Assembly (NCBI RefSeq): GCF_014161445.1
Contig: NZ_JABBXA010000017.1
Span: 124,001-188,000, forward strand
Source of the DNA: Microbispora sp. H13382
GTDB taxonomy: Bacteria; Actinomycetota; Actinomycetes; Streptosporangiales; Streptosporangiaceae
DNA: 64,000 nucleotides
Direction of reading: 5' to 3'
The position numbers and the translations under genes were made by a program. The notes under the pieces were generated by a model that saw only the letters and a program-made list of their open reading frames with translations, searched no databases and was not told the origin of the DNA. Below, in pieces: positions 1 through 64,000 of the stretch (position 1 is its first letter; each line of letters opens with the position of its first letter).

Positions 1-342
1 GGCCGCGCCCGCGGCGATGAAACGTGTTCTCATTCTGTACCTCGGGTGGGGGGGATCGGCGCCGGTGGGAGCGCCGAACGCACCATAGGCGGGGGGAGCC
101 GGAACCGTACAGCGAGCGCCCTCCGGGGCGATCGTCATCGGTTTGCTGCAACTGAACCGGTTCTGCTGTGTGGGCCACCCGGACCAGCGCGATCTCCCTT
201 CGGGGGCTGTCGCCGGCGCCGTGAAACACCGATGAAACGTTCACCTGTCGTCGCGGCGATGCCGCCTCGCGTCTGTGCGTCTGTGCGGCTGTATGGCTGT
301 GAGGCTGTGAGGCGAGTCGGGTGGTCTGTAGGGTCGGCTGCC
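1..342. other. Leading stretch upstream of the LRR gene, simple repeats
   Basis: No convincing gene is seen here. An open frame extends upstream of the LRR gene to position 46 and contains an ATG at 232, but 260-315 is built from short GTG/GGCTGTG-like repeats and has no ribosome site, so it looks non-coding. The left edge of the window may also cut the control region of a neighbouring gene that is not visible. Confidence 0.4.
329..334 (+). promoter_or_regulatory. Putative -10 of a leaderless promoter for the LRR gene
   Basis: TAGGGT matches the actinobacterial TANNNT -10 pattern and lies 8 nt before the GTG at 343, the spacing expected if transcription begins at the start codon. No good -35 is visible, so this rests on the -10 and spacing alone. 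Confidence 0.35.
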
Positions 343-387
343 GTGCCCGGTTTCGATGTGCCCGGCCGTGATGTGCCCGGCCCCGAT
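343..387 (+). repeat. Three 15-bp tandem repeats at the 5' end of the LRR gene
   Basis: Three copies of a GTGCCCGGNNNNGAT unit (343-357, 358-372, 373-387) encode a repeated V-P-G-x-D pentapeptide. Simple-repeat DNA continues upstream, which makes the start of the gene hard to fix. Confidence 0.6.
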
Positions 388-1395
388 ACGCCCAGCCATG
401 CGCCCACCGACATCGCCGCGCCCGTGGTGGACTGGGCGCCCCCTGGCGCCGTACGGTTCGCCGGCGGTGCGCCGGTCGCCCTGGTGGCGCCCGGCGCGGG
501 GCTGACGTCGCTGCCCGCGGCGCTCGGCGACATGGTCACGCTGCGCCACGTAGACCTGGACGGGAACGCGCTCACGACGTTGCCCGGGTGGATCGCGCGT
601 CTGGAGCGGCTGCGGGTCCTGCTGCTCTACGGCAACCGGATCGGGGCCCTCCCGCCCGAACTGGGCCGCCTCGTGTCGCTCGAACATCTCGGCGCCGGGC
701 GCAACGCGCTGACCGCGGTGCCGGACACGCTGTGGCGGCTGAGCCGGCTGCGGTCGCTCGTCCTGGCGGAGAACGAGATCGCGGACCTTCCTCCCGGCCT
801 GGGCCGGCTCCGCGAGCTGCGCATGCTCGACCTCGGCCACAACCGGCTGCGCGAGGTGCCCGCGGAGATCGGGGACCTGCCCTGCCTCACGGACTACCTC
901 TACCTGAGCGACAACGGCTTCACGTCGGTGCCCGCCTCGCTGGGACGGCTCGACCGGCTCGGCTATCTCAACCTCGCCGAGAACCGGCTGGCCGCGCTGC
1001 CCGCGGAGATCGGCGGCATGACCGGCCTGCACGAGTTGCGCGTCCACGACAACCGGCTGACCGCGCTGCCGGACACGATCGGACGCCTGACCGGGCTGCG
1101 CGAGCTGCACCTGAGGAACAACCGCCTCGCGGCGCTGCCCGAGTCGATCGGCGGGCTGCGCGCGCTGCGCCACCTGGACCTGCGGGGCAATCCCCTGGAA
1201 CGGCTGCCCGACTCCGTCGTCCGCCTGACGGACCTGACCCACCTGGACCTGCGGGCGACCCGCCTCGCCACGCTGCCCGGCGGGCTGGCGGAGCTGCCTC
1301 GGCTTGAGAAACTCGACCTGCGGTGGGTCAAGCTCGACGAGGTGCCCGCCTGCGTACGCCCGCTGCGCGAGCGAGGGTGCGTCGTCCTGCTCTGA
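343..1395 (+). CDS. Leucine-rich repeat protein
   Basis: A protein of about 350 aa that is almost entirely leucine-rich repeats. Roughly 12 units of 23 residues run from near residue 57 to residue 333, each of the type LPxxIGxLxxLxxLxLxxNxL, the pattern of bacterial and plant intracellular LRR proteins. There is no signal peptide, transmembrane segment, kinase or other catalytic domain, so it is probably a cytoplasmic binding scaffold; the ligand cannot be inferred. The short N-terminal region carries V-P-G-x-D repeats. The start is uncertain: GTG 343 follows a TAGGGT box at leaderless spacing, while ATG 232 would add 37 residues encoded by simple repeats. The next gene is convergent, so this gene appears to stand alone. 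Confidence 0.75.
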   Translation: MPGFDVPGRDVPGPDTPSHAPTDIAAPVVDWAPPGAVRFAGGAPVALVAPGAGLTSLPAALGDMVTLRHVDLDGNALTTLPGWIARLERLRVLLLYGNRIGALPPELGRLVSLEHLGAGRNALTAVPDTLWRLSRLRSLVLAENEIADLPPGLGRLRELRMLDLGHNRLREVPAEIGDLPCLTDYLYLSDNGFTSVPASLGRLDRLGYLNLAENRLAALPAEIGGMTGLHELRVHDNRLTALPDTIGRLTGLRELHLRNNRLAALPESIGGLRALRHLDLRGNPLERLPDSVVRLTDLTHLDLRATRLATLPGGLAELPRLEKLDLRWVKLDEVPACVRPLRERGCVVLL

Positions 1396-1424
1396 GATGG
1401 TGCCGGGTGGCCTGCGGCCTGACG

Positions 1425-2090
<666 letters not shown>

Positions 2091-2166
2091 GGCGGTCACC
2101 TCCTCGAAACTGTCGGTTCACAAACTCTCAGATGTCACCGTATGTCGGATAAAAGGATTTGTCATC

Positions 2167-2181
2167 TGTCATGGACTGACA
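2167..2181. promoter_or_regulatory. Candidate TetR operator
   Basis: TGTCA-N5-TGACA is a perfect inverted repeat between the divergent tetR and MFS genes. Further TGTCA/ATGTC half-sites lie just upstream (around 2133-2166), so there may be more than one repressor site. The assignment to the adjacent TetR protein is inferred from position. Confidence 0.5.
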
Positions 2182-2225
2182 TAAATTACTGCAGGTCTAC
2201 TCAGTGTCGCTAAGGGGGAACCTCC

Positions 2226-3794
2226 ATGACTCAAGCCGTATCGGCGGTGGACGCCGACGCGCCTCCAGGACGGGGCCAGGGCCATCCGTGGCTCACACTG
2301 CTCGCCGTCTCGCTCGGCGTCATCATGGTCATGCTCGACGGCACGGTCGTGGCGATCGCGAACCCGGTCATCCAGGTCGAACTCAAGGCGACACTGGCCG
2401 ACCTGCAGTGGGTGACCAGCGGTTACCTGCTCGCGCTGGCGGTCTTCCTGATCACGGCCGGCAAGCTCGGTGACCTCTTCGGGCACAAGCGGGTCTTCCT
2501 GATCGGCGTCGCCGGCTTCGCGCTGACCTCGCTCGCCATCGGCCTGTCGTCCTCGATCGGCATGCTGATCGCGCTGCGCGTGCTGCAGGGACTTTTCGGC
2601 GCGCTGCTGCAGCCCGCCGCGCTGGCGTTGCTCCGGTCGGCCTTCCCCGGCGAGAAGCTGAACATGGCCATGGGCGCGTGGGGTGCGATCATCGGTCTGT
2701 CGAGCGCGGGCGGCCCGATCATCGGCGGCCTGCTGGTGGAGAACGTGAGCTGGCAGTCGGTGTTCTTCATCAACGTGCCGGTCGGCGTGGTGGCTCTGGC
2801 GTTCGGGCTGTGGGCGCTGCGGGAGAGCAAGGCCAAGACGCTGTCCAGGGTCGACTGGCTCGGCGTCGTGCTGCTGTCCGGCGCGATGTTCGCGCTGGTG
2901 TGGGCCATCATCAAGGCTCCTGAGTGGGGCTGGGGCGACGCCAGGACGCTCGGCTTCCTCGCCGCGGCCGTGGTCGTCGGGGCCGTGTTCCTGTTCTGGC
3001 AGTCGAAGGCGCGCGAGCCGCTGCTGCAGCTGAGCCTGTTCCGCAACGCCTCGGTCTCGATCGGGACCGTCCTCATGATCCTCATGTCGTTCGCGATGTT
3101 CGGCGCGATGTTCTTTCTCACGTTCTTCTTCCAGGGCGTGCACGGGCTCACGCCGCTCGACTCCGGCCTGCGGATGCTGCCGATGAGCGCCGGCATGATC
3201 GTCGCCTCGCCCATCGCGGGCGTGCTCATCGGCAAGCTCGGCCCGAAGATCACCATCGCGGGCGGCATGGTGATCGCCGCCGTCGCCATGTTCCTCATGT
3301 CGCGGCTCGGCGTCGACGCGGCCTTCGCCGACACCGCGATCCCGTTCGTGCTGCTCGCGTTCGGCCTGTCGCCGGTGTTCGTCGGCGCCACCGAGATCAT
3401 CGTGGGCAACGCCCCCGAGGAGCTGAGCGGCGTCGCGGGCGGCGTGCAGAACTCCGCGATGCAGGTCGGCGGCGCGCTCGGCACCGCCATCCTGGGCGCG
3501 GTCGTGTCCGCCAAGGTGGCCGACGTGCTGCCGGGCTACCTCGGCCCGGTGGCGCAGGCCGTCAAGCCCGCGGAGATGGAGGGGCTGAAGGCCCTGGCCT
3601 CGGTGGGCCAGGCCCCGCCCGGGCTCCCGGCCGAGGTGGCCAAGACGGTCGCCGACGCGGCGCACCTGTCCTTCATGGACGGCCTGCACCTCGGCTTCGT
3701 GGTGAGCACGGCGGTCGCCCTCGTCGCGGCGGCCCTGGCCCTGTTCGTCAAGGCCGGCCGCAAGACCGAGGGCGCCCCGGTCCACGTGGGCTGA
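2226..3794 (+). CDS. MFS drug exporter, DHA2 (14-TM, EmrB/QacA type)
   Basis: A 522-aa major facilitator of the 14-helix proton-antiport DHA2 family. Recognisable features are the first-helix motif with LDGTVVAIANPVIQ, motif A GKLGDLFGHKR between helices 2 and 3, and an antiporter motif C with GGPIIGGLL near residue 160. Hydrophobic helices fill the rest of the protein, with a short cytoplasmic tail ending KAGRKTEG. The start ATG has AAGGGGGAA 6-9 nt upstream. It is expected to export toxic or self-made hydrophobic compounds across the cytoplasmic membrane under control of the divergent TetR repressor. The substrate cannot be told from sequence. Confidence 0.93.
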   Translation: MTQAVSAVDADAPPGRGQGHPWLTLLAVSLGVIMVMLDGTVVAIANPVIQVELKATLADLQWVTSGYLLALAVFLITAGKLGDLFGHKRVFLIGVAGFALTSLAIGLSSSIGMLIALRVLQGLFGALLQPAALALLRSAFPGEKLNMAMGAWGAIIGLSSAGGPIIGGLLVENVSWQSVFFINVPVGVVALAFGLWALRESKAKTLSRVDWLGVVLLSGAMFALVWAIIKAPEWGWGDARTLGFLAAAVVVGAVFLFWQSKAREPLLQLSLFRNASVSIGTVLMILMSFAMFGAMFFLTFFFQGVHGLTPLDSGLRMLPMSAGMIVASPIAGVLIGKLGPKITIAGGMVIAAVAMFLMSRLGVDAAFADTAIPFVLLAFGLSPVFVGATEIIVGNAPEELSGVAGGVQNSAMQVGGALGTAILGAVVSAKVADVLPGYLGPVAQAVKPAEMEGLKALASVGQAPPGLPAEVAKTVADAAHLSFMDGLHLGFVVSTAVALVAAALALFVKAGRKTEGAPVHVG

Positions 3795-3810
3795 GGTCCG
3801 TTTCCTCCCG

Positions 3811-3841
3811 TACGGCTCCCGCCACTCCGGCGGGAGCCGTA
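3811..3841 (+). terminator. Hairpin terminator after the MFS gene
   Basis: A perfect 13-bp stem (TACGGCTCCCGCC and its complement) with a 5-nt loop begins 16 nt after the MFS stop. No U-tract follows, as is common in high-GC actinobacteria. Confidence 0.7.
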
Positions 3842-3875
3842 CTCGTGTACGGGTCGGGAGCGCCCGCCCGCTCAG

Positions 3876-3881
3876 TAGACT
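3876..3881 (+). promoter_or_regulatory. -10 box of a leaderless promoter for the DUF3039 gene
   Basis: TAGACT lies 8 nt before the GTG start at 3890, with no ribosome site between. This is the classic actinobacterial leaderless arrangement. No strong -35 is visible. Confidence 0.5.
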
Positions 3882-3889
3882 TGGTATCC

Positions 3890-4141
3890 GTGAGCGGCAC
3901 GAAGATTCTTCCCGAGAGCGACGTAACACCCCGGCTCTCGCACGGCGACGGTGACCACGAGCGCTTCTCGCACTTCGCCGACAAGAACAAGATCACTGAG
4001 AGCTACGTGACCGGCGCGCCGGTGCGGGCCCTGTGCGGCAAGGTCTGGGTGCCCAGCCGCGACCCGAAGAAGTACCCGGTCTGTCCGGAGTGCAAGGAGA
4101 TCTACGAGGGGCTGCCCAAGGGCGAACCGTCCGGCGAGTGA
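3890..4141 (+). CDS. DUF3039 family zinc-ribbon-like small protein
   Basis: An 83-aa protein of the actinobacterial DUF3039 family. The conserved core HFADKNKITESYVTG...ALCGKVWVP...CPECKEIYEGL is present; the single Cys of ALCGK together with CPEC could hold a metal ion, although only three cysteines are seen. The function of the family is unknown. In actinobacteria the family is often found near the SF2 helicase seen here at 8160, and the same association is kept at a distance of 4 kb. The start GTG 3890 is supported by the leaderless promoter just before it; a TTG at 3881 is a weaker alternative. Confidence 0.85.
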   Translation: MSGTKILPESDVTPRLSHGDGDHERFSHFADKNKITESYVTGAPVRALCGKVWVPSRDPKKYPVCPECKEIYEGLPKGEPSGE

Positions 4142-4212
4142 GTGTCGATACGGGATCATCACGTTCCCCGCGGCTAGGGTCTGCCTTCTGACCAGCCGTA
4201 TCGGGGGAACGA

Positions 4213-5412
4213 ATGGTTCGGCGACCCATCGCCGTCTTCCTTGCATGCCTTTACGCGCTGGGCGGCGCCTGCGCCGCCCCGGCGTCCGCCGCCTCCCGGG
4301 CGACCGGGGGTCACGCCGGCACCGGAATGCGCGGTTCGCCGGCCTCGCGGCCGGACGCCTGTCTCGCCCGCCACGCCGTACCGCAGCGCCGGCACGGCGT
4401 GGGCGGGCTCACCCACGCGCTGGAGCCGCGTGAGCCCGGCCCCGACGAGGTCGCCCGGATGTCGGCCGACCTGGCACGCAGGCTCGGGTCGGCGCAGCGG
4501 GACGACACCGCGGGGCGGGATGACACAGCGCGGCGGGATGACACCGCGCGGCGGGATGACACCGCGCGGCGGGGGAGTGCTCCCGGCACCCTTGAGCGGA
4601 TCACCGTTCCGGTGTGGGTGCACATCATCAGGGACCGCGCGCTCGGCCTGCCCGACGCCGCCGTCTCCCGGCAGATCGCCGTGCTGAACACGGCCTACTC
4701 GGGCGGGTACGGCGGGGCCGACACCGGCGTGCGCTTCGAGCTCAAGGGCATCACGCACACCGACAACAGGAGCTGGTTCCGCGACCCCATCGGCTACGAG
4801 GAGCCGATGAAGAAGAAGCTGCGGGCCGGGGGTCCGGAAACGCTCAACCTGTACATCGCGCAGCTGAGCCGGCTCGTGCTCGGCTACTCCACCTACCCGT
4901 ACTGGTACGCCGACGAGCCCGTGCTGGACGGCGTGGTGATCGACTGGCGGAGCGTCCCGGGCGGCCCGCTGCGCGACTTCGCCAGAGGCTTCACGGCCGT
5001 GCACGAGATCGGCCACTGGCTCGGCCTGCTGCACACCTTCGAGAACGGCTGCAAGGCCCCCGGCGACTCGGTGGACGACACCCCGGCCGAGGCGTACCCG
5101 ACGAACGGCTGCCCCTCGAAGAAGGACACCTGCCCCGCCCCGGGCGGCGACCCGGTCCACAACTTCATGGACTACGCCCAGGATCGCTGCATGCGCGAGT
5201 TCACGGCGGGCCAGGGCGTACGCGTCCACCAGATGTGGGACGCCTACCGCCGCCCGGCGCCGCGGGGAGCCGGCGCGGGGCCGCAGAAGGCCGCCGCGAG
5301 CATCGAGGGGCCCGCCTCGGACGGCGCCGACGACGGCGTGCCGAGCGCCGTCCAGGGCGGTGAGGAGCCGGTCATGGAGGTCCAGGGCGATGCGCGAGGT
5401 ACGGGGCGATGA
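4213..5412 (+). CDS. Secreted zinc metalloprotease, M43 (pappalysin-like) family
   Basis: A 399-aa exported peptidase. The N-terminus is a Sec-type signal peptide (MVRRP, hydrophobic stretch, AxA cleavage site near PASAAS). The catalytic zinc motif HEIGHWLGLLH spans residues 264-274 (HExxHxxGxxH), and the Met-turn lies in NFMDYAQD, both typical of metzincins of family M43B. Between signal and catalytic domain, residues 96-119 are four hexapeptide repeats of the type RDDTAR, a probable flexible spacer of a propeptide. Cysteines flanking the active site (NGCKAPGD, NGCPSKKDTC, DRC) suggest disulfides suited to an extracellular enzyme. GGGGGAAC-type purine run precedes the ATG. It is monocistronic and followed by about 155 bp without a gene. 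Confidence 0.9.
   Translation: MVRRPIAVFLACLYALGGACAAPASAASRATGGHAGTGMRGSPASRPDACLARHAVPQRRHGVGGLTHALEPREPGPDEVARMSADLARRLGSAQRDDTAGRDDTARRDDTARRDDTARRGSAPGTLERITVPVWVHIIRDRALGLPDAAVSRQIAVLNTAYSGGYGGADTGVRFELKGITHTDNRSWFRDPIGYEEPMKKKLRAGGPETLNLYIAQLSRLVLGYSTYPYWYADEPVLDGVVIDWRSVPGGPLRDFARGFTAVHEIGHWLGLLHTFENGCKAPGDSVDDTPAEAYPTNGCPSKKDTCPAPGGDPVHNFMDYAQDRCMREFTAGQGVRVHQMWDAYRRPAPRGAGAGPQKAAASIEGPASDGADDGVPSAVQGGEEPVMEVQGDARGTGR
4498..4569 (+). repeat. Four 18-bp tandem repeats in the metalloprotease gene
   Basis: Units of 18 bp at 4498-4515, 4516-4533, 4534-4551 and 4552-4569 encode RDDTA(G/R). The last two are identical and the second differs at one base, indicating recent slippage expansion. 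The copy number is likely to vary among strains. Confidence 0.85.
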
Positions 5413-5567
5413 CGAATCGGCCGTGAGCCGTTGACGTGGCGGCGCGGGTGTGAGAGTAACTCCACAGCAGCGTTCATGGTCACGAAGCCTCGCGTCCGGC
5501 CCTGAGCGCCGAGTCACTCGCCGGTTCCGTCCCACGCGCGCCCGGCCATGCCGCCCGGGGAGGCTTT

Positions 5568-6788
5568 GTGGATGACCAGTGGATGCGCCGGGTCTGGCCC
5601 CCCACCGAGGAGGAGCCCCCGCCGTCCGAGGAGGGCCCCACTCGCCCGTACGGCGCCCCGGGCGGGCCGCCGTCGTCCCCGCAGTGGCCCTCACGCCCAT
5701 ACGGCGGACGGGAGGCCGAGGGGGCCGAGGAGGACAGCTTCACCCGTGCGTACCGCCTGCCCGGCGACGTGACGGAGGAGAGGCGTGGGCGTTCCGGCCC
5801 GGTGCAAGGGGGCTTCGCCACCCGCCCCTACCTCATGCCGGACAGAGGCGAGGCGGGGCAGGAGGGCAGGCGCCCAGCGGAGCGGCCCGAGGCGACGGGG
5901 GGTGCCGGAGGAGGTCTCACCCGTGCGTACCGTCTGCCCGGCGACGCGACGCCGGAAGGGCCGGCGCATTCCGGAGCAGCCGGGGAGGCCGAAGAGGGCT
6001 TCCCACGTGCCTACCGCCTGCCCGGCGAGGTGACGCCGGAAGGGCCTGTCCATCCGGGAACCGAGGGCCCCGGAGGGGGCTTCACCCGTCCGTACGGCGC
6101 GCCGGTCTCGGAGAGGCGATCGGCGGACCGCCCGGTGTGGCCCTCGCTGGGCCTGGAGCCCGCGAAGCCCGAGGACGACCTGCCTCCCTCGGCGCGCCGC
6201 TACCGCGCGCCCGAAACGCCGCCGCGCCGGATGCCCCGCTGGTTACAGCGCCTTCTCGTCGGCGGCCTCGCGCTGGTCTGCTCGGCCGCCGTCATCGGCG
6301 CGGTGGTGGTCACGGTCCTGCACCGGGCCGAGAGCGCGCCTCCCACGATGATCCACGACCAGATCGCGGGAGTCGCCTACACGCTGCCGCCCGAGTGGCG
6401 GGAGGGCGTGGTCGCACCCGTGACCGGCTTCACCTCATCCGCCGCGCGCGGGGACAGCGCGACGGTCATGGCCCGGCCCGGCGACCGGGTGGACCCGCCC
6501 AACCTGCGCTCGGCCGTCATCGACCTGGCCGATCTCTACACCCAGCTGCTGCTGCACGGCGACAAGGTCGAGGTGCTCGACGACCGCGCGGTCACCGTCG
6601 GCGGGCGGCCGGGCCACACCCGCGCCGTACGCGCCGAGTACACCGACGTCGTCAACGAGCCGGCCTTCATGCGGGTGACCCTGCTGACCCGGCCGGACGG
6701 CGGCAGCACGGTCCTGCTCGGGCTGGCCCATCCCGACGATCCCCGGTCGCGCGCCGAGATCGAGGGCCTGATGTGGGGAGCCCGCTGA
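5568..6788 (+). CDS. Single-pass membrane protein with repeated R-x-Y-x-x-P tail motifs
   Basis: A 406-aa protein of no recognised family. Residues 1-220 are Pro/Glu/Gly-rich and presumably cytoplasmic, and contain at least seven copies of a short motif R(A/P)Y(R/G)xP: three are RAYRLPG followed by D/E-V/A-T, the others RPYG or RPYLMP. A single hydrophobic segment (about 228-250, LLVGGLALVCSAAVIGAVVV) is followed by an external domain of about 150 residues with no visible catalytic motif. GTG 5568 follows GGGGAGG. A similar tail motif (RTVAYRVPRP) occurs in the DUF3352 protein at 16861-18549. One reading is that the motif binds a common cytoplasmic partner or is phosphorylated at its Thr/Tyr; this is inference. 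Confidence 0.72.
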   Translation: MDDQWMRRVWPPTEEEPPPSEEGPTRPYGAPGGPPSSPQWPSRPYGGREAEGAEEDSFTRAYRLPGDVTEERRGRSGPVQGGFATRPYLMPDRGEAGQEGRRPAERPEATGGAGGGLTRAYRLPGDATPEGPAHSGAAGEAEEGFPRAYRLPGEVTPEGPVHPGTEGPGGGFTRPYGAPVSERRSADRPVWPSLGLEPAKPEDDLPPSARRYRAPETPPRRMPRWLQRLLVGGLALVCSAAVIGAVVVTVLHRAESAPPTMIHDQIAGVAYTLPPEWREGVVAPVTGFTSSAARGDSATVMARPGDRVDPPNLRSAVIDLADLYTQLLLHGDKVEVLDDRAVTVGGRPGHTRAVRAEYTDVVNEPAFMRVTLLTRPDGGSTVLLGLAHPDDPRSRAEIEGLMWGAR

Positions 6789-7187
6789 GCCGCGCTTGTC
6801 CTCCTGCCGCCCTCTGCCGGAACTCTGGCGGCGTGCCCTCCGCGCCGGCCCATCCTTTCCGGGCGAATGACACTATCGGTCCCTATCGGTGGCAGTAATG
6901 GCAACAGGGGAGACAGTCGGTCGTTCCGGTCCTGATTCGCGCCCGCGTACGTCCCGTTCATTGCCAGTATGAAAGTACAAAAGACCGCTCGGAGTGCTCT
7001 AAGGCGAGATAGCTAGGCGTGTCCGTATTTGTGGGGCGGCTTGGAGATAGGTGTAACATCTGTTTGCCGGTATCCGATAAGTGGCTCGCTGCCCGCGTTT
7101 CCCCCGACAGGTATTTTCGATGTCGCATCGCACGAAAACGCGGTGACCCGGAAAGACCAATTCTCTCACTATGGGGGGGAAATCAAA
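6789..7187. other. AT-richer gap upstream of the small secreted protein
   Basis: No gene is supported in this 399-bp stretch. From about 6870 it is visibly lower in G+C than its surroundings and probably holds the promoter and a long leader for the gene at 7188. No clear -35/-10 pair or known riboswitch was recognised. Confidence 0.5.
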
Positions 7188-7805
7188 TTGATTTCTCGTA
7201 GGAGCAGCTCGGCCTCTGGTTCGCGTGGCGCCGGTCGCCTGCTGATGTGGTCCGCCGCGGCAGCGGTGACCTGCGCGACCGTGGGGCTCTCGGGCGCGGT
7301 CGCGGCGAGCGCGGCCCCGGCGAAGGCCTCCCCCGCCACGCAGGCGGTGACGAGCCCGGCCGGGGACAAGGACAAGGACAAGGAGAAGATCCCCTACCCG
7401 CGCCTCGACACCACGAATATCATCACTTCCTTCACCACCACCGGTGCCACCCCCACTGTTCCGACGAACTCGAGGACTTACACGGGCTCCGCCCGCAGGG
7501 GTCACGTCTGGATCAACGACACCACGGGGTGGAGGGACATCACCTCGGTGTTCCCGGCAGGCTTCTACTACGACATCAGCCTGGCTGCGGCACCCAGCAC
7601 GCCTCGCGGCGCGGAGGCGGCCCCTCTCGTGCTTGGAGCCACGGGTATTCCCGCCGGCCTCCTGAGGGTCACCGTCCGACGGGCGGACGGCGTCATTTAC
7701 CGATCCGACTGCACCGTCACTGACGTCAGCGGTACCAACGCCGCTGGCACAGGCACGGCCCGGTCACTGGCCAACATCACCTGCGGCCCTTCCGCCACGG
7801 TCTGA
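7188..7805 (+). CDS. Small secreted protein of unknown function
   Basis: A 205-aa protein with a long basic N-region (RRSSSASGSRGAGR), a hydrophobic core (LLMWSAAAAVTCATVGLSGAV) and an Ala-rich signal cleavage site near ASAAPA, so it is probably exported. The mature part begins with a charged Asp-Lys linker (KDKDKEK) and continues as a Thr/Ser-rich beta-type domain with two cysteines (SDCTV and ITCGP) that could form a disulfide. The start is TTG 7188: a run GGGGGGGAAA lies 6-8 nt upstream, and the signal peptide begins right after it. A longer frame from 7029 exists but has no signal-like N-terminus. No family was recognised. A two-hairpin terminator follows. Confidence 0.65.
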   Translation: MISRRSSSASGSRGAGRLLMWSAAAAVTCATVGLSGAVAASAAPAKASPATQAVTSPAGDKDKDKEKIPYPRLDTTNIITSFTTTGATPTVPTNSRTYTGSARRGHVWINDTTGWRDITSVFPAGFYYDISLAAAPSTPRGAEAAPLVLGATGIPAGLLRVTVRRADGVIYRSDCTVTDVSGTNAAGTGTARSLANITCGPSATV

Positions 7806-8159
7806 CAATTTCCACATCCAGGTAGCGAATGAGGGCGGACGGCCTCGGGAGCGTCAGCTTCCGGGGCTGTCCGCCCTCGTGCGCCAAGGCGCCGGCGCAC
7901 GAGGATCCGGCTACCGTCGTCTACCGGCCCAGCGCGCTTCACGTCCCGGATCCCACGGCGACGCGGAGATCGCCGCGGTGAGCCGGGCCGGCGTGGCAGA
8001 GTGTCGGCGACTCCATGTGTGCAGCGCCACACCGGGTGATTTCGGGCCGCCTCGCGTGTGCGGGACACGTCCTGTCGGTCGGGCGGGCTAGTCTGAATCC
8101 ACTGTGAGGGAGCGAACCGATAGAGACACGAGTGTTCCGACGAGTTCGGGGAGGCGTCG
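7806..8159. other. Gap between secreted protein and helicase
   Basis: The 354-bp gap holds the terminator hairpins of the upstream gene and, near its right end, TAGTCT at 8089-8094. That box fits an actinobacterial -10 and would give a leader of roughly 60 nt carrying the GGGGAGG ribosome site of the helicase. No further gene is supported. Confidence 0.5.
7831..7900 (+). terminator. Terminator hairpins after the secreted protein gene
   Basis: A 10-bp stem GAGGGCGGAC (7831-7840) pairs with 7869-7878. A second hairpin, GTGCGCC pairing with GGCGCAC, spans 7879-7900. Neither has a T-tail. Confidence 0.55.
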
Positions 8160-9914
8160 TTGAGCGTTTCGGCCGCGTCCCACCTCTCCCCGTCCTACCC
8201 CGACAGAGCCGCCTGGGGCACCGCCCCGAAGCTGCGCGCCTGGCAGCAGCAGGCCTTCGACCTCTACTTCAGCCGTGAGCCGCGCGACTTCCTGACCGTC
8301 GCCACCCCCGGCGCCGGAAAGACGACGTACGCGCTGCGGATCGCCAGCGAGCTGCTCAGCCGCGGCGTCGTGCGCGCCCTGACGATCGTCACCCCCACCG
8401 AGCACCTCAAGCGGCAGTGGGCCGACGCCGCGGCCAAGGTCGGGATCAGCATCGACCCCGAGTTCAAGAACAGCCAGGGCGCCACCTCGCGTGACTACGT
8501 CGGCGTCGCCGTGACGTACGCGCAGATCGCGATGCACCCGGCGCTGCACCGGGCCCGCACCGAGGCGCGCAAGACCCTGGTGATCTTCGACGAGATCCAC
8601 CACGCCGGCGACGCCAAGTCGTGGGGCGACGGCGTCCGCGAGGCGTTCGAGCCCGCGACCAGGCGGCTGGCGCTGACCGGCACGCCGTTCCGGTCCGACG
8701 AGAGCCCGATCCCGTTCGTCACCTACGTCGAGGACGGCGAGGGGGCGATGCGGAGCGTCTCCGACTACTCCTACGGGTACGGCCCGGCCCTGGCCGACGG
8801 CGTCGTCCGGCCGGTCATCTTCCTGGCGTACTCGGGGGAGATGAAGTGGCGCACGCGCGCGGGCGACGAGATCGCCGCCACGCTCGGCACGCCGCTGACC
8901 AAGGACCAGCTCTCGCAGGCGTGGCGGGCCGCCCTCGACCCGAAGGGCGACTGGATCCGCCAGGTCATCCACGCGGCCGACCGGCGCCTGACGGAGGTGC
9001 GGCGGGGCGTGCCCGACGCGGGCGGGCTGGTCATCGCCTCCGACCATGAGGCGGCCCGCGCCTACGCCCGGCACATCCGCACGGTTACCGGCGAGGGCGC
9101 CGAGGTCGTGCTCTCCGACGACCCGGGCGCGTCCAAGAAGATCAAGGACTTCGGCACCTCCGACCGGCGCTGGCTGGTCGCGGTCCGGATGGTCTCCGAG
9201 GGCGTCGACATTCCCCGGCTGTGCGTAGGGGTCTACGCCACAAGTACCTCGACCCCGCTGTTCTTCGCCCAGGCCGTCGGGCGTTTCGTCCGCGCCCGCA
9301 AGCGGGGGGAGACCGCGTCGGTCTTCCTGCCCTCGGTGCCCGTCCTCATGGGCCTGGCGGGCGAGATGGAGGAAGAGCGCGACCACGTGCTGGGCCGTCG
9401 TCGCGACGAGGACGGCCTCGACGACCTGCTGCTGGAGCAGGCCCAGCAGGAGAAGAAGCAGCCCGACGCGCTCGGCGACGAACTGCCCTTCCAGACGCTG
9501 GAGGCCTCGGCGACCTTCGACCGGGTGCTGTTCGACGGCGGCGAGTTCGGCACCGCCGCCGCACCCGGCTCGCCGGAGGAGGAGGACTTCATCGGCCTGC
9601 CCGGCCTGCTGGAGCCCGACCAGGTGGCCTCACTGCTGCGCAAGCGCCAGGCCGATCAGCAGGCGGCCAAGCGCAAGACCAAGAAGAGCGAGGAGTCCGC
9701 CCCGGCTCTCGCGCCGCACGAGCAGCTCGCCGAGCTCCGCAAAGAGCTGAACGGGCTCGTCGGCGCGTGGAACCACCGCACCGGCCAGCCGCACGGCGTC
9801 ATCCACGCCGAGTTGCGCCGGGCCTGCGGCGGCCCCGCCATCGCCCAGGCGACGGCGGAACAGGTCCGCGAGCGCATCGCCATGCTCCGCAAATGGGCCA
9901 CCCAGCGCAGGTGA
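8160..9914 (+). CDS. DEAD/DEAH-box superfamily 2 helicase
   Basis: A 584-aa ATP-dependent SF2 helicase. Walker A PGAGKTT lies at residues 55-61 and Walker B/motif II is DEIHHAG near residue 147. Motif III is LTGTPFRSD, and the C-terminal lobe contains VRMVSEGVDIPRL and the arginine-finger motif QAVGRFVRAR. After the two RecA lobes there is a charged linker (RQADQQAAKRKTKKSEES) and a small helical C-terminal domain. The XPB/RadD-like architecture fits double-stranded DNA or branched-nucleic-acid work, but the precise role in actinobacteria is not established. Start TTG 8160 has GGGGAGG 5 nt upstream. It belongs to the conserved set found near DUF3039, pncB and clpS in actinobacterial chromosomes. 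Confidence 0.9.
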   Translation: MSVSAASHLSPSYPDRAAWGTAPKLRAWQQQAFDLYFSREPRDFLTVATPGAGKTTYALRIASELLSRGVVRALTIVTPTEHLKRQWADAAAKVGISIDPEFKNSQGATSRDYVGVAVTYAQIAMHPALHRARTEARKTLVIFDEIHHAGDAKSWGDGVREAFEPATRRLALTGTPFRSDESPIPFVTYVEDGEGAMRSVSDYSYGYGPALADGVVRPVIFLAYSGEMKWRTRAGDEIAATLGTPLTKDQLSQAWRAALDPKGDWIRQVIHAADRRLTEVRRGVPDAGGLVIASDHEAARAYARHIRTVTGEGAEVVLSDDPGASKKIKDFGTSDRRWLVAVRMVSEGVDIPRLCVGVYATSTSTPLFFAQAVGRFVRARKRGETASVFLPSVPVLMGLAGEMEEERDHVLGRRRDEDGLDDLLLEQAQQEKKQPDALGDELPFQTLEASATFDRVLFDGGEFGTAAAPGSPEEEDFIGLPGLLEPDQVASLLRKRQADQQAAKRKTKKSEESAPALAPHEQLAELRKELNGLVGAWNHRTGQPHGVIHAELRRACGGPAIAQATAEQVRERIAMLRKWATQRR

Positions 9915-10177
9915 CCCCGCCGTCGTCCGACCCGCGCGGTACGGCTTTGCGCGTGGTCCGGCGGAGTACGCCGAGGAGCTGTCCGGGTGTCTCCTGACGG
10001 CACGCCGCCCAATCGAGGACGGATCGCGGCTCGCCGGTCCCTTGCGGGGCGGTGAGCCGCGCGTGTCTTCGCCCCGGCTACCGGAGCAGGCCAGGAGGAC
10101 CTGCGGCAACACGCCTCGCGTCCGGGGCGCTACCTGGGCTCAACCGTCGGGCTCCGGATTCCGGCCGGGGGTGCCGA

Positions 10178-10939
10178 TCAGGCGGATGCCTCCGTCTGGA
10201 CGTCCTCGGCATGCTCCACGCGCCGAGGGTCCGGCCGGTTGACGAGGTTGCTCATCCGTACCTGGGCGTACACGTCCTCCAACCGGGTCAGGACCGACTT
10301 GAACATCGTCCTGTTCAAGTCGGTCATCCTGCCGATGTGGTCGGCCATGCCGTCGACCTGTTCCATCATCGTGGTCAACTGGCCGCTCATCGCGTCGACC
10401 CGGGTGGTGAGGCCGTCCACCCGGCCGGTCAGGGTCCCGACCTGGTCGGTGAGACCGTCGACGTGGGTGGTGAGGCCGTCGACACGGACGGTGAGCACGT
10501 TGACCTGTCCGGTGAGGGTGTCGACCCGGTTGGTGAGTGTGTCCACGCGCGTGGTGAGGCCGTCCACCCGGCCGGTCAGGACCTCGACCTGTCCCCCGAG
10601 GGTCTCGACCTGCCCGGTGAGGGTGTCCACCCGGCCGGTCAGGGTGTCGACCCGACTGCTGAGTTCGTCGATGCGGCCGTCCACGCGACCGATCTCGTGG
10701 TCCAACCGGTCGAACCGGCGGTTGGCGGCGGCCATCTGGTTCCTGAGGACGCTGATGTCCGTTCTCGTCTGCTCGCCGATCTGCTCGACCCGCGTGAGTC
10801 GCTCGCTTATCGCGTCGACCTTGACCCAGATCATTTGCTGGGCGTCGTAGGCGCGTATGGTCGCATCCAGACGGCTGCTCTTGCCGAGATCCATCACTTC
10901 TTGCTCCAGAAGTTCGACGCGTTCCTCGATCGTCAACAT
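10178..10939 (-). CDS. Heptad-repeat coiled-coil protein
   Basis: A 253-aa protein with no catalytic motif, signal peptide or membrane segment. Residues 1-80 are charged and helical (MLTIEERVELLEQEVMDL). Residues 85-187 are about fourteen near-identical heptads of the form (R/Q)VDxLTx, with Val and Leu at a and d positions; the tail 188-220 continues with Met-rich heptads. This predicts a single very long parallel coiled coil, perhaps a trimer or dimer. The start ATG 10939 has GGAGG 6 nt upstream; the reading frame continues upstream but without a ribosome site. The gene stands alone between a convergent helicase and a divergent gap. Function is unknown; a molecular ruler or spacer is only a guess. 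Confidence 0.8.
   Translation of the reverse strand: MLTIEERVELLEQEVMDLGKSSRLDATIRAYDAQQMIWVKVDAISERLTRVEQIGEQTRTDISVLRNQMAAANRRFDRLDHEIGRVDGRIDELSSRVDTLTGRVDTLTGQVETLGGQVEVLTGRVDGLTTRVDTLTNRVDTLTGQVNVLTVRVDGLTTHVDGLTDQVGTLTGRVDGLTTRVDAMSGQLTTMMEQVDGMADHIGRMTDLNRTMFKSVLTRLEDVYAQVRMSNLVNRPDPRRVEHAEDVQTEASA
10379..10654 (-). repeat. About 13 tandem 21-bp repeats encoding heptads
   Basis: Imperfect 21-bp units encode the heptads RVDTLTG, RVDGLTT, QVETLGG and relatives. Adjacent near-identical units (for example the two RVDTLTG copies) suggest that the coiled coil has lengthened by recombination or slippage. Confidence 0.8.
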
Positions 10940-11206
10940 GCGTGTCCTCCGATGCCGATCGCAGCGTAGCCGAGGCTCGCTGGAGGGAAAGTGAGAGCGC
11001 TGCGGGTGCGCGGAGGTAATTGCTATCAGTTCGGAGGCCGTCGGGATGGGAGTGTTCAAGGCGGATTTTTTGAGGCTCCGTCAGTGGGGTGAGGAATTTC
11101 GCTACCGGGGTGACGCATATTCACCTGGCTCCGCGTGTCCTGTGCACAATGTCATCATTTCCCGTGATTCTTGAACGGCTCATTCTCAACCTTGCCACGG
11201 GGCGCG

Positions 11207-11827
11207 CTATGAGGCGCGGGAGCGCAACGGGATCTTGTCGCCGGTCTGGCCGTTGATCGCCACATAGCGGCGGTGCTGCCGGGTGACCGGGCTGAGCCGG
11301 AGGCTGAGGGAGGCCGTTCCCTGCTCCACGCGCACGGGCACGTTGTGCGCTCCCTCGGGGTGCCGCGCCTCGGCGCCCTCCTGGACCCAGATGCGCAGCC
11401 GGTGCCCGGCCTGGTGAACGGCCACCGTCGCGGTGTCGCACTGCGCGGGCGACGCGGGCCAGTACACCGTGAGGCCCTGCAGGGCCCTGCCGCGGAACGA
11501 CAGTCGTACGGCCTCGGGCTCGGGGATGCGGGGATCACAGGCGGGAGAGCCGGTCGGGACCGGAGACGGCGGCGCGACCGCATCGGTGGAGGGCCGCACG
11601 CCCGCCGGCCGGCCGGCGTCGGTGTGAGGGGCGCGGACGGCGACCGTCTGGGCGGGGGTCCGGGCGGCCCTTTGGGTGAACCCCACGACCATCGTGGCCG
11701 CCTGCAGGGCCGCGAGCGTGAGCGCGCCCGTGACGCGGAGCAGGCCCCGGTGGCCGCGGCCGAAGAGCAGCCAGACGCAGACCGGGGTCAGGACGAGCCA
11801 GGTGAGGCCGAGCAGGAACGCGAACAT
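11207..11827 (-). CDS. Small membrane protein with an external beta-type domain
   Basis: A roughly 206-aa protein of unknown family. Two hydrophobic helices occupy the first 60 residues (MFAFLLGLTWLVLTPVCVWLLF and TGALTLAALQAATMVVGF). A Pro/Thr-rich linker follows, and then a domain of about 110 residues (ACDPRIPEPEAVRLSFRGRALQG... to the end) with two cysteines. The external domain would lie outside the membrane if the N-terminus is cytoplasmic. The start is weakly supported: ATG 11827 begins the first hydrophobic helix but no strong ribosome site precedes it. No link to neighbours is seen. Confidence 0.6.
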   Translation of the reverse strand: MFAFLLGLTWLVLTPVCVWLLFGRGHRGLLRVTGALTLAALQAATMVVGFTQRAARTPAQTVAVRAPHTDAGRPAGVRPSTDAVAPPSPVPTGSPACDPRIPEPEAVRLSFRGRALQGLTVYWPASPAQCDTATVAVHQAGHRLRIWVQEGAEARHPEGAHNVPVRVEQGTASLSLRLSPVTRQHRRYVAINGQTGDKIPLRSRAS

Positions 11828-12007
11828 CGGGGCCGCCAATCCACGAAGTGGTCGTCGCTCTGGGCAATACACCGATGACTCTACGTGGTGAAGGCGTTGG
11901 CATCCGATTCCGCGCGGTCGTGTCCCCGCACACGATTCACGGGTGCGGCGGCCGGGCCGGGTCGCCGGTCATGCCCCCGACGTCGTCGCCGTCCACCGGA
12001 CTGCCTG

Positions 12008-12034
12008 CCGGCCCGTCGGGAGTGCCCGGGCCGG
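12008..12034 (-). terminator. Hairpin downstream of pncA
   Basis: An 8-bp stem CCGGCCCG/CGGGCCGG with an 11-nt loop lies 17 nt past the pncA stop. No U-tract follows. Confidence 0.5.
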
Positions 12035-12050
12035 GGATCGACGTCGCGGG

Positions 12051-12623
12051 TCAGGAGCGGAGGACGGGCTCCCCGGTGAGCTCCACCCCGGCCTCCGCGA
12101 GGCGGGCGAGCGCCGACTCCGTCGTCTCCCGGGCCACGCCCGCGGTCAGGTCCAGCAGGACCCGTACGGTGAAGCCGCCGGCCGCCGCGTCGAGGGCGGT
12201 GGCCCGCACGCAGTGGTCGGTGGCGATCCCGACGACGTCCACGGCCTCCACGCCGCGTTCGCGCAGCCAGGCGGCCAAGCCCACGCCGTCCCCGGTGGCG
12301 CCTTCGAACCCGCTGTAGGCCGCCTGCCGGGCGCCCTTGCTGAAGACCTCCTCGACCTTCGCGGTGTCGAAGGCCGGGTGGAAGTCCGCGCCGGAGGTGC
12401 CGACCACGCAGTGCGGCGGCCACGAGTCGACGTAGTCGGGCTCGGCGGCGAAGTGGGCCCCCGGATCGACGTGGTAGTCGCGGGTGGCGACCACGTGGTC
12501 GTAGGCGTGCTCCTGGACGTGCCGGCTGATCGCGGCGGCCACCTCGGCGCCGCCGCCGACCGGCAGGCTGCCGCCCTCGCAGAAGTCGTTCTGCACGTCC
12601 ACGATGACGAGCGCGGTCTTCAT
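12051..12623 (-). CDS. pncA: Nicotinamidase
   Basis: A 190-aa cysteine hydrolase that converts nicotinamide to nicotinate for NAD salvage. The catalytic triad is in place: Asp9 in VDVQNDF, Lys96 in FSKGARQ and Cys138 in ATDHCVRAT. The metal site Asp49, His51 and His57 is seen in [11 protein letters not shown], with the family's cis-peptide region VGIATDH. Length and order match PncA. It lies 64 bp downstream of pncB on the same strand, so both salvage steps are probably co-transcribed. Confidence 0.95.
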
Positions 12624-12687
12624 GGGATCACCTCACAGTGGCGATCGCGGAAGACCGGCGTCGTCCTCATGCGCCGGTCCTCCGCGA

Positions 12688-13971
12688 TCACTTGAAGATA
12701 GTAGGGACTGCGGGGTCTCCGGGGGAGAGGCTGGACGCCTCCAGTGGCAACTCCGTCAAAGTCGCCCGGTGCCGGTCGCGGGCGGCCGCCAGGGGTTCGC
12801 GGCCGACGACCTTGCCGTCCCGCACGAGTTCGGCCAGCAGCGGCCGGTCCTCCGCGTCCATCGGCTCGCGGGTGACCACCTCGGCGGTGGCGGTGCCGCC
12901 GCTGGTCCTGCGGTAGGCCCACTTGCGCCCGCCGACGCTGGGCTTGCCGACGGACGTCTTCGCGACGGGCTGGAGGGCTCCCGTGTGGTCCTGTCTGGCG
13001 ACGAGCTTGTAGACGAGGCTTGCCGTCGGATGGCCCGAGCCCGTGGACAGGGCGGTGCCCACGCCGTAGGCGTCCACCGGCGCCGCGGCCAGCGCCGCGA
13101 TCGCGAACTCGTCGAGGTCGCTGGTGACGACGATCCGCGTGCGGTGCGCGCCGAGCTCGTCGAGCAGGCGGCGCACCTCCACGGCCACCACCGCGAGGTC
13201 GCCGGAGTCGATGCGCACCGCGCCGAGGTCGTGCCCGGCCAGCTCCACCGCGATGCGTACGGCCCTGGCGACGTCGTAGGTGTCCACGAGCAGGGTGGTG
13301 CCGCGCCCGAGGGAGTCGAGCTGGGCCCGGAAGGCGTCCTCCTCCGAGTCGTGCAGCAGGGTGAACGCGTGGGCGGCGGTGCCCGCGGTCGGCACGCCGT
13401 ACAGGTGACCGGCCATGAGGTTGGAGGTGGAGGCGAAGCCGCACAGGTAGGCGGCCCTGGCGGCGGCGACCGCGGCGTGCTCGTGGGTGCGCCGCGAGCC
13501 CATCTCGATCAGCGGCCGGTCGCCGGCGGCCTGGGCCATCCGGGAGGCGGCCGCCGCGATCGCGCAGTCGTGGTTGAGTATCGACAGGACCAGCGTCTCC
13601 AGCAGCACGGCCTCGGCGAACGTCCCCTCCACCACCATGATCGGAGAGCCGGGGAAGAACGCCTCGCCCTCGCGGTAGCCGTACACGTTGCCGGAGAAGC
13701 GGTAGCCCGCGAGGAACTCGCCGGTCGGCTCGTCCACGATCCCGGCCGAGCACAGATAGTCGATGTCCTGCTCGTCGAAGCGGAAGTCCTCCAGCGCGTC
13801 GAGGAACCGCCCGGTGCCGGCCACCACCCCGTAGCGCCGTCCCCCGGGCAGCCGGCGGGCGAACACCTCGAAGACCGCCCTGCGGTGCGCCGCGCCGCTC
13901 GCCAGCGCGGCCTGGAGCATCGTCAGTTCGTACTGGTCGGTCAGCAGGGCCGTGCCCGTGGTCGTGCGCAC
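12688..13971 (-). CDS. pncB: Nicotinate phosphoribosyltransferase
   Basis: A 427-aa enzyme joining nicotinate to PRPP to give nicotinate mononucleotide, using ATP. Family landmarks are [13 protein letters not shown] at the N-terminus, the central region with [28 protein letters not shown] and VTSDLDEF for the phosphoribosyl site, and GVGTALSTG. The start GTG 13971 gives the usual N-terminus and lies 7 nt after a TAGTCT -10 box, so the mRNA is probably leaderless. It is divergent from clpS, the same arrangement as mycobacterial pncB1 (Rv1330c) and clpS (Rv1331). pncA follows, completing the salvage pair. Confidence 0.94.
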
Positions 13972-13978
13972 GTGTCGA

Positions 13979-13984
13979 AGACTA
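13979..13984 (-). promoter_or_regulatory. -10 box of a leaderless pncB promoter
   Basis: TAGTCT on the minus strand ends 7 nt before the GTG start of pncB at 13971. No ribosome site lies in between. No strong -35 was recognised. Confidence 0.5.
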
Positions 13985-14010
13985 CGACGGTCGTGGTGCA
14001 GGATGGTTAC

Positions 14011-14298
14011 GTGGGTAGCACAGCTCCAGCCGAGGTCGAGCGTCCGTCGTCGGACGTGCGCCCCGATCTGCCGTGGCTCACGATCGTGTGGAACGACCCG
14101 GTCAACCTGATGTCGTACGTCACGTACGTCTTCCAGGCCGTGTTCGGCTATCCCCGCCAGAAGGCCGAGAAGCTGATGATGGACGTCCACCACAAGGGCA
14201 AGGCCGTCGTCGCCAGCGGCACCCGGGAGGAGATGGAGCGCGACGTGCAGATCCTCCACTCCTACGGCCTGTGGGCCACCGTTCAGCAGGACAAATGA
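14011..14298 (+). CDS. clpS: ATP-dependent Clp protease adaptor ClpS
   Basis: A 95-aa adaptor that hands N-degron substrates to ClpCP. The conserved core [21 protein letters not shown] has the Asn-Asp pair that recognises the N-terminal residue. It is followed by the Clp-binding helix ([17 protein letters not shown]) and [10 protein letters not shown]. The N-terminal 25 residues are a flexible tail as in other actinobacterial ClpS. GTG 14011 is chosen, with a modest AGGATGG site upstream; other in-frame GTGs lie a few codons earlier. Its stop overlaps the start of the DUF2017 gene, indicating translational coupling. Confidence 0.94.
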
Positions 14299-14822
14299 TG
14301 AGCACGGGCTTCAGGGCGACGAGTGGCGGGGTGACCGTCCATCTCGACGCGGGTGAGGTGTCGATCCTGCGCTCGCTGGTGTCCCAGGTGCTCGGCCTGG
14401 TCGAGCCGGGGACCACCGGCGACGACCCGCTGGAGCGCGCCCTCGGCATCGGTGCGGCGGCCCCGTCGGCCGACCCCGTGCTCGCGCGCCTGTTCCCCTC
14501 GGCGTACTCCGACGACGACGAGGCGGCGCAGGAGTTCCGGCGCTACACGGAGGCGACGCTGCGCGACGGCAAGCGGGCCGACGCGACCACGCTGCTGGAG
14601 ACGGCGGAGCCGGGACGGCTCACGCTCACCGCCGAGCAGGGGCAGGCGTGGCTGCGGGCGCTCAACGACGTCCGCCTCGCGCTCGGCGTGCGGCTGGAGG
14701 TCACCGAGGAGGTCCACGAGGAGATCGCCCGGATGCCCGAGGACGACCCCCGCTACCCCTCGTTCGTGATCTACGACTGGCTGACCTACCTGCAGGACAC
14801 CCTCGTCAGGGCCCTTTGGTAG
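14295..14822 (+). CDS. DUF2017 family protein
   Basis: A 175-aa protein matching the actinobacterial DUF2017 family that always follows clpS (Rv1332 in Mycobacterium). It begins in a 4-bp overlap with the clpS stop (ATG 14295; ATG 14298 is the alternative). The sequence is soluble and helical, with a beta-type opening ([24 protein letters not shown]) and a conserved C-terminal region ending [15 protein letters not shown]. Function is unknown, but coupling to clpS suggests a role connected with regulated proteolysis. Confidence 0.85.
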
Positions 14823-14825
14823 GTT
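14820..14825 (+). promoter_or_regulatory. -10 box of a leaderless promoter for the JAMM peptidase gene
   Basis: TAGGTT overlaps the TAG stop of the DUF2017 gene and lies 6 nt before the ATG at 14832, so the peptidase may have its own leaderless transcript. Confidence 0.4.
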
Positions 14826-14831
14826 GCCCGC

Positions 14832-15248
14832 ATGCTGACGATCCCACGCGAACTGGTCGACAAGATCGTGGCCCACGCCCGGGCCGACCACCCCGACGAG
14901 GCGTGCGGCATCCTGGCCGGGCCCGCCGGGTCCGACCGTCCCGAACGGTTCGTCCCGATGGAGAACGCCGAGCGCTCCCCGACGTTCTACCGCTTCGACT
15001 CGATGGAGCAGTTCCGCGTGTGGCGGGAGATGGACGACCGCGACGAGGTCCCGGTCGTGATCTACCACTCCCACACCGCCACCGAGGCGTACCCCTCCCG
15101 TACGGACATCACCCTCGCCTCCGAGCCCGACGCCCACTACGTGCTGGTGTCGACCGCCTCCGAGGAGGAGACGTCCTTCCGGTCCTACCGGATCGTGGAC
15201 GGCGTCGTCACGGAGGAGGAAGTCAAGATCGTCGAGTCGTACGGTTAA
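14832..15248 (+). CDS. mec: JAMM metallopeptidase, Mec-like CysO-cysteine hydrolase
   Basis: A 138-aa zinc peptidase of the MPN/JAMM family. The signature is complete: Glu in HPDEACGIL near residue 23, then HSHTATEAYPSRTD (HxH, Ser and Asp) near residue 79. The Mycobacterium homologue (Rv1334) cleaves cysteine from CysO-cysteine after CysM action. The order mec-cysO-cysM here is the same, so that reaction is expected. Because CysO here ends in two residues beyond the GG, this peptidase may also trim the CysO precursor, as QbsD does for QbsE. It starts 9 nt after the DUF2017 stop, with a possible leaderless promoter. Confidence 0.88.
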   Translation: MLTIPRELVDKIVAHARADHPDEACGILAGPAGSDRPERFVPMENAERSPTFYRFDSMEQFRVWREMDDRDEVPVVIYHSHTATEAYPSRTDITLASEPDAHYVLVSTASEEETSFRSYRIVDGVVTEEEVKIVESYG

Positions 15249-15257
15249 ACTGAAGTT

Positions 15258-15386
15258 ATGCCCATCGATGACGCTCGTCCCGTGTCGTCACCGGCTGTCC
15301 TGTCGCGCCGGGTACGCCCGGAGTCTCCTGTTCAGGCGTTCCTCTTCGCGCACACGCCTTCTGTCGTCGTCTACGACTGTCGCTGA
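15258..15386 (+). CDS. Possible 42-aa leader ORF between mec and cysO
   Basis: A short open frame (MPIDDARPVSSPAVLSRRVR... ending VVVYDCR) fills half of the 273-bp gap between mec and cysO. It starts 9 nt after the mec stop and has a Cys as its next-to-last residue. Cysteine-responsive leader peptides are known upstream of actinobacterial sulfur genes, but those usually have several Cys codons; here there is only one and the ribosome site is weak. Treat it as a candidate only. Confidence 0.2.
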   Translation: MPIDDARPVSSPAVLSRRVRPESPVQAFLFAHTPSVVVYDCR

Positions 15387-15450
15387 CCCGGCCGCCTGGC
15401 GGAGGCGCCCGTACGGGCCCGCCGGGGAGACGACCGCTGGAATCGACTCC

Positions 15451-15475
15451 CACCTGACCATGTTTCACTCAGGTG
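15451..15475. promoter_or_regulatory. Inverted repeat upstream of cysO
   Basis: CACCTGA (15451-15457) and TCAGGTG (15469-15475) form a perfect 7-bp inverted repeat with an 11-nt centre, 46 bp before the cysO start. It could be an operator or an mRNA hairpin. No regulator is assigned. Confidence 0.35.
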
Positions 15476-15521
15476 AACGCCTACCCTCACGACGACCACT
15501 GATCAAGGAGATTGAGCCGAC

Positions 15522-15800
15522 ATGGCTATCGAGGTCCGCATTCCGACCATCCTCCGCAGCTACACCGATGGCGCCAAGGCGGTCAACGCCAAGGGAGCGA
15601 CCCTCGAAGAGCTGATCGGCGACCTGGAGTCGCGTCACCCCGGCCTGAAGGACCGGCTGGTGGACGACTCCGGGCTGCGCCGATTCGTCAACGTCTACCT
15701 CAACGACGAGGACGTACGTTTTCTCGGCGGGCTCGGCACCCCCGTCGCCGACGGCGACACCGTGACCGTGCTCCCGGCCGTCGCGGGCGGAGCGCGCTAG
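15522..15800 (+). CDS. cysO: Sulfur carrier protein CysO (MoaD/ThiS fold)
   Basis: A 92-aa ubiquitin-like sulfur carrier. Thiocarboxylated at a C-terminal Gly, it donates sulfur to O-phosphoserine on CysM to form CysO-cysteine. The MoaD/ThiS fold is seen in VRIPTILRSYTDGAKAV...TVTVLPAVAGG. Unlike the mycobacterial protein, which ends at GG, this one ends GGAR, so a two-residue tail must be removed before activation. AAGGAG lies 11 nt upstream of the ATG. cysM follows immediately with no gap. Confidence 0.92.
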   Translation: MAIEVRIPTILRSYTDGAKAVNAKGATLEELIGDLESRHPGLKDRLVDDSGLRRFVNVYLNDEDVRFLGGLGTPVADGDTVTVLPAVAGGAR

Positions 15801-16748
<948 letters not shown>

Positions 16749-16790
16749 CCCCCGACCCGGCTGACACGACCGACCGGCTCACCCCGCCCG

Positions 16791-16812
16791 CTCCGGCGAG
16801 GGTGGGCCGGAG
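16791..16812. terminator. Weak hairpin between convergent cysM and DUF3352 genes
   Basis: A 7-bp stem CTCCGGC/GCCGGAG with an 8-nt loop lies in the 112-bp gap between the two stops. It may serve both strands. Confidence 0.35.
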
Positions 16813-16860
16813 TTCCGGTTCGGACGGGATGAGCCGGAGCCTGAGGGCCGGCAGGAGGGG

Positions 16861-18549
16861 TCAGTTGAAGACGACCCTGAGTGTGAAGGCCGAGCCGTCC
16901 TCGCTGGGGGTGCCGCTCAGGCCGATCGCCCGCAGCATCCCGGCGTCGGTGCGCGCCTGACCCGTCAGGCCCTCCAGATACAGCTTCTCCAGCCGGTCGA
17001 GGTCGGCGTACACGGCGTAGGTGGCGTTCCCGGAGTCCGGGACGGCCAGGCGGAACGTCTCGCTCTCGCCGAGCGTGCCGCCTCCGCCCAGGGCGGCGGC
17101 GTACTCCTGAGTGCTCGCGATCACGAACCGTCCGTCGCCCTCGGCGGTGGCGATGTCGGCGGATCTCTCCATGCCGTTCAGATGGGTCTTCACCCGGTTC
17201 ACCAGGTCCTGCGCCTTGGCGGTGTCGGTCGTCAGCACGGCGCCCACGCGGGGCAGCGCGCCGTCCAGGTCCTGCTCGTCCAGGGCGAGCGTGAAGGTGC
17301 GGCCCAGCAGCGTCACGAGGTCGTCCGGCAGGGACAGGCCGTACTGCGCCCGCGCCCCGTCGAGGGTCTGCCTGAGCATCTCGCCGCCCGTGCCGCCCGC
17401 CGCCTGCTCGATCGACGGCCACTGCTCGCGCAGCATGTCGCCCAGGCCGGAGAACGAGGCCGCCGCGACCGTGGAGGCGGGCAGCTCACCGATCTTCACC
17501 GGCTCGGGCCGGACCTTCGTGGGCGTCCCGCCGCGGGTGATCCCGGCCAGTTCGGCGTAGTCGCCGGAGAACCGGAGGGCGCCGGCGAAGCGCATCCCCT
17601 TGATCTGCGGCAGCTCCAGAGTGGCGGAGGCGTCGGCCCAGCCGGTCTCGGCGACCTTCTCCACGTCCATCCAGAACGACAGCACGCCCTGCTCGCCCAG
17701 CGCCTTGAGGTCGTCGGCGAAGCGCGGGTCGCCGGACAGCGGCGCGGCCTTGACGTACTCGTCGGCCAGCTTCTGGCTCATCGCGATGACGGCGTACCCG
17801 TCGCGGAACGCCAGGCCGCCCTTCCCGTCGCCGAGGCCCAGCTTGCCGATGCCGGTCCGGGCCGCCGCCTCGTCCTTCACCTGTACGGCGAGTGCCCCGA
17901 CGGGGTCGCCGCCGTCGGCCGCCGGAAGCACGGCGAGGCCGACGCGGTCGCCGAGCCAGGGCTCGACGTCCCTGGCGTAGTCGACCTTGGCGAGGCCGGG
18001 GTCGTCCTTCCGCAGCGCGGTGACGAGCGCCTTGCGCGGGTCGTCGCCGCCGAAGGAGTCGCGGGTGGCGGAGAACTTGCGGGCGATGCCGAACAACGCG
18101 AGCTTCTGCCCGGCCGCCGGGTCGAGGTCGAGCCGGACGTAGGCCATCGCGTTCGCCGGCAGCACGTCCTGCGGCTGGGTGCCACCGCCGCTGAGCTTCG
18201 AGGCGGCCCACACCCCGCCGCCGCCGACCAGGCCGACGAACACGGCGGCCACCAGCGCGAGGATCCAGCCTCGCCCCCGTCGGGTGCGGCCCGGGGGAGA
18301 CGGCGGAGCGGCCAGGGTGACGGAGCCGATCTCCTCGGGCTCGGTCCAGGACGGCATCCGCACGGTGTGCGCCTCGCCCATGGGCGGGCGGGGAACGCGA
18401 TAGGCGACGGTGCGGTCGAGGTCCTGTTCGTCGCCGGGTCTCCAGGCGCCGGGCTGCCTGGGGCCGGGCTGCCTGGGGCCGGGCTGCCTGGGATCGGGCT
18501 GCCTGGGGTCGGGGTTCTGCGGGGAGGTGTCGGGGGACATGGGGCTCAC
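16861..18549 (-). CDS. DUF3352 family membrane-anchored protein
   Basis: A 562-aa protein with a cytoplasmic tail, one transmembrane helix (about 95-117, WILALVAAVFVGLVGGGGVW) and a large external DUF3352 domain (PANAMAYVRLDLDPAAGQKLAL to the end). The family is common in actinobacteria and of unknown function. The tail begins with four to five PRQPG repeats, then carries RTVAYRVPRP and HTVRMPSW, motifs resembling those repeated in the protein at 5568-6788. GTG 18549 or ATG 18540 could be the start; neither has a strong ribosome site. It sits between cysM and the thioesterase, where Mycobacterium has a rhomboid gene instead. Confidence 0.82.
   Translation of the reverse strand: MSPMSPDTSPQNPDPRQPDPRQPGPRQPGPRQPGAWRPGDEQDLDRTVAYRVPRPPMGEAHTVRMPSWTEPEEIGSVTLAAPPSPPGRTRRGRGWILALVAAVFVGLVGGGGVWAASKLSGGGTQPQDVLPANAMAYVRLDLDPAAGQKLALFGIARKFSATRDSFGGDDPRKALVTALRKDDPGLAKVDYARDVEPWLGDRVGLAVLPAADGGDPVGALAVQVKDEAAARTGIGKLGLGDGKGGLAFRDGYAVIAMSQKLADEYVKAAPLSGDPRFADDLKALGEQGVLSFWMDVEKVAETGWADASATLELPQIKGMRFAGALRFSGDYAELAGITRGGTPTKVRPEPVKIGELPASTVAAASFSGLGDMLREQWPSIEQAAGGTGGEMLRQTLDGARAQYGLSLPDDLVTLLGRTFTLALDEQDLDGALPRVGAVLTTDTAKAQDLVNRVKTHLNGMERSADIATAEGDGRFVIASTQEYAAALGGGGTLGESETFRLAVPDSGNATYAVYADLDRLEKLYLEGLTGQARTDAGMLRAIGLSGTPSEDGSAFTLRVVFN
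18451..18510 (-). repeat. Four 15-bp tandem repeats encoding PRQPG
   Basis: Units at 18451-18465 and 18466-18480 are identical; 18481-18495 and 18496-18510 differ by one or two bases. They encode a Pro-Arg-Gln-Pro-(G/D) spacer in the N-terminal tail of the DUF3352 protein. Confidence 0.85.
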
Positions 18550-18702
18550 TCACATACGTCGTCGTCAGGTACGCCGTGAAGCTAGGCCCGGCCGGTAGCG
18601 GCGCGCTTGCAGGCCGCTTGACCGCGAGCCGCGGGGCGGTCCGCCGGAATGCCACGCTAGAGTAATCACCAGAACAAAATTCGGTAGAGCGGCGAGGGGC
18701 GC

Positions 18703-19497
18703 ATGACCAAGTTCGACGAGGCGACGCAGGCCATCCGGGTCGACGACACCACCTACGACGTGTGTCTCGACGACGGATACTCCATCGGAGGGCCGCTGAA
18801 CGGCGGCTATCTCATGGCCGCGATGCTGCGCGCCGTGGTGGACGCCTCTCCGCACGCGCACCCGGTCTCCACCAGCGCCCAGTTCCTCCGGGTCGCCCGG
18901 CCGGGCCCCGCCCGGGTGCTCCTCGAGCCGCTCAAGACGGGCCGTACGGCGGCGATGACCCGGGCGAGGCTCGTGCAGGACGGCGAGTCGTTCATCGAGA
19001 TGCTCGTCACGACCGCGACGCTGGACGGGTCGGCGGCTCCCGACTTCGCGGACGGCCCGTCCGCCGTCATGCCGGAGCTGGCGGACTGCGTGCGCCTGCC
19101 CAGTCCCAAGCCCGAGTCGAACATGAACTTCGGCGCCCAGATGGAGATCGTGTTCGACCCGCCCACGATCGGCTGGCTCAGCGGCGAGCCGACCGGCCGG
19201 CCCGAGTCGCGGGCCTACTTCCGCCTTGCCGAGCCGCAGGACCCCGACCCGTACGTGCTGGCGCTGGCGGTGGACGCGCTGCCGCCGGTCGTGTTCTCCG
19301 CGGGGGCGCGGGGGTGGGCTCCGACGGTGGAGCTGACCTGGCATCTGCGCGCCCTGCCCGCGCCGGGGTGGCTGACCCTGCTCGGCGGCGGGCGGCTGAT
19401 CAGCGACGGCTGGTTCGACGAGGAGGTCGAGGTGTGGGACTCGGCGGGACGGCTGGTCGCCCAGTCCCGCCAGCTCGCCCGCCTCGGCCGGGGCTGA
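18703..19497 (+). CDS. Acyl-CoA thioesterase-like double-hotdog protein
   Basis: A 264-aa protein of the TesB-like thioesterase superfamily. The N-terminal hotdog contains the typical SIGGPLNGGYLMAAMLRAV helix and STSAQFLRVARPG. The C-terminal half repeats the fold and ends with WDSAGRLVAQSRQLARL, a characteristic closing strand of these enzymes. It likely hydrolyses acyl-CoAs in the cytoplasm; chain specificity is unknown. ATG 18703 has GAGGGG 4 nt upstream, and TAGAGT at 18658-18663 is a possible -10. It is divergent from the DUF3352 gene. Confidence 0.85.
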   Translation: MTKFDEATQAIRVDDTTYDVCLDDGYSIGGPLNGGYLMAAMLRAVVDASPHAHPVSTSAQFLRVARPGPARVLLEPLKTGRTAAMTRARLVQDGESFIEMLVTTATLDGSAAPDFADGPSAVMPELADCVRLPSPKPESNMNFGAQMEIVFDPPTIGWLSGEPTGRPESRAYFRLAEPQDPDPYVLALAVDALPPVVFSAGARGWAPTVELTWHLRALPAPGWLTLLGGGRLISDGWFDEEVEVWDSAGRLVAQSRQLARLGRG

Positions 19498-19513
19498 GCT
19501 CTGTCCCCCCCCC

Positions 19514-19608
19514 GCGGGGGCGCGCGTGGTGAGCATCGCGGGGCGCGCGTGGTGAGCATCGCGGGGCGCGCGTGCTGAGCATCGCGGGGGCGGCGCGTTG
19601 TGAGCATT
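19514..19608. repeat. Four tandem 23-25 bp repeats upstream of murI
   Basis: Imperfect direct repeats of GCGGGGCGCGCGTGGTGAGC followed by ATC occupy 19514-19537, 19538-19560, 19561-19583 and 19584-19608. Each contains TGAGCAT. They fill most of the gap between the thioesterase gene and murI and could be a slippage tract or repeated regulatory sites. Confidence 0.8.
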
Positions 19609-19637
19609 CTTACCCCGAGCGGCGGGGACCGTTCCCC

Positions 19638-19643
19638 TAACCT
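19638..19643 (+). promoter_or_regulatory. -10 box of a leaderless murI promoter
   Basis: TAACCT lies 8 nt before GTG 19652. The spacing suits a leaderless transcript. The tandem repeats end 29 bp upstream. Confidence 0.4.
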
Positions 19644-19651
19644 TGGGAAGC

Positions 19652-20482
19652 GTGCCGGACAACAGCAGGGCGATCGGGATCTTTGACAGCGGGGTGGGCG
19701 GCCTGACCGTCGCCCGGGCGATCATCGACCAGCTGCCCCACGAATCGATCTTCTACGTGGCCGACACGGCCCACCAGCCGTACGGGCCCAAGAGCATCGC
19801 CCAGCTTCGCGCGTACGCGCTGGAGGTCATGGACCACCTGGTCGAGCACGACGTGAAGATGCTGGTCATCGCGTGCAACAGCGCGAGCTCGGCGGTGCTC
19901 AGGGACGCCAGGGAGCGCTACGACGTCCCGGTCGTCGAGGTGATCCAGCCCGCCACCCGGCGGGCCGTGCGGGCCACGAGGAACGGCAGGGTCGGCGTGA
20001 TCGCCACGCGGGCCACCATCGAGTCGATGGCCTACCACGACGCCTTCGCCGCCGCCCCCGACGTCGAGCTGGTCGCGGTGGCCGCCCCCCTGCTCGTGGA
20101 GTTCGTCGAGCGGGGCGAGACGATGAGCGAGGACCTCATCGAGGTGGTGAGGGGATACCTCAAGCCGATCCAGGACGCCGGCTGCGACACGCTCATCCTC
20201 GGCTGCACGCACTATCCGCTGCTCACCGGCGCCCTGTCGTACGTCGCGGGCGACGGGGTGACGCTGGTGTCCAGCGCCGAGGAGACGGCCAAGGACGTCT
20301 ACCGCATCCTGCACGACCGCGGGCTGTCCAACGGCGCGGGCGAGCCGGGGCACCGCTTCCGGGCGACGGGCGACACCGAGCTGTTCGCGCGGCTCGGGCA
20401 GCGCTTCCTCGGTCCCGAGCTCCAGTCGGTGGAGCGGACCGCCCCCGGCATCGGCGACGTCACCGGCGTAGGGAGTTCGTGA
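19652..20482 (+). CDS. murI: Glutamate racemase
   Basis: A 276-aa enzyme supplying D-glutamate for peptidoglycan. The two catalytic cysteines are Cys75 in IACNSAS and Cys185 in LGCTHYPLL. The substrate loop DSGVGGLTV lies at residues 12-20 and the HQPYGPKS motif follows. GTG 19652 is chosen from the -10 spacing and homologue length; TTG 19643 is possible. The stop overlaps the next start (TGATG), and the order murI, MBL protein, rph, rdgB matches Rv1338-Rv1341, so this is a conserved operon. Confidence 0.95.
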
Positions 20483-21234
20483 TGAAGTTGACGATCATCG
20501 GCTGCTCGGGCAGCTTTCCCGGCCCCGACAGCCCGTCCTCCTGCTATCTGCTGGAGGCCGAGGGCTTCCGGCTGCTGCTCGACTTCGGCAACGGCTCGCT
20601 GGGCGCGCTCCAGCGGCACGCCGGGCTCTACGAGGTCGACGCCATCCTCCTGTCCCACCTGCACGCCGACCACTGCCTCGACCTGTGCGCCTACCACGTC
20701 GTGCGCACCTACACCCCGGACGGCCCGCTGCCGAAGGTGCCCGTCCACGCCCCCGCCGGCGCCTCGAAGCGGCTCAACGCCGCGTACGCGATGCCGGACG
20801 AGCCGGTGCTAGAGAACTCCTTCGACTTCGTACGGCTGTCGCCCGGCACCCGGCACGTCGGCCCGTTCGAGGTGACGGCCGCCACGATGAACCACCCCGT
20901 GGAGACCTACGGCTTCCGCGTCACCCATCGGGGCAGGTCCGTCGCGTACTCGGCGGACACCGGCGAGTCGGCCGAACTGGTCAAGCTGGCCCACGAGGCC
21001 GACGTGCTCCTGTGCGAGGCGTCCTTCCTCGACGAGCCGGGCCTGACCCCCGGCCTGCACCTGAGCGGCAGGCAGGCGGCCGAGCACGCCGCCCGCGCCG
21101 AGGCCGCCGCGCTCGTCCTCACCCACCTCGTCCCGTGGTACGACAAGTCCCGCATCCTGGAGGACGCCTCACGCGGCGGCTTCGGCGGGCCGATGGAGTT
21201 GGCGCGGAGCGGGGCCGTGTATGACCTAGGGTGA
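20482..21234 (+). CDS. Metallo-beta-lactamase fold phosphodiesterase (Rv1339-like)
   Basis: A 250-aa MBL-fold hydrolase. The two-metal motif is [12 protein letters not shown] (HxHxDH), with further ligands in [17 protein letters not shown] and [11 protein letters not shown]. Position between murI and rph, and size, identify it as the orthologue of mycobacterial Rv1339, described as an atypical class II cAMP phosphodiesterase. An RNase Z-like activity is the alternative suggested by fold alone. Its start overlaps the murI stop, so production is coupled. Confidence 0.87.
21227..21232 (+). promoter_or_regulatory. -10 box of a possible leaderless rph promoter
   Basis: TAGGGT overlaps the end of the MBL gene and lies 7 nt before ATG 21240. 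This supports 21240 over GTG 21231 as the rph start. Confidence 0.4.
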
Positions 21235-21239
21235 CCCGT

Positions 21240-21956
<717 letters not shown>

Positions 21957-21973
21957 ACACCGAGGACGACAGC

Positions 21974-22576
21974 ATGAACAAGGTGGTCCTGGCCACCCGC
22001 AACGCCGGGAAGATCGTCGAACTGCGCCGGATCCTCGCCGACGCCGGTGTGCCGGTCGAACTCGTCGGCCTGGAGGCGTTCCCGCAGATCGGCGACGTGG
22101 CCGAGACAGGTCTCACGTTCGCGGAGAACGCGCTGCTCAAGGCGCACGCGGTCGCCTCGGCCAGCGGTCTGCCCGCCGTCGCGGACGACTCCGGCCTGTG
22201 CGTGGAGGCGCTGAACGGCATGCCGGGCATCTTCTCCGCCCGCTGGTCCGGCCGCCACGGCGACGACGACGCCAACCTCGACCTGCTGCTCGCGCAGGTC
22301 GCCGACGTGCCGGACGGCCGCAGGCAGGCCCACTTCGCCTGTACGGCCGCGCTCGCGCTGCCGACGGGTGAGGAGCACGTGGTGGAGGGCGCCGTGCACG
22401 GCTTCCTCATCCGCGAACGGCGCGGCACGGGCGGCTTCGGCTACGACCCGATCTTCGTGCCGGACGGCGAGACCCGCACGACCGCCGAGATGACGGCCGA
22501 GGAGAAGGACGCGATCAGCCACCGGGGCAAGGCGTTCCGCGCGCTCGCCCCGCTGATCGCCGAGGTCGTCTCGTAA
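21974..22576 (+). CDS. rdgB: Non-canonical purine NTP pyrophosphatase RdgB/HAM1
   Basis: A 200-aa enzyme that hydrolyses ITP, dITP and XTP to protect nucleic acids. The family signature is plain: LATRNAGKIVELRRIL at the N-terminus, ENALLKA, ADDSGLCVEALNGMPGIFSARWSG, and GFGYDPIFVPDG with the late EEKDAISHRGKA. It is the last gene of the murI operon. Confidence 0.95.
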   Translation: MNKVVLATRNAGKIVELRRILADAGVPVELVGLEAFPQIGDVAETGLTFAENALLKAHAVASASGLPAVADDSGLCVEALNGMPGIFSARWSGRHGDDDANLDLLLAQVADVPDGRRQAHFACTAALALPTGEEHVVEGAVHGFLIRERRGTGGFGYDPIFVPDGETRTTAEMTAEEKDAISHRGKAFRALAPLIAEVVS

Positions 22577-22622
22577 TCCCGCCGTAAGACCCCCGGGGGC
22601 GGACGGGCGTAGCGTTCGTGAC

Positions 22623-24311
22623 GTGAACGCAGCAGGCACCCGCATGCCCGCCTGGGCGGCCGCGCAGACCGGCCTCGTCGCCGGTGCGGTGGCGCTCGGG
22701 GCGGCCCAGATCGTCGCCGGCCTGATCGATCCCGGCGCGGCGCCGGTCGTCGCCGTCGGCGGCGCGGTGGTCGACGCCACGCCCGCCGGTCTCAAGGAAT
22801 GGGCGATCCGCACCTTCGGCTCCTACGACAAGGCGGTCCTGCTCGGCGGCATCGTCGTCGTGCTCGCGCTCGTCGCCGCCGGTCTCGGCCTGCTCGCCCG
22901 CCGCAGGGCGGCGTACGGCACGCTGGGCCTGGCCGTGTTCGGCCTCGTCGGCGCCGCCGCGGCGCTGTCCCGGCCGGACGCGGGGGTGGCGCACGTCCTG
23001 CCCTCGCTCGCGGGCGCCGCGGCGGGCGCCTGGACCCTCTCGCGGCTGACGCGCCGCGCCATGGGCAGCGGCGAGGAGGCCTACGTCGCCGCCAGCCGGG
23101 CCGCCGACGGGGAGAGCGCGCCGGCCACGCGACCGATCTCCGGCCCGGCGGGTGCCGCGACGGCGGACGAGGAGAGCCGCTCGGCGGCGCCCGGCCCCGC
23201 CGTGCCGGCCGTCATGCGGCCGGGCGCGGCGCCGTACGCCTTCGACCGGCGCAGGCTCCTGACGGGGGCGGCGACCGGGGTCGTCGTGGCGGGCGCCGCC
23301 GGTCTCGGCGGCTGGCTGCTGTCGGGCACGAAGGACGGCGAGATCGCCCGGAGGAACGTGGCGAGAATGCTGCCGCGCGCGGCGCGCCCGGCCGTGCCCA
23401 TCCCGTCCGGGGCGGACCTCCGGATTCCCGGCCTGACGCCCTTCGTCACGCCCGACGCCGACTTCTACCGGGTGGACACCGCCCTCGTCGTGCCGTCGGT
23501 GGACCCGGCCCGATGGACGCTGAAGATCCACGGACTGGTGGACAGGCCGGTCGAGCTGACCTTCGCCGACCTGCTCAAGCGCCCCCTCATGGAGGCGGAC
23601 GTCACGCTGACCTGCGTGTCCAACGAGGTCGGCGGGCCGTACATCGGCAACGCCCGCTGGCTCGGCGCCCGGCTCGCCGACGTGCTGCGCGAGGCCGGGA
23701 TCCGCCGTGAGGCCGACATGCTGCTCAGCGTCTCCGAGGACGGCTGGACCTGCGGCACACCGGTCGACGTGGTCATGGACGGCCGCGACGCGTTGCTCGC
23801 CGTCGCCATGAACGGCGAGGTGCTCCCGGAGGCCCACGGCTTCCCGGTCCGCCAGGTCGTGCCCGGCCTGTATGGATATGTGTCGGCGACGAAGTGGGTC
23901 ACCGAGATAAGGGTCACCCGGTTCGACCGGGACGAGGCCTACTGGACGCCGCGCGGCTGGGCGCCGCGGGGCCCGATCAAAACCCAGTCCAGGATCGACC
24001 TGCCCCGCGACGGGGACGAGGTCACGGCGGGGCGTACGACCCTGGCGGGCGTCGCGTGGGCCCAGCACCGCGGCGTCGACGCGGTCGAGGTGCGGGTGGA
24101 CGGGAGCCCGTGGCGGCAGGCGAGGCTCGCGGACGCCCCCGGCCCGGACACCTGGCGGCAGTGGTCGCTCGACCTCGACCTGACGCCCGGCCGGCACACG
24201 ATCTCGGTGCGGGCCACCGACGCGACCGGTTACACCCAGACCGAGGACGAGGCCCCGCCCGCCCCCGACGGCGCGACCGGTCTCCACACCGTCACCGTCA
24301 CGGCCCGCTGA
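22623..24311 (+). CDS. Membrane-anchored molybdopterin oxidoreductase, sulfite-oxidase family
   Basis: A 562-aa protein in three parts. Residues 1-150 hold about four transmembrane helices. A second hydrophobic segment at about 215-235 is preceded by FDRRRLLTG, which resembles a Tat twin-arginine signal. The external part has a sulfite-oxidase-type Moco domain, with the molybdenum-ligating Cys in TLTCVSNEVGGPYIG, GLYGYVSATKWVTEI, and a C-terminal Mo-co dimerisation domain (GVAWAQHRGVDAVEVRVDGSPW). The electron acceptor and substrate are not evident; no cytochrome gene is adjacent. GTG 22623 is the start. Convergent neighbours are absent, and it is probably monocistronic. Confidence 0.87.
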   Translation: MNAAGTRMPAWAAAQTGLVAGAVALGAAQIVAGLIDPGAAPVVAVGGAVVDATPAGLKEWAIRTFGSYDKAVLLGGIVVVLALVAAGLGLLARRRAAYGTLGLAVFGLVGAAAALSRPDAGVAHVLPSLAGAAAGAWTLSRLTRRAMGSGEEAYVAASRAADGESAPATRPISGPAGAATADEESRSAAPGPAVPAVMRPGAAPYAFDRRRLLTGAATGVVVAGAAGLGGWLLSGTKDGEIARRNVARMLPRAARPAVPIPSGADLRIPGLTPFVTPDADFYRVDTALVVPSVDPARWTLKIHGLVDRPVELTFADLLKRPLMEADVTLTCVSNEVGGPYIGNARWLGARLADVLREAGIRREADMLLSVSEDGWTCGTPVDVVMDGRDALLAVAMNGEVLPEAHGFPVRQVVPGLYGYVSATKWVTEIRVTRFDRDEAYWTPRGWAPRGPIKTQSRIDLPRDGDEVTAGRTTLAGVAWAQHRGVDAVEVRVDGSPWRQARLADAPGPDTWRQWSLDLDLTPGRHTISVRATDATGYTQTEDEAPPAPDGATGLHTVTVTAR

Positions 24312-24420
24312 CCGGCCCCTCGGGGGAAGCCGGGTCTGGAGTTGGGAAAACCCGCCGTGCCCCGGGCGGCCCGCCTCTACCATCGGCACGCTGATGTGCG
24401 CGAGGAGGGGGGCCAAGCGC

Positions 24421-26229
24421 GTGAACCAGGAGAGGGCGCGCCGGCACGCGAGGTGGCGGTTGCCGTCCGGTGTGTACAACCCGGTCGTGTCGGCCGACGG
24501 CCGGCGATGGCGGGATTACGAGCAGGCGGCCGACGCGCCTGCTCCTTCGCTCGAGGACCGCCGCCTGGACGTGCGGATCGCGGCGCTGCCGCTGGGCATC
24601 GACACCATGACCGACACCATCACCATGCCGGTGGTGCCGGCGGCGAGGAACGGCGAGATCGGGGGACGGGGCGGCCACGGCCCGGGGACGCCGACGGGGC
24701 GCCGCGGCGGGCCGCCCGACCTCCGGGAAGCCGTCCCCGTCGCGACGCCCGCCGACGCCGGGACCGGGGACGACGAGGATGGTCGGGGCCCGGAGGATGC
24801 CGAGGATCATGCGGACGTCGAGGCATCCGAGGATGACCGGGACGATCGGGACGCCCGTGATGCCGCTGATGCCCGTGATGCCCCTGATGCCCGGGACGCT
24901 CAGAGACCGGAGAACGGCGGGAACGTCGAGCGCGCCCTTGACGACGGCGAGGCGACGGGAGAGCCGGCGGCGGAGACGACCGCCGGGGAAATCTCCGGAG
25001 AGGCCGTTGGAGAGGCCGTAGGGGGGACCGCCGACGTCACGACAGATGGCGCGCCGTCGACCTCGGGAGAACCCGGCCCGGGGGACGCCGGGCCTGATCC
25101 GGGGGAGCCCGGCTCGCACGTCTCCACCCGTGAAGAGCCCGGCTCGGATGCCCGCGTCCGTGAGGACTCCGGCTCGCGCGCGTTCGCCCGCGACGAGTCC
25201 GTGTCGCACGCCCGCGCGTGGGAGGACTCGGGCTCGCGGGAGCCAGGCCCGGGGGAGCCCGGCCTGCGAGAGCCCGGCGACCTCGCGCACGCGGAGGAAC
25301 CCCCGGCCGCCGAACCCGAGGCGAATCATGACGGGGCCGACGTCGCCGGGCACGAGGACGCCACCGAAGACACCACCGAAGACGCCACCGGGGACGCCGC
25401 CGCGGACCCGGCCGGGCAGGACGAGTGGCGCGCCGAGACCGCGCCCGCGCCGAGGATCCCCGCAGCACAGACCGGCGACGAGCCGGCGCCCGAGGCAGGC
25501 CGGAGCGAGTGGCGCGAGGAGGCGTCCGGCGGCGCCGCGGACGACGGTCCGGAGACGGGCGAGCTCGCGGACGCCGACGACTTCTGGGCGGCCGTGCTGC
25601 GCGACGACACCGAGTGCGACTGGCTGGACGGCCCGGGCCGCCCGCGGCGGCTGGAGGAGACCCGCCCGTACGGCAGGCCTGGCGGCCTGGCCGAGGCGGA
25701 TCCGGACGGCCAGGTGAGCCTCGCGCAGGCGGTGAGTGGGCGCTTCCCGGACCCGCGCGGCACCTGGATCCGCCTGATCAACGCAGAAGGGCCGACGGAG
25801 GACGCGTTCAGGTCCAACAACGCCGTCGACTGCGCGCTGTCGGTGATGTCCACCTGGCACGGCGAGCCCGCGGTGGCGGCGCGCAGGCAGCCGGAGTACG
25901 ACGGGTCGGGCCGCCCGCTGCTGACCGGGGAGACCGGGGGCGTCGCCCGCGCCGAGGAGTGGCTCGGGCACCGGTTCGAGTACGTGGGCCACGGCCGCCG
26001 GGCGTACGTGGCCGTCGCCCAGCGGCTGATCTTCGGCGGGCACGGCGCCGCCGCCGTCCTCATCACCCGCTGGGCCGGGGGTGGCAGCCACGCGTGGAAC
26101 GCGGTCAACTGCCGGGGCGAGGTCCTGTGGATCGACGCCCAGCGGGGTCACATGGCCGTGGAACCGCCGTACGAGGACGTCACGGGGGTCTTCGCGGTGG
26201 TGATCGACCGCCAGGGCCGCCGCCTGTGA
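24421..26229 (+). CDS. Papain-fold toxin-like protein (glutamine deamidase-type) with acidic linker
   Basis: A 602-aa protein. The last 150 residues match the Tox-PL/toxin glutamine-deamidase papain fold: Cys471 in NNAVDCALSVMSTWHG, His557 in GGSHAWNAVNC and Asp572 in LWIDAQRG make an ordered C-H-D triad. The middle 350 residues are low-complexity, very acidic and repetitive (RDARDAAD, EPGSD, EDATEDTTED types), a probable disordered linker. The first 60 residues are basic (MNQERARRHARWRLPSG). GTG 24421 is preferred because GAGGAGGGG lies 10 nt upstream; ATG 24394 lies before that site. There is no signal peptide or recognisable export domain and no obvious immunity gene, so it may be a cytoplasmic enzyme rather than a secreted toxin. 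Confidence 0.78.
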   Translation: MNQERARRHARWRLPSGVYNPVVSADGRRWRDYEQAADAPAPSLEDRRLDVRIAALPLGIDTMTDTITMPVVPAARNGEIGGRGGHGPGTPTGRRGGPPDLREAVPVATPADAGTGDDEDGRGPEDAEDHADVEASEDDRDDRDARDAADARDAPDARDAQRPENGGNVERALDDGEATGEPAAETTAGEISGEAVGEAVGGTADVTTDGAPSTSGEPGPGDAGPDPGEPGSHVSTREEPGSDARVREDSGSRAFARDESVSHARAWEDSGSREPGPGEPGLREPGDLAHAEEPPAAEPEANHDGADVAGHEDATEDTTEDATGDAAADPAGQDEWRAETAPAPRIPAAQTGDEPAPEAGRSEWREEASGGAADDGPETGELADADDFWAAVLRDDTECDWLDGPGRPRRLEETRPYGRPGGLAEADPDGQVSLAQAVSGRFPDPRGTWIRLINAEGPTEDAFRSNNAVDCALSVMSTWHGEPAVAARRQPEYDGSGRPLLTGETGGVARAEEWLGHRFEYVGHGRRAYVAVAQRLIFGGHGAAAVLITRWAGGGSHAWNAVNCRGEVLWIDAQRGHMAVEPPYEDVTGVFAVVIDRQGRRL

Positions 26230-26236
26230 CGGCCCG

Positions 26237-26272
26237 CGCCCGGGTCACCCGCACGCACGGGTGCCCCGGGCG
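26237..26272. terminator. Bidirectional hairpin between papain-fold and FtsX genes
   Basis: A stem of 8 bp (CGCCCGGG) plus 6 bp (CACCCG), broken by one mismatch and closed by a 6-nt loop, lies between two convergent stops. It can terminate both transcripts. Confidence 0.65.
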
Positions 26273-26311
26273 ACCGACGCCCCGGCCCGTACGGAACCGG
26301 GGGAGCGGCGG

Positions 26312-28804
26312 TCAGGAGGCGGCCAGCGCCCCGACGACCGACGCCCGGGCGGCCCGGCGGGCGGGCAGCACCGCGGCGAGCACCCCGGCCAGGCCCGAGG
26401 CGGCGATGAAGATCAGGATCTGCACGGCCGGAAGCTGGAAGGAGACGTTCTCCGTGAGCGTCGTCGTCGCCGCCCAGCCGTACGCGGTGCCGAGCACGAC
26501 GCCGACGATCGCGCCCACCAGGCCGAGGACCAGCGCCTCGACCGAGAGCATGCCCCGCAACTGCGGCCGGGTCAGCCCGAGGGCGCGCAGCAGCGCGGAC
26601 TCGCGGGTCCGTTCGTGGACCGACAGCGACAGCGTGTTCGCGATGCCGAGCAGCGAGATCACGATCGCGAGGGCCAGCAGCCCGGTGACGACCATGAGCA
26701 TCGAGTCGATCGCCTCGTCGAACTGGCCGCGGATCTCGGTCGTGCTGCCGACCTTGACCGCCGGGTAGGCCGCCGTGGCGTCGTCCACCACCTTGCGCGC
26801 CCGCTCCGGGGCCACGCCGTCGGCGGCGTCCACCAGGATCTGCGTGTCGTCCACAACTCCGAAGTGCCGTTCGAACGCCTGCTCGGCCATCGTGAACGGC
26901 GGCAGCAGGGACACGTCGGCCTTCAGCACCGCCGCCACCTCGAGCGAGGCGCTCTTCCCTCCCGACGCGACGGTCACGCTGTCGCCCACCGCGACGCCGA
27001 GGTCCCGGGCCACGTAGTCGGCCACCGCGACGTCGCCCGCGCCGAAGCCGTGCAGCGTGCCGGACGACGCCTCCGGCTTGATGGCGGTGCCGATGGCCGA
27101 CTGGGTGACCGTGCCCACCTCGTAGTCGCGGCCGTTCACCTTGGCCTTCTTGCCGCGGAACTCGGTCACCGCGGCGAGGTCGCGGCTCCCGCGCAGCGCG
27201 TCGGCGACCGAGCGGGGGATCGTGCCCGTCTGCGCCGACAGGATGTAGTCGGCGGGGAACTGCTTGTCGAGTTCGCCGCCGACCGTGGTCCGCACCGTGG
27301 CGGTCAGGACCGACATGAACGTCATCAGCGTCACGCCGATGGTCAGGGCCACCGTCGTGGTGGCCGCCCGCTTGGGGTTGCGCCGCGAGTTGTCCAGGGC
27401 GAGCCGTCCCGGCACGCCGAACAGCCGCGCAGGCACCCAGCCGGCCAGCCCGCTCAGCGGCCGTACGATCACCGGGCCGAGCACCAGCACCGCGAAGAAC
27501 ACGAGCACGCCACCGGCCATGACCGTCAGCAGCGCCGCCTGGCCCGGCTTCTGCAGCACCCCCGCCGCGGTGAGGCCGGCCCCCGCCAGCAGGAGCAGGA
27601 CCGAGACGACCATCCGTACGACCCCGGTGCGGAAGGTGTGCTCCTCGACCTGCGCGCGCAGCGCCGCGACGGGCGGCACACGGGTGGACTGGCGCGCCGG
27701 GAGCAGGGCGGCGGCCATCGTCACGACGACGCCGGTGCACAGGCCGACGGCGATCGTCTGCGGGGACAGGGTCACCGTGCCCGTGGGGATGTCGGTGCCG
27801 ACGGCCCTCAGCACGGCGACCGCCGCGGCCCCGAGGCCGAGGCCCGTCAGCAGGCCCAGCACCGACGACAGCAGGCCGACCACGGCGGACTCCAGCACGA
27901 TCGAGCCGAAGACCTGCCGTTTGGTGGCGCCGATGCAGCGCAGCAGCGCCATCTCGCGCATCCGCTGCGCGACCAGGATGTTGAAGGTGTTGTAGATGAC
28001 GAGCGCGGCGACGAGCAGCGCGACCGCGCCGAACAGCAGCAGGCCCAGCCGGATGTAGGACGTGTCCACGTGGTTGCGCCTGGCCACCTCGTCGGCGCGT
28101 TCCCGCCCGGTCATCACCGTCGCGTCGCCGCCCACGGCCGCCGCGACGGCCGCGCGCAGGCTCTCCGGCGAGGGTCCCGAGGAGACGACGTCGATCTCGG
28201 TGTAGCCCTTGGCTCCGGTGACGCGCCGCGCCGCGTCGGGGGTGAAGGCGACCGCGCCCCGGTAGGCGAGGTTCTGGTCGACGCCCACGTCGAAGATCCC
28301 GACGAGGCGGAACTCCTGCCGTTCGCCCGCCCGGTCGAGCACCGCGACGGTCGCCCCCGGTGCCAGCCCCTGGGCCTTGGCGGTGTTCTTGTCGAGCACC
28401 GCCTCGCCGGCGGCGGAGGGCGCCCGCCCCGAAGTGATCTTGATGCGGCTCGCCGGGATGGACACCCCGGCGGTCGGGAAGTCCCCGACGACCTTGCCGT
28501 CCCTGCCGATCAGCGGCGCGTCCCCGGACACCACGGGCTGGGCGTCCCGCACGCCCCGCACCGCCCTGACCGCCGCGAGCGCGCTCTGCGGCAGGCTCGC
28601 GTCGCCCTCGGCGTCGTCCTTGGGCGCCACCACCACGTCCACCTTGTCGGCGTCCGCGGCGAACGACTGGGTGAACCCGGCGTCGATGGTGTCGGTGAGC
28701 ACGAACGTGCCCGCGATGAACCCGACACCGAGCACGATCGCCAGGGAGGTGAGCAGCAGGCGCAGGCGGTGCGCCAGCAGCCCGGTGAGAGTGGTCCTGA
28801 ACAC
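26312..28804 (-). CDS. ABC transporter permease, FtsX/MacB-like
   Basis: An 830-aa permease with the duplicated FtsX architecture. It has an N-terminal helix ([22 protein letters not shown]), a large extracytoplasmic MacB-type domain, a block of helices near 260-500, a second external domain and three C-terminal helices ending in [12 protein letters not shown]. With the adjacent ATPase it forms an export or mechanotransmission-type system. GTG 28804 starts 3 nt after the ATPase stop. It is the last gene of a four-gene cluster headed by a histidine kinase. Confidence 0.92.
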
Positions 28805-28807
28805 GGC

Positions 28808-29551
28808 TCAGGCCTCCAGCGCCATCAGCGTGTCGAGCACGGTCTGCGGCGTCGGCCGATCGATCTCGCTCACCAGCAGGCCGTCACGCAGGAAGACCAC
28901 CCGGTCGGCGTACGACGCCGCCACCGGGTCGTGGGTCACCATCACGATCGTCTGCCCGAGCTCCCGCACCGACCTGCGCAGGAACGCCAGCACCTCGGCG
29001 CCGCTGCGCGAGTCGAGGTTGCCGGTCGGCTCGTCGGCGAAGATCACCTGGGGCTTGCTGATGAGCGCCCGAGCCACCGCGACACGCTGCTGCTGGCCGC
29101 CCGACAGCTCGCTCGGCTTGTGCCTGAGCCGGTCCCGAAGGCCGACCGTCTCGATCACGCGGTCGAACAGCGCCTGGTCGGCCTGACGGCCCGCGATCTC
29201 CAGCGGTAGCCGGATGTTCTGCTCGGCCGTCAGCGTCGGCAGCAGGTTGAACGCCTGGAAGATGAAACCGACGCGCTCACGACGCAGGAGCGTGAGCTGC
29301 TTGTCGTTCAAACCGGTGATCTCGACGTCGCCGATGCTCACCCGTCCGTCCGTCACGGTGTCCAAACCGGCCAGGCAGTGCATCAGGGTGGACTTACCGG
29401 AGCCGGACGGCCCCATGATCGCGGTGAACGCCTCCGCGGCGAAACCGACGTCGACGCCGCGCAGCGCGTGCACCGCCGCGTCGCCCTCGCCGTACACCTT
29501 CGTCAGTCCCCGCGCGACGACCGCGGTGCGAACCTGGGTTGTTGTGGTCAT
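28808..29551 (-). CDS. ABC transporter ATP-binding protein, LolD/MacB type
   Basis: A 247-aa ATPase with Walker A GPSGSGKST, Q-loop FIFQAFNLLP, signature LSGGQQQRVAVARAL, Walker B VIFADEPTGNLD and H-loop VTHDP. The sequence class is that which pairs with FtsX-like permeases, and the permease is directly downstream. A response regulator lies 113 bp upstream on the same strand. Confidence 0.95.
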   Translation of the reverse strand: MTTTTQVRTAVVARGLTKVYGEGDAAVHALRGVDVGFAAEAFTAIMGPSGSGKSTLMHCLAGLDTVTDGRVSIGDVEITGLNDKQLTLLRRERVGFIFQAFNLLPTLTAEQNIRLPLEIAGRQADQALFDRVIETVGLRDRLRHKPSELSGGQQQRVAVARALISKPQVIFADEPTGNLDSRSGAEVLAFLRRSVRELGQTIVMVTHDPVAASYADRVVFLRDGLLVSEIDRPTPQTVLDTLMALEA

Positions 29552-29664
29552 GACGCCACGCTATGGCCGTGATCAGGGCGTTTCCTCGGCCTCGCGGACG
29601 TTCTCCGTGTGCGGCCCCGGGACGGGTCCTGCGGGACGTGTGCGACTTGCGAGGTAGTCCGGAC

Positions 29665-30330
29665 TCAGCCCCGCGGATGATCGGGGGAGACCACACCGGT
29701 CTCGTACGCGTAGACGACCACCTGGGCGCGGTCGCGCAGCCCCAGCTTGGCCAGGATGCGGCCCAGGTGGGTCTTCACGGTCGCCTCCGCGAGGTGCAGG
29801 CGCGCCGCGATCTCGGTGTTCGACAGGCCGCGGGCCACGTGGTACATCACCTCCCGCTCCCGAGCCGTCAGCACGCCGGTCTCCTGCCGCTGCCGGTCCC
29901 CCTCGGGCAGGAGCACGGCGAAACGGTCGAGCAGGCGGCGGGTCGTGCTCGGCGCGACCACCGCGTCACCCGTGTGGACCGACCGGATCGCGCTGATCAG
30001 CTCGGCCGGCGGCACGTCCTTCAGCAGGAATCCCGCCGCGCCCGCCTTGATCGCGGCGAACGCGTACTCGTCGAGGTCGAACGTCGTCAGGATCAGCACC
30101 TTGGGACCGTCCGGCGCCGCGCAGATGACGCGGGCCGCCTCCACGCCGTCCATCCGCGGCATGCGGACGTCCATGAGGACCACGTCCGCCTCGACCGTGC
30201 GCAGCGCCTCGACGGCCGCCAGCCCGTCCGCCGCCTCACCCACGACGTCGATGTCCGGCTGCGCCCCGAGGACCATCCGGAACCCGGTCCGCACCAGCTC
30301 CTGGTCGTCGACCAGCATGACGCGTATCAC
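29665..30330 (-). CDS. NarL/LuxR-type response regulator
   Basis: A 221-aa regulator with an N-terminal receiver domain (acidic pocket VDDQ, phospho-acceptor Asp54 in VLMDVRMPRMDG, Lys in LLKDVPP). The C-terminal LuxR helix-turn-helix is LTAREREVMYHVARGLSNTE followed by AEATVKTHLGRILAKLGL. It is the partner of the kinase 66 bp upstream, and probably controls the ABC genes downstream. Start is GTG 30330. Confidence 0.94.
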   Translation of the reverse strand: MIRVMLVDDQELVRTGFRMVLGAQPDIDVVGEAADGLAAVEALRTVEADVVLMDVRMPRMDGVEAARVICAAPDGPKVLILTTFDLDEYAFAAIKAGAAGFLLKDVPPAELISAIRSVHTGDAVVAPSTTRRLLDRFAVLLPEGDRQRQETGVLTAREREVMYHVARGLSNTEIAARLHLAEATVKTHLGRILAKLGLRDRAQVVVYAYETGVVSPDHPRG

Positions 30331-30396
30331 TGCCGCTCCGCTCCGCTCGTCATCGCCGCGATCCCCGCAACCGTACGCGGCCGGGGGACGGCCCGG

Positions 30397-31590
30397 TCAC
30401 GCGGCCATCCCGATGGGGATCCTGGCGACCACCCGGAACCCGCCGCCGGTCCGGGGGGCCGCCTCGACGCTCCCGCCGTACATCGCCGCCCTCTCCCGCA
30501 TGCCGATCAGGCCGTGCCCGCCGACCAGGCGCGGCGCCGCGGCGCCCCTGCCGTCGTCGCTGATCCTCAGCTCGAGCTCGCCCCTGCCGTACGTCATCTC
30601 CACCCAGGCCCGCGTGCCGGGGCCGCCGTGCTTGAGCGCGTTCGTCAGCGCCTCCTGCACGATCCGGTAGACGGCGAGCTGCTCGCCCTCGGGCAGCGTC
30701 CGCGCGGTGCCGGACACGGTGAACTCGGTCGGCAGCCCCGAGTCCCTGACCTGCCTGATCAGGTCGCCCAGCTGGGCCACGCCGGGCTGCGGAGCGTACT
30801 CCTCCGCCGGGCTGCCGGCGTCCTGCCGCAGGACGCCCACCAGCCTGCGCATCTCGGCCAGCGCCTGCCGCCCGGTTGCGGAGATCGCCTGCATGGCGCG
30901 CCGCGCCTGCTCCGGGTCGCCGTCGAGGGCGTAACCCGCGCCGTCGGCCTGGACGACCATCACGCTGACGTTGTGCGCCACCACGTCGTGCAGCTCACGG
31001 GCGATGCGGGCACGCTCGGCGGCGGCCGCGATGCGCGCCTGCTGGTCGCGCTCCCGCTCGGCCCGCTCGGCGCGTTCGACCAGGCTCTCCACGTAGCGAC
31101 GGCGGGTGTTGGCGTAGATCCCGGCGATCCACACGGCGACGATGAAGGCCGACGACGACGGCCACGCCTGCCCTGCGTCGGGAGACCAGCGCAGCATCGC
31201 CAGCAGCAGCCCGAACTCGGCGACCGCCCCGGCGGCCAGCGCCCACCGCAGCGTGCAGCGCGACGCGACGCCGTACACCGCGACGAGCACCGCGATGTTG
31301 GCGGGCAGGACGATGACGTCGAGCAGCCACTGCACGAAGCTGACGGCGGCGACCACGGCGAACACCTCGCGGGGGTGGTCGCGGCGCCAGGTCAGCGGAA
31401 CGATGAGCGCGGCCGAAAGCAGCAGCAGCCCGGGCGCACCGACATCCCGGGCCCCGACCGAGCCCGACCGGGTGAAGGCCTCGACGGTGGCCAGGCTCAA
31501 CAGCGCCAGAGGGGAGACCGTGAGCGCGTCCACGAGCTTGCTGTGGCGCCGAGTCCAGGCGCGTAGTCTGCCGAACACGTACCCAACCAT
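30397..31590 (-). CDS. Sensor histidine kinase, HisKA_3 (NarX/LiaS-like) type
   Basis: A 397-aa membrane kinase. The N-terminal 150 residues contain about four to five transmembrane helices with little external sequence, an intramembrane-sensing layout. A helical linker (ERAERERDQQARIAAAAER) leads to the phospho-acceptor His in ARELHDVVAHNVSVMVVQ, then a HATPase domain with NALKHGG, DDGRG and GLIGMRERA. It heads the order kinase, regulator, ABC ATPase, FtsX permease. The stimulus is unknown; cell-envelope stress or an antimicrobial is typical for this layout. Confidence 0.93.
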   Translation of the reverse strand: MVGYVFGRLRAWTRRHSKLVDALTVSPLALLSLATVEAFTRSGSVGARDVGAPGLLLLSAALIVPLTWRRDHPREVFAVVAAVSFVQWLLDVIVLPANIAVLVAVYGVASRCTLRWALAAGAVAEFGLLLAMLRWSPDAGQAWPSSSAFIVAVWIAGIYANTRRRYVESLVERAERAERERDQQARIAAAAERARIARELHDVVAHNVSVMVVQADGAGYALDGDPEQARRAMQAISATGRQALAEMRRLVGVLRQDAGSPAEEYAPQPGVAQLGDLIRQVRDSGLPTEFTVSGTARTLPEGEQLAVYRIVQEALTNALKHGGPGTRAWVEMTYGRGELELRISDDGRGAAAPRLVGGHGLIGMRERAAMYGGSVEAAPRTGGGFRVVARIPIGMAA

Positions 31591-31745
31591 ACGTATCGGC
31601 TGCTCAGGAAGGTCTCACCCTTGCGGCGGATACGGCGGTACGACTCAGGTCGCAGGCGCCCGCCGGGTTTACGCCGTTCTTACGGATCACGGCGCATCCT
31701 TGTTCGCGGGAACGCTTCTCTGAAGCGGGTAAGAGGGAGATCTGA

Positions 31746-32516
31746 ATGGCGGATCAGGACGCGGGGTCGCGCGGCACCGGGGACGAGCCGCGCGGCCCGC
31801 GCCCGGAGCCGGAAACCGGGCCGACCGGGTTGAGTGAGCCGACCGCGACCAGCGGGGCCGCTGAGCCCGCCGGCCCGTCGGCGCCGACCGGGCCGGCCGG
31901 GGCGACCATGCCACCGCCACCTCCGACGAATCCCACGTCACCTTGGACCAGCCCGGCGAACACGCCCAGGGCGGCGGGGCCGGGTTCATCCTGGGCCAGC
32001 CCCGGCAACACCCCCGGGGCGAACACGCCCGGCCCGATGAACACGCCCGGGACGCCGGGGCCGTACGCGCCGTGGGCGGGCTCCACCGGCCCGAGCCGGC
32101 CGGGGCCGGGACCCGCGAGCGCGATCCCGGGCGGCAGCGGGTACGCCTTCGGGCCCGGAGGCGCGGGATGGAACGCCCCTGGCTGGCAGAACCCGCGTCC
32201 GCCGATCGCGTCGGCCCCGCGGCCCGGCTTCTCCACGCGCTTGGCGGCTCGGCTCCCGCGTGGGCACACGGGCCGGCTGGTGGCCGTCGGCATCGCGTCC
32301 GCGCTCGTCGGAGCGCTCCTCGGCGGTGGCGTCGTGGCCGTCACCGCCATGGTCTGGGACCGGGCGGACGCGGGGACGAACTGGGACGCCGGAGGTGACC
32401 GGCAGCGCTTCTTCCCCCGTGGCTACGGCCAGAACGCCCCGCAGTCCCAGGACGACCTCCTGCCCCCATGGTGCAGGAGCACCGAGGCCGGAGTGCGCTG
32501 CCAGGCGCCCGGCTGA
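31746..32516 (+). CDS. Pro/Gly-rich single-pass membrane protein
   Basis: A 256-aa protein of no recognised family. Residues 1-180 are low-complexity Pro/Gly/Thr/Ala-rich with repeated NTPG and SPxNTP elements. One transmembrane helix (about 190-212, LVAVGIASALVGALLGGGVVAV) is followed by a short external tail rich in Asp/Gln, ending with two cysteines (PWCRSTEAGVRCQAPG). AAGAGGGAG precedes the ATG. It resembles many actinobacterial tail-anchored proteins with proline-rich cytoplasmic tails; function unknown. Confidence 0.7.
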   Translation: MADQDAGSRGTGDEPRGPRPEPETGPTGLSEPTATSGAAEPAGPSAPTGPAGATMPPPPPTNPTSPWTSPANTPRAAGPGSSWASPGNTPGANTPGPMNTPGTPGPYAPWAGSTGPSRPGPGPASAIPGGSGYAFGPGGAGWNAPGWQNPRPPIASAPRPGFSTRLAARLPRGHTGRLVAVGIASALVGALLGGGVVAVTAMVWDRADAGTNWDAGGDRQRFFPRGYGQNAPQSQDDLLPPWCRSTEAGVRCQAPG

Positions 32517-32532
32517 TCTTCGCTTCCCGGAA

Positions 32533-32566
32533 GGGCGCGCGCCGGCGGAGGGGCCGGCGCGCGCCC
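32533..32566 (+). terminator. Strong hairpin terminator
   Basis: A perfect 14-bp G+C-only stem (GGGCGCGCGCCGGC and complement) with a 6-nt loop begins 16 nt after the stop at 32516. A short T-run (GGGTTTC) follows a few bases later. Confidence 0.7.
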
Positions 32567-32695
32567 AAGGGGGTTTCTCCCGCGGGGTCTTCCGCTGAGA
32601 CCATCGCGGCCGTCTTCGCGGGCGTCGCCTTCTTGCGGCCGGCGGAATCGCGGCGGCCCGCACCATTTTCCGCGGAATCCGGTGCGCCATTGTTT

Positions 32696-33256
32696 CTACT
32701 TGGATTTTGGTGGGGTCGACGAGATTCGAACTCGCACTGTACGGCACCTAAAGCCGCGGTCTCCTGCCATTGGACTACGACCCCTTCGCGTTTTCCCTTG
32801 CCCGCGAGATTCTCGGTCTGAGAATGGCAGTTCGGGCAGAGGAATCGCAGATTCTCTCTTCTGTTGTCCAGCCGGTTTTCCGTTGACGTGGTCGATGTGC
32901 AATGTCAGCGACCGGCCCTGCCAAGTGCCGCCTATCTTACAGTCTGCGCAGCGGTAGGGGACTCCCACTTCACGTAGTGCCCGCCGGAGCTTGCCCGGCT
33001 TCTCGCGAGCGGCGCCGACGGGATTCAGGACCAGCACGTCCGCCGGTAGACGCCGTCGCGGCGACGGCTGGCCTCGCCTATGAGCCTGGCCCAGGAAGTG
33101 GGAGGTGTCGATACCGACGTGCTTGAGGCGGCCGCTGATGTGGGCGTGGACGCCGCCCGACCACGGGATGCCGAGGTGGCGCAGCGCGTCGGCGATGCTC
33201 GCCGCCTTCGCCGCGGCCTCGGCCGGCAGACCGGATGTGTATTTGTACTTCACCAT
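32696..33256 (-). pseudogene. HNH endonuclease gene, frameshifted, abutting the tRNA
   Basis: The first 120 codons match actinobacterial HNH endonucleases (VKYKYTSGLPAEAA..., GGVHAHISGRLKHVGIDTSHF, YRCADCKIGGTWQGR, LHIDHVNG). After NG the frame fails: the expected LDNRRENLRFLCPNCHSQT is present but in the +1 frame, with one surplus base within 32871-32882. Without the shift the second CxxC of the HNH zinc site is lost. In the shifted frame the recognisable domain ends near 32785, exactly at the tRNA 5' end, and the frame then runs through the tRNA without a stop. The gene may be broken, or the sequence may carry an indel error near the TTTT run. ATG 33256 is the likeliest start. Confidence 0.7.
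32711..32784 (-). tRNA. Atypical class I tRNA with UAG (Leu) anticodon
   Basis: Seventy-four nt fold as a cloverleaf: a perfect 7-bp acceptor stem (GGGGTCG/CGACCCC), an irregular D-arm containing AATGGCA, an anticodon stem GCGGC/GCCGT around loop TTTAGGT, a 5-nt variable loop ACAGT, and a T-arm GCGAG-TTCGAAT-CTCGT. The discriminator is A73, and CCA is encoded at 32710-32708. The loop places UAG at positions 34-36, the Leu(CUA) anticodon, and matches the loop of ordinary tRNA-Leu(UAG). However, the long class II variable arm of bacterial tRNA-Leu is missing. The D-stem pairs only 3 bp in either register. Identity is therefore uncertain: A73 suits LeuRS, but this could be a specialised or degenerate tRNA. 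Confidence 0.8.
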
Positions 33257-33313
33257 GTCCCGGAATTCATCGGCGGCCGCCGACAATCCCGGGAGTGCGG
33301 CGAAAGGGATATG

Positions 33314-33781
33314 TCAGGAAATTCCCAGCTCTTTCGTGAGGCGGGCGACATGGCCGGTGGCCTTCACGTTGTAGAGAGCCTTCTCGATCTTCCCATCGGG
33401 GTCGATGACGAACGTGGACCGGATGACGCCCATCACGGTCTTTCCGTAGTTCGTCTTCTCGCCGTACGCGCCGTACGCCTTGTGCACGTCCAGACCGGCG
33501 TCGGACAGCAGCGGGAAGGTGAGCGCGTCGCGCTCGCGGAACTGCCGCAGCTTGGCGGGCTTGTCCTTGGACACGCCCAGCACCACGAAGCCCTGCCCGG
33601 TCAGCGCGCCGAGGTTGTCGCGGAAGTCGCAGGCCTGCTTGGTGCATCCGGGGGTCATCGCCGCAGGGTAGAAGTACAGGATGACCCGCCTGCCGCGGAG
33701 CGACTCCAGCGAGACCTCGTTGTCGTCGGCGTCGGTCAGGGTGAAGTCCGGCGCGGCGTCGCCGGGCTGGAGCTTGCTCAT
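33314..33781 (-). CDS. bcp: Thioredoxin-dependent peroxiredoxin, Bcp/PrxQ type
   Basis: A 155-aa thiol peroxidase reducing hydroperoxides. Peroxidatic Cys46 in MTPGCTKQA and resolving Cys51 five residues on (CDFRD) are the PrxQ arrangement. The fold landmarks APDFTLTDADDNEVSL and FVIDPDGKI are present. ATG 33781 has GGAGG 5 nt upstream. The HNH remnant and tRNA lie downstream on the same strand. Confidence 0.94.
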   Translation of the reverse strand: MSKLQPGDAAPDFTLTDADDNEVSLESLRGRRVILYFYPAAMTPGCTKQACDFRDNLGALTGQGFVVLGVSKDKPAKLRQFRERDALTFPLLSDAGLDVHKAYGAYGEKTNYGKTVMGVIRSTFVIDPDGKIEKALYNVKATGHVARLTKELGIS

Positions 33782-33915
33782 CACGTCCTCCGGAAAATGT
33801 GACCCGCGGCGATCGGCGGGCAAGCGTGAACCAAACTACCGGCTCAGTCGCTGTGCGGGGCGACCGGCGGACCTGGCAGACTGATCACACACCAATACCA
33901 CAGAAGGGGGATCGC

Positions 33916-34242
33916 ATGGCGGACACCGATCCCGATGCGCTGGAGCTGAAGATCGAGCGCACGCGGGCGGAGCTCGCTCGCACGGTCGACGCCATCGCGG
34001 ACCGGGTGAGCCCGAAGCGGGTCGCGGAGCGCGGCGTCGCGAAGGCGAAGGCCAACGCGCGCGACTTCGTCACGTCCATGGAGGACATGGTCCTGGGGCC
34101 GCGCACGTACGCCCCGGCCGACGGCGAAGGAGAGCAGCCCGCGGAGTACCCCGCACCCAACATGGCTCCGGTGCTGATCGGAATCGGCGTGGTCGTCGTC
34201 GTGGGCGCGGCCATCGTGCTCCTGCGCCGCCGCTCCCGCTGA
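33916..34242 (+). CDS. DUF3618 family small membrane protein
   Basis: A 108-aa protein of the actinobacterial DUF3618 family. The N-terminal helical region (LELKIERTRAELARTVDAIADRVSPKRVAERG) is the family signature. One C-terminal transmembrane helix (MAPVLIGIGVVVVVGAAIVLL) ends with RRRSR. The family often lies near phage-holin-like or stress membrane proteins; function is not established. AGAAGGGGG lies 6 nt before the ATG. It is divergent from bcp. Confidence 0.85.
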   Translation: MADTDPDALELKIERTRAELARTVDAIADRVSPKRVAERGVAKAKANARDFVTSMEDMVLGPRTYAPADGEGEQPAEYPAPNMAPVLIGIGVVVVVGAAIVLLRRRSR

Positions 34243-34385
34243 CCCGCCGGGGGACGACGCCGCCGTGACGCGATTCGCGGCGGCGTGCGCGTTTCCACGG
34301 CGAGGCAGCCGCCAGGCCGGTGCCGTGGTCGCGGGGCCCGGGGCGGCGGTCACGTCGCCCGAATCGGCGGCCGCGGGGGAGGACG

Positions 34386-35561
34386 TCAAAGGAAGGTCTT
34401 GCCCTCGCCGCGGTAGGTCGGGACCTCCTCGGTGACCCGGTCGCCCTCGATCAGGTGCAGCGAGGCGAAGCGCTCGCACAACTCGCCGGCCTTCGCGTGC
34501 CGGAACCAGACGCGGTCGCCGAGGCGGAGATCGGCCGCGGCCTCGCCGAGCAGGGGCGTCTGCACCTCGCCCGCGCCCTCGTCCGGGTGGTACCTGAGCC
34601 CCGCGGGCAGGTACGGCTGGGGCAGCCGGGTGGGTCCCGGGGCACCGGAGGCGGGGTAGCCTCCTCCGAGCACGGTCACGATGTCCGGAGCCGGCTTGCG
34701 CACGACCGGCAGGGCGAACAGCGCCGCCGGTCGGCCGGTGAAGCCCCGGTAGAAGTCGAACAGGCGGGGATGGAAGAACCCAGAGCCCGCGGCGACCTCG
34801 GTGATCGCCCGCTCGGCGACGGTCTTCTCGATGCTTCCGGTGCCTCCGCCGTTGACGAACTCCAGGTCGGCCACCTGGCGTACGGCCCGCACGATGCGGC
34901 CGCGCCGCACGACCAGTTCGCGGCGCGACCGCTCCTGCATCAGGCGCACCGCCCGCCCGTACGGCCCGGGCACGTCGTCTCCCACCCCGGCGATCTGCGC
35001 CTCGTACGCCATGAGTCCGGCCAGCCGCAGCCCCGGGCGCTTGGCGATGTGGGCGGCGATCTCGGCCGCCTGCTCGGGCTCGCGGATCGGCGACCGCAGC
35101 GCGCCCGCGCGGAACCTGCCGCCGAAGGCCACGAACCCCGCGTCGAGGTCCAGGCACACCCGGACGCGGTGGGGGAGCCGGAGGCTCTCGATCAGGTCGA
35201 GGTGCTCGGGCGAGTCCACCATGACGGTGATCTCCCGCGCCGCGATCTCGTCCGATCCCAGGGTGCGCAGCGCGGTCCTGTCCGCCGTCGGGTAGGCCAC
35301 GAGCACGTCCCGCAGGCCGGTGGAGACCAGCCACAGCGCCTCGGGCAGCGTGAAGGCCATGACGCCCGAGATGCCGTCCATGGCCAGGACCCGTTCGAGC
35401 ACGGACCGGCACCGGATCGACTTGCTGGCGACCCGGATCGGCTTGCCTCGGGCCCGGCGCACCATGGCTGCCGCGTTCGACCGGAGCGCGTCCATGTCGA
35501 GGACGGCGAATGGCGGCTCCAGGTGGGCCGTGGCCTGGTCGAGGCGCTGTCGGTCGTCCAT
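34386..35561 (-). CDS. PLP-dependent amino acid deaminase/aldolase (alanine-racemase fold)
   Basis: A 391-aa fold-type III PLP enzyme. Lys47 in VASKSIRC is the Schiff-base residue. The barrel includes VCLDLDAGFVAFGGRFR and FVNGGGTGSI for phosphate binding. The C-terminal domain carries WFRHAKAGELCERF, where His and Cys are placed like the metal site of D-threonine aldolase/D-serine dehydratase relatives. It probably acts on a D-3-hydroxyamino acid; exact reaction unknown. The gene appears monocistronic. Confidence 0.85.
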   Translation of the reverse strand: MDDRQRLDQATAHLEPPFAVLDMDALRSNAAAMVRRARGKPIRVASKSIRCRSVLERVLAMDGISGVMAFTLPEALWLVSTGLRDVLVAYPTADRTALRTLGSDEIAAREITVMVDSPEHLDLIESLRLPHRVRVCLDLDAGFVAFGGRFRAGALRSPIREPEQAAEIAAHIAKRPGLRLAGLMAYEAQIAGVGDDVPGPYGRAVRLMQERSRRELVVRRGRIVRAVRQVADLEFVNGGGTGSIEKTVAERAITEVAAGSGFFHPRLFDFYRGFTGRPAALFALPVVRKPAPDIVTVLGGGYPASGAPGPTRLPQPYLPAGLRYHPDEGAGEVQTPLLGEAAADLRLGDRVWFRHAKAGELCERFASLHLIEGDRVTEEVPTYRGEGKTFL

Positions 35562-35737
35562 GTGCGCAGCCTAGTACGGCATCGGCGGAAATACATGAGC
35601 CGAATTCACGTTAACCGTGCCTGGGCAAAGTCTTCGCCGGGGGGCCGCCATGATCGCGCAAGACGGTGGGTGACCCGCACCTCCCGCCGCCGCTCCGTGT
35701 ACCCATGGTGACGTGACTACCGAGCGGACCCGGCGCG

Positions 35738-36448
35738 GTGAGCGGGAAGAGTGAACGGCTGATGAGCGTCGTGCAGGCAATCCTGGCGGGGTCGTCGGCG
35801 AGGCGCGCCCAGGGGGCCGGAAGAGCGAGGAGCGCCAAAGGCGCCGAGGGAGCCGACAGCGGCACAGGCGCCGGAAGCGGCATGGGCGTCGCGGCGGACA
35901 GCGTGGCCGGCCGTCGGGCCGCCATGCGTGCCCTGCGGCCGGGCCGCACCCCGGCCGCCGTCGCGGTCGCCTCCGTCATCGCCCTGCTCGGCTGGGCGCT
36001 CACCGCGGCGGTCGTCGCCGTCATGATCGGCGGGTCCCTGCCCTGGCGGCTGCCGCCCCGGCTGCTGAACATCACGCCGGCCGACCCCGCCGTCCCCGTC
36101 GCCGCGGTCGGCATGATCGTCTGCGGGGTGGGACTGGTGGCCCTCGCGATCGTCCCCGGCCGTCCCCGGCTCGTGCCCCTGGAATGCCGGGACCCGCTGC
36201 TCGCCATGGGCCTGACCCGCGCCGGTCTGCGCCGGACGCTCGCCGCCTCGGCTCGCGAGGTCGAGCATGTCCGCCGGGCCGACGTCCACATCTTCCGCAG
36301 GCGGATCGAGGTCGCCGTGGTGGCCGACGCGGACAGGACCGGGGCCCTGCTGCGGGAGGTCGGCGCGGCCGTGGGAGACCGGCTGTCGGGCCTCGGCGTC
36401 CGGTCCCGCCACGAGGTCGTCGTACGGCTGCGCCGGAGAGGGGGCTGA
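35738..36448 (+). CDS. DUF6286-type membrane protein, partner of AmaP
   Basis: A protein of up to 236 aa. A Gly/Ala-rich N-terminal tail is followed by two transmembrane helices (AVAVASVIALLGWALTAAVVAVM and VAAVGMIVCGVGLVALAIV) and a cytoplasmic domain (LVPLECRDPLLAMGLTRAGLRRTLAASAREV...EVVVRLRRRGG) typical of DUF6286 proteins. These sit in Asp23/Gls24 alkaline-shock clusters. The start may be GTG 35738 or ATG 35762. The next gene, an AmaP homologue, starts 1 nt after its stop, so they are coupled. No Asp23/Gls24 gene is adjacent here. Confidence 0.75.
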   Translation: MSGKSERLMSVVQAILAGSSARRAQGAGRARSAKGAEGADSGTGAGSGMGVAADSVAGRRAAMRALRPGRTPAAVAVASVIALLGWALTAAVVAVMIGGSLPWRLPPRLLNITPADPAVPVAAVGMIVCGVGLVALAIVPGRPRLVPLECRDPLLAMGLTRAGLRRTLAASAREVEHVRRADVHIFRRRIEVAVVADADRTGALLREVGAAVGDRLSGLGVRSRHEVVVRLRRRGG

Positions 36449-36449
36449 G

Positions 36450-36926
36450 GTGCGTCCGCGACTGGGGAACCGGGTCGGGCTCTGCCTGGTGGGCCTCGCG
36501 CTTGTCGCGGGTGGCGCCGGCCTGCTGGCCGCCGCGCGGCGGCGGCCCGGTGCGGCCCTGGCCGACGCGAGCGTGGCCGACGGGCGGCCATGGGTGCTGC
36601 CCCTGCTGGCCGGGGCGGCCATGCTGCTCGCACTGGTCGCGACCCGCTGGCTCGTCATGGCGCTCGGCTGGGGAAGGGTCGGCAGCCGCACCGGTTCCGG
36701 CATCGCCATGCTCGGCGTGGCGCTCAAGGGGATCGACGGGATCGGCCGAATCTCCGTCAGGCTCGTGCGCGACGGCAGGCTGCGGGTGTCGGTGTCGCTC
36801 CAGCGGTCGGCCGACCTGCGGCAGGTGATCAGGCGGCTGGACGAGTCGGCGATCTCACGTGTTCGCCGCGCGGTCGGTCGTGACGACGCGCTTGCGGTCG
36901 TCCGCCTGCACGTCCGCCGCCGCTGA
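36450..36926 (+). CDS. AmaP-like alkaline shock membrane anchor protein
   Basis: A 158-aa protein with two transmembrane helices ([19 protein letters not shown] and [24 protein letters not shown]) and a short cytoplasmic domain with [23 protein letters not shown]. This is the layout of AmaP, which tethers Asp23 to the membrane in Firmicutes and has homologues in actinobacterial envelope-stress clusters. GTG 36450 follows GAGAGGGGG. Its 3' end overlaps the convergent glycosyltransferase gene by 72 bp. Confidence 0.75.
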
Positions 36927-38318
36927 CCGTCCCCTGGCGCGCCCCTCTGATCGCCCCTCTGATCGCCCCTCTGATCGCCACGGTGCGCGGGTCGCGCCGC
37001 TGCCGAGGGCGAGCCCGGCGGCCAGGCAGGCGAGCGGCACCACGGGCACGACGTAGCGGTGGTCGAAGGCGGCGATCAGGGGCGGCAGCAGGAGCAGGAC
37101 CGCCGCCGCGGCCCAGGGCAGCAGCGCCGTCCACCGCCGCGCCACCAGCCCGGCGAGCCCGGCGAGCAGGATCGCCGCCAGCAGCGGCCCGCGCAGGAAG
37201 CCCTGCTCCTGGTAGGCGCGCAGCCACCCCGCGAACGGCTCGGCCACGTCGGTGTCCCCGGAGCGTCCCTGGTAGGCGGTGGTCAGCTCGGCCGCCGTAC
37301 GGCCCGAGGAGGCCACCTTGGCGGTGAACGGCTTCACCGAGGCCGGGAACACGTACGCGCTCTGTGTGCCCGGAGCGGGGTAGACCTTGCGGTCCCACTC
37401 GAACGCCCACATGGCGTCGTGCAGACCGGTCGTCAGGAAGTCGAGGGGCTGGCTGCGGATAGCCAGCGAGGCGAACTCGCCCGCCAGGCGCTCCTTGTCC
37501 TTCTTCACCCGCTGGATGGGCGAGTCGGCGTCCCAGATGTAGGCGGGCGCGGCGAGCCGTGGCCCCGACGGGCACAGCACCGCCAGTTCCTTCGGCGGCT
37601 TCATGACCGCGCAGTCGGCGAAGGTCATCGTCCGCGACCACAGCCAGGTGCTGCTGCCACCCATCCCGTACGACCCGTGGGCGTCGTGGAACCAGACGGC
37701 GTACCCGCCGAGCACGGCGGACGCGGCGGCGAGCCCGGCGAGCGCGGCCCGCCAGCGCCGGGCGAACAGCATCGTCAGCAGCGCCAGCGCGATCAGGGGC
37801 AGCCCGAGGGTGCGGGTGACCGTCGCCAGTCCGAGCAGCAGCAGCGCGGCGACGACGGACCACCCGCCGGGCCTGGGACGCCACAGCAGGATCGTCACGG
37901 CGGCCACGACCAGCGCGGTGAACAGCAGGTCCGCCATGACGAGGTGTTCGAGCTGGATCTGGTGGACGTCGAGCAGCACCGGCGCCGCCGCCAGCGCCGC
38001 GCCCCAGCCCGGCAGCCGGGTGCGGCGGCGCAGCAGCGCGTACACGCAGACGGCCACGCCGAGGCCGAGCAGGTGCTGGACGACCACGACGGCGGTGATG
38101 CTGCCCAGCGGGCTCAGCGCCGCCAGGAACAGCGAGTAGCCGGACGGCCGTGAGGGCAGCGGCCGCAGGTCGAGGGCCGAGCTGAGGTAGGCGAAGGAGT
38201 CGGCCCAGAACCACAGCGCGGGCCGGTAGCCGAGCACGGCGAGCGCGCGCAGCGCGACACCCGCCGCCAGCACGACCAGGAACGCCCGATGCGGGCGCAG
38301 CGCCTCGCGCCACCTCAC
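36855..38318 (-). CDS. Polytopic membrane glycosyltransferase-like protein (GT-C fold)
   Basis: A 487-aa membrane protein with about ten transmembrane helices. It opens with [36 protein letters not shown], where the Asp in the first loop is the position of the catalytic Asp of GT-C/ArnT-PMT glycosyltransferases. A large loop ([16 protein letters not shown]... to [10 protein letters not shown]) lies outside the membrane. The acceptor is unknown; a polyprenyl-phosphate sugar donor is typical for the fold. The C-terminal tail has three RSEG repeats. Start is GTG 38318. The 3' end runs 72 bp into the convergent AmaP gene. Confidence 0.78.
36942..36977 (-). repeat. Three perfect 12-bp tandem repeats
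   Basis: CCCCTCTGATCG is repeated at 36942-36953, 36954-36965 and 36966-36977. It encodes the RSEG repeats in the tail of the glycosyltransferase-like protein. Confidence 0.9.
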
Positions 38319-38463
38319 GTGACGGCCCTCCTCCTCGTCGGTGAGGTCACCACCTTATTGGCCCCGGCCGACGTTCCGCCCGCCTGCGTGATCATGAAGG
38401 GTGCCGGTGCAGGTGGAGGGGTCGTGTGTGCGACGAACTACAAGATCACGGCGAGGGTGGGGG

Positions 38464-39837
38464 TCAGCATTCGATCACGTTGACGGCGAGGCCGCCGCGC
38501 GAGGTCTCCTTGTACTTGTCGAGCATGTCCCTGCCGGTGTCGCGCATCGTCTTGATGGCCTTGTCCAGCGACACGAAGTGGCGCCCGTCGCCGCGTAGCG
38601 CGATGCGGGCCGCGGCGATCGCCTTGATCGAGGCGACCGCGTTGCGCTCGATGCACGGGATCTGGACGAGCCCGCCGATGGGGTCGCAGGTCAAACCGAG
38701 GTTGTGCTCGATGCCGATCTCGGCGGCGTTCTCCACCTGCTCCGGCGTCCCGCCGAGCGCCTCGGTGAGGCCCGCCGCGGCCATCGAGCAGGCCGACCCG
38801 ACCTCACCCTGGCAGCCCACCTCCGCACCGGAGATGGAGGCGTTCTCCTTGAACAGCACGCCGATCGCGCCCGCCGTGAGCAGGAAGCGGACGACGCCGT
38901 CCTCGTCGGCGCCCGGAAGGAAACGCATGTAGTAGGACAGGACGGCCGGGACGATGCCGGCGGCGCCGTTGGTCGGCGCGGTGACGATCCGGCCGCCCGC
39001 GGCGTTCTCCTCGTTGACGGCCAGCGCGAACAGCGTGACCCAGTCCATCGCCCGCAGCGGGTCGGTCCCGTCGGCCTCGCCCTGCAGCCGCCGGTACAGC
39101 TGGTGGGCCCGGCGGCGCACCTTGAGGCCGCCCGGCAGGACGCCCTCGCGGCTGGTGCCGCGCCGGACGCACTCGGCCATGACCGCCCACAGGTGCAGGA
39201 GGCGGGCCCGGATCTCCTCCTCCGTACGGCCGAAGGCCTTCTCGTTCTCCATCATCAGGCCGGAGATCGACAGGCCGGTCTCCGCGCAGTGCGCGAGCAG
39301 TTCGTGCGCGGTCGTGAAGGCGTGCGGCAGCACGGTGTCGTCGGGCTTGATCCGGTCGGCGCCGGTGGCGTTCTCGTCCACCACGAAACCGCCGCCGACC
39401 GAGTAGTACACCTTCTCGCGCAGCACCGTGTCGTCGGCGTACGCCGTGAACCGCATGCCGTTCGGGTGGTGGGGGAGCGACAGCTTGCGCTCGAAGACGA
39501 GGTGCTCGCCGACCACGAACGGGATCTCGTGCACGCCGTACAACGTGACCGTGCCGCTCGCCCGCATCGCCGCGAGTCGTTCGTCGACGGCGTCGACGTC
39601 GACCAGTTCGGGCTTGTCGCCGGACAGGCCCAGCAGGACCGCCTTGTCGCTGCCGTGGCCCTTGCCGGTCAGCCCGAGCGAGCCGTACAGGATGGCCTCG
39701 ACCCGGGTGACCTTCTCCAGCAGCCCGTCCTCGTGCAGCCCGCGGACGAACTTGTGCGCCGCCGCCATCGGGCCGCCCGTGTGCGAGCTGGACGGCCCGA
39801 TACCCACCTTGAACAGGTCGAAGACGCTGATCGCCAT
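38464..39837 (-). CDS. sdaA: L-serine ammonia-lyase, iron-sulfur type
   Basis: A 457-aa single-chain L-serine dehydratase making pyruvate and ammonia. The N-terminal beta domain starts [20 protein letters not shown]. The alpha domain has the cluster cysteines in [20 protein letters not shown] and QIPCIERN, which hold the 4Fe-4S centre. The C-terminus [10 protein letters not shown] places the terminal Cys that acts as a lid ligand in this family. It lies 24 nt after gcvH and so is under the glycine riboswitch, linking glycine breakdown with serine deamination. Confidence 0.95.
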
Positions 39838-39861
39838 TGACCGTCGCCTCTCAACCGCAGG

Positions 39862-40254
39862 TCAGGACTCGCCGGAAGTCAGCGCGGTGTACTCCGCGGC
39901 CGACAGAAGGTCCTCCGGCTCCTCCTCCACGCGCACGCGGAACAGCCAGCCCTCGCCGTACGGGTCGGAGTTGACGAGCGCGGGGGTGTCCGCGACGGCG
40001 GCGTTGACCTCGACGATCTCACCGCCGACCGGGGCGAAGATGTCGCTCACGGACTTGGTGGACTCCACCTCGCCGATCGCGTCGCCGGCCGCGACCGTGG
40101 TGCCGACCTCCGAGTGCACCTCCACGTAAACCACGTCGCCGAGCTGCTCGGCCGCGTACGCCGTAATGCCCACCGTCACGGTGCGGCCGTCCTCAAGCCC
40201 GGCCACCCACTCGTGTTCCTTGGTGTAGCTCAGGTCGTCGGGAATGGTGCTCAC
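39862..40254 (-). CDS. gcvH: Glycine cleavage system H protein
   Basis: A 130-aa lipoyl carrier shuttling the aminomethyl group between GcvP and GcvT. Lipoylation Lys67 sits in [11 protein letters not shown]. The fold is intact ([41 protein letters not shown]). GTG 40254 has GGAGGA 4 nt upstream and overlaps the gcvT stop. gcvP is not in the window. Confidence 0.96.
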
Positions 40255-41342
40255 TTGCTCCTCCTGTAGAAAGGCAGATCGACGACGTCGACCGGTTCTT
40301 GGCTGCCCCGGATGTCCACGGTCAGGCCGCCCTTTTCCAGGGCGTCCTCGTCGACGTACGCCATGGCGATCGGGCGGCCGAGGGACTGCGACGGGGCGCC
40401 GCTGGTCACCTCGCCGACGACGGCGCCGTCCCGGGTGACGGGGTAGCCGTGGCGGGGGACGCGGCGGCCGCGCGCCACCAGCCCGACCAGGCGCCGGGGG
40501 GTGTCGTTCGCCGCGACCCGCTCGAGGGCGGCCTTGCCCACGAAGTCGCCGGGCTTGTCGAAGCGGACGACCCGGCCGAGTCCCGCCTCGAACGGCGTGA
40601 TCGCCGCGCTCAGCTCGTTGCCGTACAGCGGCATGCCGGCTTCCAGTCGCAGCGTGTCGCGGGCCGACAGTCCGGCGGGGACGAGCCCGGCGTCCCTGCC
40701 CGCCTCGGTGAGGGCGTTCCACAGCGGCACGGCGTGCTCGTTCAGCACGAACAGCTCGAAGCCGTCCTCGCCGGTGTACCCGGTGCGCGCGATCAGGACG
40801 GGCGCGCCCGCGACGACGGCGGGGAGGATGGCGTAGTACTTGAGCTCGTCGAGACCGGCGTCGGTCAGCGGGGCGAGGATCTCGGCGCTGCGCGGCCCCT
40901 GCACGGCGACCAGCGCGTACTCGTCCGACCGGTCGGTCACCCGCGCGTCGTATCCCCGGACCCGGTCGGCGAGCTCACGCGCGACGAGGGCGTAGTTGGA
41001 GGCGTTGGCGACGACCATGTACTGGTCCTCGTCGAGGCGGTAGACGATGAGGTCGTCGAGGATGCCGCCGGTCTCGTTCACGATCATCGTGTAGCGGGCG
41101 CGGCCGGGTGCGAGGACGCTGAGGTGCCCCACGAGGGCATGGTCGAGGGCCTCGCCCGCCTGCGCCCCGACGACGAAGATCTCCCCCATGTGGGACAGGT
41201 CGAAGAGCCCGGCGGCCGTACGTACCGCGTTGTGCTCGGCCGACTCGCTGCCGTAGCGCAGGGGCATCTGCCAGCCCGCGAAGTCGGTCAGGGTCGCGCC
41301 CAGGCTTTCGTGAACCCCGCGGAGCGGGGTGGATCGGGACAT
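40251..41342 (-). CDS. gcvT: Glycine cleavage system T protein, aminomethyltransferase
   Basis: A 363-aa enzyme transferring the methylene group to tetrahydrofolate and releasing ammonia. Landmarks are [44 protein letters not shown] and the folate-contacting [15 protein letters not shown] 41342 has GAGGTGGG just upstream; GTG 41348 is less likely. It is the first gene of gcvT-gcvH-sdaA, and a tandem glycine riboswitch fills the leader. Confidence 0.95.
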
Positions 41343-41385
41343 GCCCACCTCGGAAAGGACGGATGCTGCGTTGAACTATCGGGCA

Positions 41386-41578
41386 TCCTCCCCCTCTGTC
41401 ATCGGCGCCTGAGAGCTTCGTCCGATCTTTGCCGGACTTTCACCTTCGGCGAGGCCTGCCGGCCTTCTTTCCAGAGGTCACCTGGCCCGTACGGTCCTTT
41501 GCCTTGAGAGGTTCGCGGGGAGGGCTTGCTCCTTCAGGGGCCCTGACCGGATGCCAGGACGCTCTCCCGCACGGGATC
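41386..41578 (-). ncRNA. Tandem glycine riboswitch
   Basis: The gcvT leader on the minus strand has two glycine aptamers in series. The first includes CGGGAGAG (near 41570), GAAGGAGCAA, and CTCTCAAGGCAAAGGACCG. The second includes CTCTGG, GCCGAAGGTGAAAG and CTCTCAGGC with the closing GACAGAGG (near 41395). These are the conserved cores of the class. The last aptamer ends about 45 nt before the gcvT start. It should turn on glycine catabolism when glycine is abundant. Confidence 0.92.
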
Positions 41579-41683
41579 ACTGGTGCGCTGTCCAGCCTAG
41601 TGGTTCGCCGCCACCCCCGTAACCTGCCGGATGCCCTTATTTCCGGCCCGCACCGCCGGCGCCGCCGAGGTCAGGAAGGCGCA

Positions 41684-41980
41684 TCAGGCGGGGAAGGCCG
41701 TCGCCGGTACGATCCGCTGATGGAGGGCCCAGGTGCCGAGGGAGGACTCGATGCCGAGATGCGCATCCGGGTCGCCAAGCTCTCGGCGGATGGCCCGGAC
41801 CTCGGCCAGGTCGTCCGGATCCCTGCCGAGCCTCTCCGCGTCGGTGCGGGCCTGCTCCAGCCAGTGGAGGCGGTCTGCGAGTCTGATGGCTTCCCGCACC
41901 ACGTCCGTGGCCGATCTTCCATCGGCCGGCAGCCGGGCGAGGATCTGCTCGATCGTCGGATCAAGCTCGATCGTCAGCAC
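41684..41980 (-). CDS. Ribbon-helix-helix protein, antitoxin-like
   Basis: A 98-aa protein. The first 45 residues (MLTIELDPTIEQILARLPAD, then SATDVVREAIRLADRL) have the strand-helix-helix pattern of MetJ/Arc-type DNA-binding antitoxins. The rest is charged helix with a short tail. No toxin gene is adjacent: the SARP gene upstream and the riboswitch downstream are unrelated. GTG 41980 lacks a good ribosome site, so expression is uncertain. Confidence 0.55.
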   Translation of the reverse strand: MLTIELDPTIEQILARLPADGRSATDVVREAIRLADRLHWLEQARTDAERLGRDPDDLAEVRAIRRELGDPDAHLGIESSLGTWALHQRIVPATAFPA

Positions 41981-42024
41981 CGCCGTATCGTCACTGTGCG
42001 ACGCTACTTCCCGCAGGCGATTCG

Positions 42025-42837
42025 TTACATTCCATGGTCGGGATCGCGGGGCGGGCGATGCCCCGCGCGGACGCGTGCCGGGGTGGAGGAAGGGTCGTCG
42101 GTGACGATCCGCTGGTGGAGGGCCTGGGTGTCGGGGGACGGTTCGGTGCCGAGGCAGTCGACCAGGGTCCGGCGCAGTCGCTGGTAGGACGCCGAGGCGT
42201 CGTGGGTGCGGCCCGACCGGTGCAACGCCAGCATGAGCTGCCGGTGCGGCCGTTCACGCAACGGGTGCCGCCTCGCCCACTGGGTCAGACCGCCGACGAT
42301 CTCACGGTGGTCCCCGAGCGCCAGCCGTACGTCGAAGAGGTCCTCGGTCGCCGCGCGCCGGTCCTCGTCGAGGCGCTCCGCCCACGCGGCGAGCGCGTCC
42401 ACGTGCCTCATGCCGGACAGGGCGTCGCCCCGCCACAGGCTCAGCGCGTTCTCGAGCATCCGCGCGGCATTGTGGTAATCGCCATTGTCTCGAGCGATTC
42501 TGCCCTGCGTCGTGAAATGGTTGAATACTGCAGCATCCACGGATCCCGGCGGTACGGAAAGAAGGTACCCGCCCTCCACGCTGTGGAGCGGAGAAAGGCC
42601 GGGGTCCCGCGGCGAGAGCCGCCGCCGCATCTGTGCGATGTAGGTGGTAAGATTCCGGCGCGCAGATTTAGTGGGACAGTCATTCCAGAGCAGATCGATG
42701 AGCCTGTCCCGATGAACCGTGGCATTGGCATTCAGCAGGAACAGCGCCAGGAGTTGCCGGTGCCTGGGGGCGAGCCCGGCGATGACGTCCCCCGAGGGTT
42801 TCATGGCCAGGAACGGTCCGAGCACGGCGTATAACAC
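42025..42837 (-). CDS. SARP-type (BTAD) transcriptional activator with TTA codon
   Basis: A 270-aa regulator of the small SARP class. The N-terminal winged helix (GLAPRHRQLLALFLLNANATVHRDRLIDLLW...SARRNLTTYIAQMRRRL) is followed by a bacterial transcriptional activation domain (VDAAVFNHFTTQGRIARDNG... RPHRQLMLALHRSGRTHDAS). Start GTG 42837 has GAGGGG 5 nt upstream; the second codon is TTA, the rare Leu codon read by bldA tRNA in streptomycetes. SARPs normally activate secondary-metabolite clusters, but none is visible nearby. Reading further upstream adds a basic segment unlike the family. Confidence 0.82.
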   Translation of the reverse strand: MLYAVLGPFLAMKPSGDVIAGLAPRHRQLLALFLLNANATVHRDRLIDLLWNDCPTKSARRNLTTYIAQMRRRLSPRDPGLSPLHSVEGGYLLSVPPGSVDAAVFNHFTTQGRIARDNGDYHNAARMLENALSLWRGDALSGMRHVDALAAWAERLDEDRRAATEDLFDVRLALGDHREIVGGLTQWARRHPLRERPHRQLMLALHRSGRTHDASASYQRLRRTLVDCLGTEPSPDTQALHQRIVTDDPSSTPARVRAGHRPPRDPDHGM

Positions 42838-43014
42838 GGTTCCCCTCGCACGCGAAAGCAGCCTGAACGCGCCGGCGACGCGGCTTTGACAGGAATTTGA
42901 CGATATCCCTCTTCGCCTGCATTCGTCAAAATTGCGATTTTCTCGGCGCCTGCCCGGGGCGTGCACTTCCGTCGATGACATTGCGTTCCGTATAGCGATG
43001 AATGCCGAGCGAAC

Positions 43015-43026
43015 ATGCACGTGCAT
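43015..43026. promoter_or_regulatory. Perfect 12-bp palindrome ATGCACGTGCAT
   Basis: The palindrome lies about 180 bp upstream of the SARP start in AT-richer sequence. It could be an operator for an unknown dimeric regulator; SARPs themselves bind direct heptamer repeats, which were not recognised here. Confidence 0.35.
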
Positions 43027-43204
43027 CAAATGAAATCGGTTACATAATGCGGAGAGAGCGCCTCCGCGTGTTTCCGTCGGGCCAGCCTGTCATGGTGCGC
43101 GAAGGCGAACGCCGTGTTCACCGGGGCGCGGCCGGCCGCTCGCCGCGCGATCACGCGGGGTTCGGCCGCCGTGCCGATGCGTCTATCGCGGGACGCCGTT
43201 TCGG

Positions 43205-43228
43205 CCGGGGCGACGCGCGTCGCCCCGG
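43205..43228. terminator. Perfect 24-bp palindromic terminator
   Basis: CCGGGGCGACG and its exact complement form a hairpin followed on the plus strand by ATTTTTC. It lies 6 bp past the stop of the minus-strand amidotransferase gene, so it can also end that transcript; the T-run, however, favours termination of plus-strand RNA. Confidence 0.7.
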
Positions 43229-43233
43229 ATTTT

Positions 43234-43923
43234 TCAACGGCGGGCGGCGGCGACGAGGGCGTGGAAGAGGGGGCCGTCCTCGTCGGCCTCCGGGTGCCAC
43301 TGCACGGCCAGGGCGAACGCCGCGCCGGTGACCTCGACGGCCTCGATCGTGCCGTCGTCCGACCGGGCGGTCACCTCCAGGCCGTCCGCGAGGTGGTCGA
43401 TCGCCTGGTGGTGGTAGTGGGCGGGCGTCAGGTCCTCGCCGCCGTAGATCTTGGCCAACCCGGGCGAAAGCCGTACGGGGAGGCGGCCGAACGTGCCGGG
43501 GGCGGGGGAGTGGCCCGCATGGCCGACCACGTCGGGCAGATGCTGGTGGAGGGTGCCGCCGAGCGCCACGTTGAGGACCTGCAACCCCCGGCAGATGCCG
43601 AGGAACGGCAGGCCGGCCTCCATCGCCGCCGCCATCAGGCCGAACTCGGCATTATCACGAAATTTCCGCACGTAGCCGGTCTGGGGGGCGGGGGTGGAGC
43701 CGTACCGGGCGGGGTCGATGTCGCCCCCGCCCGCGATGATCAGCCCGTCCAGCCGCCCGGCCAGCTCGGCGGGCTCCCCGGCGGGCGGCAGGATGACCGG
43801 CTGCCCGCCCGCCCGCTCGACGTGCTCGACGTACATGTACGGCAGCAGCGCCGCCGGCATGTCCCACACGGTGAACTTCGCCGGCTCGACGTAGCACGTC
43901 ACGCCGATCACGGGACGAGCCAT
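43234..43923 (-). CDS. Gamma-glutamyl-GABA hydrolase family protein (PuuD-like)
   Basis: A 229-aa class I glutamine-amidotransferase-fold hydrolase. Cys111 in LGICRGLQVLNVALGG is the nucleophile; the catalytic His-Glu pair is in QWHPEAD. GGGDIDP and AHYHHQAI are typical of peptidase C26/PuuD. It should free glutamate from gamma-glutamylated intermediates, the last step of the pathway begun by the glutamine-synthetase-like enzyme at the top of this operon. The SDR gene ends 9 bp upstream. Confidence 0.9.
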   Translation of the reverse strand: MARPVIGVTCYVEPAKFTVWDMPAALLPYMYVEHVERAGGQPVILPPAGEPAELAGRLDGLIIAGGGDIDPARYGSTPAPQTGYVRKFRDNAEFGLMAAAMEAGLPFLGICRGLQVLNVALGGTLHQHLPDVVGHAGHSPAPGTFGRLPVRLSPGLAKIYGGEDLTPAHYHHQAIDHLADGLEVTARSDDGTIEAVEVTGAAFALAVQWHPEADEDGPLFHALVAAARR

Positions 43924-43932
43924 CTCCGCCCC

Positions 43933-44697
43933 CTACAGCGGAGTGACGTACGCGCCGGAGATGCCGCCGTCGACCAGGAACTCCGAGGCGGTGATGAACG
44001 ACGCGTCGTCGGAGGCGAGGAACGCGACCGCCGCGGCGATCTCCTCGGCCCGGGCGAACCGGCCGATCGGCACGTGGACGAGACGGCGCTGGGCGCGCTC
44101 GGGGTCCTTGGCGAACAGCTCACGCAGCAGCGGGGTGTCCACCGGGCCGGGGCACAGCGCGTTGACCCGGATGCCCTCGCGGGCGAACTGGACGCCCAGC
44201 TCGCGGCTCATCGCGAGCACGCCGCCCTTGGAGGCGGTGTAGGAGATCTGTGAGGTGGCCGAGCCCATGACCGCGACGAACGACGCGGTGTTGATGATCG
44301 AGCCCCTGCCCTGCCGTCGCATGTAGGGAATCACGTGCTTGCAGCACAGGTAGACGCTGGTGAGGTTCACCTCCTGGACCCGGCGCCAGGCGTCGATGCC
44401 GGTCTCGAGGATGGAGTCGTCGTCCGGCGGGGAGATCCCCGCGTTGTTGAACGCGACGTCGACGCTGCCGAACTCCTCGAACGCGGTCCGGTACATCCGG
44501 GCCACGTCGTCCTCGTTCGCCACGTCGGCCTTGACGAACAGGCCGCCGACCTCTCCGGCGGCCTTCGCGCCGGCCTCCTCGTCGAGGTCGGCCACCACGA
44601 CCTTGGCGCCCTCCTGGGCGAACCGGTGGGCCGTGGCCAGCCCGATGCCGCTGCCGCCGCCGGTGATGACGGCGACGCGGTCCTGCAAACGCTGCAT
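43933..44697 (-). CDS. SDR family oxidoreductase
   Basis: A 254-aa classical short-chain dehydrogenase. The NAD(P) motif is TGGGSGIG, NNAG is at about residue 88, and the catalytic Ser-Tyr-Lys set lies in NTASFVAVMGSATSQISYTASK. The C-terminus FLVDGGISGAY is standard. The adenine-binding VVADLD suggests NAD. In this operon it probably oxidises a gamma-glutamyl aldehyde/alcohol intermediate or related compound; the exact substrate is not shown. It starts 4 nt after the aldehyde dehydrogenase stop. Confidence 0.9.
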   Translation of the reverse strand: MQRLQDRVAVITGGGSGIGLATAHRFAQEGAKVVVADLDEEAGAKAAGEVGGLFVKADVANEDDVARMYRTAFEEFGSVDVAFNNAGISPPDDDSILETGIDAWRRVQEVNLTSVYLCCKHVIPYMRRQGRGSIINTASFVAVMGSATSQISYTASKGGVLAMSRELGVQFAREGIRVNALCPGPVDTPLLRELFAKDPERAQRRLVHVPIGRFARAEEIAAAVAFLASDDASFITASEFLVDGGISGAYVTPL

Positions 44698-44701
44698 TGA
44701 T

Positions 44702-46081
44702 CTACTCCGTGGCGATGAAGACGTTCTTGGTCTCGGTGAAGGCGGACAGCGCGTCCGGGCCGAGCTCGCGGCCGAGGCCCGACTGCTTGAAGCCGCCGAA
44801 GGGGGTCCAGTAGCGGACGCTGGAGTGCGAGTTGACCGACAGGTTGCCCGCCTCGACGGCCCGCGCCACGCGCAGCGCCCGGCCCACGTCGCGGGTCCAG
44901 ATCGACCCCGACAGCCCGTACGCCGTGTGGTTGGCGATGCGCACGGCGTGCTCCTCGTCGTCGAAGGGGACGACGGACACCACCGGGCCGAAGATCTCCT
45001 CGGTGTACGCGCGGTGGAAGGCCCCGGAACCGGGCGCGAGGGGGTCGAAGCCGGCTGGCGCCGCCAGCACGGTGGGCGCGAACCAGTAGCCGGGGCCGTC
45101 CGGGCACGACCCGGCGGCGTACACCTCCGTGTCCGTGACGAACGAGGCGACACGCTCCCGGTGCTCGGCGCTGACCAGCGGGCCCATCTGGCTCGCCGGG
45201 TCGTTCGGGTCGCCCACGGTCACCTCCCGCACGGCCTGCGACAGCCGCAGCAGGAAGTCGTCGTAGACGGAACGCTCCACCAGGATGCGCGAACGGGCGC
45301 AGCAGTCCTGGCCGGAGTTGTCGAAGACCGCCATGGGGGCCGATTCCACCGCCCGGGAGAGGTCCGCGTCGGCGAAGACGATGTTGGCGCTCTTGCCGCC
45401 CAGCTCCAGCGTCACCCGCTTGACCTGCTCGGCGGCCTTGGCGCCGATCAGCCTGCCGACCTCGGTCGAGCCGGTGAAGACGATCTTCCGTACGTCCGGG
45501 TGTTCGACGAGCCGGGCGCCGGCGACCTCACCCTCGCCGGGGACGACCTGCAGCACGCCCTCGGGCAGCCCGGCCTCCAGGGCGAGCTCGGCCAGCCGCA
45601 GCGCGGTCAGCGGGGTCCACTCGGCCGGCTTCACGATCACCGTGTTGCCGGCGGCGAGGGCCGGGGCGGCTCCCCAGGTCATGACGACCATCGGGAAGTT
45701 CCACGGCACGATGACGCCCACCACGCCCAGCGGCTCGGCGAACGTGACGTCCACCCCGCCGGGCACGGGAATCTGCCTGCCGTGGTTGCGCTCGGGCGCG
45801 CCCGCGTAGAAGTCGAGCACGTCGCGGACGTTGCCCGCCTCCCAGCGGGCGTTGCCGATCGTGTGCCCCGCGTTGGCGATCTCCAGCCGGGCCAGCTCCT
45901 CGGCGTGGTCCTCCACCACCTGCGCGAAGCGGCGCAGCAGCCGGGCCCGCTCGCCCGGGGCGACCGCCCGCCACGCGGGAAAGGCCCGGGCGGCCCGCTC
46001 GACCGCGCGGTCCACCTCGGCGGCGTCCGCCATCTCGACCTCGGCGATCACTTCCTCGGTCGCCGGATTGACTATCTTCAC
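44702..46081 (-). CDS. Aldehyde dehydrogenase (gamma-glutamyl-aminoaldehyde type inferred)
   Basis: A 459-aa NAD(P)-dependent aldehyde dehydrogenase. Landmarks are VIVPWNFPMVVMTWGAAPAL, FTGSTEVGRLIG, the general base Glu in LELGGKSANIV and the nucleophile in NSGQDCCARSR. The C-terminus ends with FGGFKQSGLGRELG. GTG 46081 overlaps the stop of the upstream synthetase gene by 4 bp, showing coupling. Context suggests oxidation of gamma-glutamyl-gamma-aminobutyraldehyde or a similar aldehyde, as PuuC does; this is inferred. Confidence 0.92.
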   Translation of the reverse strand: MKIVNPATEEVIAEVEMADAAEVDRAVERAARAFPAWRAVAPGERARLLRRFAQVVEDHAEELARLEIANAGHTIGNARWEAGNVRDVLDFYAGAPERNHGRQIPVPGGVDVTFAEPLGVVGVIVPWNFPMVVMTWGAAPALAAGNTVIVKPAEWTPLTALRLAELALEAGLPEGVLQVVPGEGEVAGARLVEHPDVRKIVFTGSTEVGRLIGAKAAEQVKRVTLELGGKSANIVFADADLSRAVESAPMAVFDNSGQDCCARSRILVERSVYDDFLLRLSQAVREVTVGDPNDPASQMGPLVSAEHRERVASFVTDTEVYAAGSCPDGPGYWFAPTVLAAPAGFDPLAPGSGAFHRAYTEEIFGPVVSVVPFDDEEHAVRIANHTAYGLSGSIWTRDVGRALRVARAVEAGNLSVNSHSSVRYWTPFGGFKQSGLGRELGPDALSAFTETKNVFIATE

Positions 46082-47424
46082 AGCCGTTCGAACCCCCGAT
46101 AGAGCTCCCAGTCGGTGACCGCCGCGTCGAAGGCGGCCAGCTCGACCCTCGCGTTGTTGGCGTAGTGCTCGACCACGTCCTTGCCGAACACCTCCTCGGC
46201 GATCGGCGAACCCTCCCACAGCGCCAGGGCGTCGCGGAGCGTGGCCGGCACCCGCTCGGCACCGGAGTCGTAGGCGTTCCCGCCGAACGGCTCCTCCAGC
46301 TCCAGCCCGGCGTCGATGCCGCGCAGCCCCGCCGCGATCATGGCGGCGACCGCGAGGTAGGGGTTGACGTCGCCGCCGGGCACCCGGTTCTCGATCCGCA
46401 GCGAGGGGCCGTGGCCGACCAGCCGCAGCGAGCAGGTGCGGTTGTCCACGCCCCACTTGACGGCGGTGGGGGCGAAGCTCCCGGGCACGAACCGCTTGTA
46501 GGAGTTGACGTTGGGCGCGTAGAGCAGGGTCAGCTCGCGCATCGCCGCGAGCTGCCCGGCGATGAACCGCCGCCCGGTCTCCGACAGCCCGTACGGCTCG
46601 CCGCCCGCCATCACCGGTGCGCCGCCGGCGTCCCGCAGCGAGATGTGGATGTGGCAGGAGTTGCCCTCGCGCTGGTTCGGCTTGGCCATGAAGGTGACCG
46701 ACCTGCCCTCCTGGGCGGCGATCTCCTTGGCGCCGTTCTTGTAGAACACGTGGTTGTCGCAGGTCGTCAGTGCGTCGGCGTACCGGAAGGCGATCTCGTG
46801 CTGGCCGAGGTTGCACTCGCCCTTGGCCGACTCGACGTACAGCCCGGCGCCCTCCATGCCGAGCCTGATCTTCCGCAGCAGCGGCTCGATGCGGGAGGTG
46901 CCGAGCAGCGAGTAGTCGACGTTGTAGAGGTTGGCCGGGGTCAGGTCGCGGTAGCCCCGCTGCCAGGCCTGCTCGTAGCTGTCGTCGTAGACGACGAACT
47001 CCAGCTCGGTGCCGACGTACGCGGTCCAGCCGCGTTCGGCGAGCCGGGCGAGCTGGCGGCGCAGGATCTGCCGGGGGGAGGCCACGACGTCCGCGCCGTC
47101 CTCCCACACCAGGTCGGCGAGCAGCAGCACGGTCCCCTCGTGCCAGGGCACCCGGCGCAGCGTCGACAGGTCCGGCCGCATCACGAAGTCGCCGTAACCG
47201 CGATCCCAGGACGACATGGTGTAGCCGTCCACGGTGTTCATGTCGACGTCCACGGCGAGGAGGTAGTTGCAGCCCTCGGCGGCGTGGTCCAGCACCTCCT
47301 CCAGGAAGTACCGCGCCGACAGCCGCTTGCCCTGCAGCCGCCCCTGCATGTCGGTTACCGCGAGCAGGACCGTGTCCACGCGGCCCGCTTCGACGTCATC
47401 GCGGAGTCGCTCCACGCTGAGCAC
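46078..47424 (-). CDS. Glutamine synthetase-like gamma-glutamyl amine ligase
   Basis: A 448-aa enzyme of the glutamine synthetase family. It has the ELEF metal motif in YVGTELEFVVYD, EIAFRYADAL, HIHISL, and the NSYKRFVPGSFAP and RIENRVPGGDVNPYLAVAA signatures. Its neighbours are aldehyde dehydrogenase, SDR and gamma-glutamyl hydrolase, which marks it as a gamma-glutamyl polyamine or ethanolamine ligase (PuuA/GlnA3/GlnA4-like) rather than biosynthetic GlnA. GTG 47424 follows GGGAGG with a 4-nt spacer. The promoter region carries an inverted repeat likely bound by the divergent FadR-type regulator. Confidence 0.9.
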   Translation of the reverse strand: MLSVERLRDDVEAGRVDTVLLAVTDMQGRLQGKRLSARYFLEEVLDHAAEGCNYLLAVDVDMNTVDGYTMSSWDRGYGDFVMRPDLSTLRRVPWHEGTVLLLADLVWEDGADVVASPRQILRRQLARLAERGWTAYVGTELEFVVYDDSYEQAWQRGYRDLTPANLYNVDYSLLGTSRIEPLLRKIRLGMEGAGLYVESAKGECNLGQHEIAFRYADALTTCDNHVFYKNGAKEIAAQEGRSVTFMAKPNQREGNSCHIHISLRDAGGAPVMAGGEPYGLSETGRRFIAGQLAAMRELTLLYAPNVNSYKRFVPGSFAPTAVKWGVDNRTCSLRLVGHGPSLRIENRVPGGDVNPYLAVAAMIAAGLRGIDAGLELEEPFGGNAYDSGAERVPATLRDALALWEGSPIAEEVFGKDVVEHYANNARVELAAFDAAVTDWELYRGFERL

Positions 47425-47442
47425 GGTGCCTCCCGTCCAAAA

Positions 47443-47456
47443 GTCTGGAATCAGAC
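47443..47456. promoter_or_regulatory. Candidate FadR/GntR operator
   Basis: GTCTG-GAAT-CAGAC is a perfect inverted repeat 19 bp upstream of the synthetase-like gene and about 105 bp upstream of the divergent GntR gene. Its GTC/GAC half-sites resemble sites of FadR-subfamily regulators. Confidence 0.5.
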
Positions 47457-47560
47457 CATTGAGGGCATGCAAGCACCATGTTCCCCTCGTCGTCAACAAC
47501 GTGCCTGGGGTTTAACCTCGATCGAAGGAACGGGGGCCCGCGGCGACGGGTGGAGGGACG

Positions 47561-48376
47561 ATGCGCATGGAGATCAGCCCGGCGGAGGCGTCCGTCTCCC
47601 GGCCCCCGGCCGCCGTCGCGTCCGGGTCGCGGCTCGCGGCCACGGGTATGACCGGGGGGATCACCGGCGTGGTGTCGCTGCTGCGGCCGGTTCGGGCGGG
47701 CAACGCGTTCGAGGAGACCGTCGAACGCCTTCTGCAGGCCATCAAGCTCGGCGTCGTGCCGCACGGCGAGAAGCTGCCGCCGGAACGCGAGCTGGCCACC
47801 CGGCTCGGCATCAGCCGGGTCACGCTGCGCGAGGCGATCCGCGCCCTGCAGGAGGCCGGCTACCTCGACGTACGGCGCGGCCGGTACGGCGGGGCCTTCG
47901 TCGTCTACCGGCCGCCGAGCCCGCGCAAGGGCGACCTGCGCAGGGCGGTCACCCGCATGGGTGAAGACGACCTCGAGGACGCGCTGACGTTCCGGATGGC
48001 CGTCGAGTGCGGGGCGGCCAGGGTCCTCGCGACCACCGATCTGACCGAGCGGCAGCGGGAGACGCTGGACGCCCGGCTGGCCGGGGTGAACGACGCGGCC
48101 CCGTCCGACTACCGCCGGATGGACATCGCGTTCCACCTGGCGATCGCGGAGCTGACCGGCTCGCCGCTGCTGGCCGCCGCCTGCGCGGACGCCAGGCTCC
48201 GGGTGACCGACCTGCTCAACGCGATCCCCGTGCTGCGGCCCAACATCGAGCACGCGGCGGCCCAGCACGCCGCCATCGCGGCCGCGATCCTCGACGGCGA
48301 CCCCGAGGCGGCCGAGCGGGCGGTGGCCGAGCACCTGGAGGGCACGGCGGCCCTGCTGCGCGGCTTCCTCGCCTGA
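47561..48376 (+). CDS. FadR/GntR family transcriptional regulator
   Basis: A 271-aa regulator. After a 45-residue variable N-terminus, a winged helix runs through LPPERELATRLGISRVTLRE and AIRALQEAGYLDVRRGRYGG, followed by an FCD ligand domain (DALTFRMAVECGAARVLA, YRRMDIAFHLAIAELTGSPLL, HAAIAAAILDGDPEAAERAV) with the His residues that usually bind metal. It is divergent from the gamma-glutamyl amine operon and is expected to repress it until an amine or its product is present. GGAGGG lies 3-8 nt before ATG 47561. Confidence 0.9.
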   Translation: MRMEISPAEASVSRPPAAVASGSRLAATGMTGGITGVVSLLRPVRAGNAFEETVERLLQAIKLGVVPHGEKLPPERELATRLGISRVTLREAIRALQEAGYLDVRRGRYGGAFVVYRPPSPRKGDLRRAVTRMGEDDLEDALTFRMAVECGAARVLATTDLTERQRETLDARLAGVNDAAPSDYRRMDIAFHLAIAELTGSPLLAAACADARLRVTDLLNAIPVLRPNIEHAAAQHAAIAAAILDGDPEAAERAVAEHLEGTAALLRGFLA

Positions 48377-48549
48377 CCCACTCCCACCGCGTCTGGGGCC
48401 CCTCCCGCCGATCTTTGCCCCGCCGCGTCGCCCAGAGCGGCACCTCGCCGCGTTGTCGCCCCACCCACAAAGCACCACTCTGGACACCGCTCCTAACGGG
48501 CAAACCTCGTCGGTCGCGGCACTAGCATCGGAGGCCGGGGGATCGCTTG

Positions 48550-49419
48550 ATGACCGACTGGTTTCACGAACGCATCATCGAGGCGCACCGTCTGCCGCTG
48601 TTCTGCTTCTTCGTCGCGCTGCTCACGGCGTTCGTCTTCACGCGGGTGAACGTACGGCTGATCAGGGCGCGGGTGCGGTGGCTCGGCAACGTCAGCGTGG
48701 GCGAGATGCACATCCACCACGTCGTGTTCGGGGTGGTGCTCACGCTGCTCGGCGGAGTGGCGGGGCTGGTCCTGTCGGGCGTGTCCACGGGGTGGTACTC
48801 CTTCTCCTCCGCCGTGTTCGGCGTGGGCGCCGCCCTCGTGCTCGACGAGTTCGCGCTGATCCTGCACCTGCGCGACGTCTACTGGCAGGAGGAGGGCCGC
48901 ACCTCCGTGGACGCGGTCTTCGTGGCGATCGCGGCCACCGGCCTGCTGCTGCTCGGGCTGCGCCCGCTCGCTTGGAACGGCGCGGACGGCGCGGACGGCG
49001 GAGGGGGCTGGACGGCCCCCGCGTTCCTCGTCGTCAACCTCGTCTTCGCCGTGGTCACCCTGCTCAAGGGGAAGATCTGGAGCGGCCTGCTGGGACTGTT
49101 CGTGCCGCCGCTGCTGTACGTGGGGGCGGTGCGGGTGGCGCGTCCCGGCTCGCCGTGGGCCCGCTGGTGCTACTCCGAGCGGGCGAGGCGGCCACGGCCG
49201 CGACTGATGGCCAAGGCGGTCCACCGGGAGGAGCGCTGGCGCCGCCCGGTCATCAGAGCGAAGATCGCGGTGCAGGAGTTCGTCTCCGGCCGTCACGACC
49301 TGCCCGCGCCCGCGCTGCCCCCGCGGCGCCACCCTCGGCGGGTGGTGTCCCCGCGTCCCCGGCCGGGCGCCGACCACCCCGTGCGGCACTGGCGGTCGGG
49401 CCGCCCCCGGGCCCGCTGA
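48550..49419 (+). CDS. Polytopic membrane protein with basic C-terminal tail
   Basis: A 289-aa protein with six predicted transmembrane helices (for example LPLFCFFVALLTAFVFT and VVFGVVLTLLGGVAGLVLSGV). A polar pair at the membrane edge, GEMHIHHVVFG and VLDEFALILHL, contains His and Asp/Glu that could bind a metal. The last 100 residues are cytoplasmic and very rich in Arg/Pro. No family was recognised. ATG 48550 is used; a TTG directly precedes it. Confidence 0.7.
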   Translation: MTDWFHERIIEAHRLPLFCFFVALLTAFVFTRVNVRLIRARVRWLGNVSVGEMHIHHVVFGVVLTLLGGVAGLVLSGVSTGWYSFSSAVFGVGAALVLDEFALILHLRDVYWQEEGRTSVDAVFVAIAATGLLLLGLRPLAWNGADGADGGGGWTAPAFLVVNLVFAVVTLLKGKIWSGLLGLFVPPLLYVGAVRVARPGSPWARWCYSERARRPRPRLMAKAVHREERWRRPVIRAKIAVQEFVSGRHDLPAPALPPRRHPRRVVSPRPRPGADHPVRHWRSGRPRAR

Positions 49420-49531
49420 GTCACCCGCCGGCACCCGTGTGACGTGCGCGGATCTCCCCATGAGCATTTCGGCCGGTTCTGTGGGTATTTCACCCCTGTG
49501 TAAGAACTGTTGGGGGGCGGGAGGGGCGGTA

Positions 49532-49726
49532 ATGGAGTCTCGCGAGCGGTTCGTGTTCCAACGGATGGCGGCCCAGCTCAAACGGGAGGCGGCGCTGCTC
49601 ACCGGGGACCGGCTGATGGCCGCCGAGGCACGCGGTGAGGAGGCCGAGGCCGACCTGTGCCTCACGTGGTACGAGATCATGGACACCACCCGGGAGATCC
49701 GCCTGCTCTACGGGGTGCCCGGATGA
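49532..49726 (+). CDS. 64-aa protein upstream of the AbiEii-like gene
   Basis: A small helical, charged protein (MESRERFVFQRMAAQLKREA ... WYEIMDTTREIRLLYGVPG). GGGAGGGG lies 8 nt upstream of the ATG. Its stop overlaps the start of the nucleotidyltransferase gene (ATGA), so the two are coupled. It has no winged helix like the AbiEi antitoxin. Function is unknown; an accessory or antitoxin role is only suggested by position. Confidence 0.6.
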   Translation: MESRERFVFQRMAAQLKREAALLTGDRLMAAEARGEEAEADLCLTWYEIMDTTREIRLLYGVPG

Positions 49727-50466
49727 CACATCGTCACGGTGGGTGCGGACGCGATACTGAGGTGGTGACCGAGTCACCCGCCTTCTCCGCGCCCCCGTTC
49801 CACCTGCGCCTCATCGAGGACGCGCGGCCCGTCCTCGACCGGTACGGCCTGCTGCTCGCCGGCGGATACGCGCTGCCGGCGCACGGATGTACGTCCCGGA
49901 AGGTCGACGACCTCACCTTCGCCACCGGCGGGGAGGCGCCGCTGGCGGAGATCGGCGCGGCGCTGGCCGAGGCGTTCCGGAGCACCGGCCTGTCGGCCGA
50001 GGTGTGCGAGGCGGGCGCCCGTATCGGCCGCGTCGTCGTCACCGACGAGATCACCGGCCAGTCGTGCGAGGTCGCCCTGCTCCGCGAGCCGCTGCGGGAC
50101 CGGCCCGCCGACATCGGGCCCTGCCGGGTGGTGGGCCTGGACGACGCGGTGGGCCTCAAGGTCCGCGCCCTGCAGGACCGCGGCCTGCCGCGTGACTTCG
50201 CCGACGTCGCCTCGGTGTCCGGCCTGTACTCCTTCCGCCTGCTCGAACGGCTCGGCGCGCGGTACGACGACGAGTGGCGGGTGGAGGACCTGGTCGAGCG
50301 GCTGGAGACCGTCGACCTGCTCGCCGACGAGGCGTTCGGCGGCCTGGACGAGGAGGGCGTCGCCGCCGTGCGGCGCTTCGCGTACGCCTGGGTGGAGGAC
50401 ATCAAGCTGCGCCGCGTCGACGACGGCGACGCGGAGTTCGACCTCGACGTGCCGGACGTGGACTGA
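49723..50466 (+). CDS. AbiEii-like nucleotidyltransferase
   Basis: A protein of up to 247 aa with the nucleotidyltransferase fold of AbiEii/AbiGii proteins. The motif LLAGGYALPAHGCTSRKVDDLTFAT keeps the GG and the first Asp-Asp; later elements are LLREPL and AVGLKVRALQDRGLPRDFADVASV, which fits the Lys and D...D region of the family. ATG 49723 overlaps the previous stop; GTG 49762 is the alternative. AbiEii enzymes block growth by modifying tRNA, as toxins or in phage defence, but many chromosomal actinobacterial homologues are uncharacterised. Confidence 0.75.
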   Translation: MTHRHGGCGRDTEVVTESPAFSAPPFHLRLIEDARPVLDRYGLLLAGGYALPAHGCTSRKVDDLTFATGGEAPLAEIGAALAEAFRSTGLSAEVCEAGARIGRVVVTDEITGQSCEVALLREPLRDRPADIGPCRVVGLDDAVGLKVRALQDRGLPRDFADVASVSGLYSFRLLERLGARYDDEWRVEDLVERLETVDLLADEAFGGLDEEGVAAVRRFAYAWVEDIKLRRVDDGDAEFDLDVPDVD

Positions 50467-50557
50467 TCCAGGACGGCTGAATCCCCGCGCGCACCGGCGT
50501 TTCCGGTGAATTAGTGTCTCCGGGAGATCGCACGCCGGGTTCGCGCGAGGGGGCTCC

Positions 50558-52345
50558 ATGGGGACGGACGGCGACGGCCCCGGCGGTGGCCGGCCCGGGC
50601 CAGGGACGAAGGCGTCCCTGGGGGAGCGCGCCTCCTGGCGGCTGCTGCTCGACCAGGTGCGCCCGCACCGGCGGGTGCTCCTGCTGGGCGGCCTGCTGAG
50701 CCTCGTCGGCAGTCTCACCGGGCTCGCCATGCCGGTCATGGCCAAGCGGGTGATCGACACGTTCGGCGAGGGCGGCGCGCTGGCCGGCCCGGTGCTCGGG
50801 CTGTCGGTCGCGGTCCTGGCCGGCGCGCTGATCTCGGCGGCCGGGCGGTTCCTGCTGGAGCGGATGGGCGAGACGATCGTGCTCGACTCCCGCCGGAGCC
50901 TGGTGGACCGCATCCTGCGGCTCACGGTCTCCGACGTGGACCGGCTCAAGCCCGGCGACCTGCTGTCGCGGGTCGGCTCCGACACCACGCTGCTGCGTGC
51001 CGTCTGCACGGACGCGCTGGCCTCACTGGTCGGCTCCGTCTTCACGTTCCTGGGCGCCGCCGTGATGATGGCGATCATGGACGGCCTGCTGCTGGTCGTC
51101 ACGCTCGCCGTCGTCGCGCTGGTCGGGCTCCTGGGTGTGGTCATCGCCCCGCGTATCCGCCGCGCATCCCTGCAGGCGCAGGTGGCGCTCGGCGAGATGG
51201 GCTCGGTGCTCGACCGCGCCCTCCAGGCGTTCCGTACGGTCAAGGCCGCCGGCGGCGAGGCGCGGGAGACCGCGGCGGTGGGCGCGGCGGCCGTCGAGGC
51301 GCGCGACCGGGGCGTGGCCGCCGCCGCGTGGACCTCGCTGGCCGGGATCGGCGCGTGGATGTCCATCCAGCTCGCGTTCCTCGCGGTGCTGGGGGTCGGC
51401 GGCGCGCGGGTGGCGGCGGGGGAGATGGAGATCTCCGCCCTGATCGCGTTCCTCATGTACCTCTTCTACCTGGTCTCCCCGATCGGCCAGATCGTCCAGA
51501 GCCTCACGCAGATCCAGAACGGCCTGGCCGCGGTGACACGCATCCAGGAGATCGCCACGCTGCCCACCGAGCCCGCCGCCGCTCCCGTGACGCGGACGGG
51601 AGGCGAGCCCGTCGGGGTGACGTTCTCCGGGGTCGTCTTCCGCTACGGCGAGGACCGGCCGGTGGTCCACCACGGTGTGACGTTCGAGGCGCCCGCCGGC
51701 GGCATGACCGCGCTGGTCGGCCCCTCGGGCGCGGGCAAGTCGACGGTGTTCGGCCTCATCGAGCGGTTCTACGAGCCGCAGGAGGGGACGATCACCCTCG
51801 GCGGGCGGGACATCCGCGACTGGCCGCTCGGCGAGCTGCGGGCCATGCTCGGATACGTCGAGCAGGACGCCCCGGTGCTGGCCGGCACGCTCCGGGAGAA
51901 CCTCGTCTTCGGCGCGCCCGGCGCGACCGGCGAGGAGATCGCCCACGCTCTGGCCCGTACGCGCCTGGACGACCTGGTCGAGCGGCTGCCCGAAGGACTG
52001 GAGACACAGGTCGGCCATCGCGGGGTGCTGCTGTCGGGCGGCGAGCGGCAGAGGGTGGCCATCGCCAGGGCGCTGCTGCGCCGTCCCAGGCTGCTGCTGC
52101 TCGACGAGGCGACCTCCCAGCTCGACGCGGTCAACGAGATGCGGCTGCGGGAGGTCGTGGCCGAGGTGGCGCGCGAGACGACCGTCCTGGTGATCGCCCA
52201 CCGGTTGTCCACCGTGACGGGGGCGGACCGGATCGTGGTGATGGAGGCCGGCCGCGTGCGGGCCTGGGGCACCCACGACGAGCTGGTCGCGGCCGACGAG
52301 CTCTATCGCGAGCTGGCCGCCACGCAGTTCCTCGTCTCGTCCTGA
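50558..52345 (+). CDS. ABC exporter, fused permease and ATPase
   Basis: A 595-aa half-transporter. Six transmembrane helices fill residues 40-330 (LLLGGLLSLVGSLTGLAMPV first). The ATPase has Walker A GPSGAGKST, Q-loop YVEQDAPVL, signature LSGGERQRVAIARAL, Walker B LLLLDEAT and H-loop VIAHRLSTV. It should act as a homodimer exporting a drug, lipid or peptide. Its strong downstream hairpin suggests a single-gene transcript. Confidence 0.94.
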   Translation: MGTDGDGPGGGRPGPGTKASLGERASWRLLLDQVRPHRRVLLLGGLLSLVGSLTGLAMPVMAKRVIDTFGEGGALAGPVLGLSVAVLAGALISAAGRFLLERMGETIVLDSRRSLVDRILRLTVSDVDRLKPGDLLSRVGSDTTLLRAVCTDALASLVGSVFTFLGAAVMMAIMDGLLLVVTLAVVALVGLLGVVIAPRIRRASLQAQVALGEMGSVLDRALQAFRTVKAAGGEARETAAVGAAAVEARDRGVAAAAWTSLAGIGAWMSIQLAFLAVLGVGGARVAAGEMEISALIAFLMYLFYLVSPIGQIVQSLTQIQNGLAAVTRIQEIATLPTEPAAAPVTRTGGEPVGVTFSGVVFRYGEDRPVVHHGVTFEAPAGGMTALVGPSGAGKSTVFGLIERFYEPQEGTITLGGRDIRDWPLGELRAMLGYVEQDAPVLAGTLRENLVFGAPGATGEEIAHALARTRLDDLVERLPEGLETQVGHRGVLLSGGERQRVAIARALLRRPRLLLLDEATSQLDAVNEMRLREVVAEVARETTVLVIAHRLSTVTGADRIVVMEAGRVRAWGTHDELVAADELYRELAATQFLVSS

Positions 52346-52645
52346 CCGGCGGCCCCGCGAACCTCCGCAGACGCCGATGGCGAAGCCGTGAGCAGCCCTT
52401 ACACCGGGCCACAGCTTCTTTCGACCGGGGACCGGGAAGGTCGGTGGTGCGTAACCTCTCCTTCACCACCGCCCGGTTCCCGGAGCCAACGCGCGTGCGG
52501 GCGCGTCCGGGTGACACGGGTCGGAGGCGGGGCGCCCCGGCCGGTCAGGCCGGGGCGCCCCGCCGTGCTTTACCTCCCGCGTCATCGATCTTCTGACCTC
52601 GCCCGGCCAGACTCCGGTTGCCGAGACGAGACAGCGGGAGTGGAC
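52346..52645. other. Gap between ABC exporter and hydrolase
   Basis: This 300-bp stretch contains the strong hairpin at 52526 and presumably the promoter of the hydrolase gene. No gene is supported in it. Confidence 0.5.
52526..52564. terminator. 17-bp perfect G+C hairpin
   Basis: The stem GGCGGGGCGCCCCGGCC pairs perfectly with 52548-52564 around loop GGTCA. It lies 180 bp past the exporter stop and 80 bp before the hydrolase. There is no U-tract. Confidence 0.6.
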
Positions 52646-53464
52646 ATGTTCTTCGAGACCTTCGACGGCACGCGGCTGGCCTACGAGGACTACGGGCAGG
52701 GTGAGCCGATCCTCTTCCTGGCGAGCTGGGTGCTGCACAGCGACATGTGGGAGTACCAGCTTCCGTTCTTCGTCGAGCACGGCTACCGCTGCGTGACGCT
52801 GGATCGGCGCGGGCACGGCCGCTCCGACCGCCCCTCCACGGGCTACGACCTGGACAGCCTGGCGGACGACGTGGCCGCCCTGATCGAGCACCTCGGCCTG
52901 CGCCGCGTGACGCTGGTGGGGCACTCGGCCGGGGGCGCCGAGATCGCCCGCTACCTCGCCAGGCACGGCGAGGAGCGGGTCGCCCGGGTCGCGTTCGTCT
53001 CCGCCGTGCTGCCGTTCCTCAAGCGGACCGCGGACAACCCGGAGGGCGCCCCCGAGGAGGCGCTGCGGGCGACGCTCGCCCAGTTCGCGACCGACCGGCC
53101 GAAGTGGTTCGCCCGGCAGGCGCAGGCGTGGTTCGCCACGCACCTCGGCAACGACGTGTCCCCGGCACTCGTGGACTGGACGCTCGCGCAGTGCCTGTCG
53201 GCCTCGCCGTGGGCGACGTCGCGGGTGTTCGAGGCGCTCTACCACGCCGACCACCGGGCCGGGCTGCGGGAGATCACCGTGCCCGCGCTCGTGGTGCACG
53301 GCGCCGCCGACATGTCGGCCCGGGTCGAGGTGACCGGCCGCCGTACGGCCGCCCTCGTGCCCGGGGCGGTCTACAAGGAGTACCCCACCGCCGGGCACGG
53401 CCTGTTCGTGACGCACAAGGACGCCCTGAACGACGACCTGCTGGCCTTCCTCAAGAACGGTTAG
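52646..53464 (+). CDS. Alpha/beta hydrolase (non-heme chloroperoxidase-like)
   Basis: A 272-aa esterase/peroxidase-like hydrolase. The nucleophile Ser94 is in VGHSAGG, the acid in VVHGAADMSA and the His in AGHGLFVTHK. The N-terminal LDRRGHGRSDRP and cap-region WFATHL match the family of cofactor-free haloperoxidases and arylesterases. GGGAG lies 7 nt upstream of the ATG. Its stop overlaps that of the convergent permease gene. Confidence 0.88.
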   Translation: MFFETFDGTRLAYEDYGQGEPILFLASWVLHSDMWEYQLPFFVEHGYRCVTLDRRGHGRSDRPSTGYDLDSLADDVAALIEHLGLRRVTLVGHSAGGAEIARYLARHGEERVARVAFVSAVLPFLKRTADNPEGAPEEALRATLAQFATDRPKWFARQAQAWFATHLGNDVSPALVDWTLAQCLSASPWATSRVFEALYHADHRAGLREITVPALVVHGAADMSARVEVTGRRTAALVPGAVYKEYPTAGHGLFVTHKDALNDDLLAFLKNG

Positions 53465-54210
53465 CCGGCGAGGCGGCGCATGGAGCGGACCGACCAGGCG
53501 AGGGCGGGCACCGCGAGCACCGCCATCAGGGCGAACGCGAGCGCCACGTGGCCGCCCGCGAGGTCGCCGGCGAACAGCGCCCGCCCGGCCTCGACCGCGT
53601 GGTAGAGCGGGTTGACCTGGGCGACCGTCCGCATCCACTGCGGGGCGAGCGACATCGGCAGCAGGATGCCGGTGAACAGGATCAGCGGCAGCGCGAAGAA
53701 CTGCAGGATCTGCGACATGCCGTTCTCGTCCCGCACGGCCAGGGCCAGGCCGTACGAGAGGCCGGAGGCGAACAGGCCGGTCAGGGCCATGAGCAGGAGC
53801 ATCAGGGCGACGCCCGGCAGGCTGGGCCGCATGCCCATGAGCAGCGCCACCACGATGATCAGCACCGCCTGCGCGACCAGCACGATCATGTCGCGCAGGG
53901 TCCGGCCGAGGACGATGGCCGGGCGGCTCGCCGGGCTCGCGGCGAGCCGTTCGAGCACCCCGGCACGGATCTCGGCGATCATGCCGAAGCCCACGAACAG
54001 CGAGCCGAACAGCGCGATCATCACCATCACGCCGGGGGTGAACATGGCGAGCGTGCGCTCGTCCGGCACGCCGGGCATCGTGTTGGCCAGCAGCGGGGCG
54101 AACAGCAGCAGATAGAGGACGGGCTGGAGGAGGCCGAACAGCGGCCAGACCGGGTTGCGGGCGGTGTTGCGTAACTCGTAGGCCAGGAACAGGCCGGTGT
54201 GCTTCAGCAT
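53461..54210 (-). CDS. ABC transporter permease, DrrB-like
   Basis: A 249-aa ABC-2 permease with six transmembrane helices. It has the usual LLQPVLYLLLFAPLL, EIRAGVLERLAASPASRPAIVLGR cytoplasmic loop and LFTGILLPMSLAPQWMRTVAQVNPLYHAVEAGR segment. With the ATPase upstream it forms a daunorubicin-resistance-type exporter. ATG 54210 is preceded by AAAGGTG. The gene ends by overlapping the convergent hydrolase stop by 2 bp. Confidence 0.92.
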   Translation of the reverse strand: MLKHTGLFLAYELRNTARNPVWPLFGLLQPVLYLLLFAPLLANTMPGVPDERTLAMFTPGVMVMIALFGSLFVGFGMIAEIRAGVLERLAASPASRPAIVLGRTLRDMIVLVAQAVLIIVVALLMGMRPSLPGVALMLLLMALTGLFASGLSYGLALAVRDENGMSQILQFFALPLILFTGILLPMSLAPQWMRTVAQVNPLYHAVEAGRALFAGDLAGGHVALAFALMAVLAVPALAWSVRSMRRLAG

Positions 54211-54230
54211 CGTCGCACCTTTCGGGGGGG

Positions 54231-55187
54231 TCAGGCCGCGTCGCGCAGCGAGCGGCCGGTCCTGCGCAGGAAGACGTCGTCGAGCGTGGCCCGGTCGAGC
54301 GCCACGGACTCCAGGGCCAGGCCCCGCCCGGTGAGCGCGGCCAGCAGGTGCGGCAGCGCCCGCTCGCCGTCGTCCAGGTATACGCGCAGCAGGCCGCCGT
54401 CGGCCCTGACCTCTCTCGTGTACGGCAGGCCGTCCAGCACCGGCGCCGCCTCGTCCGTGCCGGACACGCGCAGGGACACGACATCGCCGGCGATCTCGCG
54501 TTTGAGCTCGGCGGGCGTCCCGGCCGCGACGACGAGCCCGTGGTCGACGATGACCAGGCGGTCGCACAGCGCGTCGGCCTCGTCCAGGTAGTGGGTGCTG
54601 AGCAGGACGCTCGTCCCGCCGTCGCGCAGCGTCCTGATCTGCTCCCAGAGGTTGGCCCGGTTCTGCGGGTCGAGGCCGGTCGTGGGCTCGTCGAGGAACA
54701 GCAGCGGCGGCCGGTGGACCAGGCCGAGCGCGATCGCGACGCGCCGCTTCTGGCCGCCGGACAGGGTGCGGGCCGGCCGGTCGGCCAGGCCTGCCAGGTC
54801 GAAGGCCGTGAGCACCTCGTCCGTGCGCGCGGCGGCCTCGGCCGCCGCCAGGCCGTTGACCCGGGCGGCGAGCCGGAGATTGGCCCGGGGGGTGTTGTTC
54901 TCGTCGACCCCGCCGGCCTGGCCGACGTAGCCGATGCGGCGCCGCACCTGCTCGGGGGAGGTCAGCAGGTCGTGCCCGGCCACCGTCGCGGTGCCGGCGG
55001 TGGGCGCGACCAGCGTCGCCAGCATGCGGATCGTCGTGGTCTTCCCGGCGCCGTTGGGACCGAGCACGCCGACGATCTCGCCTTCGGCGACCTGGAGGTC
55101 GACCCCTCGTACGGCCTCCACCGGCGCGGCGGCGCGGCGGCCCCGGGGGCGGTAGGTCTTGCGTAATCCCCGTGCGTCAATGATCAT
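54231..55187 (-). CDS. ABC transporter ATP-binding protein, DrrA-like
   Basis: A 318-aa ATPase of the daunorubicin-resistance type. Walker A is GPNGAGKTTT, signature LSGGQKRRVAIALGL, Walker B LLFLDEPTTGLD, H-loop STHYLDEAD. The C-terminal DrrA extension (after residue 225) ends with RATLDDVFLRRTGRSL, matching the family. It lies 15 bp after padR and 20 bp before the permease, so the three make one operon. Confidence 0.94.
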   Translation of the reverse strand: MIIDARGLRKTYRPRGRRAAAPVEAVRGVDLQVAEGEIVGVLGPNGAGKTTTIRMLATLVAPTAGTATVAGHDLLTSPEQVRRRIGYVGQAGGVDENNTPRANLRLAARVNGLAAAEAAARTDEVLTAFDLAGLADRPARTLSGGQKRRVAIALGLVHRPPLLFLDEPTTGLDPQNRANLWEQIRTLRDGGTSVLLSTHYLDEADALCDRLVIVDHGLVVAAGTPAELKREIAGDVVSLRVSGTDEAAPVLDGLPYTREVRADGGLLRVYLDDGERALPHLLAALTGRGLALESVALDRATLDDVFLRRTGRSLRDAA

Positions 55188-55202
55188 CCTGGGCTCCTCG
55201 GT

Positions 55203-55742
55203 TCATGGGATGTCGCCGCGCTCGATGCGGTCGACGGCCTGTTCCAGCCACTCCAGCTGCGCGCGGTACTCGGCCGCGTTCAGCTCCAGGCACTCGTCCA
55301 CGTGCCGGGGGGCGCCCGCCGCGCGCTTGGCTTCGCGGGCCCGCTCGTAGCTGTCGAACGCCGCGCGCAGCCGCTCGGTCCTGTCCCGCACGGCCGCCTG
55401 CAGATCGGCCCTGGACAGCCGGTCCATGAACGTCAGCGCGACCTGGAACGGGTCGACGATCGGCATGATCTCCGACCAGTGCTCGCGCAGCCGCCGGTCG
55501 AACTCGGCCCTGCCCTCGGGCGTGATCGCGTAGACCGTCCGCCCCCGGCCGGAGGGCCGGTCGTCGCCGACCACTTCGAGCAGGCCCTCCTGGGCCATCT
55601 TCCCGAGGGCGTGGTAGATCGAGCCGAAGGCGACGTTGGCCCAGTGCTGGGCGCCCCACAGTTCGAGCTTCTTGCGTACCTCGTAGCCGTGCAGCGGCCC
55701 GTCGAGCAGCACGCCCAGGATCAGCACCCGCGTCGATGACAT
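55203..55742 (-). CDS. PadR family transcriptional regulator
   Basis: A 179-aa repressor. The N-terminal winged helix contains VLILGVLLDGPLHGYEVRKKLEL and IYHALGKMAQEGLLEVV with the wing RTVYAITPEGRAEF; the C-terminal half is the coiled-coil dimer domain of the PadR-s2 type. ATG 55742 is chosen because it begins 9 nt after a TATACA -10 and there is no ribosome site, so the mRNA is probably leaderless. It heads padR-drrA-drrB and very likely represses its own operon through the palindrome over the promoter. Confidence 0.93.
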   Translation of the reverse strand: MSSTRVLILGVLLDGPLHGYEVRKKLELWGAQHWANVAFGSIYHALGKMAQEGLLEVVGDDRPSGRGRTVYAITPEGRAEFDRRLREHWSEIMPIVDPFQVALTFMDRLSRADLQAAVRDRTERLRAAFDSYERAREAKRAAGAPRHVDECLELNAAEYRAQLEWLEQAVDRIERGDIP

Positions 55743-55770
55743 ATTCAAATTTGTATACAAACTTGAGTAT
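55741..55770. promoter_or_regulatory. Candidate PadR operator, 30-bp near-perfect palindrome
   Basis: The two 15-bp arms match at 13 of 15 positions around the centre TTTGTATACAAA. The palindrome covers the padR -10 box and extends to the start codon. It also abuts the divergent gene at 55782, so binding could control both directions. Confidence 0.75.
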
Positions 55771-55779
55771 CGTGGTCAA
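55752..55779 (-). promoter_or_regulatory. padR promoter, leaderless
   Basis: Minus strand: TTGACC (55779-55774), 16-nt spacer, TATACA (55757-55752), then 9 nt to ATG 55742. Both hexamers are near the housekeeping consensus. Confidence 0.75.
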
Positions 55780-55781
55780 CC

Positions 55782-56120
55782 GTGAACGACAGACACGAGA
55801 TCCGCAGGGACGACGACGGAGCCCTGCTGGGCTTCGTCCGGTGGGACGGCGAGCAGTGGGAGCCGCTGACCGTGTTCGGCTACCCCCTCGGCGCGGCCGG
55901 GCCGTACGAGCGGGCGGAGGCGGAGGTGCGGCGCACGGGGCTCGACGTGCTCAGCGGCCACTGGGAGTTCCTGGAGGACGGCGAGTGGTACCGCTGCGTG
56001 ATCCTGGAGGCCGCCGCCGGCGAGGTGCGGGTGCGCCCGGCCGACCACCGCTACCCGCACCACGTCTACGCCCTGCACCTGGAGCACCCGGGCCCGGCGA
56101 CCCTGCGCCCGCAGCGGTGA
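55782..56120 (+). CDS. 112-aa hypothetical protein divergent from padR
   Basis: A soluble protein of unknown family (MNDRHEIRRDDDGALLGFVR...HHVYALHLEHPG). It is rich in aromatic and acidic residues, with WEFLEDGEWYRCVILEA in the middle, suggesting a small beta-sheet domain. GTG 55782 has no ribosome site and lies just outside the padR palindrome, so it may also be leaderless. Its divergence from padR across the palindrome suggests shared control. Confidence 0.65.
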   Translation: MNDRHEIRRDDDGALLGFVRWDGEQWEPLTVFGYPLGAAGPYERAEAEVRRTGLDVLSGHWEFLEDGEWYRCVILEAAAGEVRVRPADHRYPHHVYALHLEHPGPATLRPQR

Positions 56121-56165
56121 CGCCGGTGCCGGGGGAGATCGGCGGGACGCTCTAAGGTGAGGTCC

Positions 56166-56852
56166 ATGCGACCCACGGCTTTGATCACCGGCGCCTCGCG
56201 GGGCGTGGGGGCGGCGATCGCCCGTGCCCTCGCCCCGACGCACGAGCTTCTCCTGGGCGGGCGGGACGGCACCGCGCTCGACGCCATGTGCGCCGAGCTG
56301 CCGGTGGCCCGCCCCTGGGCGGTGGAGCTCACCGAGCTCACCCCGGCCGAGGTGGAGGGGATCGACCGGCTCGACCTGCTGGTCCACAGCGCGGGCATCG
56401 CCAGGCTCGGCCACCTCGCCGACGTCCCGGCCGAGGTCTGGCGGCGGACGATGGAGGTCAACGTCATAGCGGTCGCCGAGCTGACCCGGCTGCTGCTGCC
56501 CGCGCTGCGCGCGGCCCGGGGGCACGTCGTGCTGATCAACTCAGGCGCCGGGCAGCGGGCCAACCCCAACTGGGGCGCCTACGCCGCCAGCAAGTTCGCC
56601 CTCCGCGCGTACGCGGACGTGCTGCGCGAGGAGGAGAACGCCCACGGCGTGCGCGTCACCACCGTCTTTCCGGGGCGGGTGGACACGGATATGCAAAGGG
56701 ACGTCCGTGCCCAGGAGGAGGGGCCGTACGAGCCGGGAAGGTATCTGGAGGCGGAATCGGTGGCGCGGGCCGTGCTGGCCGCGGTGACGGCCACGCCCGA
56801 CGCCCACGTCACCGAGATCACCGTACGGCCGGCGGCGGGACCGACCCGCTGA
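56166..56852 (+). CDS. Short-chain dehydrogenase/reductase
   Basis: A 228-aa SDR with NADP-type motif TGASRGVGAAIA, HSAGIA at the NNAG position, and the catalytic set Ser in LINSGAG and Tyr-Lys in YAASKFALRAYADVLREE. VFPGRVDTDM is typical of the YciK/DltE-like subgroup. ATG 56166 follows AAGGTGAGG. Substrate unknown. hutF starts 73 bp downstream, but no functional link is evident. Confidence 0.88.
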   Translation: MRPTALITGASRGVGAAIARALAPTHELLLGGRDGTALDAMCAELPVARPWAVELTELTPAEVEGIDRLDLLVHSAGIARLGHLADVPAEVWRRTMEVNVIAVAELTRLLLPALRAARGHVVLINSGAGQRANPNWGAYAASKFALRAYADVLREEENAHGVRVTTVFPGRVDTDMQRDVRAQEEGPYEPGRYLEAESVARAVLAAVTATPDAHVTEITVRPAAGPTR

Positions 56853-56925
56853 CGGCCGCGCGAGGCGCGGGGACGCACGTTCGACAGCAGTGGCAGCACC
56901 GCCACGCCGCCCACCTGGAGGACCG

Positions 56926-58269
56926 GTGCACGTGAATTACTGGTGCGAGATGGCGTGGCTGTCGCCGGGCGAGGTCGTCGAGAGCGTCGTCGTCGGCGTC
57001 GAGGGCCGCCGCATCGCGCAGATCAGGCCCGAGGCGCCGCCTCCCCCCGGAGCCGTACGACTGGCCGGGCTGACCCTGCCCGGCCTGGCCAACTGTCATT
57101 CGCACGCCTTCCACCGCGCGCTGCGCGGTCACACCCAGGCCGGTCGCGGCAGCTTCTGGACCTGGCGTGAGCGGATGTACGCGGCCGCCGAGGCGCTCGA
57201 CCCGGACCGCTACCTCGCCCTGGCCACCGCGACGTACGCCGAGATGGCGCTCGCCGGGATCACCACCGTGGCCGAGTTCCACTACCTGCACCACGGCCCC
57301 GGGGGCAGGCCGTACGCGGACCCGAACGCGATGGGCCGAGCGCTGGTCGAGGCGGCCAGGCGAGCCGGGCTGCGCATCACCCTGCTCGACACCTGTTATC
57401 TGACCGGGGGCATCGGCGAGGCACTCACCGGCACCCAGCTGCGCTTCGGCGACGGGGACGCGGAACGCTGGGCGGCCAGGGCCGACGAGCTCGCCCGGGT
57501 CTACGAGGGCGAGGAGGACGTCGAGATCGGCGCGGCCATCCACTCCGTGCGCGCGGTGCCGCCCGAGCAGATGCACGTCGTCGTCGACTTCGCCCACCGG
57601 CACACCGGGCCGCTGCACGCGCACGTGTCGGAGCAGCGGGCCGAGAACGAGGCGTGCGTGGAGGTCTACTCGGCCACGCCCGTCCAGGTGCTGCACGACC
57701 ACGGCGTGCTGGGGCCGCGCTCGACCGCGGTGCACGCCACCCATCTGTCCGACGTGGACGTGGCGCTGCTCGGCGGCTCCACCACCCACGTGTGCATGTG
57801 CCCCACCACCGAACGCGACCTCGCCGACGGCGTCGGCCCCGCTCGCAGGCTCCTGGAGGCCGGGGCGCCGGTCACGCTCGGCACCGACAGCCAGGCGGTC
57901 ATCGACCTGTTCGAGGAGGCGCGGGCGGTGGAGCTGGACGAGCGGCTGGTCACGGGCGAGCGCGGGCACTGGCCCGCCGCGCAGCTCCTGCACGCCGCGA
58001 CCGCCGCCGGTCAGGCGTCGCTGGGTTTCCCCGACGCGGGGTGCCTGGTGCCCGGTGCCTGGGCCGACCTCGTCTCCGTACGGCTCGACTCGGTCCGTAC
58101 GGCCGGCGCGACGAAGGCCTCGGCGGTGGAGTCGGTGGTGTTCGCCGCCACCGCCCCCGACGTGCACTCGGTGGTCGCCGGCGGGCGGCGGATCGTGGAG
58201 GACGGGCGGCACGTGCTCGGCGACGCAGGGGCGCTGCTGCGCGACGCGCTCGCGCCGCTGCACCGGTGA
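56926..58269 (+). CDS. hutF: Formimidoylglutamate deiminase
   Basis: A 447-aa amidohydrolase that turns N-formimino-L-glutamate into N-formyl-L-glutamate and ammonia in histidine breakdown. Zinc ligands are the HxH in [10 protein letters not shown], the His in HAHVSEQ and the Asp in [24 protein letters not shown] and [15 protein letters not shown] are specific to HutF. GTG 56926 follows GGAGG by 4 nt; GTG 56932 is also possible. hutI follows 53 bp later. Confidence 0.92.
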
Positions 58270-58322
58270 GGTTTGCGCCCTTCGCGGGGTGGCGAGGATC
58301 AGGAGACGTGGGGCCGAGCGGC

Positions 58323-59471
58323 ATGACATCAGTCGTTTTCACGGACATCGGGCTGCTGTACACGGCGGACCCCGAGCGCGAGGAGATCGAGGACGCCGCG
58401 CTGGTCGCGGAGAACGGCGTGGTCCGGTGGATCGGCCGCTCCGCCGACGCCCCGCCCGCCGACGAGCGGGTCGACGTGGAGGGGCGGGCTGTCATCCCGG
58501 GCTTCGTGGACAGCCACGCGCACCTGGTCTTCGCCGGCGACCGCACCGGGGAGTTCGCCGCGCGGATGGCCGGCCGGCCCTACACCGCGGGCGGCATCCG
58601 CTCGACCGTCGCCGCGACCAGGAAGGCCACCGTCCCCGAGCTCGTGGAGACGACCGCGCTGCTGGTCGCGGAGATGACCATGCAGGGCACGACGACGTTC
58701 GAGATCAAGAGCGGGTACGGCCTCACGGTCGAGGACGAGCGCCGCAGCCTGGAGATCGCCCGCCAGTTCACCGAGGAGACGACGTTCCTCGGGGCGCACG
58801 TCGTGCCGCCGGAGACGACCGCCGACGACTACGTCCGGCTCGTGACCGGCCCGATGCTGGAGGCGTGCGCGCCGTACGCCAAATGGGTGGACGTGTTCTG
58901 CGAGCGCGGCGCGTTCGGCGAGGAGCACAGCAGGGAGGTGCTCGCGGCGGGACGCAAGGCCGGGCTGCGGATCCGGGTCCACGCCAACCAACTGGGCGAG
59001 GGCCCCGGGGTGCGGCTGGCCTGCGAGATGGGGGCGGCCTCCGCCGACCACTGCACCCATCTCACCGAGGCGGACGTGGACGCGCTCGCCGCGAGCGGGG
59101 TGGTCGCCACCCTGCTGCCGGGCGCGGAGTTCTCCACCAGGTCGCCGTACCCGGACGCGCGGCGGCTGCTCGACGCGGGCGTCACCGTGGCGCTGGCGAC
59201 CGACTGCAATCCGGGCTCCTCCTTCACCACCTCGATGCCGTTCTGCGTCGCCCTGGCCGTACGCGAGATGGGCATGACGCCGCTGGAGGCCGTGCGGGCG
59301 GCTACCCGCGGGGGCGCGTGGGCGCTGCGGCGCACCGACGTGGGCACCCTGTGCGTGGGCTCCCGCGCGGACCTCGTCATCCTGGAGGCCCCGTCGTACG
59401 TCCACCTGGCGTACCGGCCAGGGGTGCCGCTGGCGGCGCAGGTCTGGCGGATGGGACGCCGCCTCGTTTGA
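58323..59471 (+). CDS. hutI: Imidazolonepropionase
   Basis: A 382-aa amidohydrolase opening the imidazolone ring to give formiminoglutamate, the substrate of the neighbouring HutF. Metal ligands lie in [13 protein letters not shown] (HxH), VHANQLGEG and LATDCNPGS. The conserved Tyr-rich [11 protein letters not shown] region is present. ATG 58323 is used; an in-frame GTG at 58308 is nearer an AGGAG but too close to it. hutH and hutU are not in the window. Confidence 0.93.
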
Positions 59472-59695
59472 GCCCGCCGGACCTGGGTAATCGCCTTTTC
59501 TCCCGGCCCCGCATCCTCCTTGGGGAGGAAAACGAAACCATTCCCGGGTCGTATTCGTTTGGGGAATCTTTGCCTCGGACCGGCCGTTGACCGGGTCAGG
59601 AGCAGGAAGCCGGGGGCCGTGCCGAGCGGGGCGGACACGCCCGGTTCGCCGGCTCAAATATTGCATATCGCGGCGGCGGAACGAGGTGCCATCGG

Positions 59696-60628
59696 ATGGC
59701 GACGGGGAATCGGACGCAGGAACAGCATGTCTCTGACCGGGATCTGCTGGGGACGTATCTGGCCGAGATCGGCCGCGTCCCGCTGCTGACCGCGGAGCAG
59801 GAGGTCGAGCTGGCCAAGCGCATCGAGGCGGGGCTGTTCGCCGAGCAGTTGCTCGACAGCGGGCGGCGCGAGCCGAAGATCGCGGACGCGACCGACGAGG
59901 AGCTGGAGCGCATCGCGATCTCGGGGCGGCGGGCGAAGGACGAGTTCATCCAGGCCAACCTACGTCTGGTGGTGGCGGTCGCGCGGAAGTACTCCGGCCG
60001 GGGAATGCCGCTGATCGACCTGGTGCAGGAGGGCAACCTCGGGCTGGTCCGGGCGGTGGAGAAGTTCGACTACCGCAGGGGGTACAAGTTCTCGACCTAC
60101 GCCACCTGGTGGATCCGGCAGTCGGTGGGCCGCTCGATCCACGAGCAGGCGCGGCCGGTGCGCCTGCCCACCCACGCGGGTGAGCAGATGACGCGGCTCA
60201 TGCGGGTGCGCAGGGACATGCTGGCGGAGTTCGACGCCGAGCCGACCGACGCCGACCTCGCCGCGGTGCTCGACCTGCCGATCGAGCGGGTGCAGGAGCT
60301 GCGCCGCTGGGCCTCCGACCCGGTCTCCCTCCAGCTCGGCGTGGGAGACGAGGACGAGACCGAGCTCGGCGACATGATCGCCGACGAGACCTGGGCGGAT
60401 CCCGAGCAGCAGGCCATGGCCACGCTGGAGAAGGAGCGCCTGGAGCAGTGGCTGACCGGCCTGGAGGGCCAGATGCGCGAGATGCTGCGCTGGCGGTACG
60501 GCCTGGTGGACGGCCGCGAGCACACCCTCACCGAGGTGGGGGAGCGCTACGGCATCGGCCGCGACCGCGCCCGGCGCATCGAGCGCGACGCGCTGGTGCG
60601 GCTGCGCAAGATGGCCAGCGCCGCGTAG
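59696..60628 (+). CDS. Group 2 sigma factor, RpoD/HrdB-related
   Basis: A 310-aa sigma-70 family protein. Region 1.2 is in DLLGTYLAEIGRVPLLTAEQE, region 2 in FIQANLRLVVAVARKYSGRG and LIDLVQEGNLGLVRAVEKFD with YKFSTYATWWIRQSVGRSI (2.4), and region 4 at the C-terminus. It lacks the long region 1.1 of primary sigma, so it is a group 2 factor. The region 4 recognition helix reads YGIGRDRARRIERDALVRL, where primary factors have a T-R-E-R-I-R-Q-I-E pattern; this may alter -35 choice. A strong terminator follows. Confidence 0.92.
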   Translation: MATGNRTQEQHVSDRDLLGTYLAEIGRVPLLTAEQEVELAKRIEAGLFAEQLLDSGRREPKIADATDEELERIAISGRRAKDEFIQANLRLVVAVARKYSGRGMPLIDLVQEGNLGLVRAVEKFDYRRGYKFSTYATWWIRQSVGRSIHEQARPVRLPTHAGEQMTRLMRVRRDMLAEFDAEPTDADLAAVLDLPIERVQELRRWASDPVSLQLGVGDEDETELGDMIADETWADPEQQAMATLEKERLEQWLTGLEGQMREMLRWRYGLVDGREHTLTEVGERYGIGRDRARRIERDALVRLRKMASAA

Positions 60629-60669
60629 TCCGCGGCCCCGGTGGTGGCCGGTGATTCCGGCCGTGACGA

Positions 60670-60696
60670 CGCGCACCCCTTGGGGGTGCGCGTTTT
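60670..60696 (+). terminator. Rho-independent terminator after the sigma factor gene
   Basis: A perfect 10-bp stem CGCGCACCCC/GGGGTGCGCG with a 3-nt loop, followed by TTTT. This is one of the few terminators in the window with a T-tract. Confidence 0.9.
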
Positions 60697-60714
60697 GTCG
60701 TTCTGAGCACGTCC

Positions 60715-60761
60715 GAAACCAGCCCGAAACACGTCGGTGGCGAGATTCACACATGTGAAAC
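60715..60761 (+). promoter_or_regulatory. Candidate GlnR boxes upstream of amt
   Basis: GAAAC-N6-GAAAC (60715-60730) and TTCAC-N6-GAAAC (60746-60761) follow the GlnR half-site rule, in which an AC-ended box is followed after 6 bp by GAAAC. GlnR is the known activator of amtB-glnK-glnD in streptomycetes. Confidence 0.55.
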
Positions 60762-60900
60762 ACGCATGGTCGTGGGCTGAAACGGCGGAAGAACACGCTG
60801 TCGCCAACGTCAGTGCGCCAGCCGGCCGATGGTGACCCCGAGCGAAGCCACTGAGGGAGTGATAACCGGCCACACGCCAATTGTAAGGAGGGCCGCGTCG

Positions 60901-62552
<1,652 letters not shown>

Positions 62553-62556
62553 CCGG

Positions 62557-64000
62557 ATGATGAGAGGGGAGGCGCGCTCGTTCGCCGCGGTCCGCAAGGA
62601 CCGGGCCGCGGACATCGACAGATGGCTCACCGATCTGTTCCGCACGGCGGCCATGCGGCCGTACGCGCGGGAGGGGGAATCGGGAGGGAAGGGCGGCCTC
62701 CCCGAGGAGCGCGGCCCCGCCGCCTCCCTCGGAGTCGGCCCCGTCACCGGCGGGCCCAACGGGATCAGCGGGATCGCCCTGGTCGCGGTCGGCAGCCTGG
62801 GACGGGGCGAGCTCGCCCCGGGCAGCGACCTCGACCTGGTCCTGCTCCACGACGGCCGCGACGACGTGGCGAGGATCGCCGACCGCATCTGGTACCCCAT
62901 CTGGGACTCCGGGATCGGCCTCGACCACTCGGTCCGTACCGTGGACGAGGCGGTGAAGGTCGCCAGGGAGGACCTCAAGGCCGTGCTCGGCCTGATCCAG
63001 GCCCGCCACGTGGTGGGCGACCCCGAGCTGACCAGGGCCGCTCGGGAGGCGGTGCTCGCCGAGTGGCGCGCGGACTCCCGGCGCAGGCTGGCCGAGCTGC
63101 GCGCCTCCGCCGACAAGCGCGCCGAGTCGGGCGGCGAGCTGGCATTCCTGCTCGAACCCGACCTCAGGGACGCCAGGGGCGGGCTGCGCGACGTGCAGGC
63201 GATGCAGGCCGTGGCCGCCGCCTGGGTCGCCTCGGCCCCCGGCCCCCGGGTGCGCGAGGCGTACGAACTGCTGCTGGACATCAGGCACGGGCTGCACCTC
63301 GTCACCGCGCGCGGCACCGACCGCCTGGTGCTCCAGGAGCAGGACGCGGTCGCCGGCACGCTGGGCCTGCTGGACGCCGAGGCGCTGATGCGCCGTCTGG
63401 CCGAGGCGGGCCGGACCGTCTCCCACGCGTTCGACGCCACCTGGCGCACGGTCGATCGGCTGCTCACCGGTCCCGCGCCCCGGGGGCGCAGGCCTCTCGC
63501 CGACGGCGTCGTGGAGCACGGCGGCGAGGTCGTGCTGGCCCGCGGCGTCAGCCCGCGCACCGACCCCACGCTCGTTCTCCGCGCGGCCGCGGCCGCCGCG
63601 GAGGCCGGGCTGCCGCTCGCGCCCGCGACGGTCTCCACGCTGGCCGCCCAGTCTCCGCCGCTGCCCGTGCCGTGGCCCCCGGAGGCCCGCGGCGCGCTGG
63701 TCGCCCTGCTCGGCGCGGGGCGCGCCGCCGTACCGGTCTGGGAGGAGCTCGACCAGGCGGGGGTGCTCGTGAAGCTCATCCCCGACTGGGAGCGCGTACG
63801 TCACCGCCCCCAGCGCAACCCGGTCCACCGCTACACCGTCGACCGGCACCTCATCGAGACCGCCGCCGGCGCGGCCGCCTTCACCCGTGAGGTGTCGCGT
63901 CCCGACCTGCTGCTCATCTCGGCGCTCCTGCACGACGTCGGCAAGGGCTGGCCGGGCGACCACTCCACCACCGGTGAGATCGTCGCCAGGGACATCGGCA
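62557..64000 (+). CDS. glnD: PII nucleotidylyltransferase (GlnD), 3' end outside window
   Basis: The first 481 codons of the PII-modifying enzyme. The nucleotidyltransferase motif begins at residue 79 (GSLGRGELAPGSDLDLVLLH). The adjacent helical domain has FLLEPDLRDARGGLRDVQAM, and the HD domain starts near residue 459 (LLHDVGKGWPGDHS). The ACT domains expected at the C-terminus lie beyond the window. It starts 4 nt after glnB at ATG 62557 (ATG 62560 is an alternative). In actinobacteria this enzyme adenylylates PII. Confidence 0.95.
   Translation, partial: MMRGEARSFAAVRKDRAADIDRWLTDLFRTAAMRPYAREGESGGKGGLPEERGPAASLGVGPVTGGPNGISGIALVAVGSLGRGELAPGSDLDLVLLHDGRDDVARIADRIWYPIWDSGIGLDHSVRTVDEAVKVAREDLKAVLGLIQARHVVGDPELTRAAREAVLAEWRADSRRRLAELRASADKRAESGGELAFLLEPDLRDARGGLRDVQAMQAVAAAWVASAPGPRVREAYELLLDIRHGLHLVTARGTDRLVLQEQDAVAGTLGLLDAEALMRRLAEAGRTVSHAFDATWRTVDRLLTGPAPRGRRPLADGVVEHGGEVVLARGVSPRTDPTLVLRAAAAAAEAGLPLAPATVSTLAAQSPPLPVPWPPEARGALVALLGAGRAAVPVWEELDQAGVLVKLIPDWERVRHRPQRNPVHRYTVDRHLIETAAGAAAFTREVSRPDLLLISALLHDVGKGWPGDHSTTGEIVARDIG

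What the first reader, a model, noticed from the sequence alone, without database searches (positions are those of the whole stretch)
32711..32784. Class I tRNA with a UAG leucine anticodon and no long variable arm
The sequence folds as a 74-nt cloverleaf with a perfect acceptor stem, encoded CCA, A73 and loop TTTAGGT, which puts UAG at 34-36. Bacterial tRNA-Leu is class II with a long variable arm; this one has only 5 nt, and its D-stem is irregular. It may be a specialised leucine donor, a tRNA mischarged by another synthetase, or a regulatory tRNA-like RNA. A73 is the main LeuRS identity base, so leucylation is plausible.
Basis: partly seen in the sequence, partly recalled or inferred. Interest (0 to 1): 0.75.

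Follow-up and report, generated by a model that had tools for sequence, protein, structure and literature searches.

The report
Short leucine tRNA lacking variable arm
This is most likely a working leucine tRNA of an actinobacterium that lacks the long arm textbooks say bacterial leucine tRNAs have; other actinobacteria and phages carry such tRNAs, and close relatives can differ in which form they keep at the same chromosomal spot.

Summary
The tRNA is real: minus strand, 32784..32708, 77 nt, encoded CCA, anticodon UAG, 5-nt variable region. It is not an extra copy. Among the 57 tRNA genes found in this genome five are tRNA-Leu: CAG and GAG are class II; UAG, UAA and CAA are class I. This one is the only CUA reader, beside a single, bacterial-type LeuRS. 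It keeps the leucine determinants known from E. coli (A73, A14, A15-U48, G18G19, A20a), where the long arm is dispensable. Three CUA codons checked (of seven) sit at leucines conserved elsewhere.

The gene follows bcp. At that locus other actinobacteria carry class I or class II tRNA-Leu(UAG), and two pairs of congeners differ. In 345 genomes, patterns found class I in 50, class II in 206, both in none. Similar short tRNA-Leu occur in many phages.

I read it as an ordinary CUA-decoding tRNA-Leu of variant architecture, exchanged with class II at a fixed locus. Charging and expression were not tested. Two papers touch on it (a short tRNA-Leu(UAG) in mycobacterial tRNA arrays; a remark implying that two M. 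tuberculosis tRNA-Leu lack the long loop). I found no survey.

The parts
32708..32784 (-). class I tRNA-Leu(UAG) gene with encoded CCA (32710-32708)
   Evidence: ARAGORN, Rfam RF00005 52.2 bits, found in 13 of 14 other genomes of the genus
32748..32750 (-). anticodon UAG (positions 34-36), loop UUUAGGU
   Evidence: sequence, parse
32736..32740 (-). 5-nt variable region ACAGU, ending in U48, the partner of A15
   Evidence: parse
32758..32775 (-). D-arm, positions 10-25, and position 26: GUC/GAC three-pair stem, C13.A22 mismatch, loop with A14 A15 G18 G19 A20a
   Evidence: parse; determinants listed in PMC9976931 (passages)
32711..32711 (-). discriminator A73
32785..33286 (-). HNH endonuclease gene between bcp and the tRNA; reading frame shifted between 32899 and 32838, so probably not functional here
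   Evidence: searches (frames; no other match in this genome), Pfam HNH PF01844 23.3 bits against cut-off 21.4 for an unbroken relative
33314..33823 (-). bcp / PrxQ-like thioredoxin-dependent thiol peroxidase, the upstream neighbour
   Evidence: NCBIfam NF006960 163.2 bits, cut-off 140

Best explanation
The gene makes a functional leucine tRNA that reads CUA (and probably CUG) codons in normal translation. The single bacterial-type LeuRS charges it through A73 and the D-loop/T-loop corner (A14, A15-U48, G18G19, A20a), which are kept, so the long variable arm can be absent. It is one of three class I tRNA-Leu (UAG, UAA, CAA) that serve the minor leucine codons here, while the readers of the major CUC/CUG codons (GAG, CAG) stay class II. 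The gene occupies a locus behind bcp at which class I and class II tRNA-Leu(UAG) have replaced each other more than once in Actinomycetota. Shown: structure, tRNA and LeuRS inventory, conservation, locus, absence of detected co-occurrence of the two forms, leucine positions of CUA codons. Inferred: charging by LeuRS, expression, CUG reading, direction and mechanism of the switches.
For: Only UAG tRNA among 57 in a genome rated 99.99% complete. One LeuRS: 938 bits to the bacterial model; nothing over the cut-off of the archaeal LeuRS model; the related frames are ValRS, a second ValRS, IleRS and MetRS. CUA codons of window genes align with leucine codons read by class II tRNAs in 17 of 23 informative comparisons, in line with TTG 58 of 77, CTC 530 of 820 and CTG 706 of 1160. 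Three CUA sites fall on Leu in solved homologues: serine dehydratase L414 (1 of 1 full-length alignment), ABC ATPase L115 (4 of 5 alignments shown, Val in the fifth), sigma factor L89 (5 of 5 shown). Among 64 class I tRNA-Leu of other anticodons A73 64/64, A14 64/64, A15-U48 91%, A20a 92%; among 733 other class I tRNAs A73 56%, A15-U48 33%. In E. coli the long arm is not crucial and variants lacking it and the anticodon arm stay active (PMC9976931, passages). Class I UAG in 50 of 345 genomes of the class, class II UAG in 206 of 345, both in none. On a tree of 100 Bcp proteins class changes 11 times at the least on the best tree, 2 on well-supported branches.
Against: No charging, expression or modification data for this organism. 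CUA is rare (7 codons in 49 ORFs), so the codon test rests on few sites, and only three of the seven were checked outside the relatives. Six of 23 CUA comparisons are not Leu (F 2, Y, M, P, V). The class II pattern misses real class II genes (4 found by another pattern in 7 genomes tried), so the mutual exclusion is only as good as the patterns; outside G000 I did not read whole tRNA sets. About 3% of the 247 class I UAG tRNAs parsed, some in this genus, have C48 instead of U48, which breaks A15-U48.
Confidence: 0.92

Rival explanations
1. A tRNA charged by another synthetase, so that CUA is reassigned (as in yeast mitochondria, where a tRNA-Thr has anticodon UAG).
For: Class I shape, unusual for tRNA-Leu; it is the only CUA reader.
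Against: Three CUA codons sit at leucines conserved in distant proteins and CUA exchanges with CTG/CTC/CTT (17 of 23); leucine determinants kept; 7-nt anticodon loop, whereas the yeast mitochondrial tRNA-Thr(UAG) has 8 (PMC7609411, passage).
Confidence: 0.03
2. A decayed or silent tRNA gene.
For: The neighbouring HNH gene is frame-shifted; the tRNA-model score ranks 53rd of 57 in this genome, though class II tRNA-Leu score as low.
Against: Perfect acceptor, anticodon and T stems, encoded CCA, found in 13 of 14 congeners and in other families; without it CUA would have no reader.
Confidence: 0.02
3. A specialised leucine donor or regulatory RNA in addition to, or instead of, a role in translation.
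For: Nothing direct. The three class I tRNA-Leu serve rare codons (58 of 1733 leucine codons in the 49 ORFs); in Streptomyces a rare-codon tRNA-Leu, bldA, has a regulatory role (recalled).
Against: The neighbours are a peroxidase and an HNH gene; class II tRNA-Leu(UAG) takes the same place in relatives, which suggests the same job.
Confidence: 0.05
4. On evolution only: class I at this locus is ancestral in Actinomycetota and class II returned in some lineages, so no phage or homing event is needed.
For: Class I UAG is spread over Pseudonocardiaceae, Streptosporangiaceae, Nocardioidaceae, Micromonosporaceae, Acidimicrobiia and others, mostly as single tRNA genes.
Against: Class II is also widespread at the bcp locus, and congeners differ (G017/G346, G133/G231), which needs exchange within genera in one direction or the other.
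Confidence: 0.45

Closest known systems
Bacterial class II tRNA-Leu (E. coli type)
   Same: Leu anticodon, A73, A14 A15, G18G19, A20a, three-pair D stem; same bcp locus in relatives
   Different: no long variable arm; in this genome D stem GUC/GAC, CCC/GGG or GCC/GGC with C13 instead of GCG/CGC with G13, and A9 instead of G9
Short tRNA-Leu(TAG) of mycobacterial tRNA gene clusters, probably phage-derived (PMC6582537, passages read)
   Same: short variable loop, UAG anticodon, HNH genes in the clusters
   Different: there a cluster copy beside a resident tRNA-Leu(UAG) with a normal loop; here a single chromosomal gene and the only UAG tRNA of the genome
Phage tRNA-Leu (Streptomyces, Thermobifida, Lactobacillus phages)
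   Same: BLAST matches of 76-86% in the 20 rows listed of 50; the two looked at are short, UAG in phage P318 and CAA in TunaTartare
   Different: carried by phages, some in arrays; the matches do not cover the whole acceptor stem
Mitochondrial tRNA-Leu(UUR)
   Same: charged by its LeuRS without a long arm, through A73 and A14 (PMC9976931 section 53, passage)
   Different: organelle, separate LeuRS, loose anticodon stem
M. tuberculosis tRNA-Leu set (PMC11541572, passages read)
   Same: the text says that tRNA-Leu-2, -3 and -5 especially have a long loop, which implies that others do not
   Different: no statement on class I architecture or function
SegB homing endonuclease beside phage tRNA genes (PMC13096335, abstract and passages)
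   Same: free-standing homing endonuclease gene beside tRNA genes
   Different: phage-borne and of another endonuclease family (recalled); no homing was shown here

Membership tests
bacterial tRNA-Leu (functional isotype) | leucine anticodon (UAG) | tested here: met
bacterial tRNA-Leu (functional isotype) | A73, A14, A15-U48, G18G19, A20a | tested here: met
   for this tRNA; determinants from PMC9976931 (passages)
bacterial tRNA-Leu (functional isotype) | decodes leucine codons as leucine | tested here: met
   indirect and on few sites; sole CUA reader
bacterial tRNA-Leu (functional isotype) | aminoacylated by LeuRS | not testable with these tools
   one LeuRS gene present
class II tRNA | long variable arm | tested here: not met
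   5 nt, ACAGU
phage-type class I tRNA-Leu | 5-nt variable region plus leucine D-loop signature | tested here: met
phage-type class I tRNA-Leu | carried by a phage or tRNA array | tested here: not met
   only tRNA in the 64-kb window; window genes have homologues in the matching regions of relatives
allo-tRNA (8/4, 9/3 fold) | 8/4 or 9/3 acceptor/T-stem lengths | tested here: not met
   7/5
CUN-reassigning tRNA (yeast mitochondrial tRNA-Thr UAG type) | 8-nt anticodon loop and CUN not read as Leu | tested here: not met
   7-nt loop; CUA at conserved Leu
homing endonuclease-tRNA unit | HNH endonuclease gene next to the tRNA gene | tested here: met
   14 of the 19 loci L003-L021; Pfam HNH for an unbroken relative; broken in the window
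homing endonuclease-tRNA unit | cuts an allele lacking it and drives co-inheritance of the tRNA | not testable with these tools
   HNH occurs with both tRNA classes (27 of 92 class I, 2 of 18 class II loci); the independent-pair test has too few pairs

The most novel reading that the evidence does not exclude
Probability: 0.15. Interest if true: 0.85.

Novelty: new variant of a known kind. Interest (0 to 1): 0.6.

Why it matters
The rule that bacterial tRNA-Leu is class II is used to assign tRNA isotypes and to think about LeuRS recognition. Here three of five isoacceptors of one genome break it, and patterns for such tRNAs hit 50 of 345 genomes of the class (UAG) and 68 of 100 relatives (UAA or CAA; these hits were not folded one by one). 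So the experiment of removing the long arm seems to have been run repeatedly in working cells, with class I and class II at the same locus in congeners. That makes LeuRS recognition, replacement of tRNA genes and resistance to variable-loop nucleases directly testable.

Tried and rejected
Pseudogene, codon reassignment and a separate donor or regulatory role were considered and are argued against in the rivals. (class II UAG pattern) was a failed search: my gap was off by one, it found 0 of 345 and is not used. One search repeats it with a form that I had tried, with any middle anticodon base, on 25 class II tRNA-Leu held: it fits both of this genome but only 10 of 25 in all, most of them from phages, so it is not sensitive. 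Its backward control hit 3 of 345 genomes. A first codon comparison included wrong-frame ORFs and identical codons and is superseded; even there a few of the 49 ORFs are probably antisense. HNH presence against tRNA class: the independent-pair test had 2 pairs on well-supported branches and cannot decide. No match on plasmids. The promoter/terminator scan gave 0 promoter-like sites and a chance number of terminators. RNAfold's minimum-energy folds of the CAA and UAA class I tRNAs are not proper cloverleaves, nor is that of the class II GAG tRNA; ARAGORN and the base-pair parse support cloverleaves, CAA with 4 of 5 anticodon-stem pairs. Paper searches for class I or short-arm tRNA-Leu in bacteria gave the two partial reports cited and no survey; one search looked for homing endonucleases at tRNA genes. 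The library holds open-licence papers only, and I read passages, not whole papers. One paper on unusual cloverleaf tRNAs that I wanted was not held.

Full report
WHAT IS THERE. ARAGORN finds one tRNA in the window, tRNA-Leu(tag) at 32708-32784, minus strand. The Rfam tRNA model matches 32784-32711 with 52.2 bits, gathering score 29. Parsed by position: acceptor 7/7 pairs, anticodon stem 5/5, T stem 5/5, loop UUUAGGU with anticodon UAG, variable region ACAGU (5 nt), A73, then encoded CCA. The D stem has three pairs and a C13.A22 mismatch; the D loop carries A14, A15, G18, G19 and A20a; U48 is there to pair with A15.

THE GENOME'S LEUCINE SET. The window lies in G000, 8.7 Mb, 70 contigs, rated 99.99% complete. 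The tRNA model gives 57 matches above its cut-off and three below it. I read the 57 with ARAGORN (stretches). Leucine: CAG 86 nt and GAG 87 nt (class II); UAG 77, UAA 76 and CAA 76 nt (class I; ARAGORN prints some with and some without CCA). There is no second tRNA for UAG, UAA or CAA. By wobble rules (recalled) only the UAG tRNA can read CUA. One gene passes the bacterial LeuRS model (938 bits, 844 aa); none passes the archaeal LeuRS model; the related frames are ValRS, a second ValRS, IleRS and MetRS. The UAA and CAA tRNAs lie beside a pyridine nucleotide-disulphide oxidoreductase gene and an ANTAR response regulator gene, so they too look like resident chromosomal genes (inference).

IS IT READ AS LEUCINE? 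In 49 window ORFs with high third-position GC and homologues in six relatives, CTA occurs 7 times, TTA 3, TTG 48, CTT 32, CTC 619, CTG 1024, of 16,278 codons. Leaving out identical codons and codons read by the class I tRNAs, CTA pairs with CTC/CTG/CTT in 17 of 23 comparisons, TTA in 5 of 7, TTG in 58 of 77; controls: CTT 46 of 62, CTC 530 of 820, CTG 706 of 1160. The six misses for CTA are F 2, Y, M, P and V. The six relatives were picked because they have the class I UAG tRNA, so I also looked outside, at three of the seven CTA sites: codon 414 of the serine dehydratase aligns with Leu in 4rqo; codon 115 of the ABC ATPase with Leu in 4 of 5 printed alignments and Val in a MacB one; codon 89 of the sigma factor, the Leu of NLRLV, with Leu in 5 of 5 printed alignments. 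The sample is small but one-sided.

HOW IT CAN BE CHARGED. The review PMC9976931 (passages) states for E. [quoted passage not shown] human mitochondrial LeuRS charges a tRNA-Leu without the long arm, and A73 and A14 matter there as in E. coli. This tRNA has all these features. To see whether that is general I parsed the distinct short tRNAs in the loci held (filters kept 247 of 257 Leu UAG, 64 of 72 other Leu and 733 of 863 other tRNAs). The UAG set was mostly chosen by a pattern that fixes A14, A15, G18G19, A20a and the spacing, so it cannot be counted for those. The 64 with other anticodons were not so chosen: A73 64/64, A14 64/64, A15-U48 91%, A20a 92%, 13-22 unpaired 91%. The 733 others: A73 56%, A15-U48 33%, 13-22 paired 84%. 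Exceptions exist: about 3% of the 247 have C48, among them several of this genus.

DISTRIBUTION IN GENOMES. BLAST with the 77 nt: matches in 24 of 60 genomes, G000 among them; 18 of the other 23 are class I tRNA-Leu(UAG) (L004-L021), one is an 18-tRNA array, three are tRNA-Gly and one is no tRNA by ARAGORN. In the genus 13 of 14 other genomes have it; the fourteenth is in 810 contigs. The nearest named loci are Microbispora, so I take the genus to be Microbispora (inference). A pattern for class I UAG hits 50 of 345 genomes of the class, 26 of them among the 34 of the own family. A pattern for class II UAG hits 206 of 345 and none of the 34. No genome has both hits; 89 have neither. In 7 of these 89 a looser pattern gave true class II genes in 4 (G017, G043, G048, G057) and none in 3. 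G017 is in the own family, so the family is not purely class I, and G011, missed by the class I pattern, has a class I gene. Class I UAA or CAA patterns hit 68 of 100 relatives; I did not search class II UAA or CAA there. Class I CAG or GAG patterns hit 9 of 100, all in the own family, and all 12 loci fetched hold at least two tRNA genes.

PHAGES. BLAST finds 50 phage records, 41 of Streptomyces phages; the 20 listed rows have 76-86% identity. The Thermobifida phage P318 match is a 74-nt UAG tRNA that its record does not annotate. The other leucine tRNAs called in those 80 loci are 44 class I (CAA 19, UAA 15, GAG 9, AAG 1) and 19 class II; a few of these calls look doubtful.

THE LOCUS. In the window the tRNA follows bcp on the same strand. 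Over the bacterial loci held (stretches of different length, some places twice), class I UAG: 180 tRNAs, 101 with a bcp match in the stretch, 82 of these on the same strand, downstream, within 900 nt, 6 on the opposite strand within 900 nt, 13 farther off; class II UAG: 35 tRNAs, 20 with bcp, 16 on the same strand downstream within 900 nt, 4 farther. So bcp linkage is far from universal (57 of the 120 named loci), but where it exists both classes use it. On a tree of 100 Bcp proteins (82 class I, 18 class II) class changes at least 11 times on the best tree; well-supported branches force only 2; shuffled labels need 16.8 on average, so class is also inherited. Congeners differ: in g4 G017 is class II (L379) and G346 class I (L380); in g93 G133 is class II (L381) and G231 class I (L229). 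Streptomyces regalis and S. mangrovisoli have class I, and G057, unnamed but in one well-supported group with them on the Bcp tree, has class II.

THE HNH GENE. Of the 19 loci L003-L021, 14 carry an HNH gene that ends at the tRNA and five do not. In those 14 the HNH frame has no stop before the tRNA: it ends inside the tRNA in 2 and beyond it in 12 (for L003, the window locus, this is the frame of the second half). In the window the frame shifts inside the HNH motif, so this copy is probably dead. I found no other copy in the genome. HNH occurs with class II too: 2 of 18, against 27 of 92 for class I (one query, so distant HNH genes are missed). A role in spreading the tRNA allele, like that of SegB in phages (PMC13096335, abstract and passages; PMC6582537 cites a paper on SegB and inheritance of the T4 tRNA region), is a guess that I could not test.

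WHAT IS ALREADY IN PRINT. [quoted passage not shown] PMC11541572 (passages) says that M. tuberculosis tRNA-Leu-2, -3 and -5 especially have the long loop. The genetic-code screen PMC8629427 (passages) does not contain the term CUA. I found no paper that describes class I tRNA-Leu as sole decoder or class switching at a locus (open-licence library only).

VERDICT. Not shown: charging, expression, direction and mechanism of the switches.

Noticed in passing
window 41386-41579 (-): Tandem glycine riboswitch aptamers (66.5 and 51.1 bits); ordinary.
   Followed up: no
window 32838-32899 (-): The HNH gene is frame-shifted within its HNH motif in this species; of the 13 relatives among L004-L021 that have the gene, 12 show one open frame across it and L005 lacks the N-terminal part in frame.
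   Followed up: partly
L004-L020 (relatives), HNH-tRNA junction: The HNH frame never stops before the tRNA; in several relatives it stays open through the tRNA and a spacer into a small ribbon-helix-helix-like ORF (18.6 bits, below the Pfam cut-off of 20.5). Chance, overlapping genes or nonstop mRNA after tRNA processing are possible.
   Followed up: partly
L035 (G000:C55:330436-330595): Two adjacent tRNA-like genes with nearly the same arms but odd anticodon loops (ARAGORN reads a 4-nt and a 2-nt anticodon).
   Followed up: no
L070, L074 (G000:C66:176954-179170): A second valyl-tRNA synthetase of the NCBIfam 'alt_ValS' exception type beside the normal ValRS on C11.
   Followed up: no
L022 / L425 (G015:C72): An array of 18 tRNA genes in about 1.5 kb with class I tRNA-Leu for CAA, GAG and CAG.
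   Followed up: partly
L418 (Streptomyces phage TunaTartare): One phage carries a class II tRNA-Leu(UAG) (85 nt) and a class I tRNA-Leu(CAA) (75 nt) about 1 kb apart.
   Followed up: no
G000:C34:241585-241757 and 270877-271147: Repeated Cys(GCA)-Gly(GCC) tRNA pairs, with Val(GAC) at one of them.
   Followed up: no
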